From Eubacterium limosum (GTDB taxonomy: Bacteria; Bacillota; Clostridia; Eubacteriales; Eubacteriaceae): a stretch of 64,000 bases of DNA. Positions 1 through 64,000 of this stretch are shown here, piece after piece. Both the position numbers and the translations under genes were made by a program. Location of the stretch: NCBI RefSeq assembly GCF_000807675.2, contig NZ_CP019962.1, forward strand, positions 2,356,001 to 2,420,000. Direction: 5' to 3'. The notes under the pieces were generated by a model. That model was not told the DNA's origin. It saw nothing but the letters and a program-made list of their open reading frames with translations, and ran no database searches. Every line of letters starts with the position of its first letter. Positions within the stretch are counted from its first letter, which is position 1.

Positions 1-617
1 TTGGTCTGCCCGGCTTTCACCTTGAGATTGAAAAGACAAAAAAGCGGGGGATCACCGGCACCAGCTGCCAGGTAGCCGCCGACCGGGAGGAGCACTGCCA
101 TCGCCATTTTGCAGAGATTCAGGAGATGATTGAAAGCAGCAGCCTGGACGCGCCGGTCAAGGCCACAGCCCTGTCCATGTTTGGCCGGGTGGCAAAGGCC
201 GAGGGAAAGGTACACGGCGTACCGCCCGAAAAGGTCCATTTCCATGAGGTGGGGGCAGTGGATTCCATTGTGGACATTGTGGGCGCGGCCATCTGCGCCC
301 ACGCGGTGGCAGCGGATAAAATCCTGGCCTCTGCGGTGAACACAGGCCAGGGCTTTGTGGAATGCGCCCACGGCGTCCTGCCAGTGCCGGCGCCGGCCAC
401 CGCCGAGATTCTGGCGGGAACAGACTTTAAGGTTTACGCCCGATGTGCCGGGGGCGAGGCCGTAACACCGACCGGCGCGGCCATTCTGGCAGAGCTGGCC
501 AGCCCCGCAGATGGTTTTCCCGCCATGCGTATCCACCGGGTGGGCTATGGCTTTGGCGAGCGTGAGTTTGAAGTGCTTAACGCCCTGCGCGTCTTTATCG
601 GTGAGGACGACGCTTGA
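1..617 (+). CDS. larC: LarC1-type nickel pincer cofactor biosynthesis protein, 5' truncated
   Basis: The frame is open from base 3 to the TGA at 615-617, so the start lies upstream of the window. The visible residues include HFHEVGAVDSIVDIVG and a closing GYGFGEREFEVLN segment, which are hallmarks of the LarC (DUF111) N-terminal half. LarC inserts nickel into the pyridinium dithiocarboxylate cofactor of lactate racemase-type enzymes. The protein stops at the point where LarC1 ends in Lactobacillus, where a frameshift gives the C-terminal LarC2 half. Here a terminator follows 36 bases later and no LarC2 half is seen. Family assignment is firm; its substrate enzyme is outside the window. Confidence 0.85.
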   Translation, partial: GLPGFHLEIEKTKKRGITGTSCQVAADREEHCHRHFAEIQEMIESSSLDAPVKATALSMFGRVAKAEGKVHGVPPEKVHFHEVGAVDSIVDIVGAAICAHAVAADKILASAVNTGQGFVECAHGVLPVPAPATAEILAGTDFKVYARCAGGEAVTPTGAAILAELASPADGFPAMRIHRVGYGFGEREFEVLNALRVFIGEDDA

Positions 618-651
618 TCGCTTCGCGTCTGAACCGTCCAGTAACGATCTT

Positions 652-684
652 CAAAAACCTGACAGACATTGTCAGGTTTTTTTG
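652..684 (+). terminator. Intrinsic terminator after larC1 (copy 1 of a 33-bp repeat)
   Basis: A 12-bp stem (653-664 with 670-681) has the loop GACAT and ends in seven T. The 33 bases 652-684 recur identically at 1841-1873. Confidence 0.85.
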
Positions 685-936
685 ACATGTGGGTGAGCTG
701 CTCTCAGTATTGTGGAATATCAGGCATAGCAGGCCGAGACGGCAGCCCCGGCAGACCGCGGGCCTCTGTGGAAAGTAAAAGAATCTTTCGCTTAAAGGCA
801 GGGCACAATGCCCTGTCGTGCCGCCAGAATGGAACCAATGGTGCAGTCACTGCAGAGTGCGAAGACTCAAAGGCTAAGTCTCCGTTGCAGAATTAAGAAA
901 ATCCTGTTATACTAAAGAAAAAGAGGGGGGAACCGC
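685..936. other. Intergenic region before the Rpn gene
   Basis: No convincing gene is seen. Reading frames here lack a ribosome binding site and family features. Only the promoter at 885-913 and the ribosome binding site GAGGGGGG before 937 are recognisable. Confidence 0.5.
885..913 (+). promoter_or_regulatory. Promoter of the Rpn-family gene
   Basis: TTGCAG (885-890) and TATACT (908-913) are separated by exactly 17 bp, and the gene starts 24 bp further on. Confidence 0.75.
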
Positions 937-1755
937 ATGGAAGAGGAATACAGCGCGCTGCCGATCACCAATGATTTTATGTTCACAAGGGTTATGCAGG
1001 ATCCGGAGATATGCAAGGGATTTTTGCAGGAGGTGTTGCCCGACATCCGTATCCGGGATCTGCACTATCTGGAGCCCCAGAAAACACTGGAGGGCAATGT
1101 GGACGCTCACGGCGTGCGCCTGGACGTGTATGTGGAGGACAATGACAAAGTCTACGACATTGAGATGCAGACCGTACCTCAGGGTGATCTTGGCCGCCGG
1201 GCGCGGTACTATCAGGGCCATGTCGATATGGACCTGTTAAAGAAGGGAGAGAAATACGATGAGCTCAGGGACAGCTACATCATCTTTATCTGCACCTTCG
1301 ACCCCTTCGGATTTGAAGAGTATGTCTACACCTTCGAGAACCAGTGTGACGAAGTCAAAGACCTGAAGCTTGAGGACGGCACCTGGAAGCTGTTCCTGAA
1401 CACCAAAGGCAGAAAGGGCCGAAACCGTCCAAACCTGAAGATTGTACTGGACTATTTTGACAACAAGCCCGTAAAGGAACCCACCGAGCTGGTAAAAAAA
1501 ATGGAAACCGCGGTAGAAATAGCGAATAAAGACAAGGGATGGAGGCGAGAAGTCATGAATTTGGAAATGAAACTATACGACCGGGAGAGAATTGGTATGC
1601 AAAAAGGCATACAAAAAGGCATGCAAAAAGGCGAGAAAAAAAAGGCCCGGGAAGTGGCTGTAAATCTGCTGAAACAAAACCTGCCGGTCAACCTTATCGC
1701 CAATGCCACTGGCTTGAGCGAAACGGAAATCGAAGAGCTGAAGCAAGAACTTTAA
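937..1755 (+). CDS. Rpn family PD-(D/E)XK nuclease / transposase-like protein
   Basis: The 272-aa protein starts with the typical LPITNDFMFTRVM segment of PDDEXK_2 (Rpn) proteins. The nuclease core follows, with LDVYVEDN and YDIEMQ around residues 67-82, matching the D-(E/Q)xQ catalytic pattern. A basic repeat of GMQKG/GIQKG units lies near residues 220-235, and a short helical tail follows. Rpn proteins promote RecA-independent recombination, and several act in phage defence. The gene has its own promoter and is bounded on both sides by the same 33-bp terminator sequence. No terminal inverted repeats of an insertion sequence were found, so mobility is only suspected. Confidence 0.85.
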   Translation: MEEEYSALPITNDFMFTRVMQDPEICKGFLQEVLPDIRIRDLHYLEPQKTLEGNVDAHGVRLDVYVEDNDKVYDIEMQTVPQGDLGRRARYYQGHVDMDLLKKGEKYDELRDSYIIFICTFDPFGFEEYVYTFENQCDEVKDLKLEDGTWKLFLNTKGRKGRNRPNLKIVLDYFDNKPVKEPTELVKKMETAVEIANKDKGWRREVMNLEMKLYDRERIGMQKGIQKGMQKGEKKKAREVAVNLLKQNLPVNLIANATGLSETEIEELKQEL

Positions 1756-1840
1756 GGGCTCTTTCTGAGAGCATTGCGCATAATTGTGCCGTGCTCTCGG
1801 GTTTGCCCTGCGGCTTATGGAGTAAACTATGCCGGTATGC

Positions 1841-1873
1841 CAAAAACCTGACAGACATTGTCAGGTTTTTTTG
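1841..1873 (+). terminator. Intrinsic terminator after the Rpn gene (copy 2 of a 33-bp repeat)
   Basis: This is identical to 652-684. The T-run is followed directly by GGTATAAT (1873-1880), which reads as a TGn-extended -10 element for the next gene, so terminator and promoter abut. Confidence 0.8.
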
Positions 1874-1918
1874 GTATAATGGTACAAAGAGCCAAAAGGC
1901 AACAGAGGGAGGAAATCA

Positions 1919-2668
1919 ATGAGTGAAGCGTATATTAATCTGACAGCCGAAAACCTGGACAGCCAGCATGTGTGCTGTGCCATAGCCGACAAAAAGCACC
2001 AGTGCGGTGTGGCAGCGAAAAAGAAATGGCTGCGGGAGCGGCTGGCCGAGGGGCATGTTTTCAGGAAGCTGGACGACCGGGGGAAGGTCTTTATCGAGTA
2101 CGCGCCCCTCGAGACTGCCTGGACGCCGGTGCTGGGGGACAACTACCTGTATATTTACTGCCTGTGGGTGGCCGGGTCTTTTAAGGGAAAGGGCCACGCC
2201 GCCGCGCTGCTGGGCTACTGCATTGAGGACGCAAAAGCGCGTGGGAAATCCGGCGTGTGCGTGCTGAGCGCCAGAAAGAAAAAGCCCTTTATGGCAGATA
2301 AGAAGTTTTTTATGAAATATGGCTTTGAGACTGTTGACACCACGGACGATGGCTATGAGCTTCTGGCCCTGTCCTTTGATGGGAGCCTGCCCCGCTTTGC
2401 CCAAAATGTCAAAAAACAGGCCATCCCGGGCAAGGAGCTGACCATTTATTATGGCATGCAGTGCCCCTTTATCCCGAACTGCATCGAGCAGGTAAAGAGC
2501 TACTGCGAGGCGAACAGCGTCCCTCTGGAGCTGGTGGCTGTGGACAGCCTGGAGGCCGCAAAGGCACTGCCCTGCGTGTTTAACAACTGGGCCGTTTTTA
2601 AGGATGGCCGGTTTGAGACCGTCCACCTGTTAAACGAGGGCCAGCTGAAAAAGCTGCTGGCCAAATAG
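1919..2668 (+). CDS. GNAT N-acetyltransferase with YoaP-like C-terminal domain
   Basis: The 249-aa protein has a GNAT fold in its N-terminal half. The acetyl-CoA loop is in LWVAGSFKGKGHAAALL (about residues 80-97), followed by the usual FFMKYGFETVDT strand near 140. The C-terminal portion has a CPFIPNC pair of cysteines in a thioredoxin-like setting, as in YoaP-like domains fused to acetyltransferases. The acceptor substrate cannot be told from sequence. GGGAGGAAATCA upstream gives a clear ribosome binding site, and the SRPBCC gene follows 21 bp downstream, so the two are probably co-transcribed. Confidence 0.8.
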   Translation: MSEAYINLTAENLDSQHVCCAIADKKHQCGVAAKKKWLRERLAEGHVFRKLDDRGKVFIEYAPLETAWTPVLGDNYLYIYCLWVAGSFKGKGHAAALLGYCIEDAKARGKSGVCVLSARKKKPFMADKKFFMKYGFETVDTTDDGYELLALSFDGSLPRFAQNVKKQAIPGKELTIYYGMQCPFIPNCIEQVKSYCEANSVPLELVAVDSLEAAKALPCVFNNWAVFKDGRFETVHLLNEGQLKKLLAK

Positions 2669-2689
2669 GCGTTAGGAAAGGAGACAGAG

Positions 2690-3091
2690 ATGGCAAAAGC
2701 AAGGCTGAAAATAAGTTTACCCTGCAGCGTCTCCGCCCTGTGGCGGGTCGTGACCGACAATGAAAACAGTGGCTGGCGCAGCGATCTGAGCCGGATCGAG
2801 GTTCTGGACGAGAGGCGGTTTGTGGAGTACACCGCAAAGGGCTACCTCACCTTTTTTACGATCACAGCCCTGGAGCCCTGTAAGCGTTATGCCTTTGATA
2901 TGGAAAACGGCAATATGAAGGGCCGGTGGGAGGGCTTTTTCAGCGAGGAGGACGGCCAGGCAGTCTTAACCTTTACCGAGGAGGCCGCGCCCAAAAAGTT
3001 TTTCATGCGCGCTTTTATTGGCCCCTACCTGAAAAAGCAGCAGGCCCGGTATGCGGCCGATCTGGAAAAAGAGCTGATGAAAGAAAAATAA
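2690..3091 (+). CDS. SRPBCC family protein
   Basis: The 133-aa protein shows the START/SRPBCC layout. An opening strand (LKISLPCSVSALWRVVTD) is followed by beta strands ending in GRWEGFFSEEDGQAVLTFTEE, and a long C-terminal helix (LKKQQARYAADLEKELMK) closes the cavity. Such proteins bind hydrophobic ligands, but the ligand is not predictable here. It starts with AAAGGAGACAGAG-ATG, 21 bp after the acetyltransferase, and ends at a bidirectional hairpin shared with the convergent regulator gene. Confidence 0.75.
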   Translation: MAKARLKISLPCSVSALWRVVTDNENSGWRSDLSRIEVLDERRFVEYTAKGYLTFFTITALEPCKRYAFDMENGNMKGRWEGFFSEEDGQAVLTFTEEAAPKKFFMRAFIGPYLKKQQARYAADLEKELMKEK

Positions 3092-3142
3092 GCGCAAAAA
3101 ACAGCGTGTGGAAGAACCTGTCCGCGCGCTGTTTTTTTGCGC
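3092..3142. terminator. Bidirectional terminator between convergent genes
   Basis: GCGCAAAAAACAGCG (3092-3106) pairs with CGCTGTTTTTTTGCGC (3127-3142). A/T runs on both arms suit termination from either side. Confidence 0.75.
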
Positions 3143-3151
3143 GTCCGGCTT

Positions 3152-3658
3152 TCAGGAGCGCGGGTCTGTAAACTTATAGCCAATGCCCCAGATGGTCAGG
3201 ATAAACTCTGGCGCGTCGGGGTTGGGCTCAATCTTTTTCCGGAGCTTGCGGATAAAGGCCATGATGTTGCTGTCGGCCATGAGGTAGTCCTCGGCCCACA
3301 CCGCCTGGTAGATCTGCTCCTTGGTAAAGACCTCGCCTTTGTTTTTAGCCAGAAAGTGCAGGATGTCAAACTCCTTGGGGGTCAGGCCGATCTCTTTTCC
3401 GTCGTAGAGTACCCGCCGGCTTTTGGGGTGGATCTCAAGGGCGCCGGCGTAGATGCCGTCGTCCATGAGGCCGGCCAGGCTCTCGCTTTGGCCGGCCAGG
3501 CCCAGCACAAGGGTCGCCGCGTCACCGTCGAGGAGGTCACGCAGGCCCTGGCGCAGCTCCTCGGCGTAGGCAGACTGGACCGGCAGGGTCTCCAGGGCCT
3601 GGTACAAAGACTGGGCAAGGGCGGAATCCATCATGATAAAGCTTGCGTTTTTTTTCAT
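3152..3658 (-). CDS. Winged-helix (OmpR/PhoB type) transcriptional regulator without receiver domain
   Basis: The 168-aa protein has a C-terminal Trans_reg_C domain (about 70-166). It contains LTPKEFDILHFLAKNKGEVF, the recognition-helix region SNIMAFIRKLRKKIE and the wing motif WGIGYKF. The N-terminal 65 residues are too short for a phospho-acceptor domain and lack the usual Asp pattern, so it is not a conventional response regulator. It follows the first mgtA gene by 15 bp on the same strand with ribosome binding site AAAGGAGG. Family members bind direct repeats about one helical turn apart; such repeats (CTTGCG) lie upstream of both magnesium units, which makes this the likely local regulator (inference). 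Confidence 0.85.
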   Translation of the reverse strand: MKKNASFIMMDSALAQSLYQALETLPVQSAYAEELRQGLRDLLDGDAATLVLGLAGQSESLAGLMDDGIYAGALEIHPKSRRVLYDGKEIGLTPKEFDILHFLAKNKGEVFTKEQIYQAVWAEDYLMADSNIMAFIRKLRKKIEPNPDAPEFILTIWGIGYKFTDPRS

Positions 3659-3673
3659 CTGGGTTCCTCCTTT

Positions 3674-6334
3674 CTAGATCAGTTCGCCGTATTTCGCGGT
3701 GTAGAGCCGTTTCAGCACAGTGGTCAGCAGCATGTAGGCCGCCACGACAGCCAGCAGAAAGCCAAAGTAGCGCGGCGGGAGGATGGTCAGCCCCAGCACG
3801 CTGAACAGCGGGGTAAAGGAAAGCCCGGTGAACAGCAGGATACCGGCAACGGTGATGAGCATGACCGGCGCCGAGGGCCGGCTCTGCAGAAACGGGATTT
3901 TTTCGGTGCGCAGCATATGCAGGATGAGCACCTGAGTCCACATGGATTCTAAAAACCACCCAGTCTGGAATACCGCCATGTACTGGAGCTGCAGGGCCGG
4001 GTCGGTGAGCTGGGTATAGAGCAGGCCGCCGGTAAGGGAGGGGCACAGCACAAAGTACAGAAACAGAAAGGTGATCCCGTCGAACAGTGAGCTGATGGGC
4101 CCGAAAAAACCCATGAACCGCCCCAGGGTTTTTCCCGACCAGTCCCTGGGAGAGGCGCAGGCCCCGCTGTCCACGTGGTCCCAGGGGAGCACAATGCACA
4201 GGGTGTCGTAGAGCAGGTTCAGCAGCAGAAGCTGGATGGCCGCCATCGGCAGAAAGGGCAGGAAGGCGCTGGCAAAGACAATGGAGAGTATGTTGCCAAA
4301 ATTTGAGCTGGCGGTGATTTTGATGTATTTGGTCATGTTGGTAAAGGTCTTTCGTCCCGCCAGAATGCCAGCCTCCAGGACGTTCAGATCCTTTTGCAGC
4401 AGGATGACGTCCGCCATGTCCTTTGCCGCGTCCACGGCGGTATCCACCGAGATGCCAACATCGGCCTGGCAGATTGCCGGAATATCGTTCATGCCGTCGC
4501 CCAGAAAGCCCACGGTGTGGCCGTTTTCCTGCAGAGCCTCCACGATCCGCACCTTCTGGCTCGGGCTCAGCTCGGCAAAGACAGCGGTTTTTTCCGCGGC
4601 GCGGCGCAGCTCCAGATCGGACAGGGCGTCCAGCTCTGTGCCGGTGAGCAGGCTGTCTGCGTCGACGCCAATCCGCTGGCAGACCGAGCGGGCGATCTGC
4701 CGGTGGTCGCCGGTCAGGATTTTGGTCTGGACCTGCAGTGCTCTCAGCCCGGCAATGGACTGGGCCGCGGTGCGCTTGGGCGCGTCAAAGAACGCCAGAT
4801 AGCCCATCAGGATCATGTCCCGCTCGTCGTCTGTGGTGACATGGCTCTGGCTGTTCAGGTCTTTCCGGGCTACAGCCACCACCTTCATGCCGTCCTCCAG
4901 CATCTCGGCCACCACCGCGTCCAGGCTGGCTCGGCCGTCCCGGGTAATGGGGCGGACAGCGCCCTGGTACTCCACAAAGGCACAGCGGGAAAAAACCGCC
5001 TCCACATCGCCCTTCATGACCAGGGTATGCCCGCCGCTGCCGGCCAGGAGGATGCTGGCGTACTTCCGGTTATAGTCAAAGGGAATCTCATCCACCTTTT
5101 GGTACTGCCTGGCCAGGGCGGCGCAGGCGTCCCCCTTTCCCGGCATGGTCCGGCATTCCAGAATCGCGGCGTCGATGGGGTTCCTGACGCCGGAGTGGTA
5201 CAGGCTGTTGAGGTAGGCGAAGCGGAGCACCGCCTCGCTTTCATTACCCAGGATATCCATGTAATATTCCAGGAGGATGCCCGCATTGGTCAGGGTACCG
5301 GTTTTATCCATACACAGGATATCCATGCTGCCAAAGCCCTGCATGGCGTTGATGTCCCGGATAATGGTCTGCTTTTTTGACATGGCGACGCTGCCCTTTG
5401 CCAGGCAGGAGGTGATGACCATGGGCAGCATTTCCGGCGTGAGCCCCACAGCCACTGAGAGGGCGAAGAGAAAAGCCTCCACCCAGCTGCCCTTGGTGAC
5501 GCCCGCGGCCACAAAGACAATGGGCACCAGCACAGCCATAAACCGGAACAATACCCAGGCGATGGAGGCGGCGCCCTTTTCAAAGCTGGCCGGGGACAGC
5601 GCGTCCGGCCCTTTAAAGCTGCCGTACAGGGTCTCCCGCCCCACAGCCAGCACTGTGCCCTCGCCCTTTCCGCTGATGACGGTGGTGCCCATAAAGACAA
5701 GGTTTTGATATTGGGAGAAGGCCATCTCCTCCTGACAGCTGTAAACCCGGCTGTCCTTTTCCAGGATGCCGCTCTCGCCGGTGACGGCCGACTGGGAGAC
5801 AAAGAGGTCCTCGGTATGGGTGAGGCGTATATCCGCCGGGACGCGGTCGCCGGCAGCCAGGAAGACATGGTCGCCCACCACCAGCTCCTCGGCGGGGAGG
5901 GCGAGGCGCACACCGTCCCGCTTTACAGCCGCATGGGTGTGGACCAGCCGGTCGAGCCGGTCATAGGCGCGCTTTGAACGCAGCTCCTGGGTCAGGCGCA
6001 CGGTGCCGCTGATGAGGATCATCACAGCGATGATGACCACTGTGCCGGTGTTTCTGGGGGAGCTGCCGCTGTACCAGAGGTCAGTGGCCAGGGCGACCAG
6101 GCCCAGCACAAACAGGATCACCGTAAAGGGGTTGACAAAAGCCCGGCGGAGTCGGGCGCTCATGGCCTCGGCCTTTCCGGTAACCCCGGTGTTGGCTCCG
6201 TATTTTTCCTTCATGGCGCCGACCTGGTCTAGCCGCAGCCCGTTTTTGGTGGTGCCCAGGTCCCGGTACAGGGCGGCGGCATCGGAGTGGGCGTATTTTT
6301 TGATCCGTTCATTTAAGGACGATGTTTTTTTCAA
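3674..6334 (-). CDS. mgtA: Magnesium-translocating P-type ATPase (MgtA family), copy 1
   Basis: The 886-aa protein has the full P-type ATPase layout: actuator motif TGES near residue 183, phosphorylation site DKTGT near 341, hinge GDGMNDIPA near 610 and about ten membrane helices. The hinge flanks ([23 protein letters not shown]) place it in P3B MgtA/MgtB transporters, which import magnesium down its gradient with ATP hydrolysis. It starts at TTG (6332-6334) with an AGAAGG ribosome binding site. Its upstream region has a TACAAT -10 without a good -35 box but with tandem CTTGCG repeats, so activation by a bound protein is likely. The regulator gene follows. Confidence 0.92.
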   Translation of the reverse strand: MKKTSSLNERIKKYAHSDAAALYRDLGTTKNGLRLDQVGAMKEKYGANTGVTGKAEAMSARLRRAFVNPFTVILFVLGLVALATDLWYSGSSPRNTGTVVIIAVMILISGTVRLTQELRSKRAYDRLDRLVHTHAAVKRDGVRLALPAEELVVGDHVFLAAGDRVPADIRLTHTEDLFVSQSAVTGESGILEKDSRVYSCQEEMAFSQYQNLVFMGTTVISGKGEGTVLAVGRETLYGSFKGPDALSPASFEKGAASIAWVLFRFMAVLVPIVFVAAGVTKGSWVEAFLFALSVAVGLTPEMLPMVITSCLAKGSVAMSKKQTIIRDINAMQGFGSMDILCMDKTGTLTNAGILLEYYMDILGNESEAVLRFAYLNSLYHSGVRNPIDAAILECRTMPGKGDACAALARQYQKVDEIPFDYNRKYASILLAGSGGHTLVMKGDVEAVFSRCAFVEYQGAVRPITRDGRASLDAVVAEMLEDGMKVVAVARKDLNSQSHVTTDDERDMILMGYLAFFDAPKRTAAQSIAGLRALQVQTKILTGDHRQIARSVCQRIGVDADSLLTGTELDALSDLELRRAAEKTAVFAELSPSQKVRIVEALQENGHTVGFLGDGMNDIPAICQADVGISVDTAVDAAKDMADVILLQKDLNVLEAGILAGRKTFTNMTKYIKITASSNFGNILSIVFASAFLPFLPMAAIQLLLLNLLYDTLCIVLPWDHVDSGACASPRDWSGKTLGRFMGFFGPISSLFDGITFLFLYFVLCPSLTGGLLYTQLTDPALQLQYMAVFQTGWFLESMWTQVLILHMLRTEKIPFLQSRPSAPVMLITVAGILLFTGLSFTPLFSVLGLTILPPRYFGFLLAVVAAYMLLTTVLKRLYTAKYGELI

Positions 6335-6375
6335 GGGAACACCTTCTTCCTGAAAATTTCATTTTGCTGGTTCCT

Positions 6376-6420
6376 ATTGTAGCACACCTTACATGTAAAA
6401 AATCTTGCGATTTCTTGCGA
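6376..6420 (-). promoter_or_regulatory. mgtA copy 1 promoter with tandem regulator repeats
   Basis: On the minus strand TACAAT (6376-6381) has a poor -35 (GATTTT). CTTGCG occurs at 6404-6409 and 6414-6419 (plus-strand reading), 10 bp apart and touching the -35 position. A TTACATGTAA palindrome lies between them and the -10 box. Confidence 0.55.
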
Positions 6421-6447
6421 TTAAAAAAGCCGGACATAAGCCCGGCT
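6421..6447 (-). terminator. Terminator of the mgtA2-mgtC operon
   Basis: AGCCGG (6428-6433) pairs with CCGGCT (6442-6447). The minus-strand product ends in a T-run. The hairpin overlaps the mgtC stop codon. Confidence 0.75.
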
Positions 6448-7129
6448 ACTGAACCTGCTCCCACTTGGCGGAAACCTTGTCCTCATTTTTCAGGCAGCTC
6501 GTGGTGATCTGCTCAATGACAGGGATGGGGTTCCGGTAAAAGCAGGTGTATTCTGCGATGATCTCGATGCGGCCGCCGGGCAGGTCGTTGCTGTCCAGGC
6601 TCACCAGGTACATTTTCCGGTTCCGCACCGCGTTGATGAGGTAGCTGCGCAGGCGGCCCTCATACCGCTCGTCGCACACAACGGATACAGTGTAGCGGTT
6701 GTCCGTCTCAGAGAAATTGACCAGTGGGTAGATCCGCCTGGCCACCGGGCGGGAGAGGATATTGGCCGCTATGAGGATCAGCGCTGCCACCAGGGCGAAA
6801 AGGATCCTGCCGGTTGCCGAGAAGCAGCCCACCGCCGCAGTGCACCAGAGTGTGGCGGCAGTGTTGAGCCCCTTGACGTTTCCGCCCTCCTTGAAGATGA
6901 CGCCGCTGCATAAAAAACCGACCCCCGAGATAATGTAGCTCTCGATACGGCCGATGTCGGAGTAAAGCTCGATCACCATGGGAAGCTGTAAAAACAGGCA
7001 GGTTCCCAGGCAGATAAGAATATTGGTCCGGATGCCGGCAGGGTGCCCGGTGAACTGGCGCTCCAGTCCAATGATAAAGCCGAGCAGCAGCGCGACGCCA
7101 AGGCGGAATACAAAATCATAGATGTTCAT
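6446..7129 (-). CDS. mgtC: MgtC/SapB family membrane protein
   Basis: The 227-aa protein begins with the conserved FRLGVALLLGFIIGLERQ segment. It carries four predicted membrane helices in the first 125 residues, including IISGVGFLCSGVIFKEGGNV, the MgtC signature. A soluble C-terminal domain of about 90 residues follows, as in the longer MgtC proteins. MgtC proteins act under magnesium limitation and modulate ATP synthase or phosphate uptake in studied bacteria. It is the last gene of the operon headed by the DUF3784 gene, 42 bp after the small membrane gene, and ends in a terminator. Confidence 0.88.
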   Translation of the reverse strand: MNIYDFVFRLGVALLLGFIIGLERQFTGHPAGIRTNILICLGTCLFLQLPMVIELYSDIGRIESYIISGVGFLCSGVIFKEGGNVKGLNTAATLWCTAAVGCFSATGRILFALVAALILIAANILSRPVARRIYPLVNFSETDNRYTVSVVCDERYEGRLRSYLINAVRNRKMYLVSLDSNDLPGGRIEIIAEYTCFYRNPIPVIEQITTSCLKNEDKVSAKWEQVQ

Positions 7130-7171
7130 CGTGACACCCCCTTCGGTTTGTTATTTCAGAAAGCCGCAGGC

Positions 7172-7366
7172 TTATTGCGGCCGGCTGTGGGCGCGGGCCT
7201 GCGCGGCAGACTGCACCGCCTGTTTTTGAGGCTTAAGGCCCCAGAGCACTGCGTTCATTACAACCACAGCCAGCAGGCAGACCAGCATGGCGGCCCAAAA
7301 GCCGAGGTTGACGCCCAGCAGCTCCGTAGTGTTAAAAAGGCTTAACCAAAGCATATTAAAGTTCAT
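7172..7366 (-). CDS. Small single-span membrane protein of the magnesium operon
   Basis: About 64 aa. One hydrophobic helix (GFWAAMLVCLLAVVVMNAVLW) is followed by a basic, Gln/Ala-rich tail. Three ATG codons overlap at 7364-7372; the one at 7366 has the best spacing (7 bases) to AGGAG. It lies 18 bp after the second mgtA gene and before mgtC. I do not recognise a family. Its position recalls small peptides such as MgtR or MgtS that tune magnesium transporters, but there is no sequence evidence for that role. Confidence 0.65.
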   Translation of the reverse strand: MNFNMLWLSLFNTTELLGVNLGFWAAMLVCLLAVVVMNAVLWGLKPQKQAVQSAAQARAHSRPQ

Positions 7367-7384
7367 CATCATACTCCTTTCGTT

Positions 7385-10147
7385 TTAGAGAAGGTCCCCG
7401 AAATGCCGTACATAAGCTTTTTTCACACTGGTGGCAAGGCACATGTACAGGATAATGCATGGGGCCAGGTAGGCAAAATAGAGGGACGGCAGCGGCATGA
7501 AGCCCAGGCTCACGCCAAAAGCGGTAAAGGGCAGGGCTGTAACCACCCCGCACCCGATAAAGGTGAGCAGGGTAAGGCCCGCGGAGGCCCGGCTCTGGAT
7601 AAAGGGCAGCTTGTCGGTGCGGATCATATGGATGACCATGGTCTGGCTCCACATGGATTCCACAAACCAGCCGGCCTGGAACAGCGCCGTATAGCTTATC
7701 TGCATCTGGGCCAGCTCGGCGCCGGAGAAGTGGGCCGCCAGGTCATTGTACAGGACGCCGCCAGATATGAACATGGGGCAGAACACAAAGTACATGACGG
7801 CATAGGTGGTCCAGTCGAAGATGGAGCTTGTGGGTCCGAGCCAGAGCATAAAGCTGCCCACCGATGAGGCGTCCCAGTTGCGGGGCCGCTTCAGAAAGTC
7901 CTCGTCCACGTTGTCCCAGGGGATGGCGGTGCAGGTCAGGTCATAGATCAGGTTTAAAAAGATCAGCTGCGCGCTCTGCATGGGTAAAAAGGGCAGCAGG
8001 GCAGAGGCGGCCAGCACTGAGAACATATTTCCAAAGTTTGAGGAGGCCGTCATCTTAATGTACTTGTTCATGTTGGCGTAGGTTTTGCGCCCCTCGATAA
8101 TGCCCTGCTCCAGGATCATCAGGTCCTTTTCAAGGAGGATAATGTCCGCGGATTCCTTGGCAATGTCCACCGCGCTGTCCACAGAGATACCGACGTCGGC
8201 CGATTTCATGGCCGCCGCGTCATTGATGCCGTCACCCATAAAGCCGACCGTATGGCCCTTTTCGCGCAGCACTGTGACAATGCGGGCCTTCTGGTCGGGT
8301 GAGAGCTTGGCGAACACATCGGTGCGCTCCGCCATCTTTGCCAGGGTGAAATCATCCATTTTGTCAATGTCGGAGCCCAGGAGCAGGTTGTTGATCTTAA
8401 GGCCCACCTGGCGGCAGATAAACTGGGTAACCTTTTCGTTGTCCCCGGTCAGAATCTTGGTGGTCACACCGTATTCCCGCAGCGCCTTAATGGCCGCGAA
8501 GGCAGATTCTTTCGGCGGGTCCAGAAAGGCAAGGTAGCCCATGAGCACCATGCCGCACTCGTCCTTCACGCCAAAGGTGCCCACCGGCGACGGGTTTGTC
8601 TTCTGGGCGACAGCGATGACCCGCATGCCGTCGTTGTTGTAGGCGTCGACGGTCTTCAGGATATTTTCCCGGATTTCGTCGGTCAGCGGCTCGACCCTGC
8701 CCCTGTACTCCGCAAAGGCGCAGATCGAGAGCATTTCCTCCACCGCCCCCTTGGTGACCATCTGGGTCTTGCCGTTTTTGTCGCTGACCACAGTGGAAAG
8801 GCGGCGGCGGGTGAAATCAAAAGGGATTTCATCCACCTTGGTGTAGGTTTCGGACAGGTCCGTCAGCCTTGGGTCAGAGGCTTCCTCCTCCTCGGTCTTG
8901 CGGATAATGGCGTGATCCATCAGGTTTTTATACCCTGTCTGGAAATAGCTGTTGAGGTAGGCGTGGCGGAGCACCCGGTTGTCCTTATTGCCCATCACGT
9001 CCAGAGAATACTCCAGCACCACGCGTTCCTGGGTCAGGGTGCCGGTCTTGTCGGTGCAGAGAATATCCATGGCCCCGAAGTTCTGGATGGCGTTCAGGTT
9101 TTTGACAATGGTTTTTTTCTTGGACATGGACACCGCGCCCTTGGCCAGGCAGGTGGTGACGATCATGGGCAGCATTTCCGGGGTCAGCCCGACAGCGATG
9201 GAAATGCCGAAGAGGAAAGCCTCCAGCCAGTCGCCCTTGGTCAGCCCGTTGATGACAAAGACTACGGGTACCATGACAAACATAAAGCGGATAAGCACCC
9301 AGGAGATGGCGTTGACGCCCTTGGTAAAGCTTGTTTCCACAGCTTCCCCCGCCACAGAGGAAGCCATGGAGCCAAAGAGCGTGTCGTCGCCCACAGAGAT
9401 GATGACCGCGGTGGCGCTGCCACTGATGACATTGCTGCCCATAAAGACAATGTTCGTATAATCGGTGACGGTGCCAGCTGTGCCGTCGCAGGCAAGTGGG
9501 GTTTTTTCGGTGGGTTCGCTTTCGCCGGTCAGGGCCGCCTGGCTGACGAACAGATCCTTGGCGTGGATAATCCGCGCGTCCGCGGGGATCATGTCGCCGG
9601 CGGAGAGGTGGATGATGTCCCCGACGACGGCCTCGTCCAGAGGGATCTCCTGGGTGGCGCCGCCCTCGCGGTCAACGGTGCAGGTGGTTGTGATCATGCC
9701 CAGCAGCTTTTCGGCCGCGCTGCCGGAGCGGGATTCCTGAAAAAAGCGCAGGGTTCCTGAGATCAGAACCATGGTCAGAATAATGACGACAGTCTGCAGG
9801 CTGAAGTCATCCGGTGAATTCTGGATAAGCGGCAGAATAATGTCGGTGATCGCGGACACAAAGGCAAGGCAGAATAAAATGGCAGTAAAGGGATTAATGA
9901 AGGCTTCCGCCAGCCTTCTCGGCAGTGTTTTCTTCTTTTCATGGGTGACTTTGTTGTTACCATAGGCGCTGCGGCTGGCGGTTACATCCTTTTCCGTCAG
10001 GCCCCCCAGCGTGGTATTGAATTTTTTTAAAACCGCAGGGATTTTGCTGGCCGCCGCAAAATGGATGACTGCGCTGGCCTGTTCTCTGCGGGCAGCGCTG
10101 TCAATTCTCTTTTTTACAGCTCCGTTGTTTTTTTGAATCCTGTTCAT
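7385..10147 (-). CDS. mgtA: Magnesium-translocating P-type ATPase (MgtA family), copy 2
   Basis: The 920-aa protein is a diverged paralogue of the neighbouring ATPase. It carries TGES near residue 205, DKTGT near 364 and [10 protein letters not shown] near 636, followed by [20 protein letters not shown] as in P3B magnesium importers. The extra length is an N-terminal extension rich in Lys, Arg and Ala before the first helices. The start has a clean AGGAGG. It is the second gene of a four-gene operon (DUF3784, mgtA, small membrane gene, mgtC). Two different ATPases under two promoters suggest different magnesium thresholds (inference). Confidence 0.92.
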
Positions 10148-10198
10148 GGGTCCATACCTCCTGATAATAATGGTGCGGTGCGTGAATGCAGGGCTTGC

Positions 10199-10510
10199 TT
10201 ACTCCGATTTGTACCAGCCTGAGTGGTTGATAAAAACAATATCAAGGCCGGTCAGGATAAACCAGGCAATCATGCACCACATGAACGCAGCGTGGTGGAA
10301 CGCCGGGTTAAAGCCAGCGGCCAGAAATACAGCGCTGGCAGCGCCCACCACACATCCGATGTTCCGGCTGAGCCGGTCAATGCGTATTTTGCTTTTTTCG
10401 CGTTCGGACATTCTCTGCCAGACGTTGAGCCAGCCAGGGGTCAGACCGGCGAAAAAGGCAGCTCCGGCCGCCAGAAAGATCAGCCCGAAAATAATGCAGT
10501 ATAGGTTCAT
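10199..10510 (-). CDS. DUF3784-like membrane protein heading the magnesium operon
   Basis: 103 aa from the ATG at 10510, which has AAGGAG upstream; a longer frame exists but lacks a ribosome binding site. Three hydrophobic segments are visible: YCIIFGLIFLAAGAAFFAGL, IGCVVGAASAVFLAAGF and AAFMWCMIAWFILTGLDIVF. The linker RMSEREKSKIRIDRLSRNIG is typical of DUF3784 and related small membrane proteins of Firmicutes. Function is unknown. It is the first gene of the operon and lies about 50 bp upstream of mgtA copy 2. Confidence 0.65.
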   Translation of the reverse strand: MNLYCIIFGLIFLAAGAAFFAGLTPGWLNVWQRMSEREKSKIRIDRLSRNIGCVVGAASAVFLAAGFNPAFHHAAFMWCMIAWFILTGLDIVFINHSGWYKSE

Positions 10511-10870
10511 TGGTGCCACACTCCTTCTGTGTTTCTGGGAAAGGCTGAAAAAGGGCATAAAAAAACCACCGCCTTATGCCGCTTCAGCGCATATCCCCTC
10601 ATTTCCGAAAGCTTCCTGGGGTTTGGGTATGCAACAGTGAGTGGAAAACATAAACGATGGAAAACAGATTATGGAAAAAAGGCAGAGGTATCAACACCCA
10701 GAGGGCAGTCTGCCGCCTGGGGATACGGCGGGCACGCCGCCTGCCTGCAGGCCTGCTTTTCTGATCGTTTTGTCGGGTCCGCTGTTACTGCAACTGTCCA
10801 AGGTGTTTCATCTCCTTCCGTTAATTTCTTAAGCTGTGCCCGTAAGCACTTTAACAGTATACGCACAGCG
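10511..10870 (-). promoter_or_regulatory. Long structured leader of the magnesium operon
   Basis: About 350 bases separate the likely minus-strand promoter (TATACT at 10856-10861) from the first gene. The leader contains a hairpin GGCAGA/TCTGCC (10681-10714) followed by six T in the minus-strand sense (10675-10680). A competing pairing CCCAG/CTGGG overlaps it. This is an attenuator-like arrangement. It does not match the M-box magnesium riboswitch as I know it. Two short overlapping frames rich in Pro codons cross the hairpin (one is 10691-10801). Confidence 0.45.
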
Positions 10871-10894
10871 GCTATAAAATCCTATGGTTAAAAC

Positions 10895-10921
10895 CTTGCG
10901 ATTTTCTTGCCAAACCGCAAG
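10895..10921 (-). promoter_or_regulatory. Regulator repeats upstream of the mgtA2 operon
   Basis: CTTGCG (10895-10900) and CTTGCC (10906-10911) are 11 bp apart, with an inverted CGCAAG at 10916-10921. The same hexamers stand upstream of mgtA copy 1. Confidence 0.5.
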
Positions 10922-10936
10922 AAAACCAAAGAGGGT

Positions 10937-10965
10937 TTGACAGCCGCCGGGTTCCGTGTTATATT
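10937..10965 (+). promoter_or_regulatory. Promoter of the fluoride-switch mutS-like operon
   Basis: TTGACA (10937-10942), a 17-bp spacer and TATATT (10960-10965) form a near-consensus vegetative promoter just upstream of the aptamer. Confidence 0.85.
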
Positions 10966-10970
10966 ATAGG

Positions 10971-11014
10971 CAGGTGATGGAGTTCACCTTGACCGCGTAA
11001 GCTGATGACTCCTG
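10971..11014 (+). ncRNA. Fluoride riboswitch (crcB motif) 1
   Basis: The RNA has the stem GGTG/CACC enclosing ATGGAGTT, then GACCGC, a small loop and the conserved CTGATGACTCC. GGAGT in the first loop pairs with ACTCC at the end as the pseudoknot. This order of elements is the crcB motif consensus. An intrinsic terminator follows (11011-11046) that would compete with the last pairing, as in fluoride ON switches. Established knowledge: crcB motifs are reported upstream of mutS-like genes in other bacteria. Confidence 0.88.
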
Positions 11015-11046
11015 TAAATTCTGAGAGGATTTGCAGGGGTTTTTTT
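11011..11046 (+). terminator. Riboswitch-controlled terminator
   Basis: An 11-bp stem (11011-11021 with 11027-11037, one G-U pair) is followed by TTTTTTT. Its 5' arm starts in the last aptamer bases. Confidence 0.85.
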
Positions 11047-11084
11047 ATTGCTCCTTTTATCCTCAGCAAAAAGGAGTAATGACA

Positions 11085-12596
11085 ATGAATACCAGTATTT
11101 TATGGCCAACGCCCCAGGACGAAGTGTCCGCTATGCCAGATTATTTTGTGGATCTGAACCTTGACCAGCTGCTTGAGCGCATGATAGGGGCAGAGGATCG
11201 CTGCCGCCTGCGCCCGCTGTATTACACGCTGTGCGGCGACAGGGAGGCGGTCGCCTACCGCCAGGCCGCTTTTCGGGACTGTATGAGGCCGGAAATAAAG
11301 GCCGCGTCCGACCAGTTTACAGAGCAGATGGCGGAAGTACGAAGACAGTTAAAGCTGGCCCGGAGTTTGTCGGACACCTGGAACCAGCGGGGATGGTTTT
11401 TTGAGGCGGCAGCGCTCTACTGTGAGGCGGTTGAGGGCCTGAGCGGCGTGTTTCAGGCCTCTGCCCTGGACTCGACCGCCCTCACAGGCCTGCGGCGCTG
11501 GCTGGCCGCCTATGCCCAGAGCCGGCGCTTTGTCTGCATGAAGTCGGAAATAGCCGTAGTGAGGGAGGCGCTTGGAAAAGTATATCTGCGGCTTAATATT
11601 AACGGGACCACCATCCGTGTGGGAAAGGGCAAGGCGGAGCCAGAGGATTATGGCGCGGTGGTCGGGCAGTGTTTTGAAAAGCTTTCGGAAAGCCCCTATG
11701 ACCCGTCGGAAATGCGCTTTCGTGTCAGTGCGCGCTTAAACCATATCGAGCGCGCGATTCTTGGACAGGCGGTGGACGATTACCCCGAAGCCTTTGGCGC
11801 CCTGGGGGCGTTTTGCGGGGCGTATCCGGATTTTCTGGAGGCGGAAGTTTTGGGCTTCGAGCGTGAATACTGTTTTTTACAGGCCTATCTCCGCTATATC
11901 AAACCCCTTGAGGACAGCGGCTTGCCCTTCTGTGTGCCGGAAGTAGCCAGAGGCGGCGGTCTGGCGGTCAGAGATGCCTTTGATCTGGTGCTCGCAAAAA
12001 AGAGCGGGGGACGGGGCATAGTGGTCAACAGCTGTGTAACCCGGCCAGGGGAGCGTATTCTGGTGGTTTCAGGCCCCAATCAGGGCGGAAAAACCACCTT
12101 TGCCCGGATGCTTGGCCAGCTGTGCTGTCTGGCGGCCCTGGGATTGCCAGTCCCCGGGGCATCGGCAGCGCTCTTTCTGCCGTCGCGGATATTCACCCAC
12201 TTTGAGCGCGGTGAGGACAGCCGCGGCCAAAACGGGAAGCTTCAGGACGACCTGCTCCGTGTCCATGCCATCCTGGCCCAGGCAGACGCCCACAGCCTGG
12301 TCCTCCTGAATGAAATTTTCACCTCCACTGCGCTGAAGGACGGACTGGCCCTTGGCCGGAAAGTCTTTGCGCGGCTCCAGGCCCTGGGGGCGTATTGTGT
12401 CTGCGTAACCTTTATGACCGAGCTGTCCAAATACAGCAAGACAACAGCCAGCTTTGTGAGCACCCTCGACGCCGGAACAGCGGAGCGGTCCTTTAAAATC
12501 CTGCGCAGGCCGGCGGACGGGCAGTCCTATGCCCAGGCTCTCGTAAGGAAATACTGCCTGCGGGAGGCAGACATCAAAAGGCGGGTGAGCTCATGA
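11085..12596 (+). CDS. MutS-like ATPase, first of a tandem pair
   Basis: 503 aa from the ATG at 11085, 8 bases after AGGAG; an ATG six bases earlier is too close. The C-terminal MutS ATPase domain has Walker A GPNQGGKTT near residue 329 and the Walker B region LVLLNEIF near 405, with Asn where MutS usually has Asp. The N-terminal mismatch-recognition domain of true MutS is missing; the first 320 residues look like the helical lever and clamp domains. The gene overlaps the next by four bases (ATGA). It lies directly downstream of a fluoride riboswitch. Role is unknown; DNA-structure binding is the family expectation. Confidence 0.85.
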   Translation: MNTSILWPTPQDEVSAMPDYFVDLNLDQLLERMIGAEDRCRLRPLYYTLCGDREAVAYRQAAFRDCMRPEIKAASDQFTEQMAEVRRQLKLARSLSDTWNQRGWFFEAAALYCEAVEGLSGVFQASALDSTALTGLRRWLAAYAQSRRFVCMKSEIAVVREALGKVYLRLNINGTTIRVGKGKAEPEDYGAVVGQCFEKLSESPYDPSEMRFRVSARLNHIERAILGQAVDDYPEAFGALGAFCGAYPDFLEAEVLGFEREYCFLQAYLRYIKPLEDSGLPFCVPEVARGGGLAVRDAFDLVLAKKSGGRGIVVNSCVTRPGERILVVSGPNQGGKTTFARMLGQLCCLAALGLPVPGASAALFLPSRIFTHFERGEDSRGQNGKLQDDLLRVHAILAQADAHSLVLLNEIFTSTALKDGLALGRKVFARLQALGAYCVCVTFMTELSKYSKTTASFVSTLDAGTAERSFKILRRPADGQSYAQALVRKYCLREADIKRRVSS

Positions 12597-14128
12597 AGCC
12601 CCACATGCTGTACCCCGATCAGGACCTGCTGGTCCAGAAAAATCTGAAGGCCCACCAGGAGGCGCTCATAAAGGATCTGGGACTGGAAACCCTTTTGGAG
12701 GTTATGGCCCAGGACGATCTGGACCGGTGGCACACAGCCAGGTGGGTGCTGCTGAACAGCGAAAAAGATGTGCAGGTGCTGCGTTACCGGCAGGCTGTTC
12801 TGAAAGACTGCCTTGAGCAGCCTGAGGCCTTTCGCGCGCTCTACAGCATCGCCCGGGACGCAGTCCGCGAGCGGCGGGGTATCTACCTTTCCTTTTTCAG
12901 TGAGCTGGAAAGGCCCAGCGCGTCATTGTCCAGCGCTTCAGACTATCTGGATAAAGCCCTGGACCGGACCAGGGAGCTCAGGCTGCTGGCAGAGGAAAAA
13001 GGAGAAAGCTTTCATTCGGAGGGCTTCAGGCAGCTTTTCGCCCAGGTCTCTGACCGTGTGCCGGAGACAGCCTACACAGAGATGAAAGCACACCTGGCCG
13101 GTCTCTCTTTTCCCAGAGGTCTGACAGCCAACGCAGGTGTCGGCCCGGGCGGCCCGCTGTCCGGGTATACCCTGCTCAAGCCTGAACGCCCAGCCGGCAG
13201 CCCGTTCAGGCACTGGCTTCACAGGGACAGGGAGCTGGTGATCCATGTGGACCCAAGGGACATGTCCGGCCTGGCGACACTGACAGCCCTCAAGGATCAG
13301 AGCAGCGCCCGGGCCGCCGTGGCCATTGTCAGGAGTGCCCGGACGCTGTCCCGTTTTTATGAACAGCTTTTGACAGAGCTGGACTTTTACATGGCCGGAT
13401 TAGCCCTGTATGAGGTTCTGGTGGACGTGGGCGCTCCCACAGCTTTTCCGGTGATAAGGCCGGCTGTGGACTGCGCCCGGAGCTACAGCGGTCTTTATGA
13501 TATTGGCCTTGCCCTTATACGGGGCGCGGAAGTGGTGGGCAACACACTGATCGAGGACGGCGCTGCCCTCACCGTTGTCACCGGAGCCAACCAGGGCGGG
13601 AAATCTACCTTTCTCAGAAGTCTTGGACTGGCACAGCTCATGCTGCAATGCGGCCTTTTTGTGCCGGCCGAGGCCTTTGAGGCCAGCCTGTGCGATGGAA
13701 TTTTTACCCATTTCAGACGGCCCGAGGATCGCGGAATGGATAGCGGAAAGCTGGAGGAGGAGCTTAAGCGCATGAATGACATAGTCAGCCAGCTAAGGCC
13801 AGCCTCCCTGGTGCTTCTCAATGAGTCTTTTTCAGCCACCAATGAGAGCGAGGGCTCAGAGATCGCAGAGCAGATCACCCTGGCGCTGCTGGCAGCCGGG
13901 GTGCGTGTGGTGTTCGTTACCCATTTTTACCGTTTTTCCCAGGAGCTTTTTGATCTGGAGCGCCCGGATATCCTGTTTTTGAGGGCAGAACGCCAGGATA
14001 ACGGCAGCCGGACCTTTAAAATAAAGACCGGAGCGCCGCAGCCTGTCAGCTTTGGCATGGACTTATACCGTCAGATATTTAAGGAGGACACAAGTGATAC
14101 AACCGAACGACCTATGGACAATGCTTGA
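12593..14128 (+). CDS. MutS-like ATPase, second of a tandem pair
   Basis: The 511-aa protein has the same architecture as its upstream neighbour: lever/clamp-like N-terminal part, Walker A GANQGGKST near residue 330 and Walker B variant LVLLNESF near 408. A HFYRFSQELF segment follows at the position of the MutS dimer region. Like its partner it lacks the mismatch-recognition domain and has Asn for Asp in Walker B. The start overlaps the stop of the first gene. Its end overlaps the start of the GTPase gene by 35 bases, so the three are translationally coupled. A heterodimer of the two MutS-like proteins is plausible (inference). Confidence 0.85.
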   Translation: MKPHMLYPDQDLLVQKNLKAHQEALIKDLGLETLLEVMAQDDLDRWHTARWVLLNSEKDVQVLRYRQAVLKDCLEQPEAFRALYSIARDAVRERRGIYLSFFSELERPSASLSSASDYLDKALDRTRELRLLAEEKGESFHSEGFRQLFAQVSDRVPETAYTEMKAHLAGLSFPRGLTANAGVGPGGPLSGYTLLKPERPAGSPFRHWLHRDRELVIHVDPRDMSGLATLTALKDQSSARAAVAIVRSARTLSRFYEQLLTELDFYMAGLALYEVLVDVGAPTAFPVIRPAVDCARSYSGLYDIGLALIRGAEVVGNTLIEDGAALTVVTGANQGGKSTFLRSLGLAQLMLQCGLFVPAEAFEASLCDGIFTHFRRPEDRGMDSGKLEEELKRMNDIVSQLRPASLVLLNESFSATNESEGSEIAEQITLALLAAGVRVVFVTHFYRFSQELFDLERPDILFLRAERQDNGSRTFKIKTGAPQPVSFGMDLYRQIFKEDTSDTTERPMDNA

Positions 14129-15860
14129 CGCTGCCCTGCCGCTGCTGAGAGAGAACCCGCTCTGCGGCCAGGAGGCCCGTCAGCTTGAAAATTTGAGAAA
14201 GCGGCTTGCGGAAAACCAGCTTGTTTTAGCTGTTTTCGGACAGTTTAAGCGCGGCAAAAGTACCTTCATCAACCAGCTGCTCGGCGCGCCCGTGCTGCCC
14301 ACAGGCATTGTACCCGTCACCTCGGTGGTGACCCAGCTGTTCTATAAAGAGCAGGCCGGGGCAGAAGTAAGCTATGAAAAGGCAGCTTCCGAAAAAATTC
14401 CGCTGAAGGCGGTCAAGGCCTTTGTGGATGAGGGTGAAAACCCCGAGAATTACCGTCAGGTAACAGGCGTAGCCATCGGCTACCCCGCGGATTTTTTGAA
14501 AAGTGGGGTGGTTCTGGTCGATACACCGGGGGTCGGCTCCCTGCACCGGGGCAATACCGACATGGCGTCTGGCTTTACCGGAAAAACAGACGCGGCGATT
14601 TTTATGCTGTCTGTGGACAGCCCCATCAACGAGATTGAGTGCCGATTTATTAAACAGCTGCAAAAGGACCAGGTACGGCTTTACTTCGCAGTGAATAAAA
14701 CCGATACTATCAGCGGGGAAGATCTCCGGCGCTATCTGGATTACTGCCAGGCCCAGCTGGAGAAGCTCATGGGCGGACAGGAGAGCGCCATATACCCCAT
14801 CAGCGCGGCCACGCCGGAAGATGAGGGTATACAGCGGCTGATGAACCGGATATTTGAGGATTTTGAGAGAATGGGCACACACCTTTTGGCAGACTCTGTA
14901 GCCCGCAAAGCCGCCAGGGCTTTAATAACCGCAGAGCATAAGCTGGCCCTTTCACAGTCAGCCTATGAGATGCCCCTTGAACAGCTCCAGGCCATTTCGG
15001 AAAACCTGCAAAGCACAAAACAGAAGGCCCGGCGCATGGCCGACGAGGCCGTTTACCTTATGCAGATGGCCAGCGACCAGCTGATCAGTGACCTTGAGGC
15101 CCAATTAAACCGCCGCAGGCCCGAAGCGCTCAGGACTCTGGGTGCTGTACTGGACGACCTCAACGGCAGGAGCGGCGACCTGCCGCCAAAAGCCTTTGAC
15201 AAGGCCCTGCGCTCGGCGGTCGAGCGGGAGGTGTCCGCGGCAGTCGCCTGCGCCGGGGAGGAGAACCTTGCCAGAATGCGGGCAGACTACGAAGCGGCCG
15301 CCAACAGCTTCAGCCAGGCCCTTCAGGAAATAACCCGCACCCTTTACCGGGAGATCAGCGCCTGCTTTCAGGCAGCGGAGATATTTACCGCTGAGGCCCA
15401 TACCCTGTCAGCCGCCAGCGACCTCCGTTTTGAGGTGTTTCCCTACCAGGCGGAGTTGGCCCTGAGTCCAGACCGCCTGGTGTTTTTACTGCCGCCTAAA
15501 AGGGCGCGGGCACGGTTGCTTAAGCAGGCACAGACCGCGGCAGAGGAGAGCCTGAAACGCGGCTTTACCAGCCTTTTAAGCGATAACCGCTACCGGCTGA
15601 GGGAGAGCCAGCGCCAGTTTGGTAAACAGTTCCAGGAAGAGGTCGGCGCTGTGGAGGACGCCCTGGACGCCTTTATGGCCAAAACCCTTGTACAGAGAGC
15701 CGAGGTGAAAGCATCGACAGACGACACCGTCAGCGTCCTGGAAAGGCAGCGCGCTGTGCTGATGGATTACAGCCGTCAGATCGAAACAGCCCTTGACAAA
15801 AAAGCCGCCGCCGGAGCAGAGAGGCGCAAGCCCATACAGGAAAAAAGCTCTGGAATTTAA
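14094..15860 (+). CDS. Dynamin-family GTPase
   Basis: 588 aa from GTG at 14094, which follows AAGGAGG by 6 bases; an upstream ATG in the same frame has no binding site. G1 is GQFKRGKS (about residue 49), G2 the PVTSV threonine, G3 DTPGVGS near 142 and G4 NKTD near 201. The remaining 350 residues are helical with a hydrophobic stretch (FEVFPYQAELALSPDRLVFLLP) about two thirds along, the layout of bacterial dynamin-like proteins. Such proteins remodel or protect membranes. It is the third gene of the fluoride-switch operon. Confidence 0.85.
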   Translation: MIQPNDLWTMLDAALPLLRENPLCGQEARQLENLRKRLAENQLVLAVFGQFKRGKSTFINQLLGAPVLPTGIVPVTSVVTQLFYKEQAGAEVSYEKAASEKIPLKAVKAFVDEGENPENYRQVTGVAIGYPADFLKSGVVLVDTPGVGSLHRGNTDMASGFTGKTDAAIFMLSVDSPINEIECRFIKQLQKDQVRLYFAVNKTDTISGEDLRRYLDYCQAQLEKLMGGQESAIYPISAATPEDEGIQRLMNRIFEDFERMGTHLLADSVARKAARALITAEHKLALSQSAYEMPLEQLQAISENLQSTKQKARRMADEAVYLMQMASDQLISDLEAQLNRRRPEALRTLGAVLDDLNGRSGDLPPKAFDKALRSAVEREVSAAVACAGEENLARMRADYEAAANSFSQALQEITRTLYREISACFQAAEIFTAEAHTLSAASDLRFEVFPYQAELALSPDRLVFLLPPKRARARLLKQAQTAAEESLKRGFTSLLSDNRYRLRESQRQFGKQFQEEVGAVEDALDAFMAKTLVQRAEVKASTDDTVSVLERQRAVLMDYSRQIETALDKKAAAGAERRKPIQEKSSGI

Positions 15861-15866
15861 ACGGCT

Positions 15867-15921
15867 GAGGAATGAAGCTTCCTCCTAACTGTGGTTGACA
15901 GCCAGCCTCTGATAGCTTCTG
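15867..15921 (+). ncRNA. Fluoride riboswitch (crcB motif) 2, intra-operon
   Basis: GAGGA/TCCTC encloses ATGAAGCT, followed by TAACTG, a short hairpin and CTGATAGCTTC. GAAGC pairs with GCTTC, a covarying version of the pseudoknot in riboswitch 1. The aptamer begins 6 bases after the GTPase stop codon and has no promoter of its own. No T-run terminator follows. Instead CCTCCT in the aptamer (15881-15886) could pair with the AGGAGG at 15959-15964, so translational control is likely. Confidence 0.75.
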
Positions 15922-15971
15922 AGCACCGGCATAAATCGCCGGGACAAACCATTTAGACAGGAGGTGCGCTT

Positions 15972-16034
15972 ATGCTGTACTATAACCCTTTGCTCAAATT
16001 GTACGAAGCATTAAAAAACCAGCTTGACGTGTAA
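15972..16034 (+). CDS. 20-codon ORF downstream of fluoride riboswitch 2
   Basis: ATG at 15972 is 7 bases after a strong AGGAGG and the frame closes with TAA after 20 codons. The peptide starts MLYYNPLLKL and is amphipathic with Lys and Leu. No homologue is known to me. Its reality rests on the ribosome binding site and its place between an aptamer and a region without other genes. It could instead be a leader peptide or a remnant of a longer gene. Confidence 0.45.
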   Translation: MLYYNPLLKLYEALKNQLDV

Positions 16035-16183
16035 AAAGCGCCGAAGGCTGTACTAAAACCCGCCCCCCGGGAAATCGTCCCAAATCTGAAAGTTCCCCTG
16101 ACATATCTCATTTTGAGAGCGGACGGTTTCCGGGAGTCTTTCCCGGCTTCTCGCTGTTTAGTTCTGCGCGTTTTACAAAAAAC

Positions 16184-16211
16184 TTGAATAATTTCCGAAA
16201 TATGGTATAAT
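16184..16211 (+). promoter_or_regulatory. Promoter of fluoride riboswitch 3
   Basis: TTGAAT (16184-16189), a 16-bp spacer and TATAAT (16206-16211) preceded by TGG (extended -10). Confidence 0.75.
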
Positions 16212-16230
16212 AAATCCAAAAAGAACGACA

Positions 16231-16282
16231 AGGGAATGAAGTTTCCCGTGGATTTCCAAAAACGCGCAGGCTGATAACTTCT
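16231..16282 (+). ncRNA. Fluoride riboswitch (crcB motif) 3
   Basis: GGGA/TCCC encloses ATGAAGTT, then AACGC and CTGATAACTTCT. GAAGT pairs with ACTTC, again covarying relative to copies 1 and 2. A weak hairpin and TTTTTTTATTG (16304-16314) follow before the gene at 16334, which suits transcription attenuation. Confidence 0.8.
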
Positions 16283-16333
16283 ACATCAATGGGGGTTGTC
16301 CGCTTTTTTTATTGCGAGAAAGAAGGGACATTT

Positions 16334-16702
16334 ATGCTTACACGGCCAAAGTATTCAAAAAACAAGGGAATTGTCCGCCTGTCCGGACAGCTTCGTCCCG
16401 GCTCCGGCTTCTGCCTTTTGCCTGTGAGCCCAGGAAAATGCCGGTGTGCTATCCAGGTTCTGGAGGGCGATGTGCGGCTGAACCACGCAGTCTTTAACCC
16501 GGACGGCGGCGCCTGGAGCGCACCGGCGCCAAACAATAAACACGTGCATTACACCTGCCATGCGGGAGAGCACTGTGAGATCGATCTGGAAATCGGGTAC
16601 AGCTTTGGCAGGGCCGACCATGTAAATCTTGAGAACCTCCATCTCCTGCACCCGGCTGTGGTGGCCTATTCGCTGGAAAAAGTGGAAACACAGCCCAGAT
16701 AA
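16334..16702 (+). CDS. Uncharacterised 122-aa protein under fluoride riboswitch 3
   Basis: ATG at 16334 follows GAAGGGA by 5 bases; the frame is open further upstream but passes through the leader and terminator. The protein is beta-rich with two Cys near the middle (GKCRCAIQV) and His/Cys residues in HVHYTCHAGEHCEID. The spacing of HVHYTCHAGEHCE could suit metal binding or a cupin-like barrel. I do not recognise a family. It is the only gene in its unit and is preceded by its own promoter and aptamer, so a part in fluoride response is inferred. Confidence 0.6.
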   Translation: MLTRPKYSKNKGIVRLSGQLRPGSGFCLLPVSPGKCRCAIQVLEGDVRLNHAVFNPDGGAWSAPAPNNKHVHYTCHAGEHCEIDLEIGYSFGRADHVNLENLHLLHPAVVAYSLEKVETQPR

Positions 16703-16788
16703 AAACACAGCCCGCGGACAGTAAAACCCTATTGGCCGCTGGAATAAAGAAAAATGACCGGAAGAAAAACTCAGCGCATAAAAAAATC

Positions 16789-16817
16789 GAGACAAAACAA
16801 ACCGAATGTGATATAAT
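16789..16817 (+). promoter_or_regulatory. Promoter of the structured leader before the DUF6431 gene
   Basis: GAGACA (16789-16794), 17 bp and TATAAT (16812-16817). Confidence 0.65.
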
Positions 16818-16835
16818 ATCCCTAATGAAAAAACA

Positions 16836-16937
16836 GCATTAAAGTGGTAAAGCTACCAAAATAAATAATGGTTTCCGGGACACATGTCAATCAACCGGCA
16901 CACAGACGCTCAATGGGCGCTGTGTGCCGGTTTTTTT
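16836..16937 (+). ncRNA. Structured leader RNA with strong terminator, possible riboswitch of unknown class
   Basis: A hairpin GGTA-AAGC-TACC lies inside a CATT/AATG pairing (16836-16870) and is followed by GGTTTCCGGGACA. A strong terminator follows: CCGGCACACAG (16895-16905) with CTGTGTGCCGG (16920-16930) and seven T. The CCGG upstream of the terminator can compete with its 5' arm, an attenuator design. It lacks the CTGAT-R-CTYC end of the fluoride motif. It faintly recalls the mepA (guanidine-IV) motif from memory, which I could not verify. Confidence 0.45.
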
Positions 16938-16974
16938 ATTGGCCTGCGGCGCCCGGGAGTCCCGGGGAGAAAAA

Positions 16975-17533
16975 TATGCTCATATCTAAAGCACAGCTTA
17001 TTGTGAAAGGGGAGACCGGCGGCGAGGGACATGAAGCCCGGCAGCTCCTGAAGATTGTTTACGAGGAGATGCCGGACTGCCCGCGGTGCAGCGCGCCTAT
17101 GAGTGTGCGCGACCACTTCTGGCGCGTGCTTATCGGTATGGACGGCGTCCGGAGGGAGATGCGGCCGCGCCGTCTGGTCTGCACCTGCGAGACCTGCGAG
17201 CTGCACACACGCCCGCAGCGCAACCTGCCCCAGGGTGTTGTGCCCAGACGCCAATACAGCGCGGAGGTGCACCAGGCCATTGCCGAGGGCCGCCGCGATG
17301 TGCCCTGCGCTGACAACACCATTCACCGCATTTACAGATGGCTCCTCGGCCTGGCCGCTTTTGTGCTGTCCTGCGGGCTTTTTATGCCGGATTGTGAAAA
17401 CGTTAACGAAGTGGCTGGCAGGACGGAGAGTCCCCTGGAGCGTCTGAGAAATATAGCCGGAGGCGGTGAAAATTGGCTTGCCCGGGTGGTGGGAAGGGCC
17501 GCCGGCCGGGGCGGGGGTTTGCACTGGGTTTAG
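16975..17533 (+). CDS. DUF6431-like zinc-binding protein
   Basis: About 185 aa from ATG 16975. CPRC near residue 37 and CTCETC near 72 form a probable zinc ribbon. The segment RRQYSAEVHQAI after it is typical of DUF6431 proteins, which resemble the DNA-binding part of some transposases. The C-terminal 40 residues are low-complexity Gly/Arg and may be a degenerate extension. Transcription comes through the attenuated leader upstream. It stands at the left edge of a phage-like cassette (Rha, replication protein), so a mobile-element origin is likely. Confidence 0.6.
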
Positions 17534-17612
17534 GATGTGATTGACATAGGAATAGGGTAAACTCACGGTATCATCTCAAAAAGATGAAATTTCTGATGCT
17601 TGAGGAGGTACA

Positions 17613-18425
17613 ATGATGAAAACCCAAAACAAAGGTCCGGAGACATCCCGCGGCCTTGTTCATTGTGCAGAAAATTCAAAAACGGACAAAATGATTGAAG
17701 TCACCCTGTGGAAAAACCGCCCGGTGGTAGGGAGCCGGCAGATAGCCCGGGACTTTGAGCGGGCCCACAAGAGCGTGCTGAGGCGTATCACCCTGCTGAG
17801 GCGGGAGACATCGGCACAAAATTGCGCCGATCTTTTTATGAGCTCCACTTATGTTGACCAGTACGGAAGAACACAGAAGGAATACCTCGTCACCCGGGAC
17901 GGCTTCGCCCTGCTGGTCATGGGCTTTACCGGCGCCCAGGCCCTCTCATGGAAGCTCCGGTACATCCAGGCCTTTAACGCCATGGAGGAACAGCTCTGCC
18001 GGCAGGCCCTTTCCATGCCCCAGGATAAGGCCCTGCTGGCCGCCGCGGTGCTGGAGGCCGAGAAGGTCATCGCCGGGCTGCAGGCAGAGGCCGACTACGC
18101 GAAGCGCGTCCTCGACAGCCAGGCGCTCATCCCCATCACCGGCATCGCCAAAGATTACGGCATGACCGCGGATTTTATGAACCGCCTGCTCCACAGTCTG
18201 GGCGTCCAGTTCAAAAAGGGGAAGCGCTGGTATTTGTACGAGGCCTGGCAGGACGCAGGCTACGCGGCCACCAACACCGACACCATCCGCAAAAAAGACG
18301 GCAGCGTCAAGGTGGTGGAGAGCCTGCAGTGGACCCAGAAGGGCAAACGCTTTATCCGCGGTCTGCTGGCCGAAAACAACATCTACCCTGTACTGGAGCG
18401 TGGCAGCCATGAACTTTGTGACTGA
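17613..18425 (+). CDS. Rha family phage regulator with KilAC domain
   Basis: The 270-aa protein has an N-terminal Rha domain (about residues 32-125) with KSVLRRI, the YLVTRDGFALLVMGFTG signature and WKLRYIQAFNAME. A C-terminal KilA-C/ANT domain follows (LIPITGIAKDYGMTADFMNRLL to WTQKGKRFIRGLL). Such proteins act as antirepressors or early regulators in temperate phages. It is more GC-rich than the paralogue at 23,945 in the adjoining prophage. Ribosome binding site GAGGAGG. The gene overlaps the next one by 26 bases. Confidence 0.85.
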   Translation: MMKTQNKGPETSRGLVHCAENSKTDKMIEVTLWKNRPVVGSRQIARDFERAHKSVLRRITLLRRETSAQNCADLFMSSTYVDQYGRTQKEYLVTRDGFALLVMGFTGAQALSWKLRYIQAFNAMEEQLCRQALSMPQDKALLAAAVLEAEKVIAGLQAEADYAKRVLDSQALIPITGIAKDYGMTADFMNRLLHSLGVQFKKGKRWYLYEAWQDAGYAATNTDTIRKKDGSVKVVESLQWTQKGKRFIRGLLAENNIYPVLERGSHELCD

Positions 18426-19068
18426 GTTTTTAGGCTTCATGGCCTGGCTCATGGCCCGGCCGCGCAGGTCCTTAGAGATCCTGGGCCTCTGGGTGTACCT
18501 TTTTATAAAAAACAACGCCGCCGCCGTCCAGGACGAGGACGGCAGCTGGTACTGGCCCGTATGGTTCGAGGTGGACAGCAGCGCGCTGCGCGCCTTCATG
18601 GACGGAATCTCCTCGAAACGCCTCTGGGAACTCCGGCAGGAGCTTATCCGGTATTCCCGGCTGGAATACCAGAAGGCTTCCGGCGGCCACCCCGCCCGCT
18701 ACGCCCTGATTCCCTTCGACACAGGGCTGCGGCAGGTTCGCCTGAGTTCCGCAGCCCATTCCGGCAGCAGTTTCTTCTGGAAGCCCGCCGCGGAATGCAG
18801 TGGAAACCCGGCGGGATTCCAACCGGAACGCCCTCGGGAACAAAACCGGTTTTCTTCTGATTCAGATATAAATAATAAATATATAAACACAAAGAGTATT
18901 CCAGGGTATGCGGACACCAACCCCAACGGCTTCAACATTCCGCCAAAACTCACTGAGGAGGAAGAGCGCCAGCTCGAGGCAGCGTATCCCGACCCGGTCG
19001 AGCGCTTCTGGGCAGGCATGGCCCTCAGGGATCAAAAGGCAGAGGAGGAGAAAGCATGGGAATTTTAA
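18400..19068 (+). CDS. Phage replication-type winged-helix protein
   Basis: 222 aa from GTG 18400 (an ATG lies three codons later). Residues 25-100 contain NNAAAVQDEDGSWYWPVWF and SKRLWELRQELIRYSRLEYQ, the winged-helix pattern of phage replisome organizers, similar in layout to the protein at 28,136. The C-terminal third is charged and may contact helicase-loading factors. The gene is part of the GC-rich cassette with Rha and an XRE regulator. It is weakly conserved, so confidence in exact function is limited. Confidence 0.55.
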   Translation: MAAMNFVTEFLGFMAWLMARPRRSLEILGLWVYLFIKNNAAAVQDEDGSWYWPVWFEVDSSALRAFMDGISSKRLWELRQELIRYSRLEYQKASGGHPARYALIPFDTGLRQVRLSSAAHSGSSFFWKPAAECSGNPAGFQPERPREQNRFSSDSDINNKYINTKSIPGYADTNPNGFNIPPKLTEEEERQLEAAYPDPVERFWAGMALRDQKAEEEKAWEF

Positions 19069-19277
19069 AGGACAGCTACGCCGATCTCTACGGCGAGCGC
19101 TTTTACGAAGCGCCGGGCTACACCGCCTATGAATGTATGGCCGAGGGCACCCTGCGCTGCACCATAAGAGCCCACACCCTGGAGGAGGCCGAGAACCGGT
19201 TTGCCGAAGTCCTCGACGAGGCGGAGGACAACCACCCCGGCCTTACCCTGCGCCAGCAGTGGGTGGCGGAAACGTGA
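19056..19277 (+). CDS. Small acidic phage-like protein
   Basis: 73 aa, overlapping the previous gene by 13 bases and the next by four (GTGA). The sequence is acidic with an amphipathic helix TLEEAENRFAEVLDEAED. No family recognised. Tight overlaps on both sides support translation within the cassette. Confidence 0.5.
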   Translation: MGILKDSYADLYGERFYEAPGYTAYECMAEGTLRCTIRAHTLEEAENRFAEVLDEAEDNHPGLTLRQQWVAET

Positions 19278-19519
19278 CCGCCGCCTTTGCCCGCTGGCTG
19301 CGGGAGAGCCGCAGCGCCAGAGGGCTGACCCAGCAGGCCCTGGCCGAGGCGGCCGGCCTCAGCCATAAGACCGTTTTCCGGGCAGAGCGGGGCGAGGCCG
19401 TGAGCGCCTACAGCCGGGAACAGCTGACTGCCTGCCTGGGCAGCCCGCCCCCGGAAACCGCTGACCAAATGGGCCAGAGTGGACACTTTATACTGTCCAT
19501 ATACCGGGAGCTGCTGTGA
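19274..19519 (+). CDS. XRE-type helix-turn-helix protein
   Basis: 81 aa from GTG 19274, overlapping the upstream stop as GTGA. Residues 5-45 read ARWLRESRSARGLTQQALAE followed by AAGLSHKTVFRAERGE, a standard XRE helix-turn-helix with conserved LTQQALAEAAG and F-R-AERGE. It probably controls the cassette. No dimerisation domain is obvious in the short C-terminus. Confidence 0.7.
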   Translation: MTAAFARWLRESRSARGLTQQALAEAAGLSHKTVFRAERGEAVSAYSREQLTACLGSPPPETADQMGQSGHFILSIYRELL

Positions 19520-19559
19520 TGGTAAACTTAAACCAGAAAAACGAAAGGAGGAACACCCC

Positions 19560-19652
19560 ATGGCCTATGAACGCATCAAAACCAAGCACGAGCTCAAGAT
19601 GAACCTGAACTACGGCGAGATCGGCGGGAATGTCAGTTATAAAATTAACTAA
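19560..19652 (+). CDS. Small ORF interrupted by the prophage left end
   Basis: ATG 19560 follows AAAGGAGG by 7 bases. The frame runs 30 codons and ends with TAA at 19650-19652, just past the attL core. If the prophage is removed using the TAAAATT core, the frame continues from ATT into GTTGAAACCCGC on the far side and ends after 36 codons. The peptide starts MAYERIKTKHELKMNL. No family recognised. It appears to be the phage integration target. Confidence 0.5.
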   Translation: MAYERIKTKHELKMNLNYGEIGGNVSYKIN

Positions 19653-19672
19653 ACTAAAAAAAACGGCCATTT
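19624..19672. other. attL, left prophage boundary
   Basis: Core TAAAATT at 19640-19646. Host side carries GCGGG at 19624-19628, which mirrors CCCGC at 55287-55291 on the other side. Joining the two host halves gives a symmetric empty site, as expected for serine-integrase attB. Confidence 0.65.
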
Positions 19673-19685
19673 TTAGCCGTTTTGG
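19653..19685 (-). terminator. Terminator of the recombinase gene
   Basis: AAAACGGC (19665-19672) and GCCGTTTT (19676-19683) form a stem, with T-runs in the minus-strand sense. Confidence 0.65.
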
Positions 19686-21073
19686 AAGTTAAATATAATG
19701 GTGACGTCGTCGTCATTGATTTCGATTCGTTTGATGATCGAACGAATTAGTGCTTTTTTCTGTTTTATGTCTCCGGTTTCAAGAATTATATCAACAGAAT
19801 CGAATATCTCTTTGTAATCTTCATAAGACTGAACAACTGGTTTTCTCAATTTGGAAAGATCGTCTTCAAGTTTTTTCTTTTTCTCATATAATGCATTTAT
19901 TTTTTTATTCAGTTTATCCAGTGGTAATTTATCCAGTGTATAAAGATCCATCAGCTTTTCGACCTGTTGGTCGCACTCAGATATCTCTTTGTCAAGACGG
20001 GTCAGATTATTAATGTTACTATCGGCAGCGGGATTGCTCAGTTCCTCAAAATACTGCCGATCGAAAGATAATCGTTTGATCGTATCTATAATCATACTAT
20101 CCAATTTATGTGTTGGCCAGCTTTTTGACTTACACTTTTTCTTAAATTCGCTGCCTGGCTTCTTTCGATTAGGGCAGCAACAGTAATAAGAGTATTGAAC
20201 CCCATTGCACTTTGTTGACCGAACGCCGTATCGTTCACCGCATTTAGCACACCAGAGAATTCCGGTTAATAGATACCGGGTTTGTTTCCCTTGCCACCGT
20301 GTTTTTGTCTGGATCAGGACCTGCGCTTGCTCAAATACGGCATCGCTGAGAATGGGGTCGTGCAGACCATCAAGGACTTCACCATTAAAGTTTACTTTGC
20401 CAATGTAGACAGGGTTTTTAAGTATTTGTATCACCGAGGTGATGGCGTGCCAAGCTAGTGCACCGGGATATTTCTTTGTCATGATTCGACTGATTTCGGA
20501 GTAGCTAGCCCCCTTCAACCAATAATCAAAAATTTCACGGACAATTGCGGCTTGGGATTCGTTAATGACTAACCCTTTTTCTTTGCGATCATATCCAAAA
20601 GGCAGTCCACCATGGATCAGACCGGATCGGACTCTTGCTTCCATTCCGCTGTGCATTCGCTCAAGAATCTGCTCCCGTTCAAGCTGGGCGAAAACGGATA
20701 GAATCCCGACCATGGCCCGGCCAAAGCTGGTTCCGGTGTCGAAGCTCTCGTTTACGGAGACATAATCAACGTGGCAGGGGAGAAAGATATCTTCAATAAG
20801 GTGCAGGGTATCTTTTTGGCTTCGGGATAGCCTGTCGAGTTTCAAGGACACGACTACGTCCAAATTCCCAGCCTTGGTATCCGTAATCATCTTTTGCATG
20901 GCCGGCCGGTCTAGTTTAGCGCCAGAGAAACCGCCGTCAATATATTCTTCGGCTACCGCCCAATCATGGCTCTGGCAGTAAGCTTCAAGGCGGCGTTTCT
21001 GTTCTGGAATCGAATAATTGTCCACTTGTTCTTCTGTACTTACGCGGATATAAAGACCCGCTCTCTTTTTCAT
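19673..21073 (-). CDS. int: Large serine recombinase (phage integrase)
   Basis: The 466-aa protein has a resolvase domain (about 4-150) with the catalytic serine in YIRVSTEEQ (Ser12) and SLKLDRLSRSQKD. A recombinase domain (about 160-260, with GLPFGYDRKEKGL) follows. Then comes a zinc ribbon (CAKCGERYG to YYCCCPN) and a coiled coil (about 345-420). This is the layout of large serine integrases that join attP and attB unidirectionally. It starts with AGGAGG at 21,08x and is the leftmost prophage gene, next to attL. Its promoter region is a near-perfect inverted repeat shared with an opposing small RNA. Confidence 0.93.
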   Translation of the reverse strand: MKKRAGLYIRVSTEEQVDNYSIPEQKRRLEAYCQSHDWAVAEEYIDGGFSGAKLDRPAMQKMITDTKAGNLDVVVSLKLDRLSRSQKDTLHLIEDIFLPCHVDYVSVNESFDTGTSFGRAMVGILSVFAQLEREQILERMHSGMEARVRSGLIHGGLPFGYDRKEKGLVINESQAAIVREIFDYWLKGASYSEISRIMTKKYPGALAWHAITSVIQILKNPVYIGKVNFNGEVLDGLHDPILSDAVFEQAQVLIQTKTRWQGKQTRYLLTGILWCAKCGERYGVRSTKCNGVQYSYYCCCPNRKKPGSEFKKKCKSKSWPTHKLDSMIIDTIKRLSFDRQYFEELSNPAADSNINNLTRLDKEISECDQQVEKLMDLYTLDKLPLDKLNKKINALYEKKKKLEDDLSKLRKPVVQSYEDYKEIFDSVDIILETGDIKQKKALIRSIIKRIEINDDDVTIIFNFQNG

Positions 21074-21122
21074 ATCAAAGACCTCCTAAAAAAGGGTATA
21101 AAAATACCCGGTATTGAGTTTT

Positions 21123-21178
21123 ACCGGGAGGTCTGATATAATTATCTTGTTCAGGGACATTATATGAGACCTCTCGGT
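21123..21178. promoter_or_regulatory. Face-to-face promoters in a 20-bp inverted repeat
   Basis: Arms 21123-21142 and 21159-21178 match at 18 of 20 positions, with a 16-bp spacer. Each arm contains a TATAAT: plus strand 21137-21142 (with TTGAGT 17 bp upstream) and minus strand 21159-21164, driving the recombinase. The predicted start sites lie within a few bases of each other, pointing inward. Confidence 0.6.
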
Positions 21179-21226
21179 TTTGTGTATGTCATCGCCTCTG
21201 TGTTGGTAGCACGGGGGCGTTTTTTT
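21149..21226 (+). ncRNA. Predicted small RNA opposite the recombinase promoter
   Basis: It starts from TTGAGT-17-TATAAT and ends at a strong terminator: CGCCTCTGTG (21193-21202) with CACGGGGGCG (21210-21219) and seven T. The product would be about 75 nt with no ORF or ribosome binding site. No matching RNA family is known to me. Confidence 0.5.
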
Positions 21227-22598
21227 ATTGCGCTTTATGGGCTTGCTTTTTCAACATCATGCTCTCGCGGTATTGCTCGGCTTGTGGGGTTCTAATAAAA
21301 TCAACGGTTTTATCGTGATTTTTCTGAACTTCATTGATAATTTCGTCCAGTGTTACATTAAAAAATTCTCTCCGTTGATTTACCATATTGATTTTTTTAT
21401 CCTCAAACGCTTTATGTAATGCATTTTCAAGGGATGGAGCATCATCAGAAAAGATCATAGCGTGCACATCAAAATTAAAAGGAACGGAAGCATCCCCGAG
21501 TTCGTTTACGCGGTCTAATGGCTCTAGGCGTCGAGTCATGCCTATTTTATAAACATTTTCGCCAAAGGCTCCAATGTTTGAAATAATATATACATAGCCT
21601 GCGCGTTTGTTAGCTTCTCTATAATCAATATCTTTAATAGCTGCGTTGATCTCGGAAATTTTATTCTCAATTTCTAATTTTTTAGCATTTAAGTCAGGTA
21701 GTTCCTCTGGAGAAGCCTTTTCGATTTGTTGCGTAACCATTTTTAGAGCATTTTGATAATGGTTTTGCTCCTTTCGAATATTTTTTCGGGCTTCCTCAAT
21801 CTCTTTTGCTAATTTAGCTTCTTCTCTTAAGCGCTCGCGTTCTTCTTTGGCAGCTTCCTTTTCCTGTTGTTTTTTTAGAGCATATTCATAACAGAGATTC
21901 AGTTCTTGCAATTTCAAATCTAGGTATTCCTCGCTAATCTGAATATCCATTGCTTTATTGAGCTTTTCTAGGCTTTCTTTGGACTTAACAATACGGTTCC
22001 GAATGGACTCGATGTTATTAAATTTGACTTTTGCGGTGACCGTTTCGCATTCATTATTAAAAGTGCGAAGAGCCTGCTTGACATTGTCTTTGACCATTTT
22101 TTGGCCTTTACTCAGGCTGTTGTTAAGAGTCATATTCTTGCTATAAGTACATGCTGTGTCATTTTTAATCATATCTTTTTGACGCTGACGAATAATAGCA
22201 ATTTTATCCTTATAGGCTTCAGAATTAACAAGATCATAAATAGGGGAGTAAAGACCAAAGTCTTGATAAAGCGTCTCGTCATCTAAAATAATAAGTTCTT
22301 TTTTCTTAATTTGTATTTCGTTTTTTAGGTTAAGGAGTTTATTGTTTAACCGATTAATTTTAATTTCAAGCGACTCCCTCTCTTTGTCTAAAGCAGAAAT
22401 TGTTTCTGTGCTGTTCATTAATTCGGGCGAAAGGGCAGACCGTAGGCGTTTATTTTCTGCTTCTAATGTTTTGATCTTTGCTTGATACTCTTTGTTCTTG
22501 GCCGCAGGGGTTAATTCTTCTGCTTTATCTTTAATTTGTTCTTGCGCAGAAGATAAACTGTCCGAAATTTGTTTTTTAAATTTATCAAATAATGCCAT
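21225..22598 (-). CDS. DUF4041 / GIY-YIG (T5orf172-like) phage protein
   Basis: The 457-aa protein starts with an Ala/Lys/Glu-rich helix and a coiled coil to about residue 100. A DUF4041-like region follows, with LYSPIYDLVNSEAYKDKIAI, then a second coiled coil (230-330). The C-terminal GIY-YIG domain has GYVYIISN near 345, YKIGMTRR and the ALHKAFEDKKINMVNQRREFF finish of the T5orf172/MUG113 branch. Proteins of this build are common in lysogeny modules next to repressors and may act as accessory or defence functions. It is transcribed leftward with the repressor. Confidence 0.8.
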   Translation of the reverse strand: MALFDKFKKQISDSLSSAQEQIKDKAEELTPAAKNKEYQAKIKTLEAENKRLRSALSPELMNSTETISALDKERESLEIKINRLNNKLLNLKNEIQIKKKELIILDDETLYQDFGLYSPIYDLVNSEAYKDKIAIIRQRQKDMIKNDTACTYSKNMTLNNSLSKGQKMVKDNVKQALRTFNNECETVTAKVKFNNIESIRNRIVKSKESLEKLNKAMDIQISEEYLDLKLQELNLCYEYALKKQQEKEAAKEERERLREEAKLAKEIEEARKNIRKEQNHYQNALKMVTQQIEKASPEELPDLNAKKLEIENKISEINAAIKDIDYREANKRAGYVYIISNIGAFGENVYKIGMTRRLEPLDRVNELGDASVPFNFDVHAMIFSDDAPSLENALHKAFEDKKINMVNQRREFFNVTLDEIINEVQKNHDKTVDFIRTPQAEQYRESMMLKKQAHKAQ

Positions 22599-22668
22599 TA
22601 TACACCTCTCAAAAAAAAACTATTTATCAAATTTTTCTTAAAACTTTGACACTGAATCTTACAATATC

Positions 22669-23523
22669 TTACAATTCCACAAACCCTTCAATCTTCTTCC
22701 CAAGCACCTTACCTTGAATCACAAACGTTGAGAACTCACTGATCTGGATCGGTGCGTATTCGGGGTTGTGGGAAATCAGTTCATCGTCACCATACTCTTT
22801 TATGAAACATTCACCGTCCAGGTAAAAAACACCGATATCGCCGATATTAAGGGTATCGGTGTGTTGAATATAAACTGAATCCCCATGGGAGAGGGTGGGC
22901 TCCATGGAATTGCCCGCAACGTGCATGGTGGTATCTGCACCTTCTGGAAGTTCATCTTCTGGTACTTCAATTGTGACCATTTCCGTGTTGTCGTTATACT
23001 GACCACCACCAGCACCGTAAGCACCCTCAAATTGATTTATTTTAACCATTTTATGCCCTTTCTTTGGAATTGGCGGGGCATTGTTGGCAGTGCCGCCGTA
23101 TGGGATTCGTCGGGCATATAGGTCAAGCTGGTCTTGGTATTCTTCTTTGAGTACTTGAAGTTCGGCTTCGTGCTGCTCTGTTTGCTGTTGCTTGAATTGG
23201 TTATAACGGTCAAGTTCACGTGATAATAGGTAATCAATAGTGTCTTTGCCGTAAGTATCGAGTTGACGATATTTTTCAATTAAAGTCAACTCATCATAAG
23301 ATACTTTTTCTGGGAAATTACCAGCCATTTCATCTTGCCAAAGGTAATTAGCATCAACGTTTAAAGCTTCCATCATTTTTGAGACTGTTAACATATTTGG
23401 CTCGCTATTACCCTTTTCGTATCCAGTGACCGTAGACTTTGCCACTCCTATTTTTTGCGCTAACTGTTCTTGTGTCATTTTTTTATTTAATCGAGCTTCC
23501 TTTATTCTATCCTTAAAAGCCAT
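22669..23523 (-). CDS. CI-like repressor, XRE HTH plus S24 peptidase
   Basis: 284 aa from ATG 23523 with AGAGGTGG upstream; longer frames run into the operator region. Residues 5-60 form an XRE helix-turn-helix (MTQEQLAQKIGVAKSTVTGYE). A Gln-rich coiled linker follows. The S24 LexA-like domain has its Ser in AGNSMEPTLSHGDSVYI and Lys in ECFIKEYG, so self-cleavage during the SOS response is expected. It is divergent from the Cro-like gene, and both promoters lie in the 176-bp region between them. Confidence 0.9.
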   Translation of the reverse strand: MAFKDRIKEARLNKKMTQEQLAQKIGVAKSTVTGYEKGNSEPNMLTVSKMMEALNVDANYLWQDEMAGNFPEKVSYDELTLIEKYRQLDTYGKDTIDYLLSRELDRYNQFKQQQTEQHEAELQVLKEEYQDQLDLYARRIPYGGTANNAPPIPKKGHKMVKINQFEGAYGAGGGQYNDNTEMVTIEVPEDELPEGADTTMHVAGNSMEPTLSHGDSVYIQHTDTLNIGDIGVFYLDGECFIKEYGDDELISHNPEYAPIQISEFSTFVIQGKVLGKKIEGFVEL

Positions 23524-23547
23524 TAGAACCACCTCTTTCATGCTTAC

Positions 23548-23576
23548 ATTATAATCAGAAAATAAAGACAAGTCAA
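23548..23576 (-). promoter_or_regulatory. Repressor promoter (PRM-like)
   Basis: Minus-strand TTGACT (23571-23576), 17-bp spacer and TATAAT (23548-23553). Confidence 0.8.
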
Positions 23577-23586
23577 TATAAAAAGT

Positions 23587-23671
23587 TTGAAAAACTCGAA
23601 TTTTTTTAGCGAAGCACCTTGACAAAGTCGAGAAATACGAATATAATAAGCATAAAGGTTGAGAAATACAA
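23587..23671. promoter_or_regulatory. Phage operators, three 13-bp sites
   Basis: TTGAAAAACTCGA (23587-23599), TCGAGAAATACGA (23628-23640) and TTGAGAAATACAA (23659-23671) all fit TYG-N7-CRA. The middle one lies inside the spacer of the rightward promoter, the last just downstream of it. Confidence 0.65.
23619..23647 (+). promoter_or_regulatory. Early rightward promoter (PR-like)
   Basis: TTGACA (23619-23624), exactly 17 bp and TATAAT (23642-23647): full consensus. Confidence 0.9.
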
Positions 23672-23699
23672 ACTATCATAAGATCGGAGGTAGTAAAAG

Positions 23700-23948
23700 T
23701 TGAATATCGAAAACCTAAATCAACCAGTGGCAAAAAATGTTGCAAGAATAATCAACGATAAGGGACTAAAGCAAAAAGCAGTAGCGGAACGTCTTAATCT
23801 ACCCGCTCAAACTTTTAGCGACATGCTAAATGGCAGACGGATTATCAAAGTTTCAGACACGCTACAAATTTCGAAGGTGCTAGGGGTCGAACCACAAGAG
23901 TTATTCAAAACCCAAAACCCATCCCCAAAGGAGGCAACTCAAAAATGA
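23700..23948 (+). CDS. Cro-like XRE regulator
   Basis: 82 aa from TTG 23700, preceded by GGAGGT at normal spacing. The helix-turn-helix is KQKAVAERLNLPAQTFSDML, followed by NGRRIIKVSDTLQISKVLGV. It is the first gene under the consensus early promoter and divergent from the repressor, the position of Cro. It overlaps the following Rha gene by four bases. Confidence 0.8.
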   Translation: MNIENLNQPVAKNVARIINDKGLKQKAVAERLNLPAQTFSDMLNGRRIIKVSDTLQISKVLGVEPQELFKTQNPSPKEATQK

Positions 23949-24463
23949 ACAACAAAGTAGAAATCAAAAACCTAAACGGAACCACAGTGGTAAGTAGTCG
24001 TGAAGTGGCTGCAAACTTTGAGAAGCAGCACAAACATGTTTTAGAAAAAATCGTCGAATTGATCGATGCCATTCAACCGGCCGAAAATCCGGCCCGTTAC
24101 TTTATTGCCTCAGAATACAAGGATTCCAAGGGTGAAATGCGAAAAGAGTATCTTTGCACCAGAGATGGCTTCTCGTTACTGGCGATGGGTTTCACAGGCC
24201 CCAAGGCCATCGAATGGAAGCTAAAATACATCGAAGCCTTTAACATGATGGAGGCTGAGATGCGAAAAGCCCCGCTGACGGATCGTCCCGGTGAGATTGC
24301 AAAGCTGATCAACGCACTATCCTCTGTGATGCAGAAAAACGATTCCGCACCTGTGGATGTGGCCCGTAATGCCCAGCTTATCTGTGAGCAGTATGGTATC
24401 CGGTTGATTGATGGGTTCGTAAGGGTTCCGAATTATGAGCAGATTGGATTATTGCAAGGGTAG
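23945..24463 (+). CDS. Rha family phage regulatory protein
   Basis: The 172-aa protein shows the Rha domain over residues 10-105, with VVSSREVAANFEKQHKHVLE, the YLCTRDGFSLLAMGFTG signature and WKLKYIEAFNMMEAE. Unlike the paralogue at 17,613 it lacks a KilAC domain and ends in a short helical region. It probably modulates the lysis-lysogeny decision. It overlaps the Cro-like stop (ATGA), so the two are coupled. Confidence 0.85.
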   Translation: MNNKVEIKNLNGTTVVSSREVAANFEKQHKHVLEKIVELIDAIQPAENPARYFIASEYKDSKGEMRKEYLCTRDGFSLLAMGFTGPKAIEWKLKYIEAFNMMEAEMRKAPLTDRPGEIAKLINALSSVMQKNDSAPVDVARNAQLICEQYGIRLIDGFVRVPNYEQIGLLQG

Positions 24464-24500
24464 AACTTGAAACCCCCGATCAACCAGAAAGGAGATAGAA

Positions 24501-24653
24501 ATGAAAAAAAGCAAAAAGAAAAAATCACTCTATGAGGAAATGGTAACCGATTTGTCAGCGTTCGTTATTCGGACTGCAAATAAAGACAATCCGACCAACG
24601 CAGAAGTAAATGCGATGGTCGAAATTACAAAGCTATTGTTTCGAACAATTTAA
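24501..24653 (+). CDS. Phage microprotein, 50 aa
   Basis: ATG 24501 follows AAAGGAG by 7 bases. The peptide begins with a basic stretch (MKKSKKKKSLYEEM) and continues as one amphipathic helix. No family recognised. It sits in the early operon, converging on a minus-strand microgene whose stop overlaps its own. Confidence 0.6.
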   Translation: MKKSKKKKSLYEEMVTDLSAFVIRTANKDNPTNAEVNAMVEITKLLFRTI

Positions 24654-24784
24654 TGCTTTGCAGCCTTATGGTCGGCTAATGTTTTTCCCGCTTTAGATTT
24701 TGCAGGTTTGGATTTGCTGGTGGCAAGTGTTTTTCCTGCTTTACTAACTTTTGGAGACGGTTTACATGATTTGCCTTTAGCCAT
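24650..24784 (-). CDS. Lysine-rich repeat microprotein, 44 aa
   Basis: ATG 24784 has AAGGAGG upstream. The 44 residues are almost only Lys, Ala, Ser, Pro, Thr and Gly and contain the repeated unit KAGKTLA twice (around residues 15 and 32). Similar short basic KAGKTLA-type proteins occur in many bacterial genomes and mobile elements. Function is unknown; nucleic-acid binding is likely from charge. It is the only minus-strand gene inside the rightward early region. Confidence 0.65.
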   Translation of the reverse strand: MAKGKSCKPSPKVSKAGKTLATSKSKPAKSKAGKTLADHKAAKH

Positions 24785-24879
24785 ATAAGTAACCTCCTTT
24801 CTTAGGATATACACAATATAGTTGTGCGAAAGTTATTAGATACTATATATTGTATCATATTACAAAGGAGTTGCAAAAT

Positions 24880-25080
24880 ATGGACATAATTTATAAAGAA
24901 ATTATTAAGAGTAGAAAAGAAAAGGGACTTTCCGTATTACAACTGGCAGAGAAGAGCGGATGCGCATTTAAGTCGATTTACATATGGGAGTCTGGAAAAG
25001 GAAATATTTCTTTCGAGAACGCAGAGAAAGTATTGAGTGCGCTCGGGAAAGAAATTGTTATTCGAAATAAAACAGAATAA
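24880..25080 (+). CDS. XRE helix-turn-helix protein, 66 aa
   Basis: ATG 24880 follows AAAGGAG; an upstream in-frame start lacks a binding site. Residues 8-55 form a complete XRE domain (KEKGLSVLQLAEKSGCAFKS, then WESGKGNISFENAEKVLSAL). A GATAC/GTATC inverted repeat (about 24,839-24,856) in the divergent promoter region before it could be its operator. The gene is divergent from the lysine-rich microgene. Confidence 0.75.
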   Translation: MDIIYKEIIKSRKEKGLSVLQLAEKSGCAFKSIYIWESGKGNISFENAEKVLSALGKEIVIRNKTE

Positions 25081-25088
25081 CAAGCACA

Positions 25089-25229
25089 CCCAGCCAGCAG
25101 TATTAACGGGGCCGCAAACTTCATGAGCATGAATCTCCTTCCAAATAAATTGTACTAGTTGTTTGCTGACGGCATAACCCCTAACTTTCATTAATCTACA
25201 CTGCGACCCCGTTAATCGTGTTGGCTGGG
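25089..25229. repeat. Long inverted repeat: 28-bp arms around an 85-base loop
   Basis: Arms 25089-25116 and 25202-25229 pair with 24 Watson-Crick pairs, one G-U and three mismatches. The loop contains a smaller palindrome TTCATGAGCATGAA. The ribosome binding site of the next gene follows the right arm within 10 bases. Confidence 0.75.
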
Positions 25230-25244
25230 GTTTAGGAGAAAACA

Positions 25245-25382
25245 ATGGAAAAGCAAGCGTTATGGCAGGCATACCACCTGCAACAAGAAAGAATAAAGCA
25301 CATCCCGAAATGGGACAAGGTCGCTCTGGCAGGTGCCAACATGGCCTTGCAAGCGTACCGAAAACAGTTAAAGGAGGCATAG
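25245..25382 (+). CDS. Phage microprotein, 45 aa
   Basis: ATG 25245 follows TTAGGAG at 8 bases. The peptide is helical and Gln/Lys-rich (YHLQQERIKHIPKWDK). No family recognised. It lies immediately after the long hairpin and its stop precedes the next ATG by three bases. Confidence 0.55.
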   Translation: MEKQALWQAYHLQQERIKHIPKWDKVALAGANMALQAYRKQLKEA

Positions 25383-25385
25383 AAA

Positions 25386-25535
25386 ATGGCTGTTTACTTA
25401 CAGGATTGCAACAGGAACCCGATTAAAGACCCGAATTATATTCTCGTCACACCAAACGTTATGACAAGCCAAGCATACCGGATCATTTTGGAAGAGATGG
25501 AAAAACGTAAGAAAGAGCAGGAGGCCGCCTCATGA
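25386..25535 (+). CDS. Phage microprotein, 49 aa
   Basis: ATG 25386, with AAAGGAGG inside the end of the previous gene. The C-terminal half is a charged helix (RIILEEMEKRKKEQEAA). No family recognised. It overlaps the next gene by four bases (ATGA), typical of translated phage early genes. Confidence 0.55.
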   Translation: MAVYLQDCNRNPIKDPNYILVTPNVMTSQAYRIILEEMEKRKKEQEAAS

Positions 25536-25633
25536 ACCTGTCAACAGCAGGCCTACCCTTCGTCCTCCTCGGCATCGCTGTCTATGGTGGCATCTGCCTG
25601 GCGGTTCGGAAGGGGTGGCTATGGAAGGATTAA
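25532..25633 (+). CDS. Small membrane protein, 33 aa
   Basis: It overlaps the previous stop as ATGA. A single hydrophobic helix (LPFVLLGIAVYGGICLAV) is followed by a basic end RKGWLWK. Function unknown. Gene packing argues that it is real. Confidence 0.5.
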   Translation: MNLSTAGLPFVLLGIAVYGGICLAVRKGWLWKD

Positions 25634-25764
25634 TGTTAGAAATTCTGACCTCCTTATGCCAGACAGGCGCCCATATTTATGGAATGGCATTAGCCACCAT
25701 CGGTGTTTATACCCTTGCGTTTATCGCTCTTCTGGCATGGACGATCAAAGAGTTTAGCAAATAA
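25621..25764 (+). CDS. Small membrane protein, 47 aa
   Basis: ATG 25621 overlaps the previous gene; ATG at 25633 is an alternative start. One long hydrophobic segment (GMALATIGVYTLAFIALLAW) lies near the C-terminus. Function unknown. It is the last gene before a 437-base gap with hairpins. Confidence 0.5.
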   Translation: MEGLMLEILTSLCQTGAHIYGMALATIGVYTLAFIALLAWTIKEFSK

Positions 25765-26201
25765 AAAAGGTCCCAAAGCGATGCCACGCATTAGGGACCA
25801 GACATATGTTACGTGGTTATTGTACCACAGGAATGGAGAAAAAACAATGATCTTATACATGGGTCTTCCGCCATAGCGAAAACGCGCTGCGCCATATTAT
25901 TCATCTTTAAGTCAAAAGCCTTATCCGCAGGGCTAAAAACGCGGAAATAAAAAATTAAAAATCGTTTGTAAACAAGTACACAAGATAAAAACGGACGGGA
26001 ATGAGCGCCCGTCCAACCTGAACAGTCAAATTTTTTAAGCTTTAATGGATTTTGAAAAGCCGGAGGGCAGGGCACTGTCACTCCGGCGGATAAATGTTTT
26101 AATTTTTATGAAAATAAAAAAAGTCCTTACGCCGGAACAGCAAATAAGGACTTGGAAAAAATTAGTTATTAAAAGTATATACCCTTTGGAGGAAAAATGC
26201 A
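25765..26201. other. Gene-free early region with hairpins
   Basis: No credible gene. GGTCCC/GGGACC pairs near 25,772-25,800. Three hairpins follow: GGACGGG/CCCGTCC (25993-26014), GCCGGAG/CTCCGGC (26059-26087) and AAGTCCTTA/TAAGGACTT (26121-26153). None has a clear T-run on the plus strand except weakly the first. Confidence 0.5.
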
Positions 26202-26459
26202 ATGAGTATTCGAAAATATGTGGACGCGCTTGCCAGAAATGAGAAGGAGCGCGTCGCATTGAGGAGTAACGAAAAGGCCATCATTTGCGCCAACACAGAG
26301 CCCGAAGTGCACGTGTATGAGGGAATCCAGGCATTGGCCTATGGGGCAGGTGTAGAGCTTCAGGAATCAGAGAGAGCCTATTTTTTTAACTATGATGGCG
26401 TGCTGTTCTTTCAGGAAAACGAAAAAGAAATGGAGCGAATTTTAAATGAAACTTTATGA
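26202..26459 (+). CDS. Phage hypothetical protein, 85 aa
   Basis: ATG 26202 lies downstream of TTTGGAGG. A helical N-terminus (IRKYVDALARNEKERVAL) is followed by a mixed alpha/beta segment. It overlaps the Gp157 gene by 14 bases. Genes at this place, directly before Gp157, are usually uncharacterised. Confidence 0.6.
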   Translation: MSIRKYVDALARNEKERVALRSNEKAIICANTEPEVHVYEGIQALAYGAGVELQESERAYFFNYDGVLFFQENEKEMERILNETL

Positions 26460-26940
26460 AATAACAGATATTTATAATGGTGTTTTATCTGCAATCGAAA
26501 ATGAAGAATGCACCGCCGAGAGCATGGAAGAAGCGCTTAAAATCATCGAAGATGACTTTGAAAACAAAGCAGATTCCATCGCATGCATGATTAAAGGTTT
26601 AAACGCTGATATTGCTGGCATTAAATCTGAGGAAGAAGCCCTTAAAAAGCGCCGTGAATCCGCAGTGAAAAGAGTGGAATGGCTTAAGGCCTACCTCTCT
26701 TCCGAGATGCTTGCAGTCGGCCAAAAGAAGTTAGAGACGCCTCGAAACAAGCTTTCTTTTAGACCTTCCGTAAGCGTCTTTATTGACGATGAACTGGAGC
26801 TGAAAGCCATGCATCCTGAGCTGACAACCGTTAAGACCGTTGTTACCCCAGACAAAAACGCCATCAAGGCAGAGCTTAAAAAAGGAGTGCATATCAATGG
26901 CGCGTATCTGGTCGAAAAACAAAACTTACAGATTAAGTGA
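26446..26940 (+). CDS. Siphovirus Gp157 family protein
   Basis: The 164-aa protein has the Gp157 pattern: MKLYEITDIYNGVL at the start, a long central helix pair (IEDDFENKADSIACMIKGL, then EEEALKKRRESAVKRVEWLK) and a beta-rich C-terminus (KLSFRPSVSVFIDDE to KKGVHINGAYLVEKQNLQIK). Gp157 proteins accompany recombination genes and were linked to phage resistance in Streptococcus thermophilus. It is followed 8 bp later by the Rad52-like gene. Confidence 0.88.
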   Translation: MKLYEITDIYNGVLSAIENEECTAESMEEALKIIEDDFENKADSIACMIKGLNADIAGIKSEEEALKKRRESAVKRVEWLKAYLSSEMLAVGQKKLETPRNKLSFRPSVSVFIDDELELKAMHPELTTVKTVVTPDKNAIKAELKKGVHINGAYLVEKQNLQIK

Positions 26941-26948
26941 GGTAAGAA

Positions 26949-27689
26949 ATGGACCTTAAGTTTGATTGTCTGAGCGCCGAGGACATTGAATGCCGAGTCG
27001 CAATGGTGAAACAAAATGGCTTGAGTCTGTTGCTGTATAAGGACGCAAGATGCGATATGCGGCTATTGGACAAGACTGTGGGGCCGATGAATTGGCAAAG
27101 AAAGCATGAGTTTAAAGATGGCCGCTTATACTGCTCCGTCGGAATATGGGATGACGACAAAAAACAGTGGATCTGGAAAGAAGACGTCGGCACCGAAAGC
27201 AACACGGAAAAAGAAAAAGGGCAGGCGTCAGACAGCTTTAAACGCGCTTGCTTTAACTGGGGAATAGGCCGCGAGCTTTACACCGCGCCTTTTATCTGGA
27301 TCAGCAGCCAGAAGGCTTCCATAAAGCAGAACGGACAGCGTTATGCTTGTTACGATAAGTTTATCGTGTCAAAAATGGACGTAGAAGATGGCGTGATTTC
27401 GGATCTGGTAATTACTAAGGAAGGCAGCGGTGTTGTTTATCGCATGCGTCCGGATGAAGCACAACAAGGATGCGCAGATATCCCAGAGGGACCACCGCAA
27501 GGCATTAGCGATAAACAATTAAAGCGATTGTTCGCCATCGCTGGTGAATACGGGGTTACCAAAAAACAACTCGATAAGACTTGTATGAACTATTTCGGAA
27601 AAGAACATTTAAAAGACATGACCAAGCCCGAATACGACAAACTGGTCAGCGTCGTTGAAAAAGCACCAAAAACAGGAGGAAAAGCATGA
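26949..27689 (+). CDS. Rad52/22-like single-strand annealing protein
   Basis: The 246-aa protein has MNWQRKHEFKDGRLYCSVGI followed by GQASDSFKRACFNWGIGREL and YDKFIVSKMDV, matching the Rad52/Sak-like annealing core of phage recombinases. The C-terminal 60 residues (KQLKRLFAIAGEYGVTKKQL) resemble the helical tails found in this group. It would anneal single strands during phage recombination together with the SSB gene, whose ATG overlaps its stop. Confidence 0.78.
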   Translation: MDLKFDCLSAEDIECRVAMVKQNGLSLLLYKDARCDMRLLDKTVGPMNWQRKHEFKDGRLYCSVGIWDDDKKQWIWKEDVGTESNTEKEKGQASDSFKRACFNWGIGRELYTAPFIWISSQKASIKQNGQRYACYDKFIVSKMDVEDGVISDLVITKEGSGVVYRMRPDEAQQGCADIPEGPPQGISDKQLKRLFAIAGEYGVTKKQLDKTCMNYFGKEHLKDMTKPEYDKLVSVVEKAPKTGGKA

Positions 27690-28096
27690 ACAAAGTGATC
27701 CTGGTCGGGCGACTCGCCCGCGATCCAGAATTGAGAACAACCAGCAGCGGAAAGTCCGTGGCGACCTTCTCGCTGGCTGTTGACCGGCGATATAAAGCAG
27801 AAGGACAGCCAACCACCGATTTTTTTAACATTGTGGCATGGGGTAAACAGGCAGAGACAATCTGCCAGTACCTTGGCAAAGGCCGACAAATCGCTCTGAC
27901 CGGGCGATTACAGTCCCGATCCTATGACGCCCAGGACGGTACTAAAAAGTACGTGACAGAAGTCATCCTGGAAGAGTTTGATTTTATCGGCAGTAAAAAT
28001 GACAGCCCAACACCGGCAGACGCAGGCGGATTTAACAGCTTAGACTTAGGCGATGACTTCTCGTTGATGGCCGATGATGACGAACCGCCATTTTAA
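27686..28096 (+). CDS. ssb: Single-stranded DNA-binding protein
   Basis: The 136-aa protein has an OB-fold: MNKVILVGRLARDPELRTT at the start, then FFNIVAWGKQAETICQYLGKG and YVTEVILEEFDFIGSK. It ends with the acidic tip DDDEPPF that SSB uses to recruit partner proteins. Start overlaps the upstream stop by four bases. Lengths and motifs are normal for a phage SSB. Confidence 0.95.
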   Translation: MNKVILVGRLARDPELRTTSSGKSVATFSLAVDRRYKAEGQPTTDFFNIVAWGKQAETICQYLGKGRQIALTGRLQSRSYDAQDGTKKYVTEVILEEFDFIGSKNDSPTPADAGGFNSLDLGDDFSLMADDDEPPF

Positions 28097-28135
28097 AAGT
28101 ATGCGTGACAAAAACACAAGAAAGGAGGTGGCCCC

Positions 28136-28993
28136 TTGAATTACATTGCAGAGTTAAATGCATTCGACCGATGGCTCGAAACAAATTACTTGCCCGCACT
28201 GTCCGAGTTGCTGTGGCGCAAAATGGTTGCGCTGTTCAACAGATGTGGGTGGGCTGAGTGGATTTCAGTAGATAACCAGCGGTTAATGGGTTTAATCCAG
28301 GTAAAAAGAGAAGCCACCTTCATTGACTACCGGAATAAGCTGGTGGAGGCCGGATTAATCGAGTACCAGAAAGGCAAAAAAGGCAGCCCGAACCGGTACA
28401 AACTGATTTCGCTTTCAGAAGTAAAAAACAATAACACTTTCACCAGCGAAGCACAAAGCGTAGTGAATACCGAAGTACAAAGCGTAGTGAATCCAGTAGT
28501 AAATCCCGTAGTCAAAACCGTAGACATAAATAAACTAAAACATAAACATAAACTAAAACAAAAGAGTATACCCCCTATAGTCCCCCATGAGGAGGACGCG
28601 CCCAAATCTGTTCCCAGAGAGACCGTGCAGTATAAAAAGATTGCCGACTACTGGAACAGCGTCTGCACCGAACTGCCAAAGGTGCAGGCCCTGAATGACA
28701 ACCGCAAAAAAGCCGTTCGGGCAAGGGTAAAGGAACACGGGGAGGAAACCGTCCTGCGGGTCATCGCTTTGGTGAAACAGAGCGACTTCCTGTGCGGGCG
28801 AACCGGCAACAACTGGAACGCCAGCTTTGACTGGGTGATGAAACCCACCAACTTCGTCAAAGTCCTGGAGGGGAACTATACGAACAAATCACCAGCACCT
28901 CCAAACCCTCCGGGAACAGCCAGGAGCCTTGACGATCTAACCGACAACCCCTTTTTAAAAATAGCCATGGAGGAGGAAATGAAAAATGAATGA
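28136..28993 (+). CDS. Phage replisome organizer / DnaD-like protein
   Basis: 285 aa from TTG 28136 with GAAAGGAGGTG upstream. Residues 5-100 form a winged helix (LSELLWRKMVALFNRCGWAE to NKLVEAGLIEYQKGKKGSPN). A repetitive linker follows, with repeated VVNP/VVNT-type units (QSVVNTEVQSVVNPVVNPVV). The C-terminal DnaD-type module includes NWNASFDWVMKPTNFVKVLE. It would bind the origin and recruit the helicase loader encoded next, which it overlaps by 8 bases. Confidence 0.8.
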   Translation: MNYIAELNAFDRWLETNYLPALSELLWRKMVALFNRCGWAEWISVDNQRLMGLIQVKREATFIDYRNKLVEAGLIEYQKGKKGSPNRYKLISLSEVKNNNTFTSEAQSVVNTEVQSVVNPVVNPVVKTVDINKLKHKHKLKQKSIPPIVPHEEDAPKSVPRETVQYKKIADYWNSVCTELPKVQALNDNRKKAVRARVKEHGEETVLRVIALVKQSDFLCGRTGNNWNASFDWVMKPTNFVKVLEGNYTNKSPAPPNPPGTARSLDDLTDNPFLKIAMEEEMKNE

Positions 28994-29534
28994 TACAGAA
29001 GCCGCCAAGGTTTTAGCGACCTTGAGAGCGGCCTACCCAAATACCTATCGGGATGTGAAGCCCGCCGACGCCAAAGCCGCTGTGAACCTTTGGACAAGGA
29101 TGTTTAAAGACTACCCTTACGAGACCATCGACGGCGCAGTGATGGGCTTTATTGCCAACGACAAGAAAGGCTTTGCGCCCGTACCCGGACAGATCATGGA
29201 TATGGTGCTGAAAATCACCCAGGAGCCCGAGCTGACCGAAATGGACGCCTGGTCCATGGTGTCCAAAGCCCTGCGAAACGGCATTTATGGGGCCGAAGAA
29301 GAATTTGATAAACTGCCAGAGGTCGTTCAGCAGGCCGTAGGGTCACCGAGTATGATCCGAAACTGGGCACAGATGGAATGCGACGCTGTGGAGTCCGTGA
29401 TCCAGTCCAACTTTATGCGCAGCTTCCGGGCCAAGAAAAAAGCCCAGCGCGAAATGGCAGCCCTGCCAGCCGATGTGAAAGAAACCTTCGAGCAGATCAG
29501 CGGCGCCTTCGACATGAAGCAGATTGCGGGGTAG
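28986..29534 (+). CDS. Replicative helicase loader/inhibitor
   Basis: 182 aa. The N-terminus LATLRAAYPNTYRDVKPADA with a following FKDYPYETIDGAVMGFI is the conserved part of the loader/inhibitor-of-G40P family. PVPGQIMDMV and the C-terminal helix SNFMRSFRAKKKAQ complete it. Such proteins load or hold the DnaB-type helicase on the origin complex. No helicase gene is found in the prophage, so it presumably captures the host DnaB. Confidence 0.85.
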   Translation: MNDTEAAKVLATLRAAYPNTYRDVKPADAKAAVNLWTRMFKDYPYETIDGAVMGFIANDKKGFAPVPGQIMDMVLKITQEPELTEMDAWSMVSKALRNGIYGAEEEFDKLPEVVQQAVGSPSMIRNWAQMECDAVESVIQSNFMRSFRAKKKAQREMAALPADVKETFEQISGAFDMKQIAG

Positions 29535-29537
29535 AGC

Positions 29538-29792
29538 ATGAAAGCAACCGTAAAAGCCCGGGACCTGCCGACTTACCGATTAGCACCCTGGGCCATGAAA
29601 TACAGCATTGACCGGGAAAAAGGCATCCCGGTCGAAACACAGTTCAAGAGCACCCGAATGTTTATTGTGCAGGATCACCTGCTTATTATAAGCGATTCTA
29701 CGGGTGAGGCGTTGACCATTGCCTTGGATAACATCCACGCCCTTGTGGCAGAACTGATGGACATTGAAGAAATGTATGGGAGGAACCAATGA
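29538..29792 (+). CDS. Phage hypothetical protein, 84 aa
   Basis: ATG 29538, 3 bases after the previous stop. Beta-rich sequence with STRMFIVQDHLLIISDSTGE and a helical end. No family recognised. It overlaps the next gene by four bases. Confidence 0.6.
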   Translation: MKATVKARDLPTYRLAPWAMKYSIDREKGIPVETQFKSTRMFIVQDHLLIISDSTGEALTIALDNIHALVAELMDIEEMYGRNQ

Positions 29793-30100
29793 AAGATTTA
29801 AGAGAACTGAATCCATATCGGGTTAAAAATCCGTTTGTAGAAGCAATGCTGTCCCTTAGCAACCCGCGGAACAGCGGCATTTTTGAGTTTAAAAGAAACG
29901 GCGCAATTATGCATGTGATTGCATCGATCGACGGTGGCCGTGAGCACGTGAGTGCGAGTTTTGGCGATAAAACGCCATCCGAACAGGACATGGAATGGCT
30001 GAAAAAGAAGTTTTTCAAACCCGAAGAGCTGAAGCTGGTCTATGAGGGCCCCGCCGGCATGATCGAAGCGCATACCCGGCATTTGTGGAGGCGGCCATGA
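29789..30100 (+). CDS. Phage hypothetical protein, 103 aa
   Basis: It starts in an ATGA overlap. The centre (NGAIMHVIASIDGGREHVSA) is followed by SEQDMEWLKKKFF and ends in HTRHLWRRP, as in small phage proteins found beside replication genes. Function unknown. It overlaps the MazG-like gene by four bases. Confidence 0.65.
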   Translation: MKDLRELNPYRVKNPFVEAMLSLSNPRNSGIFEFKRNGAIMHVIASIDGGREHVSASFGDKTPSEQDMEWLKKKFFKPEELKLVYEGPAGMIEAHTRHLWRRP

Positions 30101-30396
30101 CCAAAGAACAGGAAGCGGTCTTAAAAAGAGCGCTTGACCATTACTGCATTGACAACCAGCTCACAAAGGCTGTGGAAGAGATGGCCGAGCTAACAAAAGA
30201 GATCTGCAAGTTGAAGATCGCCGGACAAAACTTTAACGGCGCAGATTTAATCCAGGCCAGACAGAACCTACTGGAAGAAAAAGCAGATGTGTATATTATG
30301 CTGATGCAGCTAGACCTGTATTTCGGGGAATCCCTGGCGTATATTGACGCTAAAATAGCACGATTGAAGGAGCGGATGGATGAAAGCAAAGATTAA
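30097..30396 (+). CDS. MazG-like nucleotide pyrophosphohydrolase family protein
   Basis: 99 aa from ATG 30097 with GGAGG upstream. The helix AVEEMAELTKEICKL followed about 40 residues later by EEKADVYIMLMQLDLYF matches the EExxE/ExxD metal-binding pattern of the MazG superfamily, which hydrolyses nucleoside triphosphates. Small phage members are common. The lack of flanking conserved blocks leaves the substrate open. Confidence 0.7.
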   Translation: MTKEQEAVLKRALDHYCIDNQLTKAVEEMAELTKEICKLKIAGQNFNGADLIQARQNLLEEKADVYIMLMQLDLYFGESLAYIDAKIARLKERMDESKD

Positions 30397-30718
30397 CAGC
30401 CGACAGAAAGGCGCCCGGGGAGAACGCGAGCTGGCAAGACGATTCCGGGAGCAAGGCTATGATTGCCGCCGGGGCCAGCAGTATAACGGGCTGGAAGGTG
30501 AGGACGTGGTCGGGCTGCCGGGGGTCCACGTGGAGTGCAAGCGTGTGGAACGGCTGAACCTTTACGACGCCATCGACCAGGCTAAACGGGACGCCGATAA
30601 AAAGCTGCCAGCCGTGTTCCACCGAAAAAATAACTGTGAATGGCTGGTAACCATGCCGCTTGAGCAGTGGTTTGAAATTTACAGAGAATGGGAGGCAGGA
30701 CAGGAGAAGGATGTTTGA
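30380..30718 (+). CDS. Holliday junction resolvase-like nuclease
   Basis: The 112-aa protein starts KINSRQKGARGERELARRFR, followed by CRRGQQYNGLEGEDVVGLP and VHVECKRVERLNLYDA. These supply the E, D and E-x-K residues of the Hjc-type PD-(D/E)XK fold. It would process branched recombination intermediates before packaging. It overlaps neighbours on both sides. Confidence 0.8.
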   Translation: MKAKINSRQKGARGERELARRFREQGYDCRRGQQYNGLEGEDVVGLPGVHVECKRVERLNLYDAIDQAKRDADKKLPAVFHRKNNCEWLVTMPLEQWFEIYREWEAGQEKDV

Positions 30719-31145
30719 CCTAAAACAATGGGCCACCGAGCGTAAAATGACACAAAAACAGATCGCGCAAATGTCCGGCACCTCCACACAGCCAATATCC
30801 GCATTGATGAATGACGGACACTGTCTGGAAGAGACAATCATTAAAGTTTGTTCCGGGATTGGGCGGCCATATAGGCGGGAAGAATGGGAGGAGCATATTT
30901 TAAAAAATAAAACGCCAAATCGGCCTAGAAAGCGAAAAATAAAACTGGAGTATGACCAGGTTAGGAACTATCGAGATCGTCGCTCTATGAAGGCGCTACG
31001 GCGAAATTTGGCCGTTGGCGAAATGGTTCGGGTGGCCTTTGACGGAAAGAATAAAATCCGGTGGGAATCTGGAGAGATTATTAGGATTTACGGCACACAC
31101 GTCGGCGTGGATGTGCGGCTGCGACGATTCGGGGGAATGAATTGA
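30711..31145 (+). CDS. Phage helix-turn-helix protein with basic C-terminus
   Basis: 144 aa from ATG 30711 after CAGGAGAAGG. Residues 3-40 are helix-turn-helix-like (KQWATERKMTQKQIAQMSGT with TSTQPISALM). A basic middle (RPRKRKIKL) and a beta-rich end with VRVAFDGKNKIRWESGEIIR, probably an SH3-like fold, follow. It may be a regulator; no named family. Confidence 0.6.
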   Translation: MFDLKQWATERKMTQKQIAQMSGTSTQPISALMNDGHCLEETIIKVCSGIGRPYRREEWEEHILKNKTPNRPRKRKIKLEYDQVRNYRDRRSMKALRRNLAVGEMVRVAFDGKNKIRWESGEIIRIYGTHVGVDVRLRRFGGMN

Positions 31146-31195
31146 TTCTGCGCAAGAGCTACATGATTGACGATGTGGTGAAGGGAAGGGGAGCC

Positions 31196-31339
31196 ATGCG
31201 AAAGATTGAGTTATGCACTACCTGTTTGGCACAAAAACAGGTTCTGTAAGGATGTGAGCATTTCTATCGCAAGCAATATAGCGTCACTTATCGGAAGTGC
31301 GAGGTGTACGGCGATTCCAGTGGAGAAGGAACAGACTGA
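31196..31339 (+). pseudogene. Cys-rich phage gene interrupted by a stop codon
   Basis: ATG 31196 follows AGGGGAG. The frame begins MRKIELCTTCLAQKQVL, stops at TAA 31247-31249, and continues in the same frame with GCEHFYRKQYSVTYRKCEVY to TGA 31337. The CTTC/GC/KC spacing reads as one zinc-binding protein with a nonsense change. Downstream to 31,473 only short remnants in other frames are visible. Confidence 0.4.
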
Positions 31340-31473
31340 AAGCGACGTATATGGCCTGCGGATGTACCCAGATGTGCCTTATAAGGGCAGAGAGGTTGTC
31401 GAACTAGTTAAGCGTGGGAAGCAAAGGAATTAGAAAGCCCTCTGGAGGGGCAGATCAAAATGGAGGTATAACA

Positions 31474-31883
31474 ATGAGTAAAACTACATGCCAGAAGTGG
31501 CCCGGATGCTGGGCGTGGAGATTAATGAGGAATTTGATCTTATCTATGAGACTGGACAAAAATCGGATTGGGGTCCCTACAAAATTACGCGTGATGGGCT
31601 TGTAGACGAAAGTGGAAACTGGACACTTCATGAAACCGCGCTACTTAACTTATTGAAAGGAAATTACAGACTCCAAAAACGCCCGTGGAGGCCGAAAGAG
31701 GGTGAGTTGTTTTGGACTATTAATGGTAAAGGTGATGTAGAAAAATACCATTTCAGTGATTACATGTATGACCTTGCCCTGCTTAACATGGGTAATTGCT
31801 TCCCAACAAAAAAGGCGGCCTTGGCAGCAGTGCCCGAAATGCTGGAGAAATTCGAGGAGATTAAGAAGGGGGTGCGGGAGTGA
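31474..31883 (+). pseudogene. Phage protein with single frame shift near its start
   Basis: TGGAGG precedes ATG 31474, which reads MSKTT and then must shift by one base to join the main frame MPEVARMLGVEINEEF (from 31488) running 131 codons. Without the shift the good binding site has no gene, and ATG 31488 has none of its own. The main frame contains GPYKITRDGLVD and AALAAVPEMLEKFEEIKK. Similar proteins are common in siphovirus accessory regions. A one-base deletion in AAAACTAC is the simplest explanation. Confidence 0.6.
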
Positions 31884-32233
31884 TGGATGCAGAAAAATAT
31901 TTAAAGGAGAGGGGACGTATGTCTAATGGGTGCAATACATATTCCTGTAAAGATTGTAAATTGGGATTATGTTATAACAGACACGAGCTCACTTGCACCG
32001 AATTAGAACATAGATATCCCGAAGAAGCCGTTGCCATCGTCGAAAACTGGGCAAAAGAACATCCGGTAAGGACGTACATGAGCGTGTTTTTGGAGAAGTT
32101 CCCAGATGCGGAAAAAGAGGATGGCGTTCCGGCGGCCTGTGTGGTAGCTGTTTTTGGTGAAAAGAAAAAGCCGGAGGGTTGTTACAACAGCATTAATTGT
32201 TCTGACTGCTGGAACCGGGAGGTAGAAGAATGA
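31880..32233 (+). CDS. Cys-rich phage accessory protein, 117 aa
   Basis: It overlaps the upstream stop by four bases. NGCNTYSCKDCKLGLCYNRH near residue 17 is a clear zinc-binding cluster, a second (GCYNSINCSDCW) lies at the C-terminus, and the middle (HPVRTYMSVFLEKFPDA) is widespread in phage accessory proteins. Function unknown. Confidence 0.7.
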   Translation: MMDAEKYLKERGRMSNGCNTYSCKDCKLGLCYNRHELTCTELEHRYPEEAVAIVENWAKEHPVRTYMSVFLEKFPDAEKEDGVPAACVVAVFGEKKKPEGCYNSINCSDCWNREVEE

Positions 32234-32388
32234 AAAAAGTAAAAATGATGGTATCAACCGGAATGGCAAATTCAAAAGTGAGCGAAACCGTGGAATTGGC
32301 AGATGACATGAGCAAGGAAGACATTGACTGCTATTTTGAAGAGTGGGTGTGGGATCAGATCAATGCACATTGGGAGGTAGAAGAATGA
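32230..32388 (+). CDS. Phage microprotein, 52 aa
   Basis: It starts and ends in ATGA overlaps with its neighbours. Acidic with CYFEEWVWDQINAHWEVEE at the C-terminus. The same type of small acidic protein is frequent in phage accessory operons. The GGTAGAAGAATGA sequence at its end recurs at the ends of three neighbouring genes. Confidence 0.6.
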   Translation: MKKVKMMVSTGMANSKVSETVELADDMSKEDIDCYFEEWVWDQINAHWEVEE

Positions 32389-32564
32389 GTAAAGAATATA
32401 TTATCGCGGAAGAAGAATTACGGGATTTGCTTGAAAACCGAGCTGAACTCTGGGCTTTAGAATGTGCCGGTGTTGATAATTTGGAATGGTATGATGAAGC
32501 CCGATCCAACATAGAAGAAACGCCGGAAGATTTAAGTACGCTTTACATGGAGGTAGAAGAATGA
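32385..32564 (+). CDS. Phage microprotein, 59 aa
   Basis: From ATG 32385, coupled by ATGA to the previous gene and by overlap to the next. Very acidic (EEELRDLLENRAELWALECA). No family recognised. Confidence 0.6.
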   Translation: MSKEYIIAEEELRDLLENRAELWALECAGVDNLEWYDEARSNIEETPEDLSTLYMEVEE

Positions 32565-32884
32565 CCAAGCTAAAGAGATGTCCCTTCTGCGGGGGAGAAG
32601 CAAAAACAGAGCAATGCGAAGATATAACATATAATGCAAAAGGAAAAGCAAGGATATATCCTTATACTGCTGTTTATTGTGTAGATTGTGGTGCAAAAAT
32701 CGAAGAGCAAGACGAGGAAGAGTTGGTAGACATGTGGAACACCCGCACGCCGGAGATTGTGCGGTGCGGGGAGTGTGTTTACTGGGAGCCAGAAAATTGC
32801 AGAAACCCCAATATTCTTATGCGCGACCAGCAAATGACCTATGATGATTTTTGCAGTTGGGGAGAGCGGAGGGAAGAAAAATGA
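32561..32884 (+). CDS. Lar-like restriction alleviation / zinc ribbon protein
   Basis: The 107-aa protein opens with LKRCPFCGGEAKTEQC, then YCVDCGAKIEEQDEEELVDM and WNTR, the Lar family signature (two CxxC pairs and the W-N-x-R end). A second Cys cluster (VRCGECVYWEPENC) forms a C-terminal extension. Rac prophage Lar relieves type I restriction; most phage members are untested. Confidence 0.75.
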   Translation: MTKLKRCPFCGGEAKTEQCEDITYNAKGKARIYPYTAVYCVDCGAKIEEQDEEELVDMWNTRTPEIVRCGECVYWEPENCRNPNILMRDQQMTYDDFCSWGERREEK

Positions 32885-33132
32885 AACTTGAAACAAATAA
32901 AAATGTTTTAAAACTAAAACAAATTGGAATTGATCAGCACTCAAGGCCTGTATTTATTGATGCAGACGGGCGGCTATACAAAGACGTTAATTTAGGGATG
33001 GATGAATCCAAAATATGCACAGTGTGGGGTGGGTTTGATGGTGAACCGGACACACCCCTTGAATATTTTAAGCAAAGACCTACCGTTGAAATTGTAGAAA
33101 ATTTGGAGGAAGAAAATGCCAGTACAGATTGA
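32881..33132 (+). CDS. Phage hypothetical protein, 83 aa
   Basis: From ATG 32881, overlapping the upstream gene. Short beta protein: RPVFIDADGRLYKDVNLGMD, followed by an acidic end. No family recognised. It overlaps the next gene by 17 bases. Confidence 0.6.
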   Translation: MKLETNKNVLKLKQIGIDQHSRPVFIDADGRLYKDVNLGMDESKICTVWGGFDGEPDTPLEYFKQRPTVEIVENLEEENASTD

Positions 33133-33520
33133 TATGGAAATGCCCAGAAGCTGCGGAGTGTGTGACTGTTTATACAGACATCGCGATATGACTACAGGGT
33201 TTTGTCCGTTCACTGGACACTTCGTTAACTTTGGAGATGGGCGAGAGGTTGACTGTCCACTTGTGGAGGCAAAAGAACAGAAATGGCACGTTGTGGCTGA
33301 GGGGGATTTGCCGGAGGATGACAGGGAAGTTTTAATCACGTATAAAAGCAATATTGATGGAGAACTAAATGTTGACATAACGTCCTATTGTGAAGTGGCT
33401 CTTGGTGGACGCGGGATGGGATACAAAGAATGGGGTTCGCCTTTTCCATACTTTCATGTCTACAATGAAGTTCTCGCCTGGCGGGAGTTGCCGGAGCCGT
33501 GGGAAGGAGCGGAAGAATGA
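33116..33520 (+). CDS. DUF551-like phage protein with N-terminal Cys cluster
   Basis: 134 aa. The N-terminus has SCGVCDCLYRHRDMTTGFC, a probable zinc site. The C-terminal half (PEDDREVLITYKS to NEVLAWRELPEPW) is the DUF551 pattern of phage accessory proteins. Function unknown. Confidence 0.7.
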   Translation: MPVQIDMEMPRSCGVCDCLYRHRDMTTGFCPFTGHFVNFGDGREVDCPLVEAKEQKWHVVAEGDLPEDDREVLITYKSNIDGELNVDITSYCEVALGGRGMGYKEWGSPFPYFHVYNEVLAWRELPEPWEGAEE

Positions 33521-33744
33521 AATATGTTAAAAAGCAAATCCCAGTGGAGGCTTTCCAGTTTGGTGTAGACCCAACACCTGAATGGGCAAACTTTCTGCAA
33601 TTTTCAACCGAGATAAAAACTTTGGAGGGCTCACTATTTGTCCAACCAGGAGATTACATTGTAAAGGGCATCTACGGGGAAGTATATCCTGTTCGGGCAG
33701 ATATCTTTGAGTTGACTTATGAGCAGTATAAAGAAAATGACTAG
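33517..33744 (+). CDS. Phage accessory protein, 75 aa
   Basis: From ATG 33517 (ATGA overlap). The end, FVQPGDYIVKGIYGEVYPVR with ADIFELTYE, is a recurrent signature of small siphovirus proteins. The role is unknown. Confidence 0.7.
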   Translation: MKYVKKQIPVEAFQFGVDPTPEWANFLQFSTEIKTLEGSLFVQPGDYIVKGIYGEVYPVRADIFELTYEQYKEND

Positions 33745-33859
33745 TTGTCAAACCTGCATTCTCTACCAGTTCTGCACCTACGATCGAACGGGAATCTGTG
33801 AGGCGGAGAATTTTAAAGATATTATTCCGGACAAGTGCAAGTTCTGTGAAAAGCGGTGA
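33737..33859 (+). CDS. Cys-rich zinc-finger-like microprotein, 40 aa
   Basis: ATG 33737 overlaps the upstream stop; an alternative in-frame ATG lies at 33719. Five of the 40 residues before the last ten are Cys in SCQTCILYQFC with GIC, and the end is CKFCEKR, giving two CxxC-type pairs. It resembles the zinc-binding parts of the neighbouring accessory genes. Confidence 0.55.
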   Translation: MTSCQTCILYQFCTYDRTGICEAENFKDIIPDKCKFCEKR

Positions 33860-33914
33860 GAGTGTCCGGTGGAGAAGAGTGGGGAGTGCGTGAAAGAAAA
33901 GGAGGACGCAAGCA

Positions 33915-34325
33915 TTGCCAAATGTCAGACCATTAAACAAAAACAAATATCAGATCAGCAAGTACCGCTTTTTAGAAATTTATAACTTTTGCCTCCAGTA
34001 CAATGAGTGGAAGGACGAATTGAAGTATAATACGCACACCGTTGGCGCGCAGGAACTAACGGGAATGCCTTTTGGTACGGGAAAATCGGATTCTACGGCC
34101 TATTTAGCGATGAAAAGAGCCGAGCTTGAGAGAAAGTGCCAGTTGATCGAACAGACGGCGATGGAAGCAGATTCTGAGATTTATCCGTATATTTTAAAGG
34201 CGGTTACGAATGAGCATGTCAGTTATCACTATTTAAAAACCGTTATGGATATTCCATGTGGAAAGAAGATGTATTATGACAGAAGAAGAAAGTTCTACTA
34301 TTTGATGTCAAATAAAAAGTTTTAA
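33915..34325 (+). CDS. ArpU/RinA-like late transcription regulator
   Basis: 136 aa from TTG 33915 after AAAGGAGG. It has YRFLEIYNFCLQYNEWKDEL at the start, PFGTGKSDSTAYLAMKRAEL in the middle and a C-terminal helix-turn-helix-like region ending CGKKMYYDRRRKFYYLM, the ArpU/RinA pattern. These proteins switch on packaging and structural genes. It lies just before the late operon, separated by a terminator. Confidence 0.78.
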   Translation: MPNVRPLNKNKYQISKYRFLEIYNFCLQYNEWKDELKYNTHTVGAQELTGMPFGTGKSDSTAYLAMKRAELERKCQLIEQTAMEADSEIYPYILKAVTNEHVSYHYLKTVMDIPCGKKMYYDRRRKFYYLMSNKKF

Positions 34326-34386
34326 AGAGGGGTACTCGCAGGACAGTTTTGTATGTTATTATGATAGTATGTAAAAATGTAATTAA

Positions 34387-34415
34387 GAGACATCGGGGAA
34401 CCGGTGTCTTTTTTC
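34387..34415 (+). terminator. Terminator before the late region
   Basis: AGACATCGG pairs with CCGGTGTCT across GGAA, followed by six T. Confidence 0.75.
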
Positions 34416-34428
34416 GTGGAGGAAAGGA

Positions 34429-35082
34429 ATGTTAGAAATTAATAAAATATACAACCAGAACTGCCTTGAAGGGATTAAAAAAATCGAGAATGAAGCAATC
34501 GACCTGATTATAACAGACCCTCCGTATTGTATTGGTACTACCAGCAACGGAAAGCAAGGGGCCTGGAACGACAACAACCTAATCGAACCATTTTTTGAGA
34601 TTCTCTTTAGTGAGTTTAAGCGCGTCTTGAAAGATGGTGCAGCAATGTATATTAACACGGATTGGCGCACCTACCCATTTTTATATCCAATCTTAAAAAA
34701 GTATTTTGAAATTCCGAACTTAATCGTCTGGGATTATGAATGGATTAAATGCGGTGGGCAGTATCGTTTTTCTCATGAGTTTATCATCTATGCGATTAAG
34801 GGTAAACGGAAGCGTACTTTTCCGGCCAATGAACGCGATGTTTGGCGAATAAAGCCAATTAACTACACCCTGCCAACAAAGCTTCACAACGCACAAAAAC
34901 CCGTTGCTTTGATTGAAAAAATGCTCTTAAATTCTTCTGTGGAAGGAGACGTCATTTTGGATACGTTCATGGGGTCCGGTACAACGGCGGAAGCCTGCAT
35001 TCGAAACAATCGAAATTATCTCGGATTTGAAATTGACGAGCATTATTATAAAATCGCACAGAACAGAATTAACAATTTGTAG
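34429..35082 (+). CDS. Phage DNA methyltransferase (DPPY type)
   Basis: The 217-aa protein has the catalytic motif IITDPPYCIG near residue 28 and the S-adenosylmethionine motif LDTFMGSGTTAEAC near 180. The order (catalytic first) is that of beta-class N6-adenine or N4-cytosine methylases. No restriction enzyme is adjacent, so it is a solitary phage methylase, perhaps protecting phage DNA from host restriction. Ribosome binding site GGAGGAAAGG. Confidence 0.88.
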   Translation: MLEINKIYNQNCLEGIKKIENEAIDLIITDPPYCIGTTSNGKQGAWNDNNLIEPFFEILFSEFKRVLKDGAAMYINTDWRTYPFLYPILKKYFEIPNLIVWDYEWIKCGGQYRFSHEFIIYAIKGKRKRTFPANERDVWRIKPINYTLPTKLHNAQKPVALIEKMLLNSSVEGDVILDTFMGSGTTAEACIRNNRNYLGFEIDEHYYKIAQNRINNL

Positions 35083-35089
35083 TGGACCA

Positions 35090-35130
35090 CGACCTCGGTA
35101 AGCTCCGGCTCCGGGGTCTTTTTAGTACTG
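35090..35130 (+). terminator. Possible terminator after the methylase
   Basis: GACC.. and ..GGGGTC (35090-35120 region) pair and are followed by TTTTT. Confidence 0.5.
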
Positions 35131-35155
35131 TGAAACGACGAATGAGAGGCACCTT

Positions 35156-35455
35156 ATGTCAACATATCCAAACCCAAGAAGAACTAATGGGGCAAGGCGC
35201 GACGCCATAAGGCGTTGGGTTTTAGCCACGCAAGATCATTGCGCCCTGTGTGGCAAGCCAGTAGATAAGAGTTTAAAAACACCGCACCCAATGTCTGCGG
35301 AAGTAGACGAGATCATCCCCGTATCAAAGGGCGGAAGCCCGTACGATAAAGACAACGTACAATTGACACATCGATCTTGCAATCAAAGAAAGTCAAACAA
35401 GACACAGGTAACCCAGAGCATCAACCGGCCCATACCAAAATCGAGAAACTGGTAA
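35156..35455 (+). CDS. HNH endonuclease of the packaging module
   Basis: The 99-aa protein has CALCGKPVD, then EVDEIIPVSKGGSPYDKDNV and HRSCNQRKS, the zinc-bound HNH fold. HNH nucleases next to terminase genes are needed for DNA packaging in cos-type siphoviruses such as HK97. The terminase genes follow directly. Confidence 0.88.
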   Translation: MSTYPNPRRTNGARRDAIRRWVLATQDHCALCGKPVDKSLKTPHPMSAEVDEIIPVSKGGSPYDKDNVQLTHRSCNQRKSNKTQVTQSINRPIPKSRNW

Positions 35456-35549
35456 AGCGTCTGAGCGTGACGGCATGGGGCGGTACACCCTCCCTACCTG
35501 GTGACTTCACCCCGGCGGCATAGGGCTTTTTTTCTTTTAGGAGGTGATC

Positions 35550-35977
35550 GTATCGTACGAAAAAGAAAGTTTACCATTAAAGAGGATGAATACATACGTA
35601 TGAATTATCCGAAGTATTCTCTCAATGATATTGCAACGGAGTTGGGACGATCAAAATCGAGCGTCCAGAGTCGCGTGAAGGCATTGGGCCTAAAAGACGA
35701 CAGGCCGGCAGCCGTCATGACCTCCGAGGCGTTGATCGAAAGCGCAAATCTTAATGACCGAGACAGTGACACGCTCAGGCGATTGATTGAGCTACGTGAT
35801 ATGCTGCATGACAACCTATTTTCTAAAGACACGCCAACAACAATCATCGCAAAGCTATCAAAAGAATATCGCGACACCATCCAAGCCATCCACGAAATGA
35901 CCGAAACAAAAACTGACGAGGGCGGCGAATCGAAGCTTGAGGCTTTATTTGCTGAATTTGAGTCCGATGCGCGGTAG
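35550..35977 (+). CDS. terS: Terminase small subunit-like protein
   Basis: About 140 aa. The HTH region FTIKEDEYIRMNYPKYSLND followed by IATELGRSKSSVQSRVKALG is suited to cos or pac recognition. A helical C-terminus ending LEALFAEFESDAR follows. The start is unclear: a perfect AGGAGGTGATC at 35538-35548 is followed in this frame by ATC and GTA but no ATG, GTG or TTG until ATG 35600. Either a rare start or a one-base error is involved. The next gene overlaps the end by 11 bases. Confidence 0.65.
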
Positions 35978-37407
35978 CAGAAAACCAAGGATACACATTA
36001 GCCAACCGTATGATGACACAGATTGCAAAAAAGCAATGCGCTTGTCGAGTGCGATGGGTATCACATTAGATGACTGGCAGGCGGATGTCTTGAGTGATTG
36101 GCTGGCGGTGGGAGTGAGTGGAAAATGGGTGCATATTCGAAATGGACTGTCCTGTCCAAGGCAAAACGGCAAAACGGCACTTTTGGAAAGCCGGATTAAT
36201 TTTTGGAACCCTGTTTCGGGGCGAGAAAATACTTTATACTGCGCACGATTATTCAACGGTCACGCAACTGTTTGACCGTGTCCAACACTTCTTTGGCGAA
36301 AAAAAAGATGATCCAGAGTGCAAATATCCGGAACTAAATGCCAGGGTGTCGTCGGTTCGGCGGGCAGCGGGAAAAGAGGCCATCTTCTTTAAGAATGGCG
36401 CGGGGATTATTTTTCGACGCGAACCAAGTCCTCGCGGCGTGGTTTTACAGTCGATGTGGTCATCGTTCGATGAGGCTCAGGAGCTTACGGATACACAACT
36501 AAAAGCTATCATGGCGACCGCGTCCAGCTCCCCCTTAAGAACCCGCAATTTATCTTTACCGGCACACCGCCGGGGCCAGAAACATCTGGGGACGTATTCG
36601 CCATATCCGGGAAGGGGCATTGACCGAAGAAGAAAAGGACGTATCATGGAATGAATGGAGCGTTGAGAGCGTCGGGGACACCCGCGATGAAAAGAGATGG
36701 TATGACACAAACCCGTCGCTTGGCATTCGCCTAGATGTGGACGTTGTCCGGGCGGAAATTTCGACCATGAACGAAGTATCCTTCGCGCAGGGGCGCCTTG
36801 GGTACTGGCTGCCAAAATACCAGTTTGCCGCCGTGATTGACCGTAAGGAATGGGAAAATGTGCGACCGAAAGCCCGGCGAAAGATGGAAAGCTGGCCTAT
36901 GCGTTAAATTTTCGGCCGATGGCGCAACGGTGTCTCTGGCCGTGGCATTAAAGCCACAAAAAGGGACTGACGCATGTGGAAATCATCGAAAATCGTTCCA
37001 TGGCGGGCGGCATCTCTTGGTTGGCAGACTGGTTGATTAAGCGAAAAAACCAAAGCGGCCACTATCGCGATTGACGGGCTCAACGCGTCGATGGTACTTG
37101 TCGAAAGGCTAAGAGAGGTGGCATTACCGCCAAAGGGGCGATCACCAATCCCGAAAGTCCGGCGACGTTGTGGCTGCGGCCAGCATGTTACTAAACGCGA
37201 TCCGGGAGGGCGAGGTGACGCACTTCAACCAGCCCGCCCTGAATGAATCAGCGTTAATGAGCGAAAAAAGATTGATCGGAAGCAATGGCGGGTGGGCTTT
37301 TGGCAGCAAGCAAGTAGGACAGCACGCTAATAGAGGCGGCGGCACTGGCTTATTGGTCGGTGTGCACCACCAAACGAAACCCACAAAGAAAGCAGGTGTT
37401 GATATGA
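35967..37407 (+). pseudogene. terL: Terminase large subunit, reading frame broken by many indels
   Basis: Joined segments give a typical TerL. Walker A is LSCPRQNGKTALLES near residue 55, then ILYTAHDYSTVTQLFDR and FDEAQELTDTQLKAIMAT (Walker B), then FTGTPPGPE, DVSWNEWSVESV, the nuclease part with IAIDGLNASMVLVERLRE, and a C-terminal end meeting the portal ATG as ATGA at 37404. The frame changes many times, for example at about 36,190, 36,420, 36,475, 36,530 (in CCCCC), 36,605, 36,900, 36,985 and 37,040. Amino-acid conservation between shifts is intact. Confidence 0.85.
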
Positions 37408-38816
37408 CGGAAAAATGGGTGCCGATGAACAGCATTTTTAATTTTAAGCCGGAAACATTCGCGGGCTATTGCCGCAAGACCAGACGGCGTTTAGCGAGCT
37501 ATCGAAGTGTGGCAGTGGAAACTGGGGAGAAACCAGCTAAAAAAGAAATACTACGACCCAGAAAAATAAGCTCAAGGACTTGGGCATCGCGGGTACCGCC
37601 AGTGCTAAAAAAAATGGAGTGCGCGCTTGGCTGCCAGCGAAAGCGGTCGATATGTTATCTGCCAGAAGCCGCTTTGATGGGTTTGTACTGCCAGACGAAG
37701 CGGACGACTACGGCATCAACGATATTTTAAAACAAAATAATTCCCGGTGCTCTACAGGCAGGCGACAACCAGCGAATTAATCCATTCGTGCTCTTTTATT
37801 ACGGTGTCTAAAGGTGGTGCGGGCGATCCGCCGGTGGTGATGTCGGCTTACGATGCCGAAACAGCCGCCGCGCTGTGGGACAGCCGCCGGAAGAAAATAA
37901 AAAGCGGGCTGACGATTGTTGACGTCGACCCAAAAACGAGAGAGCCGACCCAGATAAACCTGTACACGAATAGCGCAATCATTGAGATAAGCAGAAATGG
38001 CAACACGTGGGATGCGGACTACAAGCCCCACAAGCAGGGGCGGCCACTAATGGAGCCCATGGTTTACAGGCCGTCACTTGACAGGCCTTTCGGAAAAAGC
38101 CGGGTGAGCCGGGCGGTGATGTCAATCACAGACAGCGCTATCCGTACGGCTGTAAGAACCGAGGTATCATCCGAATTTTTCACAAAGCCCGCAAAAGGTA
38201 TCTTTTGGGGGCAGATCCGCAGCTCTTTAAGGAAAATTTCGAAGTGGGAGGGCGTACATCGGAAGTATCTTCGCGGTATCGAAGGACGAGGACGGGGATA
38301 TTCCCGAGTTTTGGGCAATTGCCCCAGGCTTCCATGCAGCCACACATGGATACATGCGAAAATTTGGCCGCCCAATTTGCCGGAGAAACAGGCATTCCGA
38401 TATCATCGCTGGGCGTGATACACGATAACCCGGCGTCAGCAGAAGCGATCTATGCCGCAAAAGAGGATTTGATCATCGAGGCGGAAGGTCTAAACGAAAC
38501 AAACGGGGCAGCCTTAAGAAATATCGGTTTGCTGGTGGCGGCGATATCGGCGAATACAACCATCGACGCCCTGCCGGATAACGCAAAGAAAATGCAGCCA
38601 CGCTTTAGAAACCCGGCGATTCCATCGGTCGTTAGCCAATCCGATGCAATTATTAAGCAGGTGTCCGCGATTCCGTGGATTGCCGAAAGCCAGGTGGCAT
38701 TAGAGGAGCTCGGATACACAGAAAGCCAGATTACAAGGCTCTTAAGCGATAAACGAAAGTTCCAGTCCCGAAAGGCGCTTGAAGCGCTTATGGCGAGCGG
38801 TAACGGTAACGGGGTG
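37404..38816 (+). pseudogene. Portal protein (SPP1 Gp6 type), frame-shifted
   Basis: Pieces in several frames combine into one portal. They include KLKDLGIA, AKAVDMLSARSRFDGFVLPD, SCSFITVSKGGAGDPPVVMS, YRPSLDRPFGKSRVSRAVMS with ITDSAIRTAVRTEVSSEFF, and GIPISSLGVIHDNPASAEAI with YAAKEDLIIEAEGLN. This order is that of SPP1-like portals, the dodecameric DNA entry ring. At least three shifts are evident, near 37,560, 37,745 and 38,200. The end appears to be a TGA overlapping the GTG at 38814 of the next gene. Confidence 0.82.
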
Positions 38817-39533
38817 AAGATAATACTGAGTAGTAGAGAACTGGAAAGCTACGGGCAAACCACTATTAAGCTGGCGGGGGAAGCGTCGGAGAAATTTAGT
38901 CGGTTTTTAAAAACGCTGAACATAAAAGACGGCAATTATTGGCCGTACAAAGACATGATCTTTGACGTTGCGGAGGGGCTGATACGCCAATACGGCGGCG
39001 CGGCTTCTCTGAACGCCGCTGAGTTCTTCGAGAAGCAGACCGGCATCAGTAACGCGCTGGCGTCGGAATGGATTGACCTTGATAGCTTAGACCGAACCAA
39101 TTCGGTATGCGATTGCGGCAAATCGATACGACGCGCTGGGCGCTGACCCACTGCCGGAGGTGAATAAAAATATTCGCGGCAAACGAAAAACCATGCGCAT
39201 CAAACAATGATTGACAATGCAAGAAAAAACAAAGTGAAGTTTGCGCGGGTTCCCGCTGGGGCAAAGACCTGCGCTTTTTGCATGATGCTGGCCAGCCGGG
39301 GGTTTGTGTATGTTTCTAAACAGACAGCCGGAGAGATGATGCAGTTTCACAACGACTGCGATTGCCAGATCATTGCGGGAGTGGAGGATGTAGAAGGGTA
39401 TGACCCCGAATCTCTGCAAGATCAGTACCTCGAATCAAGGAAAAGGGTCGAAGAGGCAGATAAGGCAGATAAGGATGCGAATACCACAAAGGATATACTT
39501 GCGCAAATGCGAAAAGACTACAACGTCAAATAA
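38814..39533 (+). pseudogene. Phage minor head protein, frame-shifted
   Basis: GTG 38814 opens a frame with LSSRELESYGQTTIKLAGEA and FFEKQTGISNALASEWIDLD. The frame breaks near 39,116 and 39,206 and resumes as MIDNARKNKVKFARVPAGAK with TCAFCMMLASRGFVY and FHNDCDCQI. CxxC and the H-N-D-C-D-C cluster are the signature of minor capsid/head morphogenesis proteins that follow portals. The C-terminus is helical. Confidence 0.78.
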
Positions 39534-39546
39534 AACAGTTTATATA

Positions 39547-39567
39547 GAGCTTAATAGCTCTTTTTTA
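39547..39567 (+). terminator. Short hairpin before the scaffold gene
   Basis: GAGCT-TAAT-AGCTC followed by six T. A second stem GGTGA/TCACC lies at about 39,583-39,600. Confidence 0.5.
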
Positions 39568-39630
39568 TTATAATTTACGCCGCGGTGAGCGGAAATCACC
39601 GATACGCCAAAAAGCGGGATAGGAGATAAA

Positions 39631-40125
39631 ATGAGTGAAGAATTGATTAATGGGACTGAATCCACCGAAAGCAACCATCAAGAAAATACTTTTGAGCCCA
39701 TAAGGTCCCAGGAAGATTTAGACAAAATTATCGGCGCACGCGTTGCCAGGGAGCGCAAAAAGTATGAAGGTTTTGAGGTTTATAAGGAGAAAGCGGAAAA
39801 GTATGATGCTTTTGAAGAGAGCCAAAAGACCGAGATGCAAAAGTTAAATGAACGCCTCGAAAACGCGGAAAAAGAAAACGCTGCTTATAAGCAACGAGAG
39901 CAGCTGGTAGGATGGGCAAAAGAAGTCTCCGACACATCGGGGGTTCCGGCTAATTTGCTGCGGGGCAGCACAAAAGAAGAATTAATGGCCCACGCTGATG
40001 AACTGAAAGCTTTTATTGGTGAACAACCAACAGCTCCGGTCGTGCCAAGCGACGGGCAAAAACCAAAGCACAAAACCGCAACAACAGCGGATTTATTTGC
40101 CGAGGCACTCGGCGACAAATTGTAG
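39631..40125 (+). CDS. Capsid scaffolding protein (DUF4355-like)
   Basis: The 164-aa protein has an acidic N-terminus, then FEPIRSQEDLDKIIGARVAR with ERKKYEGFEVYKEKAEKYD and a long coiled coil to about residue 95. The C-terminal helix reads TTADLFAEALGDKL. This is the standard scaffold layout upstream of a major capsid gene. It would be lost or cleaved when the shell matures. Confidence 0.85.
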   Translation: MSEELINGTESTESNHQENTFEPIRSQEDLDKIIGARVARERKKYEGFEVYKEKAEKYDAFEESQKTEMQKLNERLENAEKENAAYKQREQLVGWAKEVSDTSGVPANLLRGSTKEELMAHADELKAFIGEQPTAPVVPSDGQKPKHKTATTADLFAEALGDKL

Positions 40126-40143
40126 AAATGAGGTAAAGAAAAC

Positions 40144-41022
40144 ATGGCAATTGATATGAACAGAAAAACCACCGGCGTTGCGTTGCCGGAAGCAGTATCC
40201 ACTGAAATCTGGGGGAAGGTTTTAGAAAGCTCTGCGGTTATGCAGTTGGCCCGAAAAATTGAATTACCGGGCCCTGGGATTAAAATTCAGACAATTACGG
40301 GCGAGCCTACGGCTGCCTGGGTAGGGGAAACGGATAAGAAACCCGTATCCAGACATACACTGGGAACCAAAACATTGGCGCCTTACACTATTGCAGTCAT
40401 CGAACCTTTTAGCAACCAGTTTCGACGTGATGTCAGCGCACTTTACGCTGAGTTAATCCGACGCCTGCCCTATGCATTGGCAAAAACTTTTGACAGCACC
40501 GTGTTTGGTGGTACCACAAAGCCCGGGAGCGACTTCGACCAATTAAGTGACGTGACATCCGTCAACATTAAAACTGACCCTTGGGCTGGACTTGTGGCAG
40601 CAGACGCCGCGGTGTCTGCGGAAGGGCATGTGATTGGCGGTTATGCAATCTCCCCGCAGGCTAAGAGCATCCTGCTTAGCGCGAAGGATGGCAATGGACG
40701 ACCACTGTTTATTAACAGCGTGGCCGACGGCGGCATCCCGGTTCTTCTTGGTAATCCCGTGCAGGTTGTAAAGGCAGCTTATTTGGCGGGCGCCAGTGAT
40801 GGGGCTAATACGATTGGTTATGCTGGCGACTGGACGAAAGCGGTATATGGAACGGTCGAAGGCGTACAAATTGCGATCTCTGATCAGGCGACTTTGACCG
40901 ATGGGGAAAACACAATCAACTTATTCCAGCAGAATATGTTTGCGGTTCGCGCCGAAATTGAGCTCGGCTTTAGACTGGCGGATACCACTGCCTTTGTTAA
41001 GCTGACCGACAAAGACGCATAA
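40144..41022 (+). CDS. Major capsid protein (HK97 fold)
   Basis: The 292-aa protein has the HK97-type sequence AVSTEIWGKVLESSAVMQLA, WVGETDKKPVSRHTLGTKTL, the spine-helix region AELIRRLPYALAKTFDSTVF and a P-domain near VSAEGHVIGGYAISPQAKSI. The C-terminal AVRAEIELGFRLADTTAFVK is typical. It follows the scaffold gene by 18 bp and has no delta domain, consistent with the separate scaffold. Confidence 0.92.
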   Translation: MAIDMNRKTTGVALPEAVSTEIWGKVLESSAVMQLARKIELPGPGIKIQTITGEPTAAWVGETDKKPVSRHTLGTKTLAPYTIAVIEPFSNQFRRDVSALYAELIRRLPYALAKTFDSTVFGGTTKPGSDFDQLSDVTSVNIKTDPWAGLVAADAAVSAEGHVIGGYAISPQAKSILLSAKDGNGRPLFINSVADGGIPVLLGNPVQVVKAAYLAGASDGANTIGYAGDWTKAVYGTVEGVQIAISDQATLTDGENTINLFQQNMFAVRAEIELGFRLADTTAFVKLTDKDA

Positions 41023-41036
41023 AAAGGGGGCACAAT

Positions 41037-41186
41037 ATGACCCCGATGATGTGTCCGATTACTGGTCAAACGGTTTTGGTTAACCCAGACAGTGTTGAAA
41101 ATTTTTTGAAATTAGGATATGCAATCATAAAAGACAATCCTAAAGCTGTCAAAAAGACAAAAGCTAAAGAAACGGATGAAAAATAG
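41037..41186 (+). CDS. Small head-region protein, 49 aa
   Basis: ATG 41037 follows AAAGGGGG. The N-terminus MCPITGQTVLVNPDSVENFL is followed by a lysine-rich tail. Short proteins with an MxCP start and a Lys-rich end often sit between capsid and connector genes. Role unknown. Confidence 0.55.
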   Translation: MTPMMCPITGQTVLVNPDSVENFLKLGYAIIKDNPKAVKKTKAKETDEK

Positions 41187-41197
41187 GAGGTAGAAGC

Positions 41198-41590
41198 ATG
41201 GTCGCGTTCGCAACATTAGTGGACTTGGAGAGACGATGGCGTCCTTTGTCAGACGTCGAAAAGGAACGGGCCGAGATGCTGTTGTCCGATGCCGCCACAA
41301 AAATAGCGCTTCTTTGTGAGCAAAGTGGGGTTGAGATCGACCCTGAGAATGACTTGCAAAGCGATGCGCTGGTTGGGATTAACTGTGAGATGGTTAAGCG
41401 GGCGATGCTGTCTCCGATTGATCTACCGCCTGTTTCAACCTTTGCGCAGACGGCAGGGAGTTACTCAGAATCTCAGACTTATGTCAACCCAACTGGGGAC
41501 ATCTATATGACGTTGGCCGAAAAAAAGCTGATAGGTATTGGCGCTCAACGCACGGGGAGCATCTCGCCAGCAATTGGAGGCATTAGATGA
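41198..41590 (+). CDS. Head-tail connector (Gp19/Gp15/Gp42 family)
   Basis: The 130-aa protein has FATLVDLERRWRPLSDVEKE and RAEMLLSDAATKIALL, then INCEMVKRAMLSPIDLPPVS and TQTAGSYSESQTYVNPTGDI-like sequence with YMTLAEKKLIGI. This is the Gp19/Gp15/Gp42 pattern of the adaptor ring below the portal. It overlaps the next gene by four bases. Confidence 0.85.
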   Translation: MVAFATLVDLERRWRPLSDVEKERAEMLLSDAATKIALLCEQSGVEIDPENDLQSDALVGINCEMVKRAMLSPIDLPPVSTFAQTAGSYSESQTYVNPTGDIYMTLAEKKLIGIGAQRTGSISPAIGGIR

Positions 41591-41928
41591 TCACCGGTGA
41601 AAAAGTAACTCTTGAAATATACGCGGAAGGGCCACCAGATGCCATGGGGGATCCTTCTGTGGTTGCAGTGACAGAAGACATTGAAAACGTGCTTGTTGAG
41701 CCCGGGGCCACAGACAACTTATCAAGTGTTTCTAACCGCCCCGATGGGGATATCGCAGAGTATAAGCTGCATATCCCAAAAGGTTATGAGCGGTATGTAT
41801 TTAGAGGTTGTCGCTTTAAGGTTCGGGGTGAGTGGATGGAAGTTATCGGAAATCCGACCTACTACACTCCGGAAAATACGCCAGGTGACTGGAATTATCC
41901 TGTGGAGGTGAAACGCTGCGATGGCTAA
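41587..41928 (+). CDS. Head closure protein
   Basis: The 113-aa beta-rich protein has AEYKLHIPKGYERYVFRGCR and WMEVIGNPTYYTPENTPGDW, a common pattern in stopper proteins of siphoviruses. Its place second in the connector block supports this. It overlaps neighbours by 4-8 bases. Confidence 0.7.
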   Translation: MITGEKVTLEIYAEGPPDAMGDPSVVAVTEDIENVLVEPGATDNLSSVSNRPDGDIAEYKLHIPKGYERYVFRGCRFKVRGEWMEVIGNPTYYTPENTPGDWNYPVEVKRCDG

Positions 41929-42181
41929 CAATGTAAAAGTAAAAATAAACAGTGCTGGTGCAAGGGCCGTGCTTAACGCCAGTAGTGTACAAACTGACTT
42001 GCTGCGCCGTGCAAATGGTATGAAGCAAAGCGCAGAAACTATGGGAAAAGGCACCTATTCGGCTGATGTGAAGACCGGAAAAAACCGGGCCCATGCTATG
42101 GTTAAAACAACGGATATTGTATCGATTCGGTCGAACGCCAAAAACAACACGCTGCTAAAAGCAATGGGAGCTGGCAAATGA
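41921..42181 (+). CDS. Neck protein (HK97 gp10-like position)
   Basis: The 86-aa basic protein with NSAGARAVLNASSVQTDLLR and YSADVKTGKNRAHAMVKTTD resembles the short gp10-like tail-completion proteins. It overlaps the tail terminator gene as ATGA. Assignment is mostly by position. Confidence 0.65.
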   Translation: MANNVKVKINSAGARAVLNASSVQTDLLRRANGMKQSAETMGKGTYSADVKTGKNRAHAMVKTTDIVSIRSNAKNNTLLKAMGAGK

Positions 42182-42516
42182 ACATTGAAACAAGAATTAT
42201 CGCATATTTAAACAAAAGAGGCTTCCAGACGTACGCGAACGTTCCAGCAACGCGCCCAGAGAGCTTTTTAACAGTAGAGCGTACGGGAGGGGGCCTTGAT
42301 AACTATGTTATCGACCGTCCAACCGTGGCCATCCAGGCATGGAGCAAGAAACGCCTTGATGCATCAGAACTCGCATACTCTGTAAAGGATGCGATGGTGC
42401 AAATGGCAAGTGAAAAAGATATTTGTAAAGTGTCTATCAATACGATTTACAATTTTCCGGACTTAGAATCCGGGTCGGCCCGTTACCAATTGGTAGTGGA
42501 TTTAGTAACAACATAA
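42178..42516 (+). CDS. Tail terminator protein
   Basis: The 112-aa protein has IETRIIAYLNKRGFQTYANV, FLTVERTGGG and a C-terminal beta strand RYQLVVDLVTT, the pattern of minor tail/terminator proteins that cap the tail tube. It lies directly before the tube gene. Confidence 0.75.
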   Translation: MNIETRIIAYLNKRGFQTYANVPATRPESFLTVERTGGGLDNYVIDRPTVAIQAWSKKRLDASELAYSVKDAMVQMASEKDICKVSINTIYNFPDLESGSARYQLVVDLVTT

Positions 42517-42529
42517 GGAGAAAAAAGAC

Positions 42530-43087
42530 ATGGGAAATGAAACAAAAAACGTATCTGTTGGGAAACCGCTGGCGACTGGTGCAATTTTCGTGGCACCTTC
42601 AGGAGCAGCTGTGCCAACTGACGCGGCGACTCCGTTAGCGGAAATATACAAATGTGTTGGATATATCAGCGAGGATGGCGTTACCAATGCTGTCACGACT
42701 GATTCAGAACCTGTAAAAGCATGGGGTGGTGATACTGTGTTAAACACACAGACATCGCGCGAGGAAACCTTTGCTTTTAAGATGATCGAAACAAACAAGA
42801 CCTCATTGGAGCAGGCCTACGGTTCTGGGAATGTCACGGAGGAACCTGAATCCGGGAGCTTGTCCATTAAACATAACAGCAAAGAAAAGTCCGTTTATGT
42901 GTACGTTATGGAGGTTATCCTCACCGGAAACAGAATAAAGCGAATTGTCGTGCCGGTCGGCAAAGTGATCGAAATGGGCGATGTTGTTTACAAGGATAAT
43001 GAGCCCATTGGTTACGAGATTACAGTATCGGCTGCACCAGACAGCGACGGAAATACCGCGTATGAATACATTGCAAGCGCGAAATAG
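42530..43087 (+). CDS. Major tail tube protein
   Basis: The 185-aa protein has YKCVGYISEDGVTNAVTTDS and KAWGGDTVLNTQTSREETFA, with IVVPVGKVIEMGDVVYKDNE near the C-terminus, typical of siphoviral tube proteins. AAGGAG upstream. It is followed by the frameshifted chaperone pair. Confidence 0.85.
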   Translation: MGNETKNVSVGKPLATGAIFVAPSGAAVPTDAATPLAEIYKCVGYISEDGVTNAVTTDSEPVKAWGGDTVLNTQTSREETFAFKMIETNKTSLEQAYGSGNVTEEPESGSLSIKHNSKEKSVYVYVMEVILTGNRIKRIVVPVGKVIEMGDVVYKDNEPIGYEITVSAAPDSDGNTAYEYIASAK

Positions 43088-43095
43088 GAGATAAA

Positions 43096-43769
43096 ATGGC
43101 TGAACAAAAAATTCATGATATTAATAAAGTGAAAGTGGACGGCGTAGAAGTTTCGATTTCCAAGGCCAGGTTAGAAGATATCGAAACAATTGAGGCAATG
43201 TCGGACATGCAGGCAGGTGATGCGTTGGCGATTATTCCGCTTTTCAGGAAGCTTTTTGGGGATGATTACACCCGCATCAAAACGGAATTAAAGGGCGATA
43301 ATGAAACACTGAGCATTGAAAAAATGTCGGAATGGTTTGGCGCTGTCCTGGAGGAATTAGGCGCAAAAAACTGATTTGGCTCGCAACTTTTATGAGAAGG
43401 TACCCCGCAGAGTTACGAGCCGATTTTAGGCAATATTATCACATAAGCGCGGATGACATCGGCTGTACAGTGTCAATCGCTGAGGCAGCCGATTTGGCAG
43501 CAATGTTACCACTAAGATCGCGATGTATGAGCGCTGTGGATCAGAGGCTGTCCTGGGACGTGGAGCACCATTTGCTGGCAAGGATTGCGGACACCTTGTC
43601 TTATTTTTTTTGGTCTACAACTGTGGATGGCATGAATGGGCGCAACCAACCGGAGTGCGTCGCGCGGCCAGGTGAAATGCGGAAAACCGAAGCAAAAGGC
43701 GAAGGAAAAACCGTTGAGGAGTGCCAAGAAATATTACACAGAAAGAGGGTGACGGAGAATGGCAACTGA
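43096..43769 (+). CDS. Tail assembly chaperones G and GT, joined by -1 programmed frameshift
   Basis: The first frame (43096-43374) encodes a 92-aa chaperone with VKVDGVEVSISKARLEDIET. At its end the heptamer A-AAA-AAC (43365-43371) lies directly before the TGA, a canonical -1 slippery site. Slippage continues as KKLIWLATFMRRYPAELRAD (DUF5361-like) to 43769, giving a product of about 224 aa. Lambda-like gpG/gpGT chaperones need this ratio of products to build the tail. The downstream tape measure gene overlaps the end. Confidence 0.9.
43365..43371 (+). promoter_or_regulatory. -1 ribosomal slippery site AAAAAAC
   Basis: X-XXY-YYZ in phase with the first frame (codons GCA, AAA, AAC, then stop TGA). 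Confidence 0.9.
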
Positions 43770-45894
43770 GTTAGCGTCGGCTTATATTACTTTAATTCCC
43801 TCGCTTAAGGGGGCGCAGGCAAGTATTACCAAACAGCTCGGGGGGATAGATACGACCAGCGAGGGAAACGCTATAGGGAAAAAGACGGGTACTGGATTCC
43901 TTGGTGGCTTTGCTGTCGCTGGTGCGGTCGGTGCGGTTGTATCTAAAGCCATGAATGCCATCTCTGCGTCTATGGACGCTGCGATTAAACGTACGGACAT
44001 CATGAACAACTTCCCAAAAGTCATGTCGAACATGGGCATTAGCGCTGAAGCTTCCCAGGCGGCTATTACAAAAATGAGCGATAAGCTTACCGGTTTGCCC
44101 ACCAGCATTGATGCCGCGGCGTCAAGCGTTCAGAGATTTACGTCTAAAAACAATGATGTCGGCAAATCAACGGATATGTTTTTGGCACTCAACAACGCAT
44201 TGTTGGCGGGGGGCGCATCCACTGAGATCCAAAGCGCAGCAATGGAGCAGCTTTCACAATCCTATGCCAAAGGGAAAATGGACATGGAAGAATGGCGTTC
44301 GCTTCAAACCGCTATGCCTGCTCAACTCAATCAAGTGGCACAGGCTATGGGCATGAGTGCGGACGAATTGGGAGAAGGATTGCGAACCGGGACCATATCC
44401 ATGGATGAATTTATGGATATGATTATGAAGCTAAACACAGAGGGAACGGGCGCCTTTGCGTCGTTTGAAGAACAAGCTAAAAGCGCTACAGGCGGCATCG
44501 GGACGCAGCTGCAAAATATGAAAACCGCTGTAACCCGTGGGATTGCCAACGTGCTTGACGCCATTGGCCAAGATACCATCGGTAAGGCTTTCGCAGGAAT
44601 TAACGGTGTCATAAAAGGGGTTAGCGATGTTGTTGTCGAAATGGTTAAAAGAGTAAAAGAAAGCGGACTTGGTGACGCTTTTGGAAGACTTTATGAATCT
44701 GCTAAATTGGCCTTTGAACCAATCATCAACAACATCGGCCCTGCATTCATGAATTTTTTTGACGGCCTGATCGAAGCCGTGACAAATGTCGTTGATTTTT
44801 TTGCCGACCTTTTCGATACAATTTCCGTGGCGGGTCTTGGAGATACAATTGCGGAGTCTTTTGGGAAAATATCCGAAACCATAGGACCATTGCTGGAAAT
44901 GCTTGGTAACACACTTGGCCCACTCATTGAGATTATCTTCGGTGTTATTGTAGATGGTCTAAATGTTATTCTGCCAATTCTTTCTCAGGTTGTCGCCTGG
45001 ATTGTACAGATCGTGACATGGATCGGAAACATTCTTGGGCCGGCCCTTGTTGCGATGCAACAAATATGGGCTGCGGTCTGGAGGGCAATTTTTGATAAGA
45101 TACAAGCATTCTGGACAGGTCTTACCGAGGGCTTTTCTGCCCTTGTTGGTTTTTTTCAATGGCTTTGGGGCGTTGTGTCATTGGGTTTTGAGTCGCTCGT
45201 TTCCAGTATCAGTGACTTCTTTATAAGGGCAGGGGACACAATCCGAAGTCTATGGGATGGAATCGTAGGGTTTTTCTCAAGTATATGGAACGCTTTATCA
45301 ACAGGCGCATCCAATGCAACCAATATCGTGATTGAATTTGTCGGCGGATTGCCGGGCAAGATCAAGGGCTTTTTTTCAGACGCCGGTTCATGGCTGCTTG
45401 ACGCTGGCGCTAACATAATCGAAGGCCTGAAAAACGGGCTTGTGAGCGCCTTTGAGGGTGTTAAAGACTTTGTTTCTGGCATCGGATCATGGATTGCTGA
45501 ACACAAAGGACCGAAAGCCTACGACTTGGCACTTCTTGTTCCCAATGGGGCGTGGATCATGCAATCCCTTGCAAAAGGGTTACAGAAAGGATTTCCGGCC
45601 GTAGAAAAGACGCTATCAAGCTTAACCGATGATCTTATGTCTACGCGCTTTGATGGTGAAATGGCCGTGTCGGTGGTCCCTCGCCAATCAATGCTCCGCG
45701 GCAAGAGTGCCCTTGCGAGCGCGGAACAGCTGCCCAAAGAGGAAGCCAAAAGGCCGATTGTGGTACAGGCGGTTGTGGAGGCAATTCTTGATGGTCGGAA
45801 GGTTGGATATGGCACTGCAAAGTATTCAAAGGAAAAAAATGATTTTGACGAAAAACGTAGAAATCGGATAGGAGGTGTATTGACGGATGTATGA
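43759..45894 (+). CDS. Tail tape measure protein
   Basis: The 711-aa protein has the TMP N-terminal domain (MNNFPKVMSNMGISAEASQA, LPTSIDAAASSVQRFTSKNN, MPAQLNQVAQAMGMSADEL). Hydrophobic helices at about 360-450 (IIFGVIVDGLNVILPILSQV) and amphipathic repeats follow. Its length sets the tail length, and it has no peptidase domain. It overlaps the chaperone end by 11 bases and the Dit gene by 8. Confidence 0.92.
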   Translation: MATELASAYITLIPSLKGAQASITKQLGGIDTTSEGNAIGKKTGTGFLGGFAVAGAVGAVVSKAMNAISASMDAAIKRTDIMNNFPKVMSNMGISAEASQAAITKMSDKLTGLPTSIDAAASSVQRFTSKNNDVGKSTDMFLALNNALLAGGASTEIQSAAMEQLSQSYAKGKMDMEEWRSLQTAMPAQLNQVAQAMGMSADELGEGLRTGTISMDEFMDMIMKLNTEGTGAFASFEEQAKSATGGIGTQLQNMKTAVTRGIANVLDAIGQDTIGKAFAGINGVIKGVSDVVVEMVKRVKESGLGDAFGRLYESAKLAFEPIINNIGPAFMNFFDGLIEAVTNVVDFFADLFDTISVAGLGDTIAESFGKISETIGPLLEMLGNTLGPLIEIIFGVIVDGLNVILPILSQVVAWIVQIVTWIGNILGPALVAMQQIWAAVWRAIFDKIQAFWTGLTEGFSALVGFFQWLWGVVSLGFESLVSSISDFFIRAGDTIRSLWDGIVGFFSSIWNALSTGASNATNIVIEFVGGLPGKIKGFFSDAGSWLLDAGANIIEGLKNGLVSAFEGVKDFVSGIGSWIAEHKGPKAYDLALLVPNGAWIMQSLAKGLQKGFPAVEKTLSSLTDDLMSTRFDGEMAVSVVPRQSMLRGKSALASAEQLPKEEAKRPIVVQAVVEAILDGRKVGYGTAKYSKEKNDFDEKRRNRIGGVLTDV

Positions 45895-47365
45895 TGCAAG
45901 AAATGCAAGTGATGAAGCCATCTCTCTTGATGGTGTCTATATTGAAGACGCTGTTGAGGGATATAAAACACTCTCTGTTTCCGGCCGTGAGTCCTTGGAG
46001 TATAGCATTTCCGATGAAGACCGTCCTATTGGGATGGATGGTATGGAATACTACGGAAAACGCCAAGCAGGCCGCACCATTATCATACGCTATAAACTCG
46101 AAGCCTATACAGCTCGTAACTTTATAGCACGCTACCGAAAACTCAAAGCCTTTTGTAGTGGCGATAACCACAAGCTCCGTTTTGCTGATGAACCAAACGC
46201 CCATTATACGGGAACCTTATCTCGGATTGATTCCCCGGATTCTGGCTGTCTTAGCGTGGTTGGCGAGATCGAATTTTACTGCGCAGACCCTTACCTTGAG
46301 TCTGACTTAATCACCACCGTTCAAGCGAAGATGGAAGAGGGCAAGTTGGTAGCGCATGTTAACAACGACGGTAGCGGCTCTGTTTATCCAGTTTATCGAA
46401 TCAAACACAAGGCGGAGAACGGCTATATCGGCATCGTGCACACCGGAGGGGCCTTCGAGATGGGCAATATCGAGGAGGCGGATACAACGCCTTATGATAG
46501 AAGTGAAAGGCTTTTGACAGGGTTCTACAGCTTTAGTGCGTATACCGGACAAAATCCCGAAAATGAATCAATTTTGCTTAATGGGTCACTAACGTTGGAG
46601 GAAGATGAATGGCTGTCACTTAACAATAAAGGGTCCGGCAGACAATGGCATGGCGGGTGCTATCGAGCAATGCTGCCAGAAGATTCAAGGGGGGAAGTCG
46701 GAGCAAAAAACTTTTATTGTTGGTGGCGGTCTTATTTTGTAACAGGATTAATGGGACAAACAGGACTCCAACAAGTACTGCTAACGGATGAGAGTGACAA
46801 GTTAATTGCCGGGTATGGAATGTACAAATCGGATAAGGTAGGAAACACGGCGCATGTAATCACCTGGGTTCCTGATGGAGAGTTTAAAGATATTTTGTTT
46901 ACGCCAAGTGTTTATGTGGAAAATCCGTTTCGGGTTAACCACGGTGAATGCGATCTATTAAAAGAAGGAAGCAAATTAAGATTTCATTACTATGGCAGTT
47001 ATTATTCGATTAACGTTCCTGAAATCGAAAATAAAAAAGTAACCTACATTTATGTTGTTTTAGGGGATTGGGGGGATTCAGAGAAATATATGTCTATCAA
47101 TAAGGTGGGTAATTTTTATGCTGATAAAAATAATGTCGAGGCCTATAAAGATATACCAAACCGGTATTCTGCCGGCAGCGAGGTGGTGGTTGACTGCGAG
47201 AGCGACAGCATCACGGTTCGCGGACTTCCCAGAAACGATGAGATGGTGACCGGTAGTGCTTTTTACCCGCTGCCGCCCGGGGAAACCGACATTGAATTTT
47301 ACACTTCCAGCTGGTGCAAAGAACCGCCTGAAATCACAGTTGAGTATAGAAAGAGGTGGTTGTAG
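45887..47365 (+). CDS. Distal tail (Dit) protein with carbohydrate-binding-like insertion
   Basis: 492 aa. Residues 1-145 show the Dit/tail family fold (LSVSGRESLEYSISDEDRPI, YRKLKAFCSGDNHKLRFADE, GEIEFYCADPYLES). The C-terminal half is beta-rich with Trp/Gly/Tyr (GSGRQWHGGCYRAMLPED, FRVNHGECDLLKEG), resembling the extra domains of evolved Dit proteins that bind cell-wall sugars. It is twice the length of classical Dit. It sits between tape measure and the endopeptidase-tail protein. Confidence 0.82.
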   Translation: MYDARNASDEAISLDGVYIEDAVEGYKTLSVSGRESLEYSISDEDRPIGMDGMEYYGKRQAGRTIIIRYKLEAYTARNFIARYRKLKAFCSGDNHKLRFADEPNAHYTGTLSRIDSPDSGCLSVVGEIEFYCADPYLESDLITTVQAKMEEGKLVAHVNNDGSGSVYPVYRIKHKAENGYIGIVHTGGAFEMGNIEEADTTPYDRSERLLTGFYSFSAYTGQNPENESILLNGSLTLEEDEWLSLNNKGSGRQWHGGCYRAMLPEDSRGEVGAKNFYCWWRSYFVTGLMGQTGLQQVLLTDESDKLIAGYGMYKSDKVGNTAHVITWVPDGEFKDILFTPSVYVENPFRVNHGECDLLKEGSKLRFHYYGSYYSINVPEIENKKVTYIYVVLGDWGDSEKYMSINKVGNFYADKNNVEAYKDIPNRYSAGSEVVVDCESDSITVRGLPRNDEMVTGSAFYPLPPGETDIEFYTSSWCKEPPEITVEYRKRWL

Positions 47366-47368
47366 GTT

Positions 47369-50300
47369 ATGTTAATCAGTATTCACGATAAGACCTTGCA
47401 GCGCGTTGCTTTTATTGACAACGAGAAGCCGGGGGCACTTCACTTTTTTGATGATGTCTGGCACCGCTATCTGACGGAAGCCACCAGCACCTTTGATTTT
47501 TCGGTTCCGAAAACAGGCAATGCGGCGCTTCAATACTTAACGGAAAAGAACTATGTCTCCTTTCAATACGAAGGGCAGGACTACCTGTTTAATATCATGC
47601 GGACCGAGGAAACAGAGGAGGATTTAGCCTGTTATTGTGAAAATCTGAACCTTGAGCTTCTCAACGAGCAGGCCGCACCCTTTAAAGCAAATGGTCCGGG
47701 AAAGTTTGTTGATTATTTTAACAATGAGACGCTGATTGGAGGAAAGTTTTATTCTGATCTGGTTATCGGCTTCAATGAAGTTGCAGAGTATAGCAGAACA
47801 TTAGAATGGGAGGGGACGGATTCAAAGCTGTCCAGACTTTTGTCGCTTGTAAATAAATTTGACGCGGAATGTGAGTTTATCACAGAGCTTAACCGCGATG
47901 GCACCCTCAAGCGTATTGTGCTAAATATCTATAAAAAACATGACGATACCCATCAAGGGGTAGGAACTCGCCGGCAGGATGTAACGCTATACTATGGCAA
48001 AGAGATTGAGGCGATCCGCCGAACAATTGATAAAACCAACCTATATAGCGCTATTTATCCGCAGGGAAAAGACGGCCTGAGCATCACGACGGTTGAAAAG
48101 ACCGAATACGACGCGGATGGCCGAGTTTTGTATTACACACACAGTGGGCAACCTTATCTCTACGCTCCTCAGACGGCAGAAGAATACCCAGCACAGATTT
48201 CAGGGAAAAATGATCGATGGATTCTCTATCGCTGGAATTATGAGACCGACAATATCAACACACTCTATGGTCAAGCGCTGGCAAAGCTTAAGGAGATCAG
48301 CGTACCAGCAATTACTTACGAAGTGGATGGTAGCCGCACGTTGGAAATTGGCGATACCGTTAAAATCCATGATGACAAGTTTACGCCAACACTGCTTTTG
48401 GAGGCGCGGGTCAGCGAACAAGAGGTTTCTTTTTCAGATCCAACAAAGAATAAAAATGTCTTTTCCAATTTCAAGGCTCTGGAGAACAAACTTTCAACGG
48501 ATATTACGGGGCGTCTTGATCAGCTGATTCAGGAGGCGCTACCCTATACCGCAGAAATTTTGAGCGATAACGGGACGGTATTCCGAAACGGCGAAGGCGA
48601 GACGACCTTGACCGCACGCGTGCTAAAAGGCAATGTGGATGTAACATCCGCCGTTGAAGTAACCTGGGTTCGGGCAGATGCACCCCAGACGGCGGTCACC
48701 ACCCCTTCAATTACAATCACCGCGACAGACGTCATTGGCAAAGCCGTGTATAAGCTTGCGGCCAAAAATAAAGAAGGCAGCATGCTCACAAGCGCAGAAG
48801 TAACCATCACACATGTCCTTGACGGAACGGGGGGCGAGCAGGGTGTTTCCGCAACTGCGATTGAAGAACAGTTCTACTTGTCAACATCAGATACCACGCC
48901 AACCGGCGGAAGGTGGCAGGCGGTTTGCCCGGCTTGGGAGCCTGGAAAATACATCTGGAGCCGGTACAAATGCAGTTGGTCCGATGATCGAATAACCTAC
49001 ACAACACCGACGTTGGCCACAGGTCTCAACACAGCTAACACAACCGCCAGTTCGGCCAATAGCACAGCGAATGACGCGAAAGATACCGCGGATATAGCGC
49101 TTGGCGAAGCTTCCGCAGCGGTAGCACGAGTTGGTGATTTAGAAGCTGAAAATGTAACGATCACAAATAAGCTGACTGTGACGGAAGCAGATATTAAAAA
49201 ACTAAAAGCAGACGTGGCAGAGATTGGAGACCTTTCTGCGGTAACAGCGGACATTGAAAACTTAAAAGCCGATGTCGCAGAAATCGACACTGCTCTTATT
49301 GGCAAGGCGGACATTGACCTCGCCAACATTAAGAATGGGTGCATTACTACCGCTATGATCGGCACAGGGGTCATCGGCACCACGCAGATCGCAGACGGCA
49401 GCATCACGGACGCAAAAATCGTCGGCTTAACAGCGAATAAGATCACCGCAGGACGGCTGGACGCTGCCCAGATTGAGGTTGTGAACCTGAATGCGGCGAA
49501 TATCACGGTGGGCACCATCAATGGGGTGCAGATCGCACCCGGAGCCATTGATCTGGATAAATTATCCAGTACGGTGTCTGGAATGATTAATGGGGCGGTG
49601 GATACCGCCAATAATGCACAGACCACTGCCGATGGCAAGAATAAGATTTATTATCAGAATACCCAGCCCGGATTAACCGGAAATAAAAAGGGTGACACCT
49701 GGTTTGACACCGCCAACGGCTATAAGGCTTATGTCTGGGACGGGACAAAATGGTCTGCCAGTCCTTTTGGTTCAGGCGCCCTGTCGGATGCCGTAAACAG
49801 CAGCATCACGACGGCAGGCAGCAACGCCAGTACCGCTTTAGCCAATGCGGCGGCAGCCAAAACCGCAGCCGATCAGGCCGCGAAGGATGCACAGACAGCA
49901 CAGAGCAATGCCAGCGCGGCACAGACAGCCGCAGACCAGGCCGCCAAAGACCTGGAAGCCGCTGAAAAAAATCTGGCAGCGGTTACGGGCAGAGTGGATG
50001 CCACAGAGGAAGAAATCGCCGCCGCACAGGAAGCGGTCACAACAGCTCAAAACAAGGCTAACGCAGCGGCTCAGGCAGCTGCTTCGGCACAGAGCACCGC
50101 CGATACAGCGAAACAGAATGCGGCGGCCGCCCAGACAAAAGCCGACAGCGCCTATACGCTTGCGGATCAGGCGAAAAAGGCAGCGGCCACCGCCCAGACC
50201 AGCGCGGACGGCAAAAATACCGTCTTCTACCAGACCGCACAGCCGCCGACAACGGGGCGAAAAACCGGGGACACCTGGTTTGATACCGATGATGGAAATA

Positions 50301-51640
50301 GGATTTACCGTTGGGACGGCAGTAAATGGACAGCTTCGCAGTTTGGAACAAACGCCATTGCGAATGCCACCATTACGAATGCGTTAATTGCGAACTTAGA
50401 CGCGGGCAAGATCACAACGGGCACCTTAGCGGCGGCAAGAATCGGCGCCGAAAGCATAACAGCCGAAAAACTGGCGGCAGGGTCGGTCATCGCTGGTAAA
50501 ATCGCAGCAAATGCGGTGACGGCTTCGACCATTGCCACTGGCGCGGTCAATGCAGATAAACTGGCAGCTAACTCGGTCATTGCTGGCAAAATTGCCGCCA
50601 ATGCGGTTACCGCGGGAACCATTGCCGCGGGTTCCATCAATGCGGACAAACTGGCGGCAGGCGCAGTGACAGCGGATAAGTTGGCGGCGGGCGCTGTCAC
50701 GGCCGATAAGATTGCCGCAGGGACCATCACCGCAGCCCAGATCGCGGCCAATGCCATCACAGCGACACAGCTGGCAGCTGGTGCCGTCACCGCCGCTAAG
50801 ATCGCGGCCGGGCAGATTACCGCGGACAAAATTGCGGCCGGTGCTATTACAGCCGATAAGTTCTATGGAACAGCCATCACCAGTAAAAACTACGTTGCCA
50901 ACAGTGCTGGAACCAAGATAGATCTTTCTAATGGCACCATTGACACCAAGAATTTCAAGGTGGACAGTGCCGGAAACGTTGCTATGACTGGGAATCTTTC
51001 AATGCAAGGAACGCAGACGGTCACGATTAAAAATGCGAGTGCCGCCGAGATTGGACGCATTCAGTTCAAGGCAAAAGGGTGGGTATCACATCAGGCCTAT
51101 GATGGAACCTTTGTCGGTGGAACCCAACAGCTTTTATTAAGTACAGGCTATTTAGGGGCAACTACCTGTTCAACGACAATGGATGTGGGGCTATACCCAT
51201 TTCTACAGGCAGTGCGTTCTGAAAACACAAAGTCGTTATCGTTAATGGCACCAGGAAGTACCGCGGCAGTTGCAGGCATTACAATGAATACAGGACAAAG
51301 CCCGTATGTTCAAGGGTTTGGTTGTACCGAAGAAGTGGACTTTACACCAGCAAGCGGCTTTACAAAATTATCGGGGTATATGAACAAAATTGTCTACAAT
51401 GCGATGGGGAAATTTTGCTTTTTAGCCTTTACCCTGTCAGGCAACATCACAGCGGGTCCTTGGGTAACAGTATTAACTTTACCAGCAGGCTATCGGCCAA
51501 GTTTAACCCTGACATACTCTGGCAATAACGGGAACCAGGGCTTGAGCCAGATTCGCATAAACCCGAATGGAACGGTCCAGGCCTGGGGACAAAGCAATCT
51601 TCCGGATATTTCATATACCGCGTTTTACTATGTAGCATAA
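47369..51640 (+). CDS. Tail-associated (Tal/prophage endopeptidase tail) protein with fibre repeats
   Basis: 1423 aa. Residues 1-400 form the Gp44-like tail hub (LLSLVNKFDAECEFITELNR, DVTLYYGKEIEAIRRTIDK, VDGSRTLEIGDTVKIHDD). A beta-sandwich follows (GTVFRNGEGETTLTARVLKG), then coiled coils. Two copies of a 40-residue module lie near 755 and 950 (QPGLTGNKKGDTWFDTANGY and QPPTTGRKTGDTWFDTDDGN). About a dozen ITADKIAAG-type repeats (about 1010-1170) look like a trimeric fibre shaft, and a receptor-binding head of about 230 residues ends the protein. Confidence 0.88.
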   Translation: MLISIHDKTLQRVAFIDNEKPGALHFFDDVWHRYLTEATSTFDFSVPKTGNAALQYLTEKNYVSFQYEGQDYLFNIMRTEETEEDLACYCENLNLELLNEQAAPFKANGPGKFVDYFNNETLIGGKFYSDLVIGFNEVAEYSRTLEWEGTDSKLSRLLSLVNKFDAECEFITELNRDGTLKRIVLNIYKKHDDTHQGVGTRRQDVTLYYGKEIEAIRRTIDKTNLYSAIYPQGKDGLSITTVEKTEYDADGRVLYYTHSGQPYLYAPQTAEEYPAQISGKNDRWILYRWNYETDNINTLYGQALAKLKEISVPAITYEVDGSRTLEIGDTVKIHDDKFTPTLLLEARVSEQEVSFSDPTKNKNVFSNFKALENKLSTDITGRLDQLIQEALPYTAEILSDNGTVFRNGEGETTLTARVLKGNVDVTSAVEVTWVRADAPQTAVTTPSITITATDVIGKAVYKLAAKNKEGSMLTSAEVTITHVLDGTGGEQGVSATAIEEQFYLSTSDTTPTGGRWQAVCPAWEPGKYIWSRYKCSWSDDRITYTTPTLATGLNTANTTASSANSTANDAKDTADIALGEASAAVARVGDLEAENVTITNKLTVTEADIKKLKADVAEIGDLSAVTADIENLKADVAEIDTALIGKADIDLANIKNGCITTAMIGTGVIGTTQIADGSITDAKIVGLTANKITAGRLDAAQIEVVNLNAANITVGTINGVQIAPGAIDLDKLSSTVSGMINGAVDTANNAQTTADGKNKIYYQNTQPGLTGNKKGDTWFDTANGYKAYVWDGTKWSASPFGSGALSDAVNSSITTAGSNASTALANAAAAKTAADQAAKDAQTAQSNASAAQTAADQAAKDLEAAEKNLAAVTGRVDATEEEIAAAQEAVTTAQNKANAAAQAAASAQSTADTAKQNAAAAQTKADSAYTLADQAKKAAATAQTSADGKNTVFYQTAQPPTTGRKTGDTWFDTDDGNRIYRWDGSKWTASQFGTNAIANATITNALIANLDAGKITTGTLAAARIGAESITAEKLAAGSVIAGKIAANAVTASTIATGAVNADKLAANSVIAGKIAANAVTAGTIAAGSINADKLAAGAVTADKLAAGAVTADKIAAGTITAAQIAANAITATQLAAGAVTAAKIAAGQITADKIAAGAITADKFYGTAITSKNYVANSAGTKIDLSNGTIDTKNFKVDSAGNVAMTGNLSMQGTQTVTIKNASAAEIGRIQFKAKGWVSHQAYDGTFVGGTQQLLLSTGYLGATTCSTTMDVGLYPFLQAVRSENTKSLSLMAPGSTAAVAGITMNTGQSPYVQGFGCTEEVDFTPASGFTKLSGYMNKIVYNAMGKFCFLAFTLSGNITAGPWVTVLTLPAGYRPSLTLTYSGNNGNQGLSQIRINPNGTVQAWGQSNLPDISYTAFYYVA

Positions 51641-51654
51641 AGGAGGGGTTTGTC

Positions 51655-51897
51655 ATACTGTCAGGAAAAAGTATTAAAATATTCATTACTGAGTTTTCGC
51701 GGATTGATTTAGAAGACATCTGCGAGTTTCACGCAGTTCTAAACAAAAATAGTCCTTATGACCTTGATGTTGGCAGAAAAGTATTCGATTCAACACGATA
51801 TTATCAAAATCAAGAGCAGGTTTTAAAGGACGAATCTGAATTTACAGCATATGTTTATAACGTTCAAAAACAATTATTAAACCAGGAGGAAAATTAA
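51655..51897 (+). CDS. Phage protein of about 80 aa with non-standard start codon
   Basis: AAAGGAGGGG (51640-51649) is followed by an open frame with no ATG, GTG or TTG. The first codons after the binding site are GTC, ATA (51655) and CTG (51658), and the frame then runs 79 codons to TAA 51895-51897. The product (KSIKIFITEFSRIDLEDICE, with DVGRKVFDSTRYYQNQEQVL) looks like a real folded protein, and the next gene's binding site AGGAGG lies at its end. AUA or CUG initiation, or a mutated ATG, would explain it. Confidence 0.6.
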   Translation: MLSGKSIKIFITEFSRIDLEDICEFHAVLNKNSPYDLDVGRKVFDSTRYYQNQEQVLKDESEFTAYVYNVQKQLLNQEEN

Positions 51898-51898
51898 A

Positions 51899-52159
51899 AT
51901 GTTAGACGGAAGAACAAAAACCATCAATATCAATGAGTATTCAAAAGTCGGAGATGACCGTATCTGTCAGTTTTATGCCAATATCAACAGTGACGCCCCC
52001 GAAACAATGGATATGGGGCGTTCTATTTTAAACCAGGCCCAGTATAAAGCCAATCGGGTGCAGGCCATGAAAGACCAGGCGGACTTTGAAACTTATGCAT
52101 ACAGCGTTCAGGATGAAATGATCGCAGAGAAAAACAATAGTCAGGAGGTTACAGAATAA
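51899..52159 (+). CDS. Phage hypothetical protein, 86 aa
   Basis: ATG 51899 after AGGAGG. NINEYSKVGDDRICQFYANI is followed by a helix SILNQAQYKANRVQAMKDQA. Proteins of this type sit between tail-fibre and holin genes. Function unknown. Its stop overlaps the next start. Confidence 0.65.
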   Translation: MLDGRTKTININEYSKVGDDRICQFYANINSDAPETMDMGRSILNQAQYKANRVQAMKDQADFETYAYSVQDEMIAEKNNSQEVTE

Positions 52160-52500
52160 TGAATACTGTAAAAATGACCAACCAGGAAATCATCAACCAT
52201 ATCAACCAGATCAGTGAGATCATCGACGTGCGTTTGCCTGCAAAGGCTTCATATGCTCTAAATAAAAACAGAAAGACCTTTATTAAGGAATATGATTGCT
52301 ACTTCGAGGAATTCACCAAGCTTCAGGAAGAATACCCGGATGGCGGCGATGCTTACCAGAAAGAACTCATTGACCTTCTAAGCATTGAAAATGACGTACC
52401 GGTCCACACTGTTCCAGAAGCCATTTTAGAAACCGCCACCCATGATCTGAGCCTGGAAGTATTCCAGGCCCTTGAGTTTATGCTGGAAGAAGAAGTGTAG
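52159..52500 (+). CDS. Phage hypothetical protein, 113 aa
   Basis: All-helical protein (TNQEIINHINQISEIIDVRL, FTKLQEEYPDGGDAYQ). It overlaps the upstream stop by one base. No family recognised; the place in the late operon suggests a tail-tip or lysis accessory role (inference). Confidence 0.6.
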   Translation: MNTVKMTNQEIINHINQISEIIDVRLPAKASYALNKNRKTFIKEYDCYFEEFTKLQEEYPDGGDAYQKELIDLLSIENDVPVHTVPEAILETATHDLSLEVFQALEFMLEEEV

Positions 52501-52531
52501 GTCAAAAGAGAAAAGGAGGTCCACATATTGG

Positions 52532-52858
52532 ATGGATTATTTTAGATTGCTTGTCGAAATTGTCGGCGGGCTTACTGCAATCTGGATATTTACAAAGCCG
52601 ATCCGCAAAATGGTTAGGGAACAGACGAAACGCATCGAGCTCATGGAAGAGGGAATACAAAGCATTTTGCATGACCGGATCTATCAGGCCTGCCATTTTT
52701 TTATCTCCAGAGGATGGGTGTGTATATCAGATTTAAAGAATTTGGAACATCTTTACGAACCCTACCAGGAGATGGGCGGCAATGGGACCGCTAAAGAACT
52801 GTATGAACGTGTGTTAGATTTAGAAATTAGAGAGGACGTAATAAAAAATGAACATTAA
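52532..52858 (+). CDS. Membrane-anchored phage protein, 108 aa
   Basis: From ATG 52532, 12 bases after AAGGAGG. One N-terminal membrane helix (FRLLVEIVGGLTAIWIFTKP) is followed by a coiled region and a charged C-terminus. Proteins like this are found directly upstream of holins. It overlaps the holin gene by 11 bases. Confidence 0.65.
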   Translation: MDYFRLLVEIVGGLTAIWIFTKPIRKMVREQTKRIELMEEGIQSILHDRIYQACHFFISRGWVCISDLKNLEHLYEPYQEMGGNGTAKELYERVLDLEIREDVIKNEH

Positions 52859-53129
52859 CTGGAAAATACGATTAAAGAGTTTACCATTCTGGGCCGGCAT
52901 GTTGTCGGCTCTGGTTGTTTTTGGGCAGAGCATCGCGCCGCTGTTTGGGTTAACTATCGACTTTGGCCCGATCCAGGACGCTGTGAATACGATCTTAATG
53001 CTTTTAGTGGCTTGGGGTGTATTAGTAGACCCAACAACACCAAAGACAGCGGATAGCGGGGTAACAATGGCAAAAACAAGTATTCAGGAAACGGCTCAGG
53101 ACGTTTTGAAAAAGAAGGAGGACAAATAA
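52848..53129 (+). CDS. Phage holin (phi LC3 / Phage_holin_1 family)
   Basis: The 93-aa protein has two membrane helices (FWAGMLSALVVFGQSIAPLF and TILMLLVAWGVLVDPTTP). WKIRLKSLPFWAGMLSALVV and the WGVLVDPTTPKTADS region match Phage_holin_1. It forms the membrane lesions that release the endolysin encoded next. Confidence 0.88.
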   Translation: MNINWKIRLKSLPFWAGMLSALVVFGQSIAPLFGLTIDFGPIQDAVNTILMLLVAWGVLVDPTTPKTADSGVTMAKTSIQETAQDVLKKKEDK

Positions 53130-53130
53130 G

Positions 53131-54144
53131 ATGTTAAACGGAATTGATATAAGCGCGTGGCAGAGGGGCATAGATACTGCTGCCATCCCTGCGGATTTTG
53201 TGATTGTAAAAGCCACGGAAGGGCTTGACTATGTGAATGGTGACTGTGACCGCGCTTACCAGCAGGCCAAAGCGGCCGGTAAGAAGCTGGGCGTGTACCA
53301 CTTTGCGGATGGGAACAGCTCCGGGATCGCTGAAGCGGATTATTTCGTGGATAATATTCAAGGCTATATCGGGGAAGCGGTTCTGGTTTTAGATTGGGAA
53401 ACCCACGCGGTGACTCGCGGGCCGGGATACGCCAAAGAATTCTTGGACAGAGTACAGGCGCGAACAGGCATTAAGCCCATGATTTACATGTCAGGCTCCG
53501 TGGTAAACGAATGGGACTGGTCCGCCGTTGTAGCGGGAGACTATGGTTTGTGGGTGGCCTACTACAGTACCGACAGCTGTGATGGCTACTGGCCGGATGC
53601 GCCCATGTATCCCATTTCTTATTGGGCGGATGCTGCCATGTTACAGTACACTTCTGGCGGCTATCTGTCAGGATGGGGTGACCGCTTAGACTTAAATGTG
53701 TTCTATGGCGATCATGCGGCTTGGGACGCCTACGCGGGCGGTGGCACCGGTGTAACGCCGCCACCACAGCCAGCACCAAGTGGCCCAAGAACCGCACCAT
53801 GGGGTGTAGATACCATTCAATATTGGATGAATATCTGCAACTATAACCCAGGAGCCCCGATCGACAATCTGGAGGGACCGGAAACAAACCTTGGTGTCAT
53901 GAACGGGCAGCGTGCCTATGGGGTGCCGGTCGACGGTTTCTTTGGCGATCAGACCCAGGCTCCAGCGGAAGATCAGATTCTGGCCTACGAAAAACGCCTG
54001 GCGGAGCTGGGCTTCTATCATGGCGAGTTCGACAGTATCCCAGGACCACAGTTGTTCCAGGCGGTCAAAGACTTCCAGGCCAGCAACGGATTAATCGCGG
54101 ATGGGATTGTCGGAGAACAGACCTTTGCACTGCTATTTGGATGA
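53131..54144 (+). CDS. Endolysin, GH25 lysozyme with peptidoglycan-binding domain
   Basis: 337 aa. The GH25 barrel covers residues 1-195, with GIDISAWQRG, FVIVKATEG, GVYHFADGNSSG and the catalytic acid region LVLDWETHAV. A Pro-rich linker (GVTPPPQPAPSGP) is followed by a C-terminal peptidoglycan-binding-like repeat region ending LFQAVKDFQASNGLIADGIV. It cleaves the glycan strand at lysis. AGGAGG upstream; two terminators follow. Confidence 0.92.
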   Translation: MLNGIDISAWQRGIDTAAIPADFVIVKATEGLDYVNGDCDRAYQQAKAAGKKLGVYHFADGNSSGIAEADYFVDNIQGYIGEAVLVLDWETHAVTRGPGYAKEFLDRVQARTGIKPMIYMSGSVVNEWDWSAVVAGDYGLWVAYYSTDSCDGYWPDAPMYPISYWADAAMLQYTSGGYLSGWGDRLDLNVFYGDHAAWDAYAGGGTGVTPPPQPAPSGPRTAPWGVDTIQYWMNICNYNPGAPIDNLEGPETNLGVMNGQRAYGVPVDGFFGDQTQAPAEDQILAYEKRLAELGFYHGEFDSIPGPQLFQAVKDFQASNGLIADGIVGEQTFALLFG

Positions 54145-54207
54145 TACATTTATACTTTTAAGCTGTTTTAAAGGTTTGTGTTGTATTTTTTACATAAATA
54201 AAGAGAT

Positions 54208-54275
54208 AAACGGAATCTTTTTTCATTTCTATTCCGTTTTGGCCGTCCTCCATTTTGAAGGGCGGCCTTTTTTGT
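54208..54275 (+). terminator. Tandem terminators of the late operon
   Basis: AACGGAAT/ATTCCGTT (54209-54238) is followed by GGCCGTCCT/AGGGCGGCC (54241-54267) with seven T. Confidence 0.85.
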
Positions 54276-54320
54276 TTTTGTGAAAAGCTTAAAACTTAAG
54301 GAATTTTGATGGAAATGTGG

Positions 54321-54414
54321 TATAATAGAAAAAGAAACAGGGACACCGGCAACGGTCCGCCCCAATACAACATGAGAGTAGACCGCTATTCTGTGGAAGG
54401 GCTAGCGGTCTTTT
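54321..54414 (+). ncRNA. Predicted antisense RNA (type I antitoxin-like)
   Basis: TGG-TATAAT (54321-54326, extended -10) would start an RNA near 54,333. It ends at GACCGCTA/TAGCGGTC (54381-54388 with 54403-54410) plus four T, about 80 nt. It runs opposite to the 3' end of the small hydrophobic gene at 54402-54482. Confidence 0.55.
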
Positions 54415-54482
54415 CCATTTTTAATGAGCTCCAGAATGAACCCGATCAGGATTAAAACCAAGATCAATTGGTTACTATCCAT
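54402..54482 (-). CDS. 26-aa hydrophobic peptide, putative type I toxin
   Basis: ATG 54482 (minus) follows GGGGTGAGG by 5 bases. The peptide has a 15-residue hydrophobic core (LILVLILIGFILELI) and a basic end NGKDR, the build of Fst/TxpA-like membrane toxins of Firmicutes. A TTGTTT-17-TATAAT promoter (54556-54584, minus) gives a leader of about 67 nt. The stop lies inside the shared terminator of the opposing RNA. Location next to the lysogenic end of a prophage fits an addiction module; toxicity is untested. Confidence 0.55.
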   Translation of the reverse strand: MDSNQLILVLILIGFILELIKNGKDR

Positions 54483-54555
54483 AAGCCTCACCCCATTTCT
54501 GGGACTGGATTTGACCGTGCCAGTGCCACAAGGGCCGGATGCCCCTGTGAGTGAG

Positions 54556-54584
54556 ATTATAGCACAATTTGGCTTGAAAAACAA
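54556..54584 (-). promoter_or_regulatory. Promoter of the putative toxin mRNA
   Basis: Minus-strand TTGTTT (54579-54584), 17-bp spacer, TATAAT (54556-54561). Confidence 0.6.
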
Positions 54585-54618
54585 TTCGGAGATATCCAAT
54601 GTCTATTGGATGAAAAAT

Positions 54619-54651
54619 CGCCTTTAACGAATTGGTTAAGGCGGTTTTTTT
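54619..54651 (+). terminator. Hairpin with T-run
   Basis: CGCCTT-T-AAC pairs with GTT-AAGGCG and is followed by seven T. The transcript it would end is not identified. Confidence 0.6.
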
Positions 54652-54689
54652 GATGGTTTAAAACCCACTCCGCGGGGGTATAAATAATC

Positions 54690-54792
54690 TTAAACACACA
54701 TACCTCTTACTTTTTAAAATACAAATTACTCTCCCAACTAACTTTTCCTTTTTTAGAGCTCTCGGTCTTCGGATCGGGAGTTTTATTTTTTT
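54690..54792 (+). ncRNA. Possible small RNA ending in a UUCG-capped terminator
   Basis: A 9-bp hairpin CTCTCGGTC-TTCG-GATCGGGAG (54759-54780) ends in TTTTATTTTTTT. Weak -35/-10 matches (TTTAAA, TATAAA) occur about 100 bases upstream. There is no ORF. Confidence 0.35.
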
Positions 54793-54793
54793 A

Positions 54794-54822
54794 TTGCAAA
54801 AATAAAACAAAAGTTCTATAAT
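54794..54822 (+). promoter_or_regulatory. Promoter of the lysogenic orphan gene
   Basis: TTGCAA (54794-54799), 17 bp, TATAAT (54817-54822). Confidence 0.75.
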
Positions 54823-54854
54823 ATAAATACAAACGTTCTTTATGAGGTGATACT

Positions 54855-55157
54855 ATGCGGCGAAAATATGGCAATGCAAAGGTCGATTTGGTAAAGATTA
54901 AGGGGAAATACATCCCTTGTGCTTTTCATGTCGAGAAAGAGGTATTTATAATTGAGGAGATTTTAAGCATCCGGAAGGGTATGGTAAAGTGTGGAACCCC
55001 GGGACTGCGGTATTTCGTGAAAACGCAGGGGAAAGAAACAGAACTACTTTTCGATAATACCGAAAAAAGTTGGACTGTCATTATACACGATCCACAGGTG
55101 TACGGAGAAACCGATGGGCCTCAGCGCGTCCTTGAAGACTTGAAATATTTAAATTGA
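54855..55157 (+). CDS. Unknown 100-aa protein at the prophage right end
   Basis: ATG 54855 after GAGGTGA. The sequence is basic at the start (MRRKYGNAKVDLVKIKGKYI) with beta strands through RYFVKTQGKETELLFDN and a helical end. No family recognised. It has its own promoter and terminator at the end opposite the integrase, the usual place for genes expressed from the silent prophage (morons). Confidence 0.65.
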   Translation: MRRKYGNAKVDLVKIKGKYIPCAFHVEKEVFIIEEILSIRKGMVKCGTPGLRYFVKTQGKETELLFDNTEKSWTVIIHDPQVYGETDGPQRVLEDLKYLN

Positions 55158-55167
55158 GAAATTACAA

Positions 55168-55192
55168 AAGCCGCCCCGAAAAAGGACGGCTT
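55168..55192. terminator. Bidirectional terminator at the prophage right end
   Basis: AAGCCGCCC pairs with GGACGGCTT; the minus-strand reading has TTTTG after the stem, so it may also stop the leftward GGGtGRT transcript. Confidence 0.65.
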
Positions 55193-55197
55193 AATTT

Positions 55198-55239
55198 GTG
55201 TCTTAAGTGTGTGTCTTGCGCGTGTCTTATTTGTGTCTT
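55198..55239 (+). repeat. Four GTGTCTT direct repeats next to attR
   Basis: GTGTCTT occurs at 55198, 55211, 55222 and 55233, spaced 13, 11 and 11 bp, about one helical turn. The attR core is 34 bp further. Confidence 0.7.
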
Positions 55240-55291
55240 ATCATGTCATTTTTACTTATTTTTACTTATTCTTAAAATTGTTGAAACCCGC
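55240..55291. other. attR, right prophage boundary
   Basis: Core TAAAATT at 55273-55279, host flank CCCGC at 55287-55291. The phage side (TTTTTACTTATTCTTAA) mirrors the phage side of attL (TTAACTAAACTAAAAA), giving a dyad-symmetric attP when joined. Confidence 0.65.
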
Positions 55292-55319
55292 ATAGACACG
55301 TAGTTTAGCTGTTTTGAGA

Positions 55320-56318
55320 TTATTTCATGGCTTCCTCGATGGCAACTGCTACAGATACGGTAGCGCCAACCATTGGGTTGTTACCCATGCCGATCAGGCC
55401 CATCATTTCAACATGGGCTGGAACGGAAGAGGAACCGGCGAACTGAGCGTCGGAGTGCATACGTCCCATGGTATCGGTCATACCGTAGGAAGCAGGGCCA
55501 GCTGCCATGTTATCTGGGTGGAGGGTACGTCCTGTACCGCCACCGGAAGCAACTGAGAAGTATTTTTTACCCTGTTCAAGGGCTTCTTTTTTATAAGTGC
55601 CGGCAACCGGATGCTGGAAGCGGGTCGGGTTGGTGGAGTTCCCGGTAATGGAAACATTCACGCCTTCATGGTGCATGATGGCAACACCTTCCTGAACGTC
55701 GTTAGAGCCGTAGCAGTTAACCGCGGCGCGTTCACCGTCCGAATAAGCGGTTTTTTCCACAATGTTCAGAGTACCAGTCGCATAGTCATAATCGGTTTTT
55801 ACATAGGTAAAACCGTTGATGCGGGCAATAATCAGAGCCGCGTCTTTGCCAAGGCCATTTAAGATAACGCGCAATGGTTTTTTGCGAACCTTGTTAGCAT
55901 TTCTGGCAATCCCGATAGCACCTTCAGCAGCAGCGAAGGATTCGTGGCCAGCCAGGAAAGCGAAACAATCGGTTTCTTCACGCAGCAGCATTGCGCCCAG
56001 GTTACCATGGCCTAAACCAACCTTACGCTGTTCAGCAACAGAGCCCGGAATACAGAAAGCCTGTAAGCCTTCTCCGACGATTTCAGCCGCGTCAGCCGCT
56101 GTTTTTGCACCGCGTTTGATGGCCAGTGCGGCGCCAAGTGTATAAGCCCAGCAGGCATTTTCAAAACAGATTGGCTGAATACCCTTTACGATACCTGCAA
56201 CGTCAATGCCTTTTTCATCGCAGATGGCCATTGCTTCCTCTAAAGAAGCAATGCCGTTTGCTTTTAAGACTTCATTGATTTTGTCGATTCTTCTTTCATA
56301 ACTTTCAAATAATGGCAT
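55320..56318 (-). CDS. GGGtGRT protein
   Basis: The 332-aa protein contains the name-giving motif SVASGGGTGRTLHPDN near residue 250. HEGVNVSITGNSTNPTRFQHP and GLGHGNLGAMLLREETDCFAFL are also typical. These proteins occur in anaerobes, almost always beside a NifU/IscU-like scaffold gene, as here (11 bp upstream on the same strand); the biochemical role is not established. AGGAGG precedes the start. The prophage ends only about 40 bp beyond its stop codon. Confidence 0.88.
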   Translation of the reverse strand: MPLFESYERRIDKINEVLKANGIASLEEAMAICDEKGIDVAGIVKGIQPICFENACWAYTLGAALAIKRGAKTAADAAEIVGEGLQAFCIPGSVAEQRKVGLGHGNLGAMLLREETDCFAFLAGHESFAAAEGAIGIARNANKVRKKPLRVILNGLGKDAALIIARINGFTYVKTDYDYATGTLNIVEKTAYSDGERAAVNCYGSNDVQEGVAIMHHEGVNVSITGNSTNPTRFQHPVAGTYKKEALEQGKKYFSVASGGGTGRTLHPDNMAAGPASYGMTDTMGRMHSDAQFAGSSSVPAHVEMMGLIGMGNNPMVGATVSVAVAIEEAMK

Positions 56319-56329
56319 CTCAGAACCTC

Positions 56330-57022
56330 CTATTCGTTTCTCGGATCGATGTACTTAGCAGCACCATCGAACTGTCCATACTGGCCGGAAGCTGCATCCA
56401 TGGCTTCTTTCGGGTCCATGCCTTTTTTGATGTTTTCCATCATTTTGCCGAGCTGTACGAAAGAGTAACCGATGATTTCGTCTTTTTCGTTTAAAGCGAC
56501 TTTCGTGACATAACCTTCTGCCATTTCCAGGTAACGCGGGCCTTTGGCCAGTGTGCCATACATGGTACCAACCTGGCTTCTCAAGCCTTTACCCAGGTCT
56601 TCAAGGCCAGCACCGACCGGAAGACCATCTTCAGAGAAAGCTGTCTGAGTACGGCCATAAACGATCTGTAAAAACAGTTCGCGCATAGCGGTGTTGATGG
56701 CGTCGCAGACAAGGTCTGTATTCAGGGCTTCGAGAATTGTTTTACCCGGCAGGATTTCAGATGCCATCGCGGCAGAGTGTGTCATACCAGAGCAGCCGAT
56801 GGTTTCAATCAGGGCTTCCTGAATAATACCGTCCTTTACATTTAAGGTTAATTTACAGGCACCCTGCTGAGGGGCGCACCAGCCTACACCGTGTGTTAAA
56901 CCGGAAATGTCTTTAACTTCTTTTGCCTGTACCCATCTGCCCTCTTCAGGGATTGGGGCACAGCCGTGATTTGCATTGCTGGCTACGCAGCACATACTAT
57001 TTACTTCATGAGAATATTCCAT
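56330..57022 (-). CDS. Iron-sulfur cluster scaffold-like protein (NifU/IscU type)
   Basis: 230 aa. GVGWCAPQQGACKLTLNVKD and IETIGCSGMTHSAAMASEIL carry Cys residues in the positions of IscU/SufU scaffolds, although the third ligand region is diverged. The C-terminal 90 residues are specific to the GGGtGRT-associated branch (YVTKVALNEKDEIIGYSFV). It is the promoter-proximal gene of the leftward pair. GAAGGGAG upstream of the ATG. Confidence 0.82.
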   Translation of the reverse strand: MEYSHEVNSMCCVASNANHGCAPIPEEGRWVQAKEVKDISGLTHGVGWCAPQQGACKLTLNVKDGIIQEALIETIGCSGMTHSAAMASEILPGKTILEALNTDLVCDAINTAMRELFLQIVYGRTQTAFSEDGLPVGAGLEDLGKGLRSQVGTMYGTLAKGPRYLEMAEGYVTKVALNEKDEIIGYSFVQLGKMMENIKKGMDPKEAMDAASGQYGQFDGAAKYIDPRNE

Positions 57023-57108
57023 TCGCTAAACTCCCTTCGAATTTTTCCTACAGCTATTATAATATGGGTGTCTCAAAAAAAATATGGTAATTTTTTGTCA
57101 TTTCGTAT

Positions 57109-57131
57109 TTTTTGTCCCGCTGGGACAAAAA
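57109..57131. promoter_or_regulatory. Perfect 10-bp inverted repeat in the divergent promoter region
   Basis: TTTTTGTCCC-GCT-GGGACAAAAA. It lies 87 bp upstream of the NifU-like gene and 120 bp before the -35 of the opposite gene. It has the size of a dimeric regulator site and no following T-run that would make it a plain terminator for the leftward direction. Confidence 0.6.
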
Positions 57132-57229
57132 TGTAGAAAATGAAAACGGCTAATAGAGTAAAATTTAGCCATTCTTAGAAAATTGAACTTTTTTTGTGAA
57201 AAGTTATCTGTAATAGACAAAAAGTTGGG

Positions 57230-57258
57230 TTGATGTTCGTTTAAAGGTAAGGTACAAT
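57230..57258 (+). promoter_or_regulatory. Promoter of the DUF2284 gene
   Basis: TTGATG (57230-57235), 17 bp, TACAAT (57253-57258). Confidence 0.65.
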
Positions 57259-57343
57259 GAATCTAAATGTAAATTTGCTAAAATTTACCCGAACGTTGTA
57301 TCTAATGAGATGAAATTTTGTATAGATGAAAAGAGGTAATGGG

Positions 57344-58873
57344 ATGGATTATATTCACAAATTTAGCATCGGTCCGGTAGAAATGGACAAAATGCTCGAA
57401 GAGTATCATCAACTGCGAAAAACCCGCCGCTACTGCGCGGCTTGTCCCAACTACAACAAATATTGGTCCTGTCCGGACTACGCCTTCGACGAGGCTTTGT
57501 TTTTAAAGGAATTTAAGTATATGTACCTGATTGCCCGAGAATATGAAATTCCACGGGAAGACCGCCAGAAAATCTTCGGTATTCAGCCTGTGGCCGAGTA
57601 CTGCAAGCAGGTTATGCAGGCCATGAAGGTTGAATCATGGAAAGACCTTCTGGACCTGGAGGCAGAATTCCCGGGAACACTGTCTTTAATGCCGGGCAAC
57701 TGCCACGTCTGCGACATTTCCGGAGAAGGTTGCGCCAAGCCAAAGGGGCAGAAGTGCCGCCATCCAGAGCTCATGCGGTTCTCGCTCGAGTCCCTGGGCT
57801 TTGACGTGGACGCCATCTGCAAGTATGAAATCGGCGTGCTCCTGCTCTGGCCAAAGGAAGGCCATCTGCCGGAAAAACTGTGCGCAGTGATGGCTCTTAT
57901 GAGTAATGAGAAGATCCCGATGGATGCCATCAAGGCCCATTTTCCGGATGCTAAAAAGAGCTGGCTGCGTTTTTCGGACACAGCGCCTGAGGCCCGGAAC
58001 GAGGTACGTCCAAGTGTTAAACGCCAGGAGAGCTGGATCGACAATATGAAAAAGCAAAATCTGGAAAAGGCAGAAGATCCTGCCTACAAGCCGCAAAAGA
58101 GCTGGATTGGCTTTAAGAGTGAAGCTTTAGACAGCGGCGACTATGTCAAAGAGCGCCCCTGGCGGGAGGAAGAGCCTGAGGAGGTTCCTGCAGCACCTGA
58201 AGAAACCGTCGCGTTGGTAGAGGAAATGATTGAGTCCAGTGCAGAGCCCGAACCGGCTGTGGAACTGGAAACCATTGTGCCGGAGCCGTCCGCTCAGCCA
58301 GAGACTGTCTCAGAGGACGAAGAAGATTCCAAATACAAATGGCTCGGTTTTAAACGGAGTGTTGAGGAAGCGGAAGAGGAATTTAAAAAGCGTCCGATTC
58401 CAAAATTTAACGTTCCCGAGGAAGAAGAAAAGACTGATGAAAGCGCTGCTGAGGCAACGCAAACAGAAATGGAAGCTCCGGCAGCAGAGACTGTGCCGGA
58501 GATTATGGAAACACCGATGGCCGAACCCGAGCCGGAGCCTGTGCAGCCCGCGCCGGAACATCAACCGGAACCAGCACCAGAACCGCCGGCTCCGGAGCCT
58601 GTTGAGGAAGAAATTGAGCTCCTGGACGCCTCCAGCGTTGCCAATGTGCTGAGTGCCGCCATCGAAATCGCCAAGGATGTTGTCGGCGACGACTTTATTC
58701 CCGAGGAACCCCCGGTATTTAATGAGCCGGAGCCTGTTTCACAGACCGCGGCCACAGAGCCGACACCGGCGGAAGAGGAAGATGACTCTAAATATAAATG
58801 GCTGGGCTTTAAAGCTACGAATCTGGAAGAAGAAGAGGGCTTTAAAAAAGGCGGTTGGAAGAAAAATTATTAA
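57344..58873 (+). CDS. DUF2284 metal-binding protein with WxGFK-repeat tail
   Basis: 509 aa from ATG 57344 (AGAGG upstream). The N-terminal 190 residues are DUF2284, with RYCAACPNYNKYWSCPDYAF and a Cys-rich patch NCHVCDISGEGCAKPKGQKC, a likely metal or cluster site. The rest is Pro/Glu-rich and disordered, with three short motifs KSWIGFK, KYKWLGFK and KYKWLGFK near residues 255, 335 and 480, and a related ESWIDN near 230. Plain DUF2284 proteins are about 180-220 aa, so the tail is unusual. Confidence 0.78.
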   Translation: MDYIHKFSIGPVEMDKMLEEYHQLRKTRRYCAACPNYNKYWSCPDYAFDEALFLKEFKYMYLIAREYEIPREDRQKIFGIQPVAEYCKQVMQAMKVESWKDLLDLEAEFPGTLSLMPGNCHVCDISGEGCAKPKGQKCRHPELMRFSLESLGFDVDAICKYEIGVLLLWPKEGHLPEKLCAVMALMSNEKIPMDAIKAHFPDAKKSWLRFSDTAPEARNEVRPSVKRQESWIDNMKKQNLEKAEDPAYKPQKSWIGFKSEALDSGDYVKERPWREEEPEEVPAAPEETVALVEEMIESSAEPEPAVELETIVPEPSAQPETVSEDEEDSKYKWLGFKRSVEEAEEEFKKRPIPKFNVPEEEEKTDESAAEATQTEMEAPAAETVPEIMETPMAEPEPEPVQPAPEHQPEPAPEPPAPEPVEEEIELLDASSVANVLSAAIEIAKDVVGDDFIPEEPPVFNEPEPVSQTAATEPTPAEEEDDSKYKWLGFKATNLEEEEGFKKGGWKKNY

Positions 58874-58890
58874 GCTGAAGGAGTGGTAAT

Positions 58891-59445
58891 ATGAACCAAG
58901 CACTCATTCTGATTGACTATACCTGTGATTTTGTAGCGCCTGACGGTAAGCTGACCGCCGGGGCGCCGGCCCAGGCCATTGATGAAAATCTGGCAGCCGC
59001 CATCGGAGAAACGATTGAGGCGGGTGGCATGGTCTTTGTAGTGAATGACCTGCATCTGGAAAACGACGGGAGCCACCCCGAAACCGCGCTGTTTCCGCCC
59101 CACAATCTTTTGGGAAGCCCGGGCAGAGAGGTATATGGAAAGACCGCTGAAAAGCTGCGGACGTACCAGACGCTTGAAAACAGGCAGGTTTTCTATATGG
59201 ATAAGTTCCGCTATTCGGCCTTTGCGGGGACAGCACTGGATATCCTGCTCAGGCAGAACCATATCCAGAAGTTGGAGTTGGCCGGTGTGTGCACAGACAT
59301 CTGTGTGCTGCACACTGCCATCAGCGCCTATAATCTGGGTTATGAGGTCACGGTTCACAAAAACCGTGTGGCAAGCTTTAATGCAGAGGGTCACAAATGG
59401 GCCCTGGAGCATTTTAAATCGTCACTGGGATTTACAGTAGTATAA
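58891..59445 (+). CDS. Isochorismatase-family cysteine hydrolase
   Basis: The 184-aa protein has the Asp in ALILIDYTCDFV, the Lys in FYMDKFRYSAFAGTAL and the nucleophile Cys in LAGVCTDICVLHTA near residue 132, with the cis-peptide motif before it. Family members hydrolyse amides such as nicotinamide or isochorismate-like substrates; the substrate is unknown. It follows the DUF2284 gene by 17 bp and precedes mtnP by 19 bp, so the three form an operon. Confidence 0.85.
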   Translation: MNQALILIDYTCDFVAPDGKLTAGAPAQAIDENLAAAIGETIEAGGMVFVVNDLHLENDGSHPETALFPPHNLLGSPGREVYGKTAEKLRTYQTLENRQVFYMDKFRYSAFAGTALDILLRQNHIQKLELAGVCTDICVLHTAISAYNLGYEVTVHKNRVASFNAEGHKWALEHFKSSLGFTVV

Positions 59446-59464
59446 AGAAACAAGGAGATAAGCA

Positions 59465-60217
59465 ATGTTATATTATAAAGCAGATATCGGCGTGATCGGT
59501 GGTTCCGGTCTCTATGAGCTGTATCCGGACGTTAAAAAAATTGATGTGGATACACCCTATGGCAAAACCTCCGATGCCATCAGCCTGGTAACCGTCGGGG
59601 ACAAAAAGGTGGCCTTTATGCCAAGACATGGAAAGGACCATACTCTGAACCCATCCGAAATTAACTACCGGGCCAACATCGACGCTTTTGCTCAGCTGGG
59701 AATCCGGGCGTTGATCTCACCCTGCTGCGTGGGTTCGCTGCGTCCGGAAATCGCACCTGGCGATTTTGTAGTCACAGACCAGTTTATCAACATGACCTCA
59801 GGCCGCAAGGATACTTTTAACGAGTCCCCCAATGTGGTCCACCTGAGCTCAGCAGATCCCTACGATTCCGGACTCCGCCAGATTGCCCTTGAGGAAGCCG
59901 AAAAACTGGGGATCAAAACCCATGACGGCGGCACTGTTGTGGTGGTCAACGGACCACGGTTCTCAACCCGTGCCGAAAGCCGCATGTTTGCCATGATGGG
60001 CGCAGATGTCGTCAATATGACCCAGTATCCGGAGGGCTACCTGTGTCTGGAAAAGGGGATTCCGGTTGTCAACATTGCCCTGATCACCGACTATGACGCC
60101 GGTCTCGAGGGGCGCCCGGACATCAAGCCTGTGCAGGCTGAGGATGTAGCGCGTGTGCTCGAGGATAACAATGACCGGGTAAAACAGCTGATTTTTAAGA
60201 TGATTGAACGAATATAG
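59465..60217 (+). CDS. mtnP: S-methyl-5'-thioadenosine phosphorylase
   Basis: The 250-aa protein has the phosphate loop GVIGGSGLYEL, FMPRHGKDHTLNPSEINYRA and ISPCCVGSLRPEIAPGDFV, with the purine-pocket motif NMTQYPEGYLCLE typical of MTA rather than inosine phosphorylases. It splits methylthioadenosine, the by-product of polyamine synthesis and radical SAM reactions, to adenine and methylthioribose-1-phosphate. The product feeds MtnA, encoded 316 bp downstream. Confidence 0.92.
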   Translation: MLYYKADIGVIGGSGLYELYPDVKKIDVDTPYGKTSDAISLVTVGDKKVAFMPRHGKDHTLNPSEINYRANIDAFAQLGIRALISPCCVGSLRPEIAPGDFVVTDQFINMTSGRKDTFNESPNVVHLSSADPYDSGLRQIALEEAEKLGIKTHDGGTVVVVNGPRFSTRAESRMFAMMGADVVNMTQYPEGYLCLEKGIPVVNIALITDYDAGLEGRPDIKPVQAEDVARVLEDNNDRVKQLIFKMIERI

Positions 60218-60533
60218 AAAAAGTTACCTCCCTTAAGTATAGGTGAGGTTAGACTGTCAAAGAGTTGGCGCAGCGTGAGGCTGCGCCTTTTATCCAGATA
60301 AGGAAAAAGGTCCAGGCGCTGCGGATAACGGTCAGGAATCGTGCCGTTTTACTGGAACAGCCGGACACTGGAGGGATCAGGCACCAACTTTAGTGAAGAA
60401 GATACAGGTGTGAGTGCAGTGCCCGCAGGACACTTTTTTCTTCCTTAGGTAAAAGGCTTCGTCTCACAGTTTTTGACACTCTGCCCTCCCTTAACCAAGG
60501 GAGGCTTTTTCAGATACCGAGAAAGGAAGAACC
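60218..60533. other. Structured gap between mtnP and mtnA
   Basis: GGCGCAGC/GCTGCGCC (about 60,266-60,286) is a terminator for mtnP, and CCTCCCTT/AAGGGAGG (about 60,483-60,502) with five T lies just before mtnA. Between them nested pairings TCCAG/CTGGA and ACGG/CCGT (60,311-60,355) and GTGCC/GGCAC suggest an RNA structure. No S-box SAM riboswitch pattern was found. Confidence 0.45.
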
Positions 60534-61568
60534 ATGAAACCTGTTTATTATGAAAACGGCGCTTTAAAAATGCTTGACCAGACCCTTCTGCCAACTGAGG
60601 AGGTAACGCACAGTTACACCGACTACCGTGAGATTGCAACAGCCATTGTGGATATGATTGTCCGCGGCGCGCCGGCCATTGGTGTTACCGCCGGATACGG
60701 CGTTTATTTCGGCGCTCTGGAATTTAAAGAGCTGCCGCGGGAGGCTTTCTTAAAGGAAATGGAGACAGTCTGCCAGGTGCTCCGGGCAACACGGCCAACT
60801 GCGGTCAATCTGTTCTGGGCAGTGGACCGGATGGAAGGCGTGATCGAAAACAACGCGGAAAAAACACCGGCAGAGATCACAGCGCTTCTAAAAACCGAGG
60901 CAGATGCCATTTGCAGTGAAGATATCCAGATGTGTCGGGATATGGGCGCATACGGTGCGGAGCTGATCCACCGCAAGGATACCATTCTGACCCACTGCAA
61001 TGCGGGCGCTCTCGCCACAGCGGATTACGGGACAGCGCTCGGCGTTGTGCGTGCCGCCTGGGAGGCAGGCAAGGAGATCTCCGTCTATGCCGACGAGACA
61101 AGGCCTTTTCTGCAGGGAGCCCGCCTGACAGCCTATGAGCTTCACAAAGACGGTATTCCTGTCACGCTGATCACAGACAATATGGCTGGCTGGATGATGA
61201 AGCAGGGGAAAATCGACTGTGTGGTGGTAGGTGCAGACCGCATTGCCCGAAATGGTGATGTGGCTAATAAGATCGGAACCTACAGCGTCTCCATTCTGGC
61301 AAAGGCCCACGGCATTCCCTTCTATGTGGCAGCGCCAACCTCAACCATTGATTTTAATATGTGGTCCGGCGATGATATTGTCATTGAAGAACGGGATACC
61401 CGGGAAATCAGCCATATCAAGGGGCAGCAGATCGCGCCGGACGGTGTGCGCATGGAAAACCCGGCCTTTGACGTTACCCCGCATCAGAATGTTACAGCAA
61501 TCATCACAGAAAAGGGCGTCGTGTATCCGCCCTTTGACCTGAGCATACCCAGGCTTCAGGACAAATAG
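60534..61568 (+). CDS. mtnA: S-methyl-5-thioribose-1-phosphate isomerase
   Basis: The 344-aa protein has VRGAPAIGVTAGYG, the catalytic Cys in ILTHCNAGALAT near residue 160 and the catalytic Asp in GADRIARNGDVANKIGTY near 240, as in MtnA rather than regulatory eIF2B subunits. It converts methylthioribose-1-phosphate to methylthioribulose-1-phosphate. No mtnB-E genes follow in the window, so the pathway may end in the dihydroxyacetone-phosphate shunt or be completed elsewhere (inference). Confidence 0.93.
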   Translation: MKPVYYENGALKMLDQTLLPTEEVTHSYTDYREIATAIVDMIVRGAPAIGVTAGYGVYFGALEFKELPREAFLKEMETVCQVLRATRPTAVNLFWAVDRMEGVIENNAEKTPAEITALLKTEADAICSEDIQMCRDMGAYGAELIHRKDTILTHCNAGALATADYGTALGVVRAAWEAGKEISVYADETRPFLQGARLTAYELHKDGIPVTLITDNMAGWMMKQGKIDCVVVGADRIARNGDVANKIGTYSVSILAKAHGIPFYVAAPTSTIDFNMWSGDDIVIEERDTREISHIKGQQIAPDGVRMENPAFDVTPHQNVTAIITEKGVVYPPFDLSIPRLQDK

Positions 61569-61577
61569 GGGAAGCCG

Positions 61578-62360
61578 ATGAAATACAGTATGTTTTCGTG
61601 GTTTGGCTATTTCATGCCTTTTGAAGAGCGCATTGACGTGATCAAAGAAGCTGGTTTTGACGAGGTGATGATTTCCTGGGAGGACGAGTGTGAGCCCTAT
61701 TATCTGGAGAAGGAAAAATTCCCGGATATTGTGCGGAGCAAGGGGCTTGGGATCACCAACATTCACGCGCCTTTTATCGGCTATAACGATATCTGGGAAA
61801 AGGGATCTGCGGAAACCCGGGCGCTTTTAGACACATTTGTCAGCTTTGTTCGGGACTGCCATACCTTTGAAATCTCGACTGTGGTGGTACACACCAATGA
61901 TCTGGATCTTGGCCCTTATAAATGGGAAAACGGGCTGGCCTTTTTTTCTGAGCTGGCGGAGGCCGGAGAGAAGTACAGTGTCAATATCGCCGTTGAAAAT
62001 GTGTCGCGTCCGTTTTTGCTGAAGGGGCTGCTGGACGCCATCCATGCCGATCATTTTGGGATGTGCTATGACAGCTCCCATGATTATATGCTGCCCTGCG
62101 GCAGGGGAAGGATTCTGAAAGCGTACAAGGATCGTATTAAGGCACTGCATCTGTCCGACAATGACCTACAGATTGACAGGCACTGGATACCGGGTGAGGG
62201 GGAAATTCCTTTCTGCGAGGTTATGCCTGAGATCCTGAGTACCGGTGTGGATTTTATTTCCTACGAGGTCATTGCTAACGACGAATGGAAAAAGCGGGAG
62301 CCCCTTGACTTCTGCCGTGCAGTTCGGAGCAGTCTGGATCTGGATAACAATAATTTCTAA
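61578..62360 (+). CDS. Sugar phosphate isomerase/epimerase family protein
   Basis: The 260-aa TIM-barrel protein has FDEVMISWEDECEPYY, NIHAPFIGY, VVVHTNDLD, IAVENVSRPF, FGMCYDSSHDYM and IKALHLSDNDLQIDRH. It retains the Glu, His and Asp metal ligands of the xylose isomerase-like/AP endonuclease 2 superfamily. It follows mtnA by 9 bp, so it may act on methylthioribulose-phosphate or a derived sugar, but the substrate is not known. Confidence 0.82.
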   Translation: MKYSMFSWFGYFMPFEERIDVIKEAGFDEVMISWEDECEPYYLEKEKFPDIVRSKGLGITNIHAPFIGYNDIWEKGSAETRALLDTFVSFVRDCHTFEISTVVVHTNDLDLGPYKWENGLAFFSELAEAGEKYSVNIAVENVSRPFLLKGLLDAIHADHFGMCYDSSHDYMLPCGRGRILKAYKDRIKALHLSDNDLQIDRHWIPGEGEIPFCEVMPEILSTGVDFISYEVIANDEWKKREPLDFCRAVRSSLDLDNNNF

Positions 62361-62411
62361 TTGCACAATTCGGGGATTTGTGCTAAACTTCAATTAATAA
62401 CTTAATGATGC

Positions 62412-62560
62412 TGTTTTGTTAGAGGAAAGCGGTTGAAATCCGCTACAGCCCCCGCTACTGTAATTGCAGACAAGATCCTCATAGACCACTGTCAGGCGTA
62501 TCCTGATGGGAAGGGAGGATGGAGAAGGAAGCAAGAGTCAGGACACTTGAAGCAAAGCGA
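62412..62560 (+). ncRNA. Cobalamin riboswitch
   Basis: GAGGAAAGCGGTTGAAATCC followed by CAGCCCCCGCTACTGT is the conserved core. It is followed by ACCACTGTCAGGC, GATGGGAAGGGAGGATGG and GAAGCAAGAGTCAGGACAC (B12-box region). A hairpin AGAGGATT/AATCCGGCCTCT follows (62,583-62,613). It should repress the corrinoid import genes when B12 is plentiful. Confidence 0.93.
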
Positions 62561-62673
62561 TATAATCACTTCGGAGGGAAGTAGAGGATTGTATATTTTC
62601 ATAATCCGGCCTCTCTCGTGGGGTCGGTTTTCTTTGTTTTAAGCCGTTTTAAATTTATTTTATGGAGGGACCA

Positions 62674-63624
62674 ATGAAAAAGAGTGTGTTGAAAAGTTTG
62701 CTGATGGCTCTGGCCTGCGCGGCGCTTTTGTTTGGCGCGGCAGGTTGTGCTCAGAAAGGCCAGAAGGGCGGAGAAGCTTCCGGCGCAGTTACCGGAGAAA
62801 CAGCTTATCCTGTGTCCGTTAGCGACGATTTGGGCAACAATGTGGAAATCGAAAAGGAACCCACAAAAATCGTGTCTTTGTCGCCTGCGAATACAGAAAT
62901 CCTGTTTGCGCTGGGTGTGGGTGACAAGGTTGTCGGGCGGACCGATTACTGCAATTATCCCGAGGAAGCCGCCCAGGTAGCGGCCATCGGCGATTACAAT
63001 AATCCCAATGTGGAAAAGATCATTTCCCTTGCCCCGGATGTTGTTTTGGCAGGTGATCTGATCAGCGACGATGTCCGCAGTCAGATTGAAGCTACTGGCG
63101 CGAAGGTCATTACCTTTACCCCCATGTCTGTAGACGCGGTGGAAAGCACGATTATCAATATCGGCAAAGTGGTCAACGCCAATGACAAAGCTAAGGAAAT
63201 CACAGACAGCATGACTAAAAAATACGATGAAATCAAGGAAAAGGCCGTGGCAGCCAATCCGCAGAAATCGGTCTTTATTGATATCGGCGGCTACTACAGC
63301 GCTGGAGACAACTCACTGCTGGGCAACATGCTCAAGGATATCAATGCCAAGAACATCGCCTCCGATGCCGGCACAGACTGGCCGCAGCTGAGCGTTGAGC
63401 AGATCATCGCAAAGAATCCGGACGTCTATGTGTCTTTCTTTACCACACCAGATGAAATTAAAAAGGTACCAGGCTTTGACCAGGTCAACGCGGTTAAGAA
63501 TGACGCCATTGTTTATTATGAAATGCTCTCTCCGGACAGCGACCTGATCCAGCGTCCGGGACCGCGTATTGTCGATGGGCTGGAGCTGCTGGCTACAGCC
63601 GTTTACCCGGATCAGTTTAAGTAG
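62674..63624 (+). CDS. btuF: Corrinoid ABC transporter substrate-binding lipoprotein (BtuF-like)
   Basis: 316 aa from ATG 62674 (GGAGGGA upstream). A lipoprotein signal with lipobox FGAAGC is followed by the helical-backbone binding fold: KIVSLSPANTEILFALGVGD, VVGRTDYCNYPEEA and DVVLAGDLISDDVRSQIEAT. The family binds B12, haem or siderophores; the cobalamin riboswitch upstream and the permease gene downstream point to a corrinoid. A CCGCAGGC/GCCTGCGG hairpin separates it from the permease gene. Confidence 0.9.
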   Translation: MKKSVLKSLLMALACAALLFGAAGCAQKGQKGGEASGAVTGETAYPVSVSDDLGNNVEIEKEPTKIVSLSPANTEILFALGVGDKVVGRTDYCNYPEEAAQVAAIGDYNNPNVEKIISLAPDVVLAGDLISDDVRSQIEATGAKVITFTPMSVDAVESTIINIGKVVNANDKAKEITDSMTKKYDEIKEKAVAANPQKSVFIDIGGYYSAGDNSLLGNMLKDINAKNIASDAGTDWPQLSVEQIIAKNPDVYVSFFTTPDEIKKVPGFDQVNAVKNDAIVYYEMLSPDSDLIQRPGPRIVDGLELLATAVYPDQFK

Positions 63625-63694
63625 AAAGATTTTTCCGCAGGCAGGCGTTTGCCGCCTGCGGAGGTTTTAAACAGACGGTTAAGAAAGAGGACGG

Positions 63695-64000
63695 ATGAAA
63701 ACAAAGTTGAAAAGATATGCGATGCCCTTATCCATTGTGGGGTGCCTGATCTTAATTTATTTATGCACCATCGTAGGCATTACCTCCATTCCTTTTGGCG
63801 AAGCCAACAGAATTTTACTGCACGAGGTTCTGCACCTGCCTGTTAATATGGAGGGTATATCAGCTGGTAATATTGCGATTATCTGGAATGTCCGGCTGCC
63901 AAGAGTCATTTTGGGCTTTCTGACAGGCGGAGCACTGGCAGTCTGTGGTGCTGCCTACCAGGGGATTTTCAAGAACCCCATGGCAGACCCTTTTATCCTT
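63695..64000 (+). CDS. btuC: FecCD/BtuC-type permease, 3' truncated by the window
   Basis: ATG 63695 follows AAGAGGA. The 102 visible residues show the first membrane helix (LSIVGCLILIYLCTIVGITS) and the highly conserved block WNVRLPRVILGFLTGGALAV with CGAAYQGIFKNPMADPFIL, diagnostic of FecCD permeases for B12 and siderophores. It is the second gene of the B12-controlled operon; the ATPase gene is expected beyond the window. Confidence 0.92.
   Translation, partial: MKTKLKRYAMPLSIVGCLILIYLCTIVGITSIPFGEANRILLHEVLHLPVNMEGISAGNIAIIWNVRLPRVILGFLTGGALAVCGAAYQGIFKNPMADPFIL

What the first reader, a model, noticed from the sequence alone, without database searches (positions are those of the whole stretch)
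10937..15860. Fluoride-switched operon of two MutS-like ATPases and a dynamin-like GTPase
A consensus promoter, a textbook crcB-motif aptamer and a terminator precede three overlapping genes. The two MutS-like proteins are paralogues without mismatch-recognition domains, both with Asn in place of the Walker B Asp (LVLLNE). The third gene is a dynamin-type GTPase. Established knowledge: fluoride riboswitches are reported upstream of mutS-like genes. The triple association, with a membrane-remodelling GTPase, is to me undescribed and suggests a fluoride or anion stress system linking chromosome and membrane. No CrcB or EriC fluoride exporter is visible in the window.
Basis: partly seen in the sequence, partly recalled or inferred. 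Interest (0 to 1): 0.78.

Follow-up and report, generated by a model that had tools for sequence, protein, structure and literature searches.

The report
Fluoride-switched MutS-like pair and dynamin
A fluoride-sensing RNA switch sits in front of two stripped-down MutS-like motor proteins and a membrane-shaping dynamin, and the same fluoride-linked set recurs in very different bacteria, which points to a little-known part of the bacterial defence against fluoride.

Summary
A fluoride riboswitch (RF01734, 48.1 bits) with promoter and overlapping terminator precedes three overlapping genes: two MutS-like ATPases (A, B) and a BDLP/IniA-type dynamin (DLP).

The linkage is conserved. Among 398 genomes sampled from the phylum, the A/B pair occurs in 20, the DLP in 39, both in 12 (Fisher p 6e-8 without the own genome), within 5 kb in 9 of the 12. 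Of 20 sampled pair loci, 17 carry a fluoride riboswitch upstream of A. The DLP also has its own riboswitch away from MutS: directly upstream in 9 of 9 family relatives and in 13 of 29 DLP loci of the sample. None of 118 ordinary MutS-type genes in 61 relatives lies within 30 kb of a fluoride riboswitch.

A and B keep only the lever/clamp/ATPase core. The Walker B Asp is Asn in 62 of 63 A and 78 of 79 B. By domain content they are not mismatch-repair proteins.

A fluoride riboswitch upstream of "mutS" was published in 2010. I found no report of the dynamin link, but the key 2012 paper was not readable here. Best reading: a fluoride damage-control module; its biochemical step is inferred.

The parts
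10937..10965 (+). sigma-70-type promoter (TTGACA, 17 bp, TATATT)
   Evidence: read from the sequence; not tested
10964..11021 (+). fluoride riboswitch aptamer (RF01734)
   Evidence: 48.1 bits, cut-off 34, E 3e-10; own genome search 5e-12
11007..11046 (+). intrinsic terminator overlapping the aptamer 3' end (expression platform; implies an ON switch)
   Evidence: -20 kcal/mol, z -5.5
11085..12596 (+). MutS-like ATPase A (503 aa); Walker A GPNQGGKT, Walker B LVLLNE (Asn codon 12309-12311)
   Evidence: MutS_V 62.1 bits; alignments A2, A7; conservation
12593..14128 (+). MutS-like ATPase B (511 aa); Walker A GANQGGKS, Walker B LVLLNE (Asn codon 13820-13822)
   Evidence: MutS_V 76.3 bits; AlphaFold pLDDT 86.5; fold of MutS/MutS2 core
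14094..15860 (+). dynamin-like GTPase (588 aa, GTG start); G motifs GQFKRGKS, DTPG, NKTD
   Evidence: Dynamin_N 97.2 bits; motifs; PDB profile match BDLP 2.5e-42, IniA 8e-37; model pLDDT 82
16223..16290 (+). second fluoride riboswitch
   Evidence: 39 bits, cut-off 34, E 2.7e-07
16334..16702 (+). orphan 122-aa ORF behind the second riboswitch; relation to the module unknown
   Evidence: no Pfam/NCBIfam match up to E 0.1; found in 1 of 61 genomes, the own one

Best explanation
A fluoride-induced damage-control operon. Without fluoride the leader forms the terminator; fluoride stabilises the aptamer, whose 3' strand is shared with the terminator arm, and the operon is read through. A and B act as a paired (probably heterodimeric) clamp ATPase made of the MutS/MutS2 lever-clamp-ATPase core, without mismatch or MutL-binding domains. 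The most likely job is to pull apart or reactivate protein complexes jammed under fluoride stress, as MutS2 splits stalled ribosomes, rather than to repair DNA. The Walker B Asp-to-Asn change, at the residue that helps to hold Mg2+, is nearly fixed in both subunits. I read it as a retuned Mg site that is less easily trapped by NDP-metal-fluoride complexes. The dynamin (BDLP/IniA fold) is the membrane arm: it maintains or repairs the membrane while HF enters and acidifies the cell. Shown: aptamer, terminator overlap, gene order, conserved linkage, Asn signature, predicted folds. Inferred: heterodimer, client complexes, metal-fluoride resistance, membrane repair.
Against: No expression, growth or biochemical data. 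Eight of 20 sampled genomes with the pair lack the DLP and 27 of 39 with the DLP lack the pair, so the two are separable. Three of 20 sampled pair loci, 12 of 80 collection loci and 9 of 29 sampled DLP loci (1.5-kb flanks) show no fluoride riboswitch. The pair in relative G017 has neither riboswitch nor DLP on its 7.3-kb contig, and a base-excision-repair type gene (HhH-GPD, 52 bits) beside it, which fits DNA repair. Loss of the Walker B acid usually cripples P-loop NTPases, so A/B might be weak or dead ATPases. Ribosome- or membrane-binding parts are not identified: the DLP tip region (431-459) has pLDDT under 50.
Confidence: 0.45

Rival explanations
1. DNA repair under fluoride or acid stress, as the label mutS suggests: A/B bind damaged or branched DNA and the dynamin is a separate stress gene.
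For: MutS fold; Weinberg 2010 lists mutS under DNA repair and suggests DNA-damaging stress (passage). In G017 the gene just upstream of the pair, co-directional, is of the HhH-GPD base excision repair superfamily.
Against: Only MutS_V matched among the MutS domains in 61 of 61 B and 32 of 32 A at E<=0.01. Walker B Asp is lost. That G017 pair has no fluoride riboswitch on its contig, so it may not be typical.
Confidence: 0.15
2. Reactivase: A/B act like the pair KamB/KamC and free one fluoride-inhibited enzyme, for example enolase, of its inhibitor.
For: KamC is the best NCBIfam match of B (4e-22). An enolase cluster is among the commonest neighbours (20 of 83 loci; representative confirmed by Pfam) and sits in the same operon in 5 of 103 loci.
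Against: KamC score is 78.6 against a cut-off of 300, and ordinary MutS/MutS2 genes score 205-237 on that model. Most loci have no enolase in the operon. What KamB/KamC do is taken from the family name and recall.
Confidence: 0.2
3. Ordinary co-regulation: unrelated stress genes collected under a common switch; A/B and the DLP do not work together.
For: DLP occurs without the pair in 27 of 39 genomes and often has its own riboswitch. Several other gene families share the islands.
Against: Co-occurrence and proximity far exceed chance, and in the window the two are translationally overlapped.
Confidence: 0.3
4. Anti-phage defence: dynamins such as LeoA/LeoBC act in defence, and phage genes lie nearby.
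For: Weak PADLOC matches LeoA 50.5 bits and LeoBC 33.1 bits; phage-type genes from about 16.9 kb.
Against: Fluoride control and fluoride-gene neighbours recur in other genomes; whether phage-type genes recur there was not tested.
Confidence: 0.03

Closest known systems
Fluoride riboswitch (crcB motif, RF01734)
   Same: Aptamer, terminator overlap, position in the 5' leader; mutS reported downstream in 2010 (PMC2864571, passages)
   Different: Controls a MutS-like pair plus a dynamin; I found no dynamin among reported targets
MutS2/RqcU (B. subtilis)
   Same: Lever-clamp-ATPase core fold; MutS2 too lacks the two N-terminal MutS domains
   Different: No Smr match in A or B, two paralogues instead of one protein, Walker B Asn
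MutS (mismatch repair)
   Same: Fold of domains III-V
   Different: No domains I/II by Pfam, Asn at Walker B; E. coli D693N (PDB 3k0s, title seen) changes an Asp that I take, partly from recall, to be the same position
KamB/KamC (NF052383)
   Same: Small MutS-like ATPases, as a pair (the pairing with KamB is recalled); best NCBIfam for B
   Different: Far below the curated cut-off (78.6 of 300)
BDLP (Nostoc), IniA (mycobacteria), mitofusin
   Same: GTPase plus long helical trunk; IniA and BDLP aligned over 506-512 residues
   Different: About 15-21% identity; fluoride-riboswitch control
Fluoride operon of Enterobacter cloacae FRM (ppaC-uspA-eno-gpmA-crcB)
   Same: Fluoride riboswitch; enolase, Usp, histidine-phosphatase-type (PGAM-like) and CrcB genes recur near our pair
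   Different: Neither mutS nor dynamin is mentioned in that paper's main text (find)

Membership tests
Fluoride riboswitch RF01734 | Score above Rfam gathering cut-off | tested here: met
   48.1 vs 34 bits
Fluoride riboswitch RF01734 | Expression platform overlapping the aptamer | tested here: met
   terminator -20 kcal/mol using the aptamer 3' end
Fluoride riboswitch RF01734 | Fluoride binding and induction | not testable with these tools
   needs in-line probing or a reporter
MutS mismatch repair | Mismatch-recognition domain I and connector domain II | tested here: not met
   No Pfam match to MutS_I or MutS_II at E<=0.01 in 61 B and 32 A. Proteins of about 500 aa; near-complete E. coli MutS chains align to B from about residue 168 on. 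A missing profile match alone is not proof of structural absence.
MutS mismatch repair | NCBIfam MutS equivalog cut-offs | tested here: not met
   A 74.1 and B 71.8 vs 480 bits
MutS/MutS2 ATPases | Walker B Asp-Glu | tested here: not met
   Asn-Glu in 62 of 63 A and 78 of 79 B; Asp in 34 of 34 readable controls of 37 tried
MutS2 | C-terminal KOW and Smr domains; TIGR01069 cut-off 400 | tested here: not met
   no Smr match in Pfam; 55.7 (A) and 67.4 (B) bits
KamC | NF052383 cut-off 300 | tested here: not met
   A 37 and B 78.6 bits
Bacterial dynamin-like protein | Dynamin_N GTPase with G1/G3/G4 motifs | tested here: met
   97.2 vs 27 bits; GQFKRGKS, DTPG, NKTD
Bacterial dynamin-like protein | GTPase head, neck and helical trunk | tested here: met
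   model and alignments to IniA and BDLP over 506-512 residues, at rmsd 9.5-10.6
Bacterial dynamin-like protein | Membrane-binding tip or paddle | tested here: inconclusive
   residues 431-459 pLDDT under 50
Fluoride-resistance module | Fluoride phenotype | not testable with these tools
   needs deletion strains

The most novel reading that the evidence does not exclude
A fluoride-specific rescue machine: a MutS-like heterodimer whose Mg site is altered so that it keeps working in the presence of metal-fluoride nucleotide analogues strips NDP-metal-fluoride-locked complexes (ribosomal GTPases, membrane ATPases), and a co-induced dynamin, a GTPase family of its own among bacterial dynamins, reseals or remodels the membrane. 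This would be a layer of fluoride defence beyond export and enzyme replacement.
Probability: 0.2. Interest if true: 0.9.

Novelty: new variant of a known kind. Interest (0 to 1): 0.72.

Why it matters
Fluoride defence is usually told as export plus replacement of inhibited enzymes. Here a dynamin is a recurrent fluoride-riboswitch target, in its own right and beside the MutS-like pair, and the 'mutS' long listed under this riboswitch looks, where I could see it, like a paired core ATPase without mismatch-repair domains. Both points give direct tests: two protein families with unknown work now have a clear candidate inducer. A natural, family-wide Walker B Asn also offers a model for how P-loop ATPases might tolerate metal fluorides.

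Tried and rejected
A-B fusion genes in L088 and L108 looked like proof of a heterodimer, but only the second half of each ORF matches and the first half is an out-of-frame extension: rejected. KamC membership: rejected by score. A neighbour cluster of 22 loci named dynamin was inflated by chaining; by profile 12 of 80 loci hold a DLP of 100 bits or more, plus fragments in L096 and L100. Defence system: weak matches only. A control for Walker B failed on ordinary MutS because of my pattern and was redone (3 of 37 still unread). The riboswitch control (0 hits in 44 loci) is weak for the MutS loci among them (L007-L033), since 1.5-kb flanks often do not reach the start of a long mutS gene; I therefore compared the genome-wide positions instead. 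The 122-aa protein: one partial match, 30 residues, in viral contigs. Of the 113 riboswitch hits, the 8 weakest (from 20.1 bits down) were left out of the table used. In one search, sequences under 380 or over 700 aa were left out. My first count of DLP loci with a direct riboswitch (12 of 20, note) was too high by one: L183 has it 0.8-1 kb upstream; recounted by script. Neighbour family names rest on one representative of each cluster. Riboswitch linkage labels in the tree were set by hand; the label needs 13 changes against 18.3 in shuffles (3 of 500 as low), so linkage is clustered but mixed, and long branches make deep order unsure.

Not readable: the papers looked up as Baker 2012 (Science) and Breaker 2012 (Caries Res), titles recalled, are not held, so whether a dynamin stands in their gene tables is open.
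Full report
What is in the window. Rfam scanning of all 64 kb gave two fluoride riboswitches and one cobalamin riboswitch above cut-off. The first fluoride aptamer (10964-11021, 48.1 bits) follows a consensus-like promoter and is followed by a strong terminator whose 5' arm uses the 3' end of the aptamer, the layout of a fluoride ON switch. Three genes follow: A (11085-12596), B (12593-14128) and a dynamin-like GTPase, DLP (14094-15860), each overlapping the next. Above its cut-offs Pfam sees MutS domain V alone in A and B, and Dynamin_N with general GTPase models in the third. The own genome (4.42 Mb, one contig, unnamed) has three fluoride riboswitches: the two in the window and one before a crcB gene. 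So an exporter exists, outside the window.

Relatives. Among 61 genomes (own plus 60), full-length B occurs in 3: own, G024, G017. In G024 the DLP and the A/B pair are divergent, each behind its own fluoride riboswitch, followed by two more fluoride riboswitches and two crcB genes (L063). In G017 the pair stands on a short contig without riboswitch or DLP, beside a HhH-GPD base-excision-repair type gene. The DLP occurs in 10 of the 61 (E<=1e-20): own and nine of one other genus. All nine of those have a fluoride riboswitch 84-120 bp upstream of the match on the same strand, although eight of them lack the pair. In five of the nine (G019, G022, G029, G032, G033) the divergent partner is a crcB pair. 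Those nine riboswitches were among the 35 used to build the search model R1, so the Rfam result is the independent one. Control: one search lists 124 MutS-type places; the 118 that are not A or B all lie over 30 kb from the 48 riboswitch hits or on other contigs (compared by eye; one search used strict filters).

Wider set. With the covariance model R1 and 105 of its 113 hits, 41 of 80 loci have a fluoride riboswitch within 600 bp of A, 7 within 3 kb, 11 elsewhere in the locus, 9 have too little upstream sequence and 12 have none. In two of the 11, L088 and L126, the ORF is overextended and the riboswitch is probably direct. A Rfam rescan of 9 of the 12 found one more fluoride riboswitch, in L108, not upstream of A. 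DLPs of 100 bits or more lie within the fetched flanks (8 kb or less) in 12 of 80.

DLP away from MutS. In 49 genomes with the pair (50 of the 80 loci given), the DLP profile finds 26 places at E<=1e-100, of which 20 came as loci. Recounted: 11 have a fluoride riboswitch within 360 bp upstream of the match on the same strand (9 of them above Rfam's cut-off; L174 and L184 only by R1), 3 have one about 1 kb upstream (L170, L171, L183), 3 lie in a riboswitch-MutS operon (L166, L167, L175), 3 have none (L172, L173, L185). Seven of the 20 (L178-L184) lie outside the fetched flanks of the pair: six direct, one at about 1 kb. Among ten weaker loci (L186-L195), L188 has a riboswitch upstream, L186 and L187 are partial genes without one, and L189-L195 have none (0 of 7).

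Phylum sample. In 398 genomes drawn evenly from the phylum, the DLP (E<=1e-70) is in 39 and the pair (E<=1e-90) in 20, both in 12. Without the own genome: 11 of 19 against 27 of 378, odds ratio 17.9, p 6e-8, not corrected for shared ancestry. In 9 of the 12 the two lie within 5 kb (own, G225, G232, G286, G346, G413, G444, G473, G505); in 3 not (G191, G259, G370) (coordinates). Of 40 DLP places besides the own one, 29 came as loci: riboswitch direct 13, same strand within 1.5 kb 5, divergent only 2, none 9; 10 of the 13 pass Rfam's cut-off. For 20 pair loci from 19 genomes: pair adjacent 20 of 20, riboswitch upstream of A 17 of 20 (13 within 411 bp, 4 at 1.36-1.71 kb), DLP in 9 of 20. Two of these genomes (G413, G339) are also in the collection set.

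Neighbours. In 83 loci the commonest clusters besides the DLP are enolase (20 loci), Usp (19), an MFS transporter (18), CrcB (10), a histidine-phosphatase-type protein (8) and a Na/H exchanger (8) (clusters of other kinds with similar counts were not named); one representative of each, and for CrcB three related proteins, was checked by Pfam. As co-directional operon neighbours in 103 loci: MFS 12, DLP 10, DUF190-CBS 8, CrcB 5, enolase 5.

Mechanism. The regulation is well supported by sequence. The work of the proteins is inference: a clamp ATPase on jammed complexes plus a membrane dynamin. PMC9599529 (passages) supports the Mg role of the Walker B acid and the use of NDP-fluoride complexes as transition-state mimics in P-loop NTPases. 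PMC10897456 (passages) reports that MutS2 splits ribosomes by its ATPase. PMC8844932 and PMC6104087 (abstract openings in the search listing) report that bacterial dynamins remodel or guard membranes. Rivals are DNA repair, a KamB/KamC-like reactivase (enolase is a frequent neighbour) and mere co-regulation.

Prior knowledge. Weinberg 2010 reported mutS under this RNA and filed it as DNA repair (passages); whether those mutS genes are this pair was not checked gene by gene. A 2024 review (PMC11139923, find in the main text) mentions neither MutS nor dynamin. Searches for fluoride, riboswitch and dynamin together gave 0 papers, 'fluoride riboswitch' with MutS 0, and two broader searches gave nothing on point in the rows listed (the latter lists 15 of 93). 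The library is open-licence only and the 2012 discovery paper could not be read, so 'undescribed' is limited to that.

Noticed in passing
window 16223-16702: Second fluoride riboswitch with its own promoter-like and terminator-like sequences before an orphan 122-aa ORF, found in none of 60 relatives.
   Followed up: partly
window 16868-21073: DUF6431 protein and Rha/KilAC-type phage antirepressor, then a protein that reads like a serine recombinase (by eye), right after that ORF: probably an integrated element that may have displaced the gene once under the second switch.
   Followed up: no
window 6446-10147 (-): MgtC-family protein and Mg-translocating P-type ATPase divergent from the operon; fluoride acts with Mg2+, but linkage elsewhere was not tested.
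   Followed up: no
L122 6722-7918 and similar: An MFS transporter family is the commonest co-directional operon neighbour of the pair, in 12 of 103 loci; possibly an unrecognised fluoride-island transporter.
   Followed up: no
L257: Two tandem A/B pairs, each behind a fluoride riboswitch; one B is split into two ORFs.
   Followed up: no
L143: Silvibacterium locus with three dynamin-like genes around one A/B pair.
   Followed up: no
L064 6330-6971: HhH-GPD base-excision-repair type gene directly upstream of the riboswitch-free A/B pair of G017.
   Followed up: partly
window 62374-62565: Cobalamin riboswitch, 77.5 bits.
   Followed up: no
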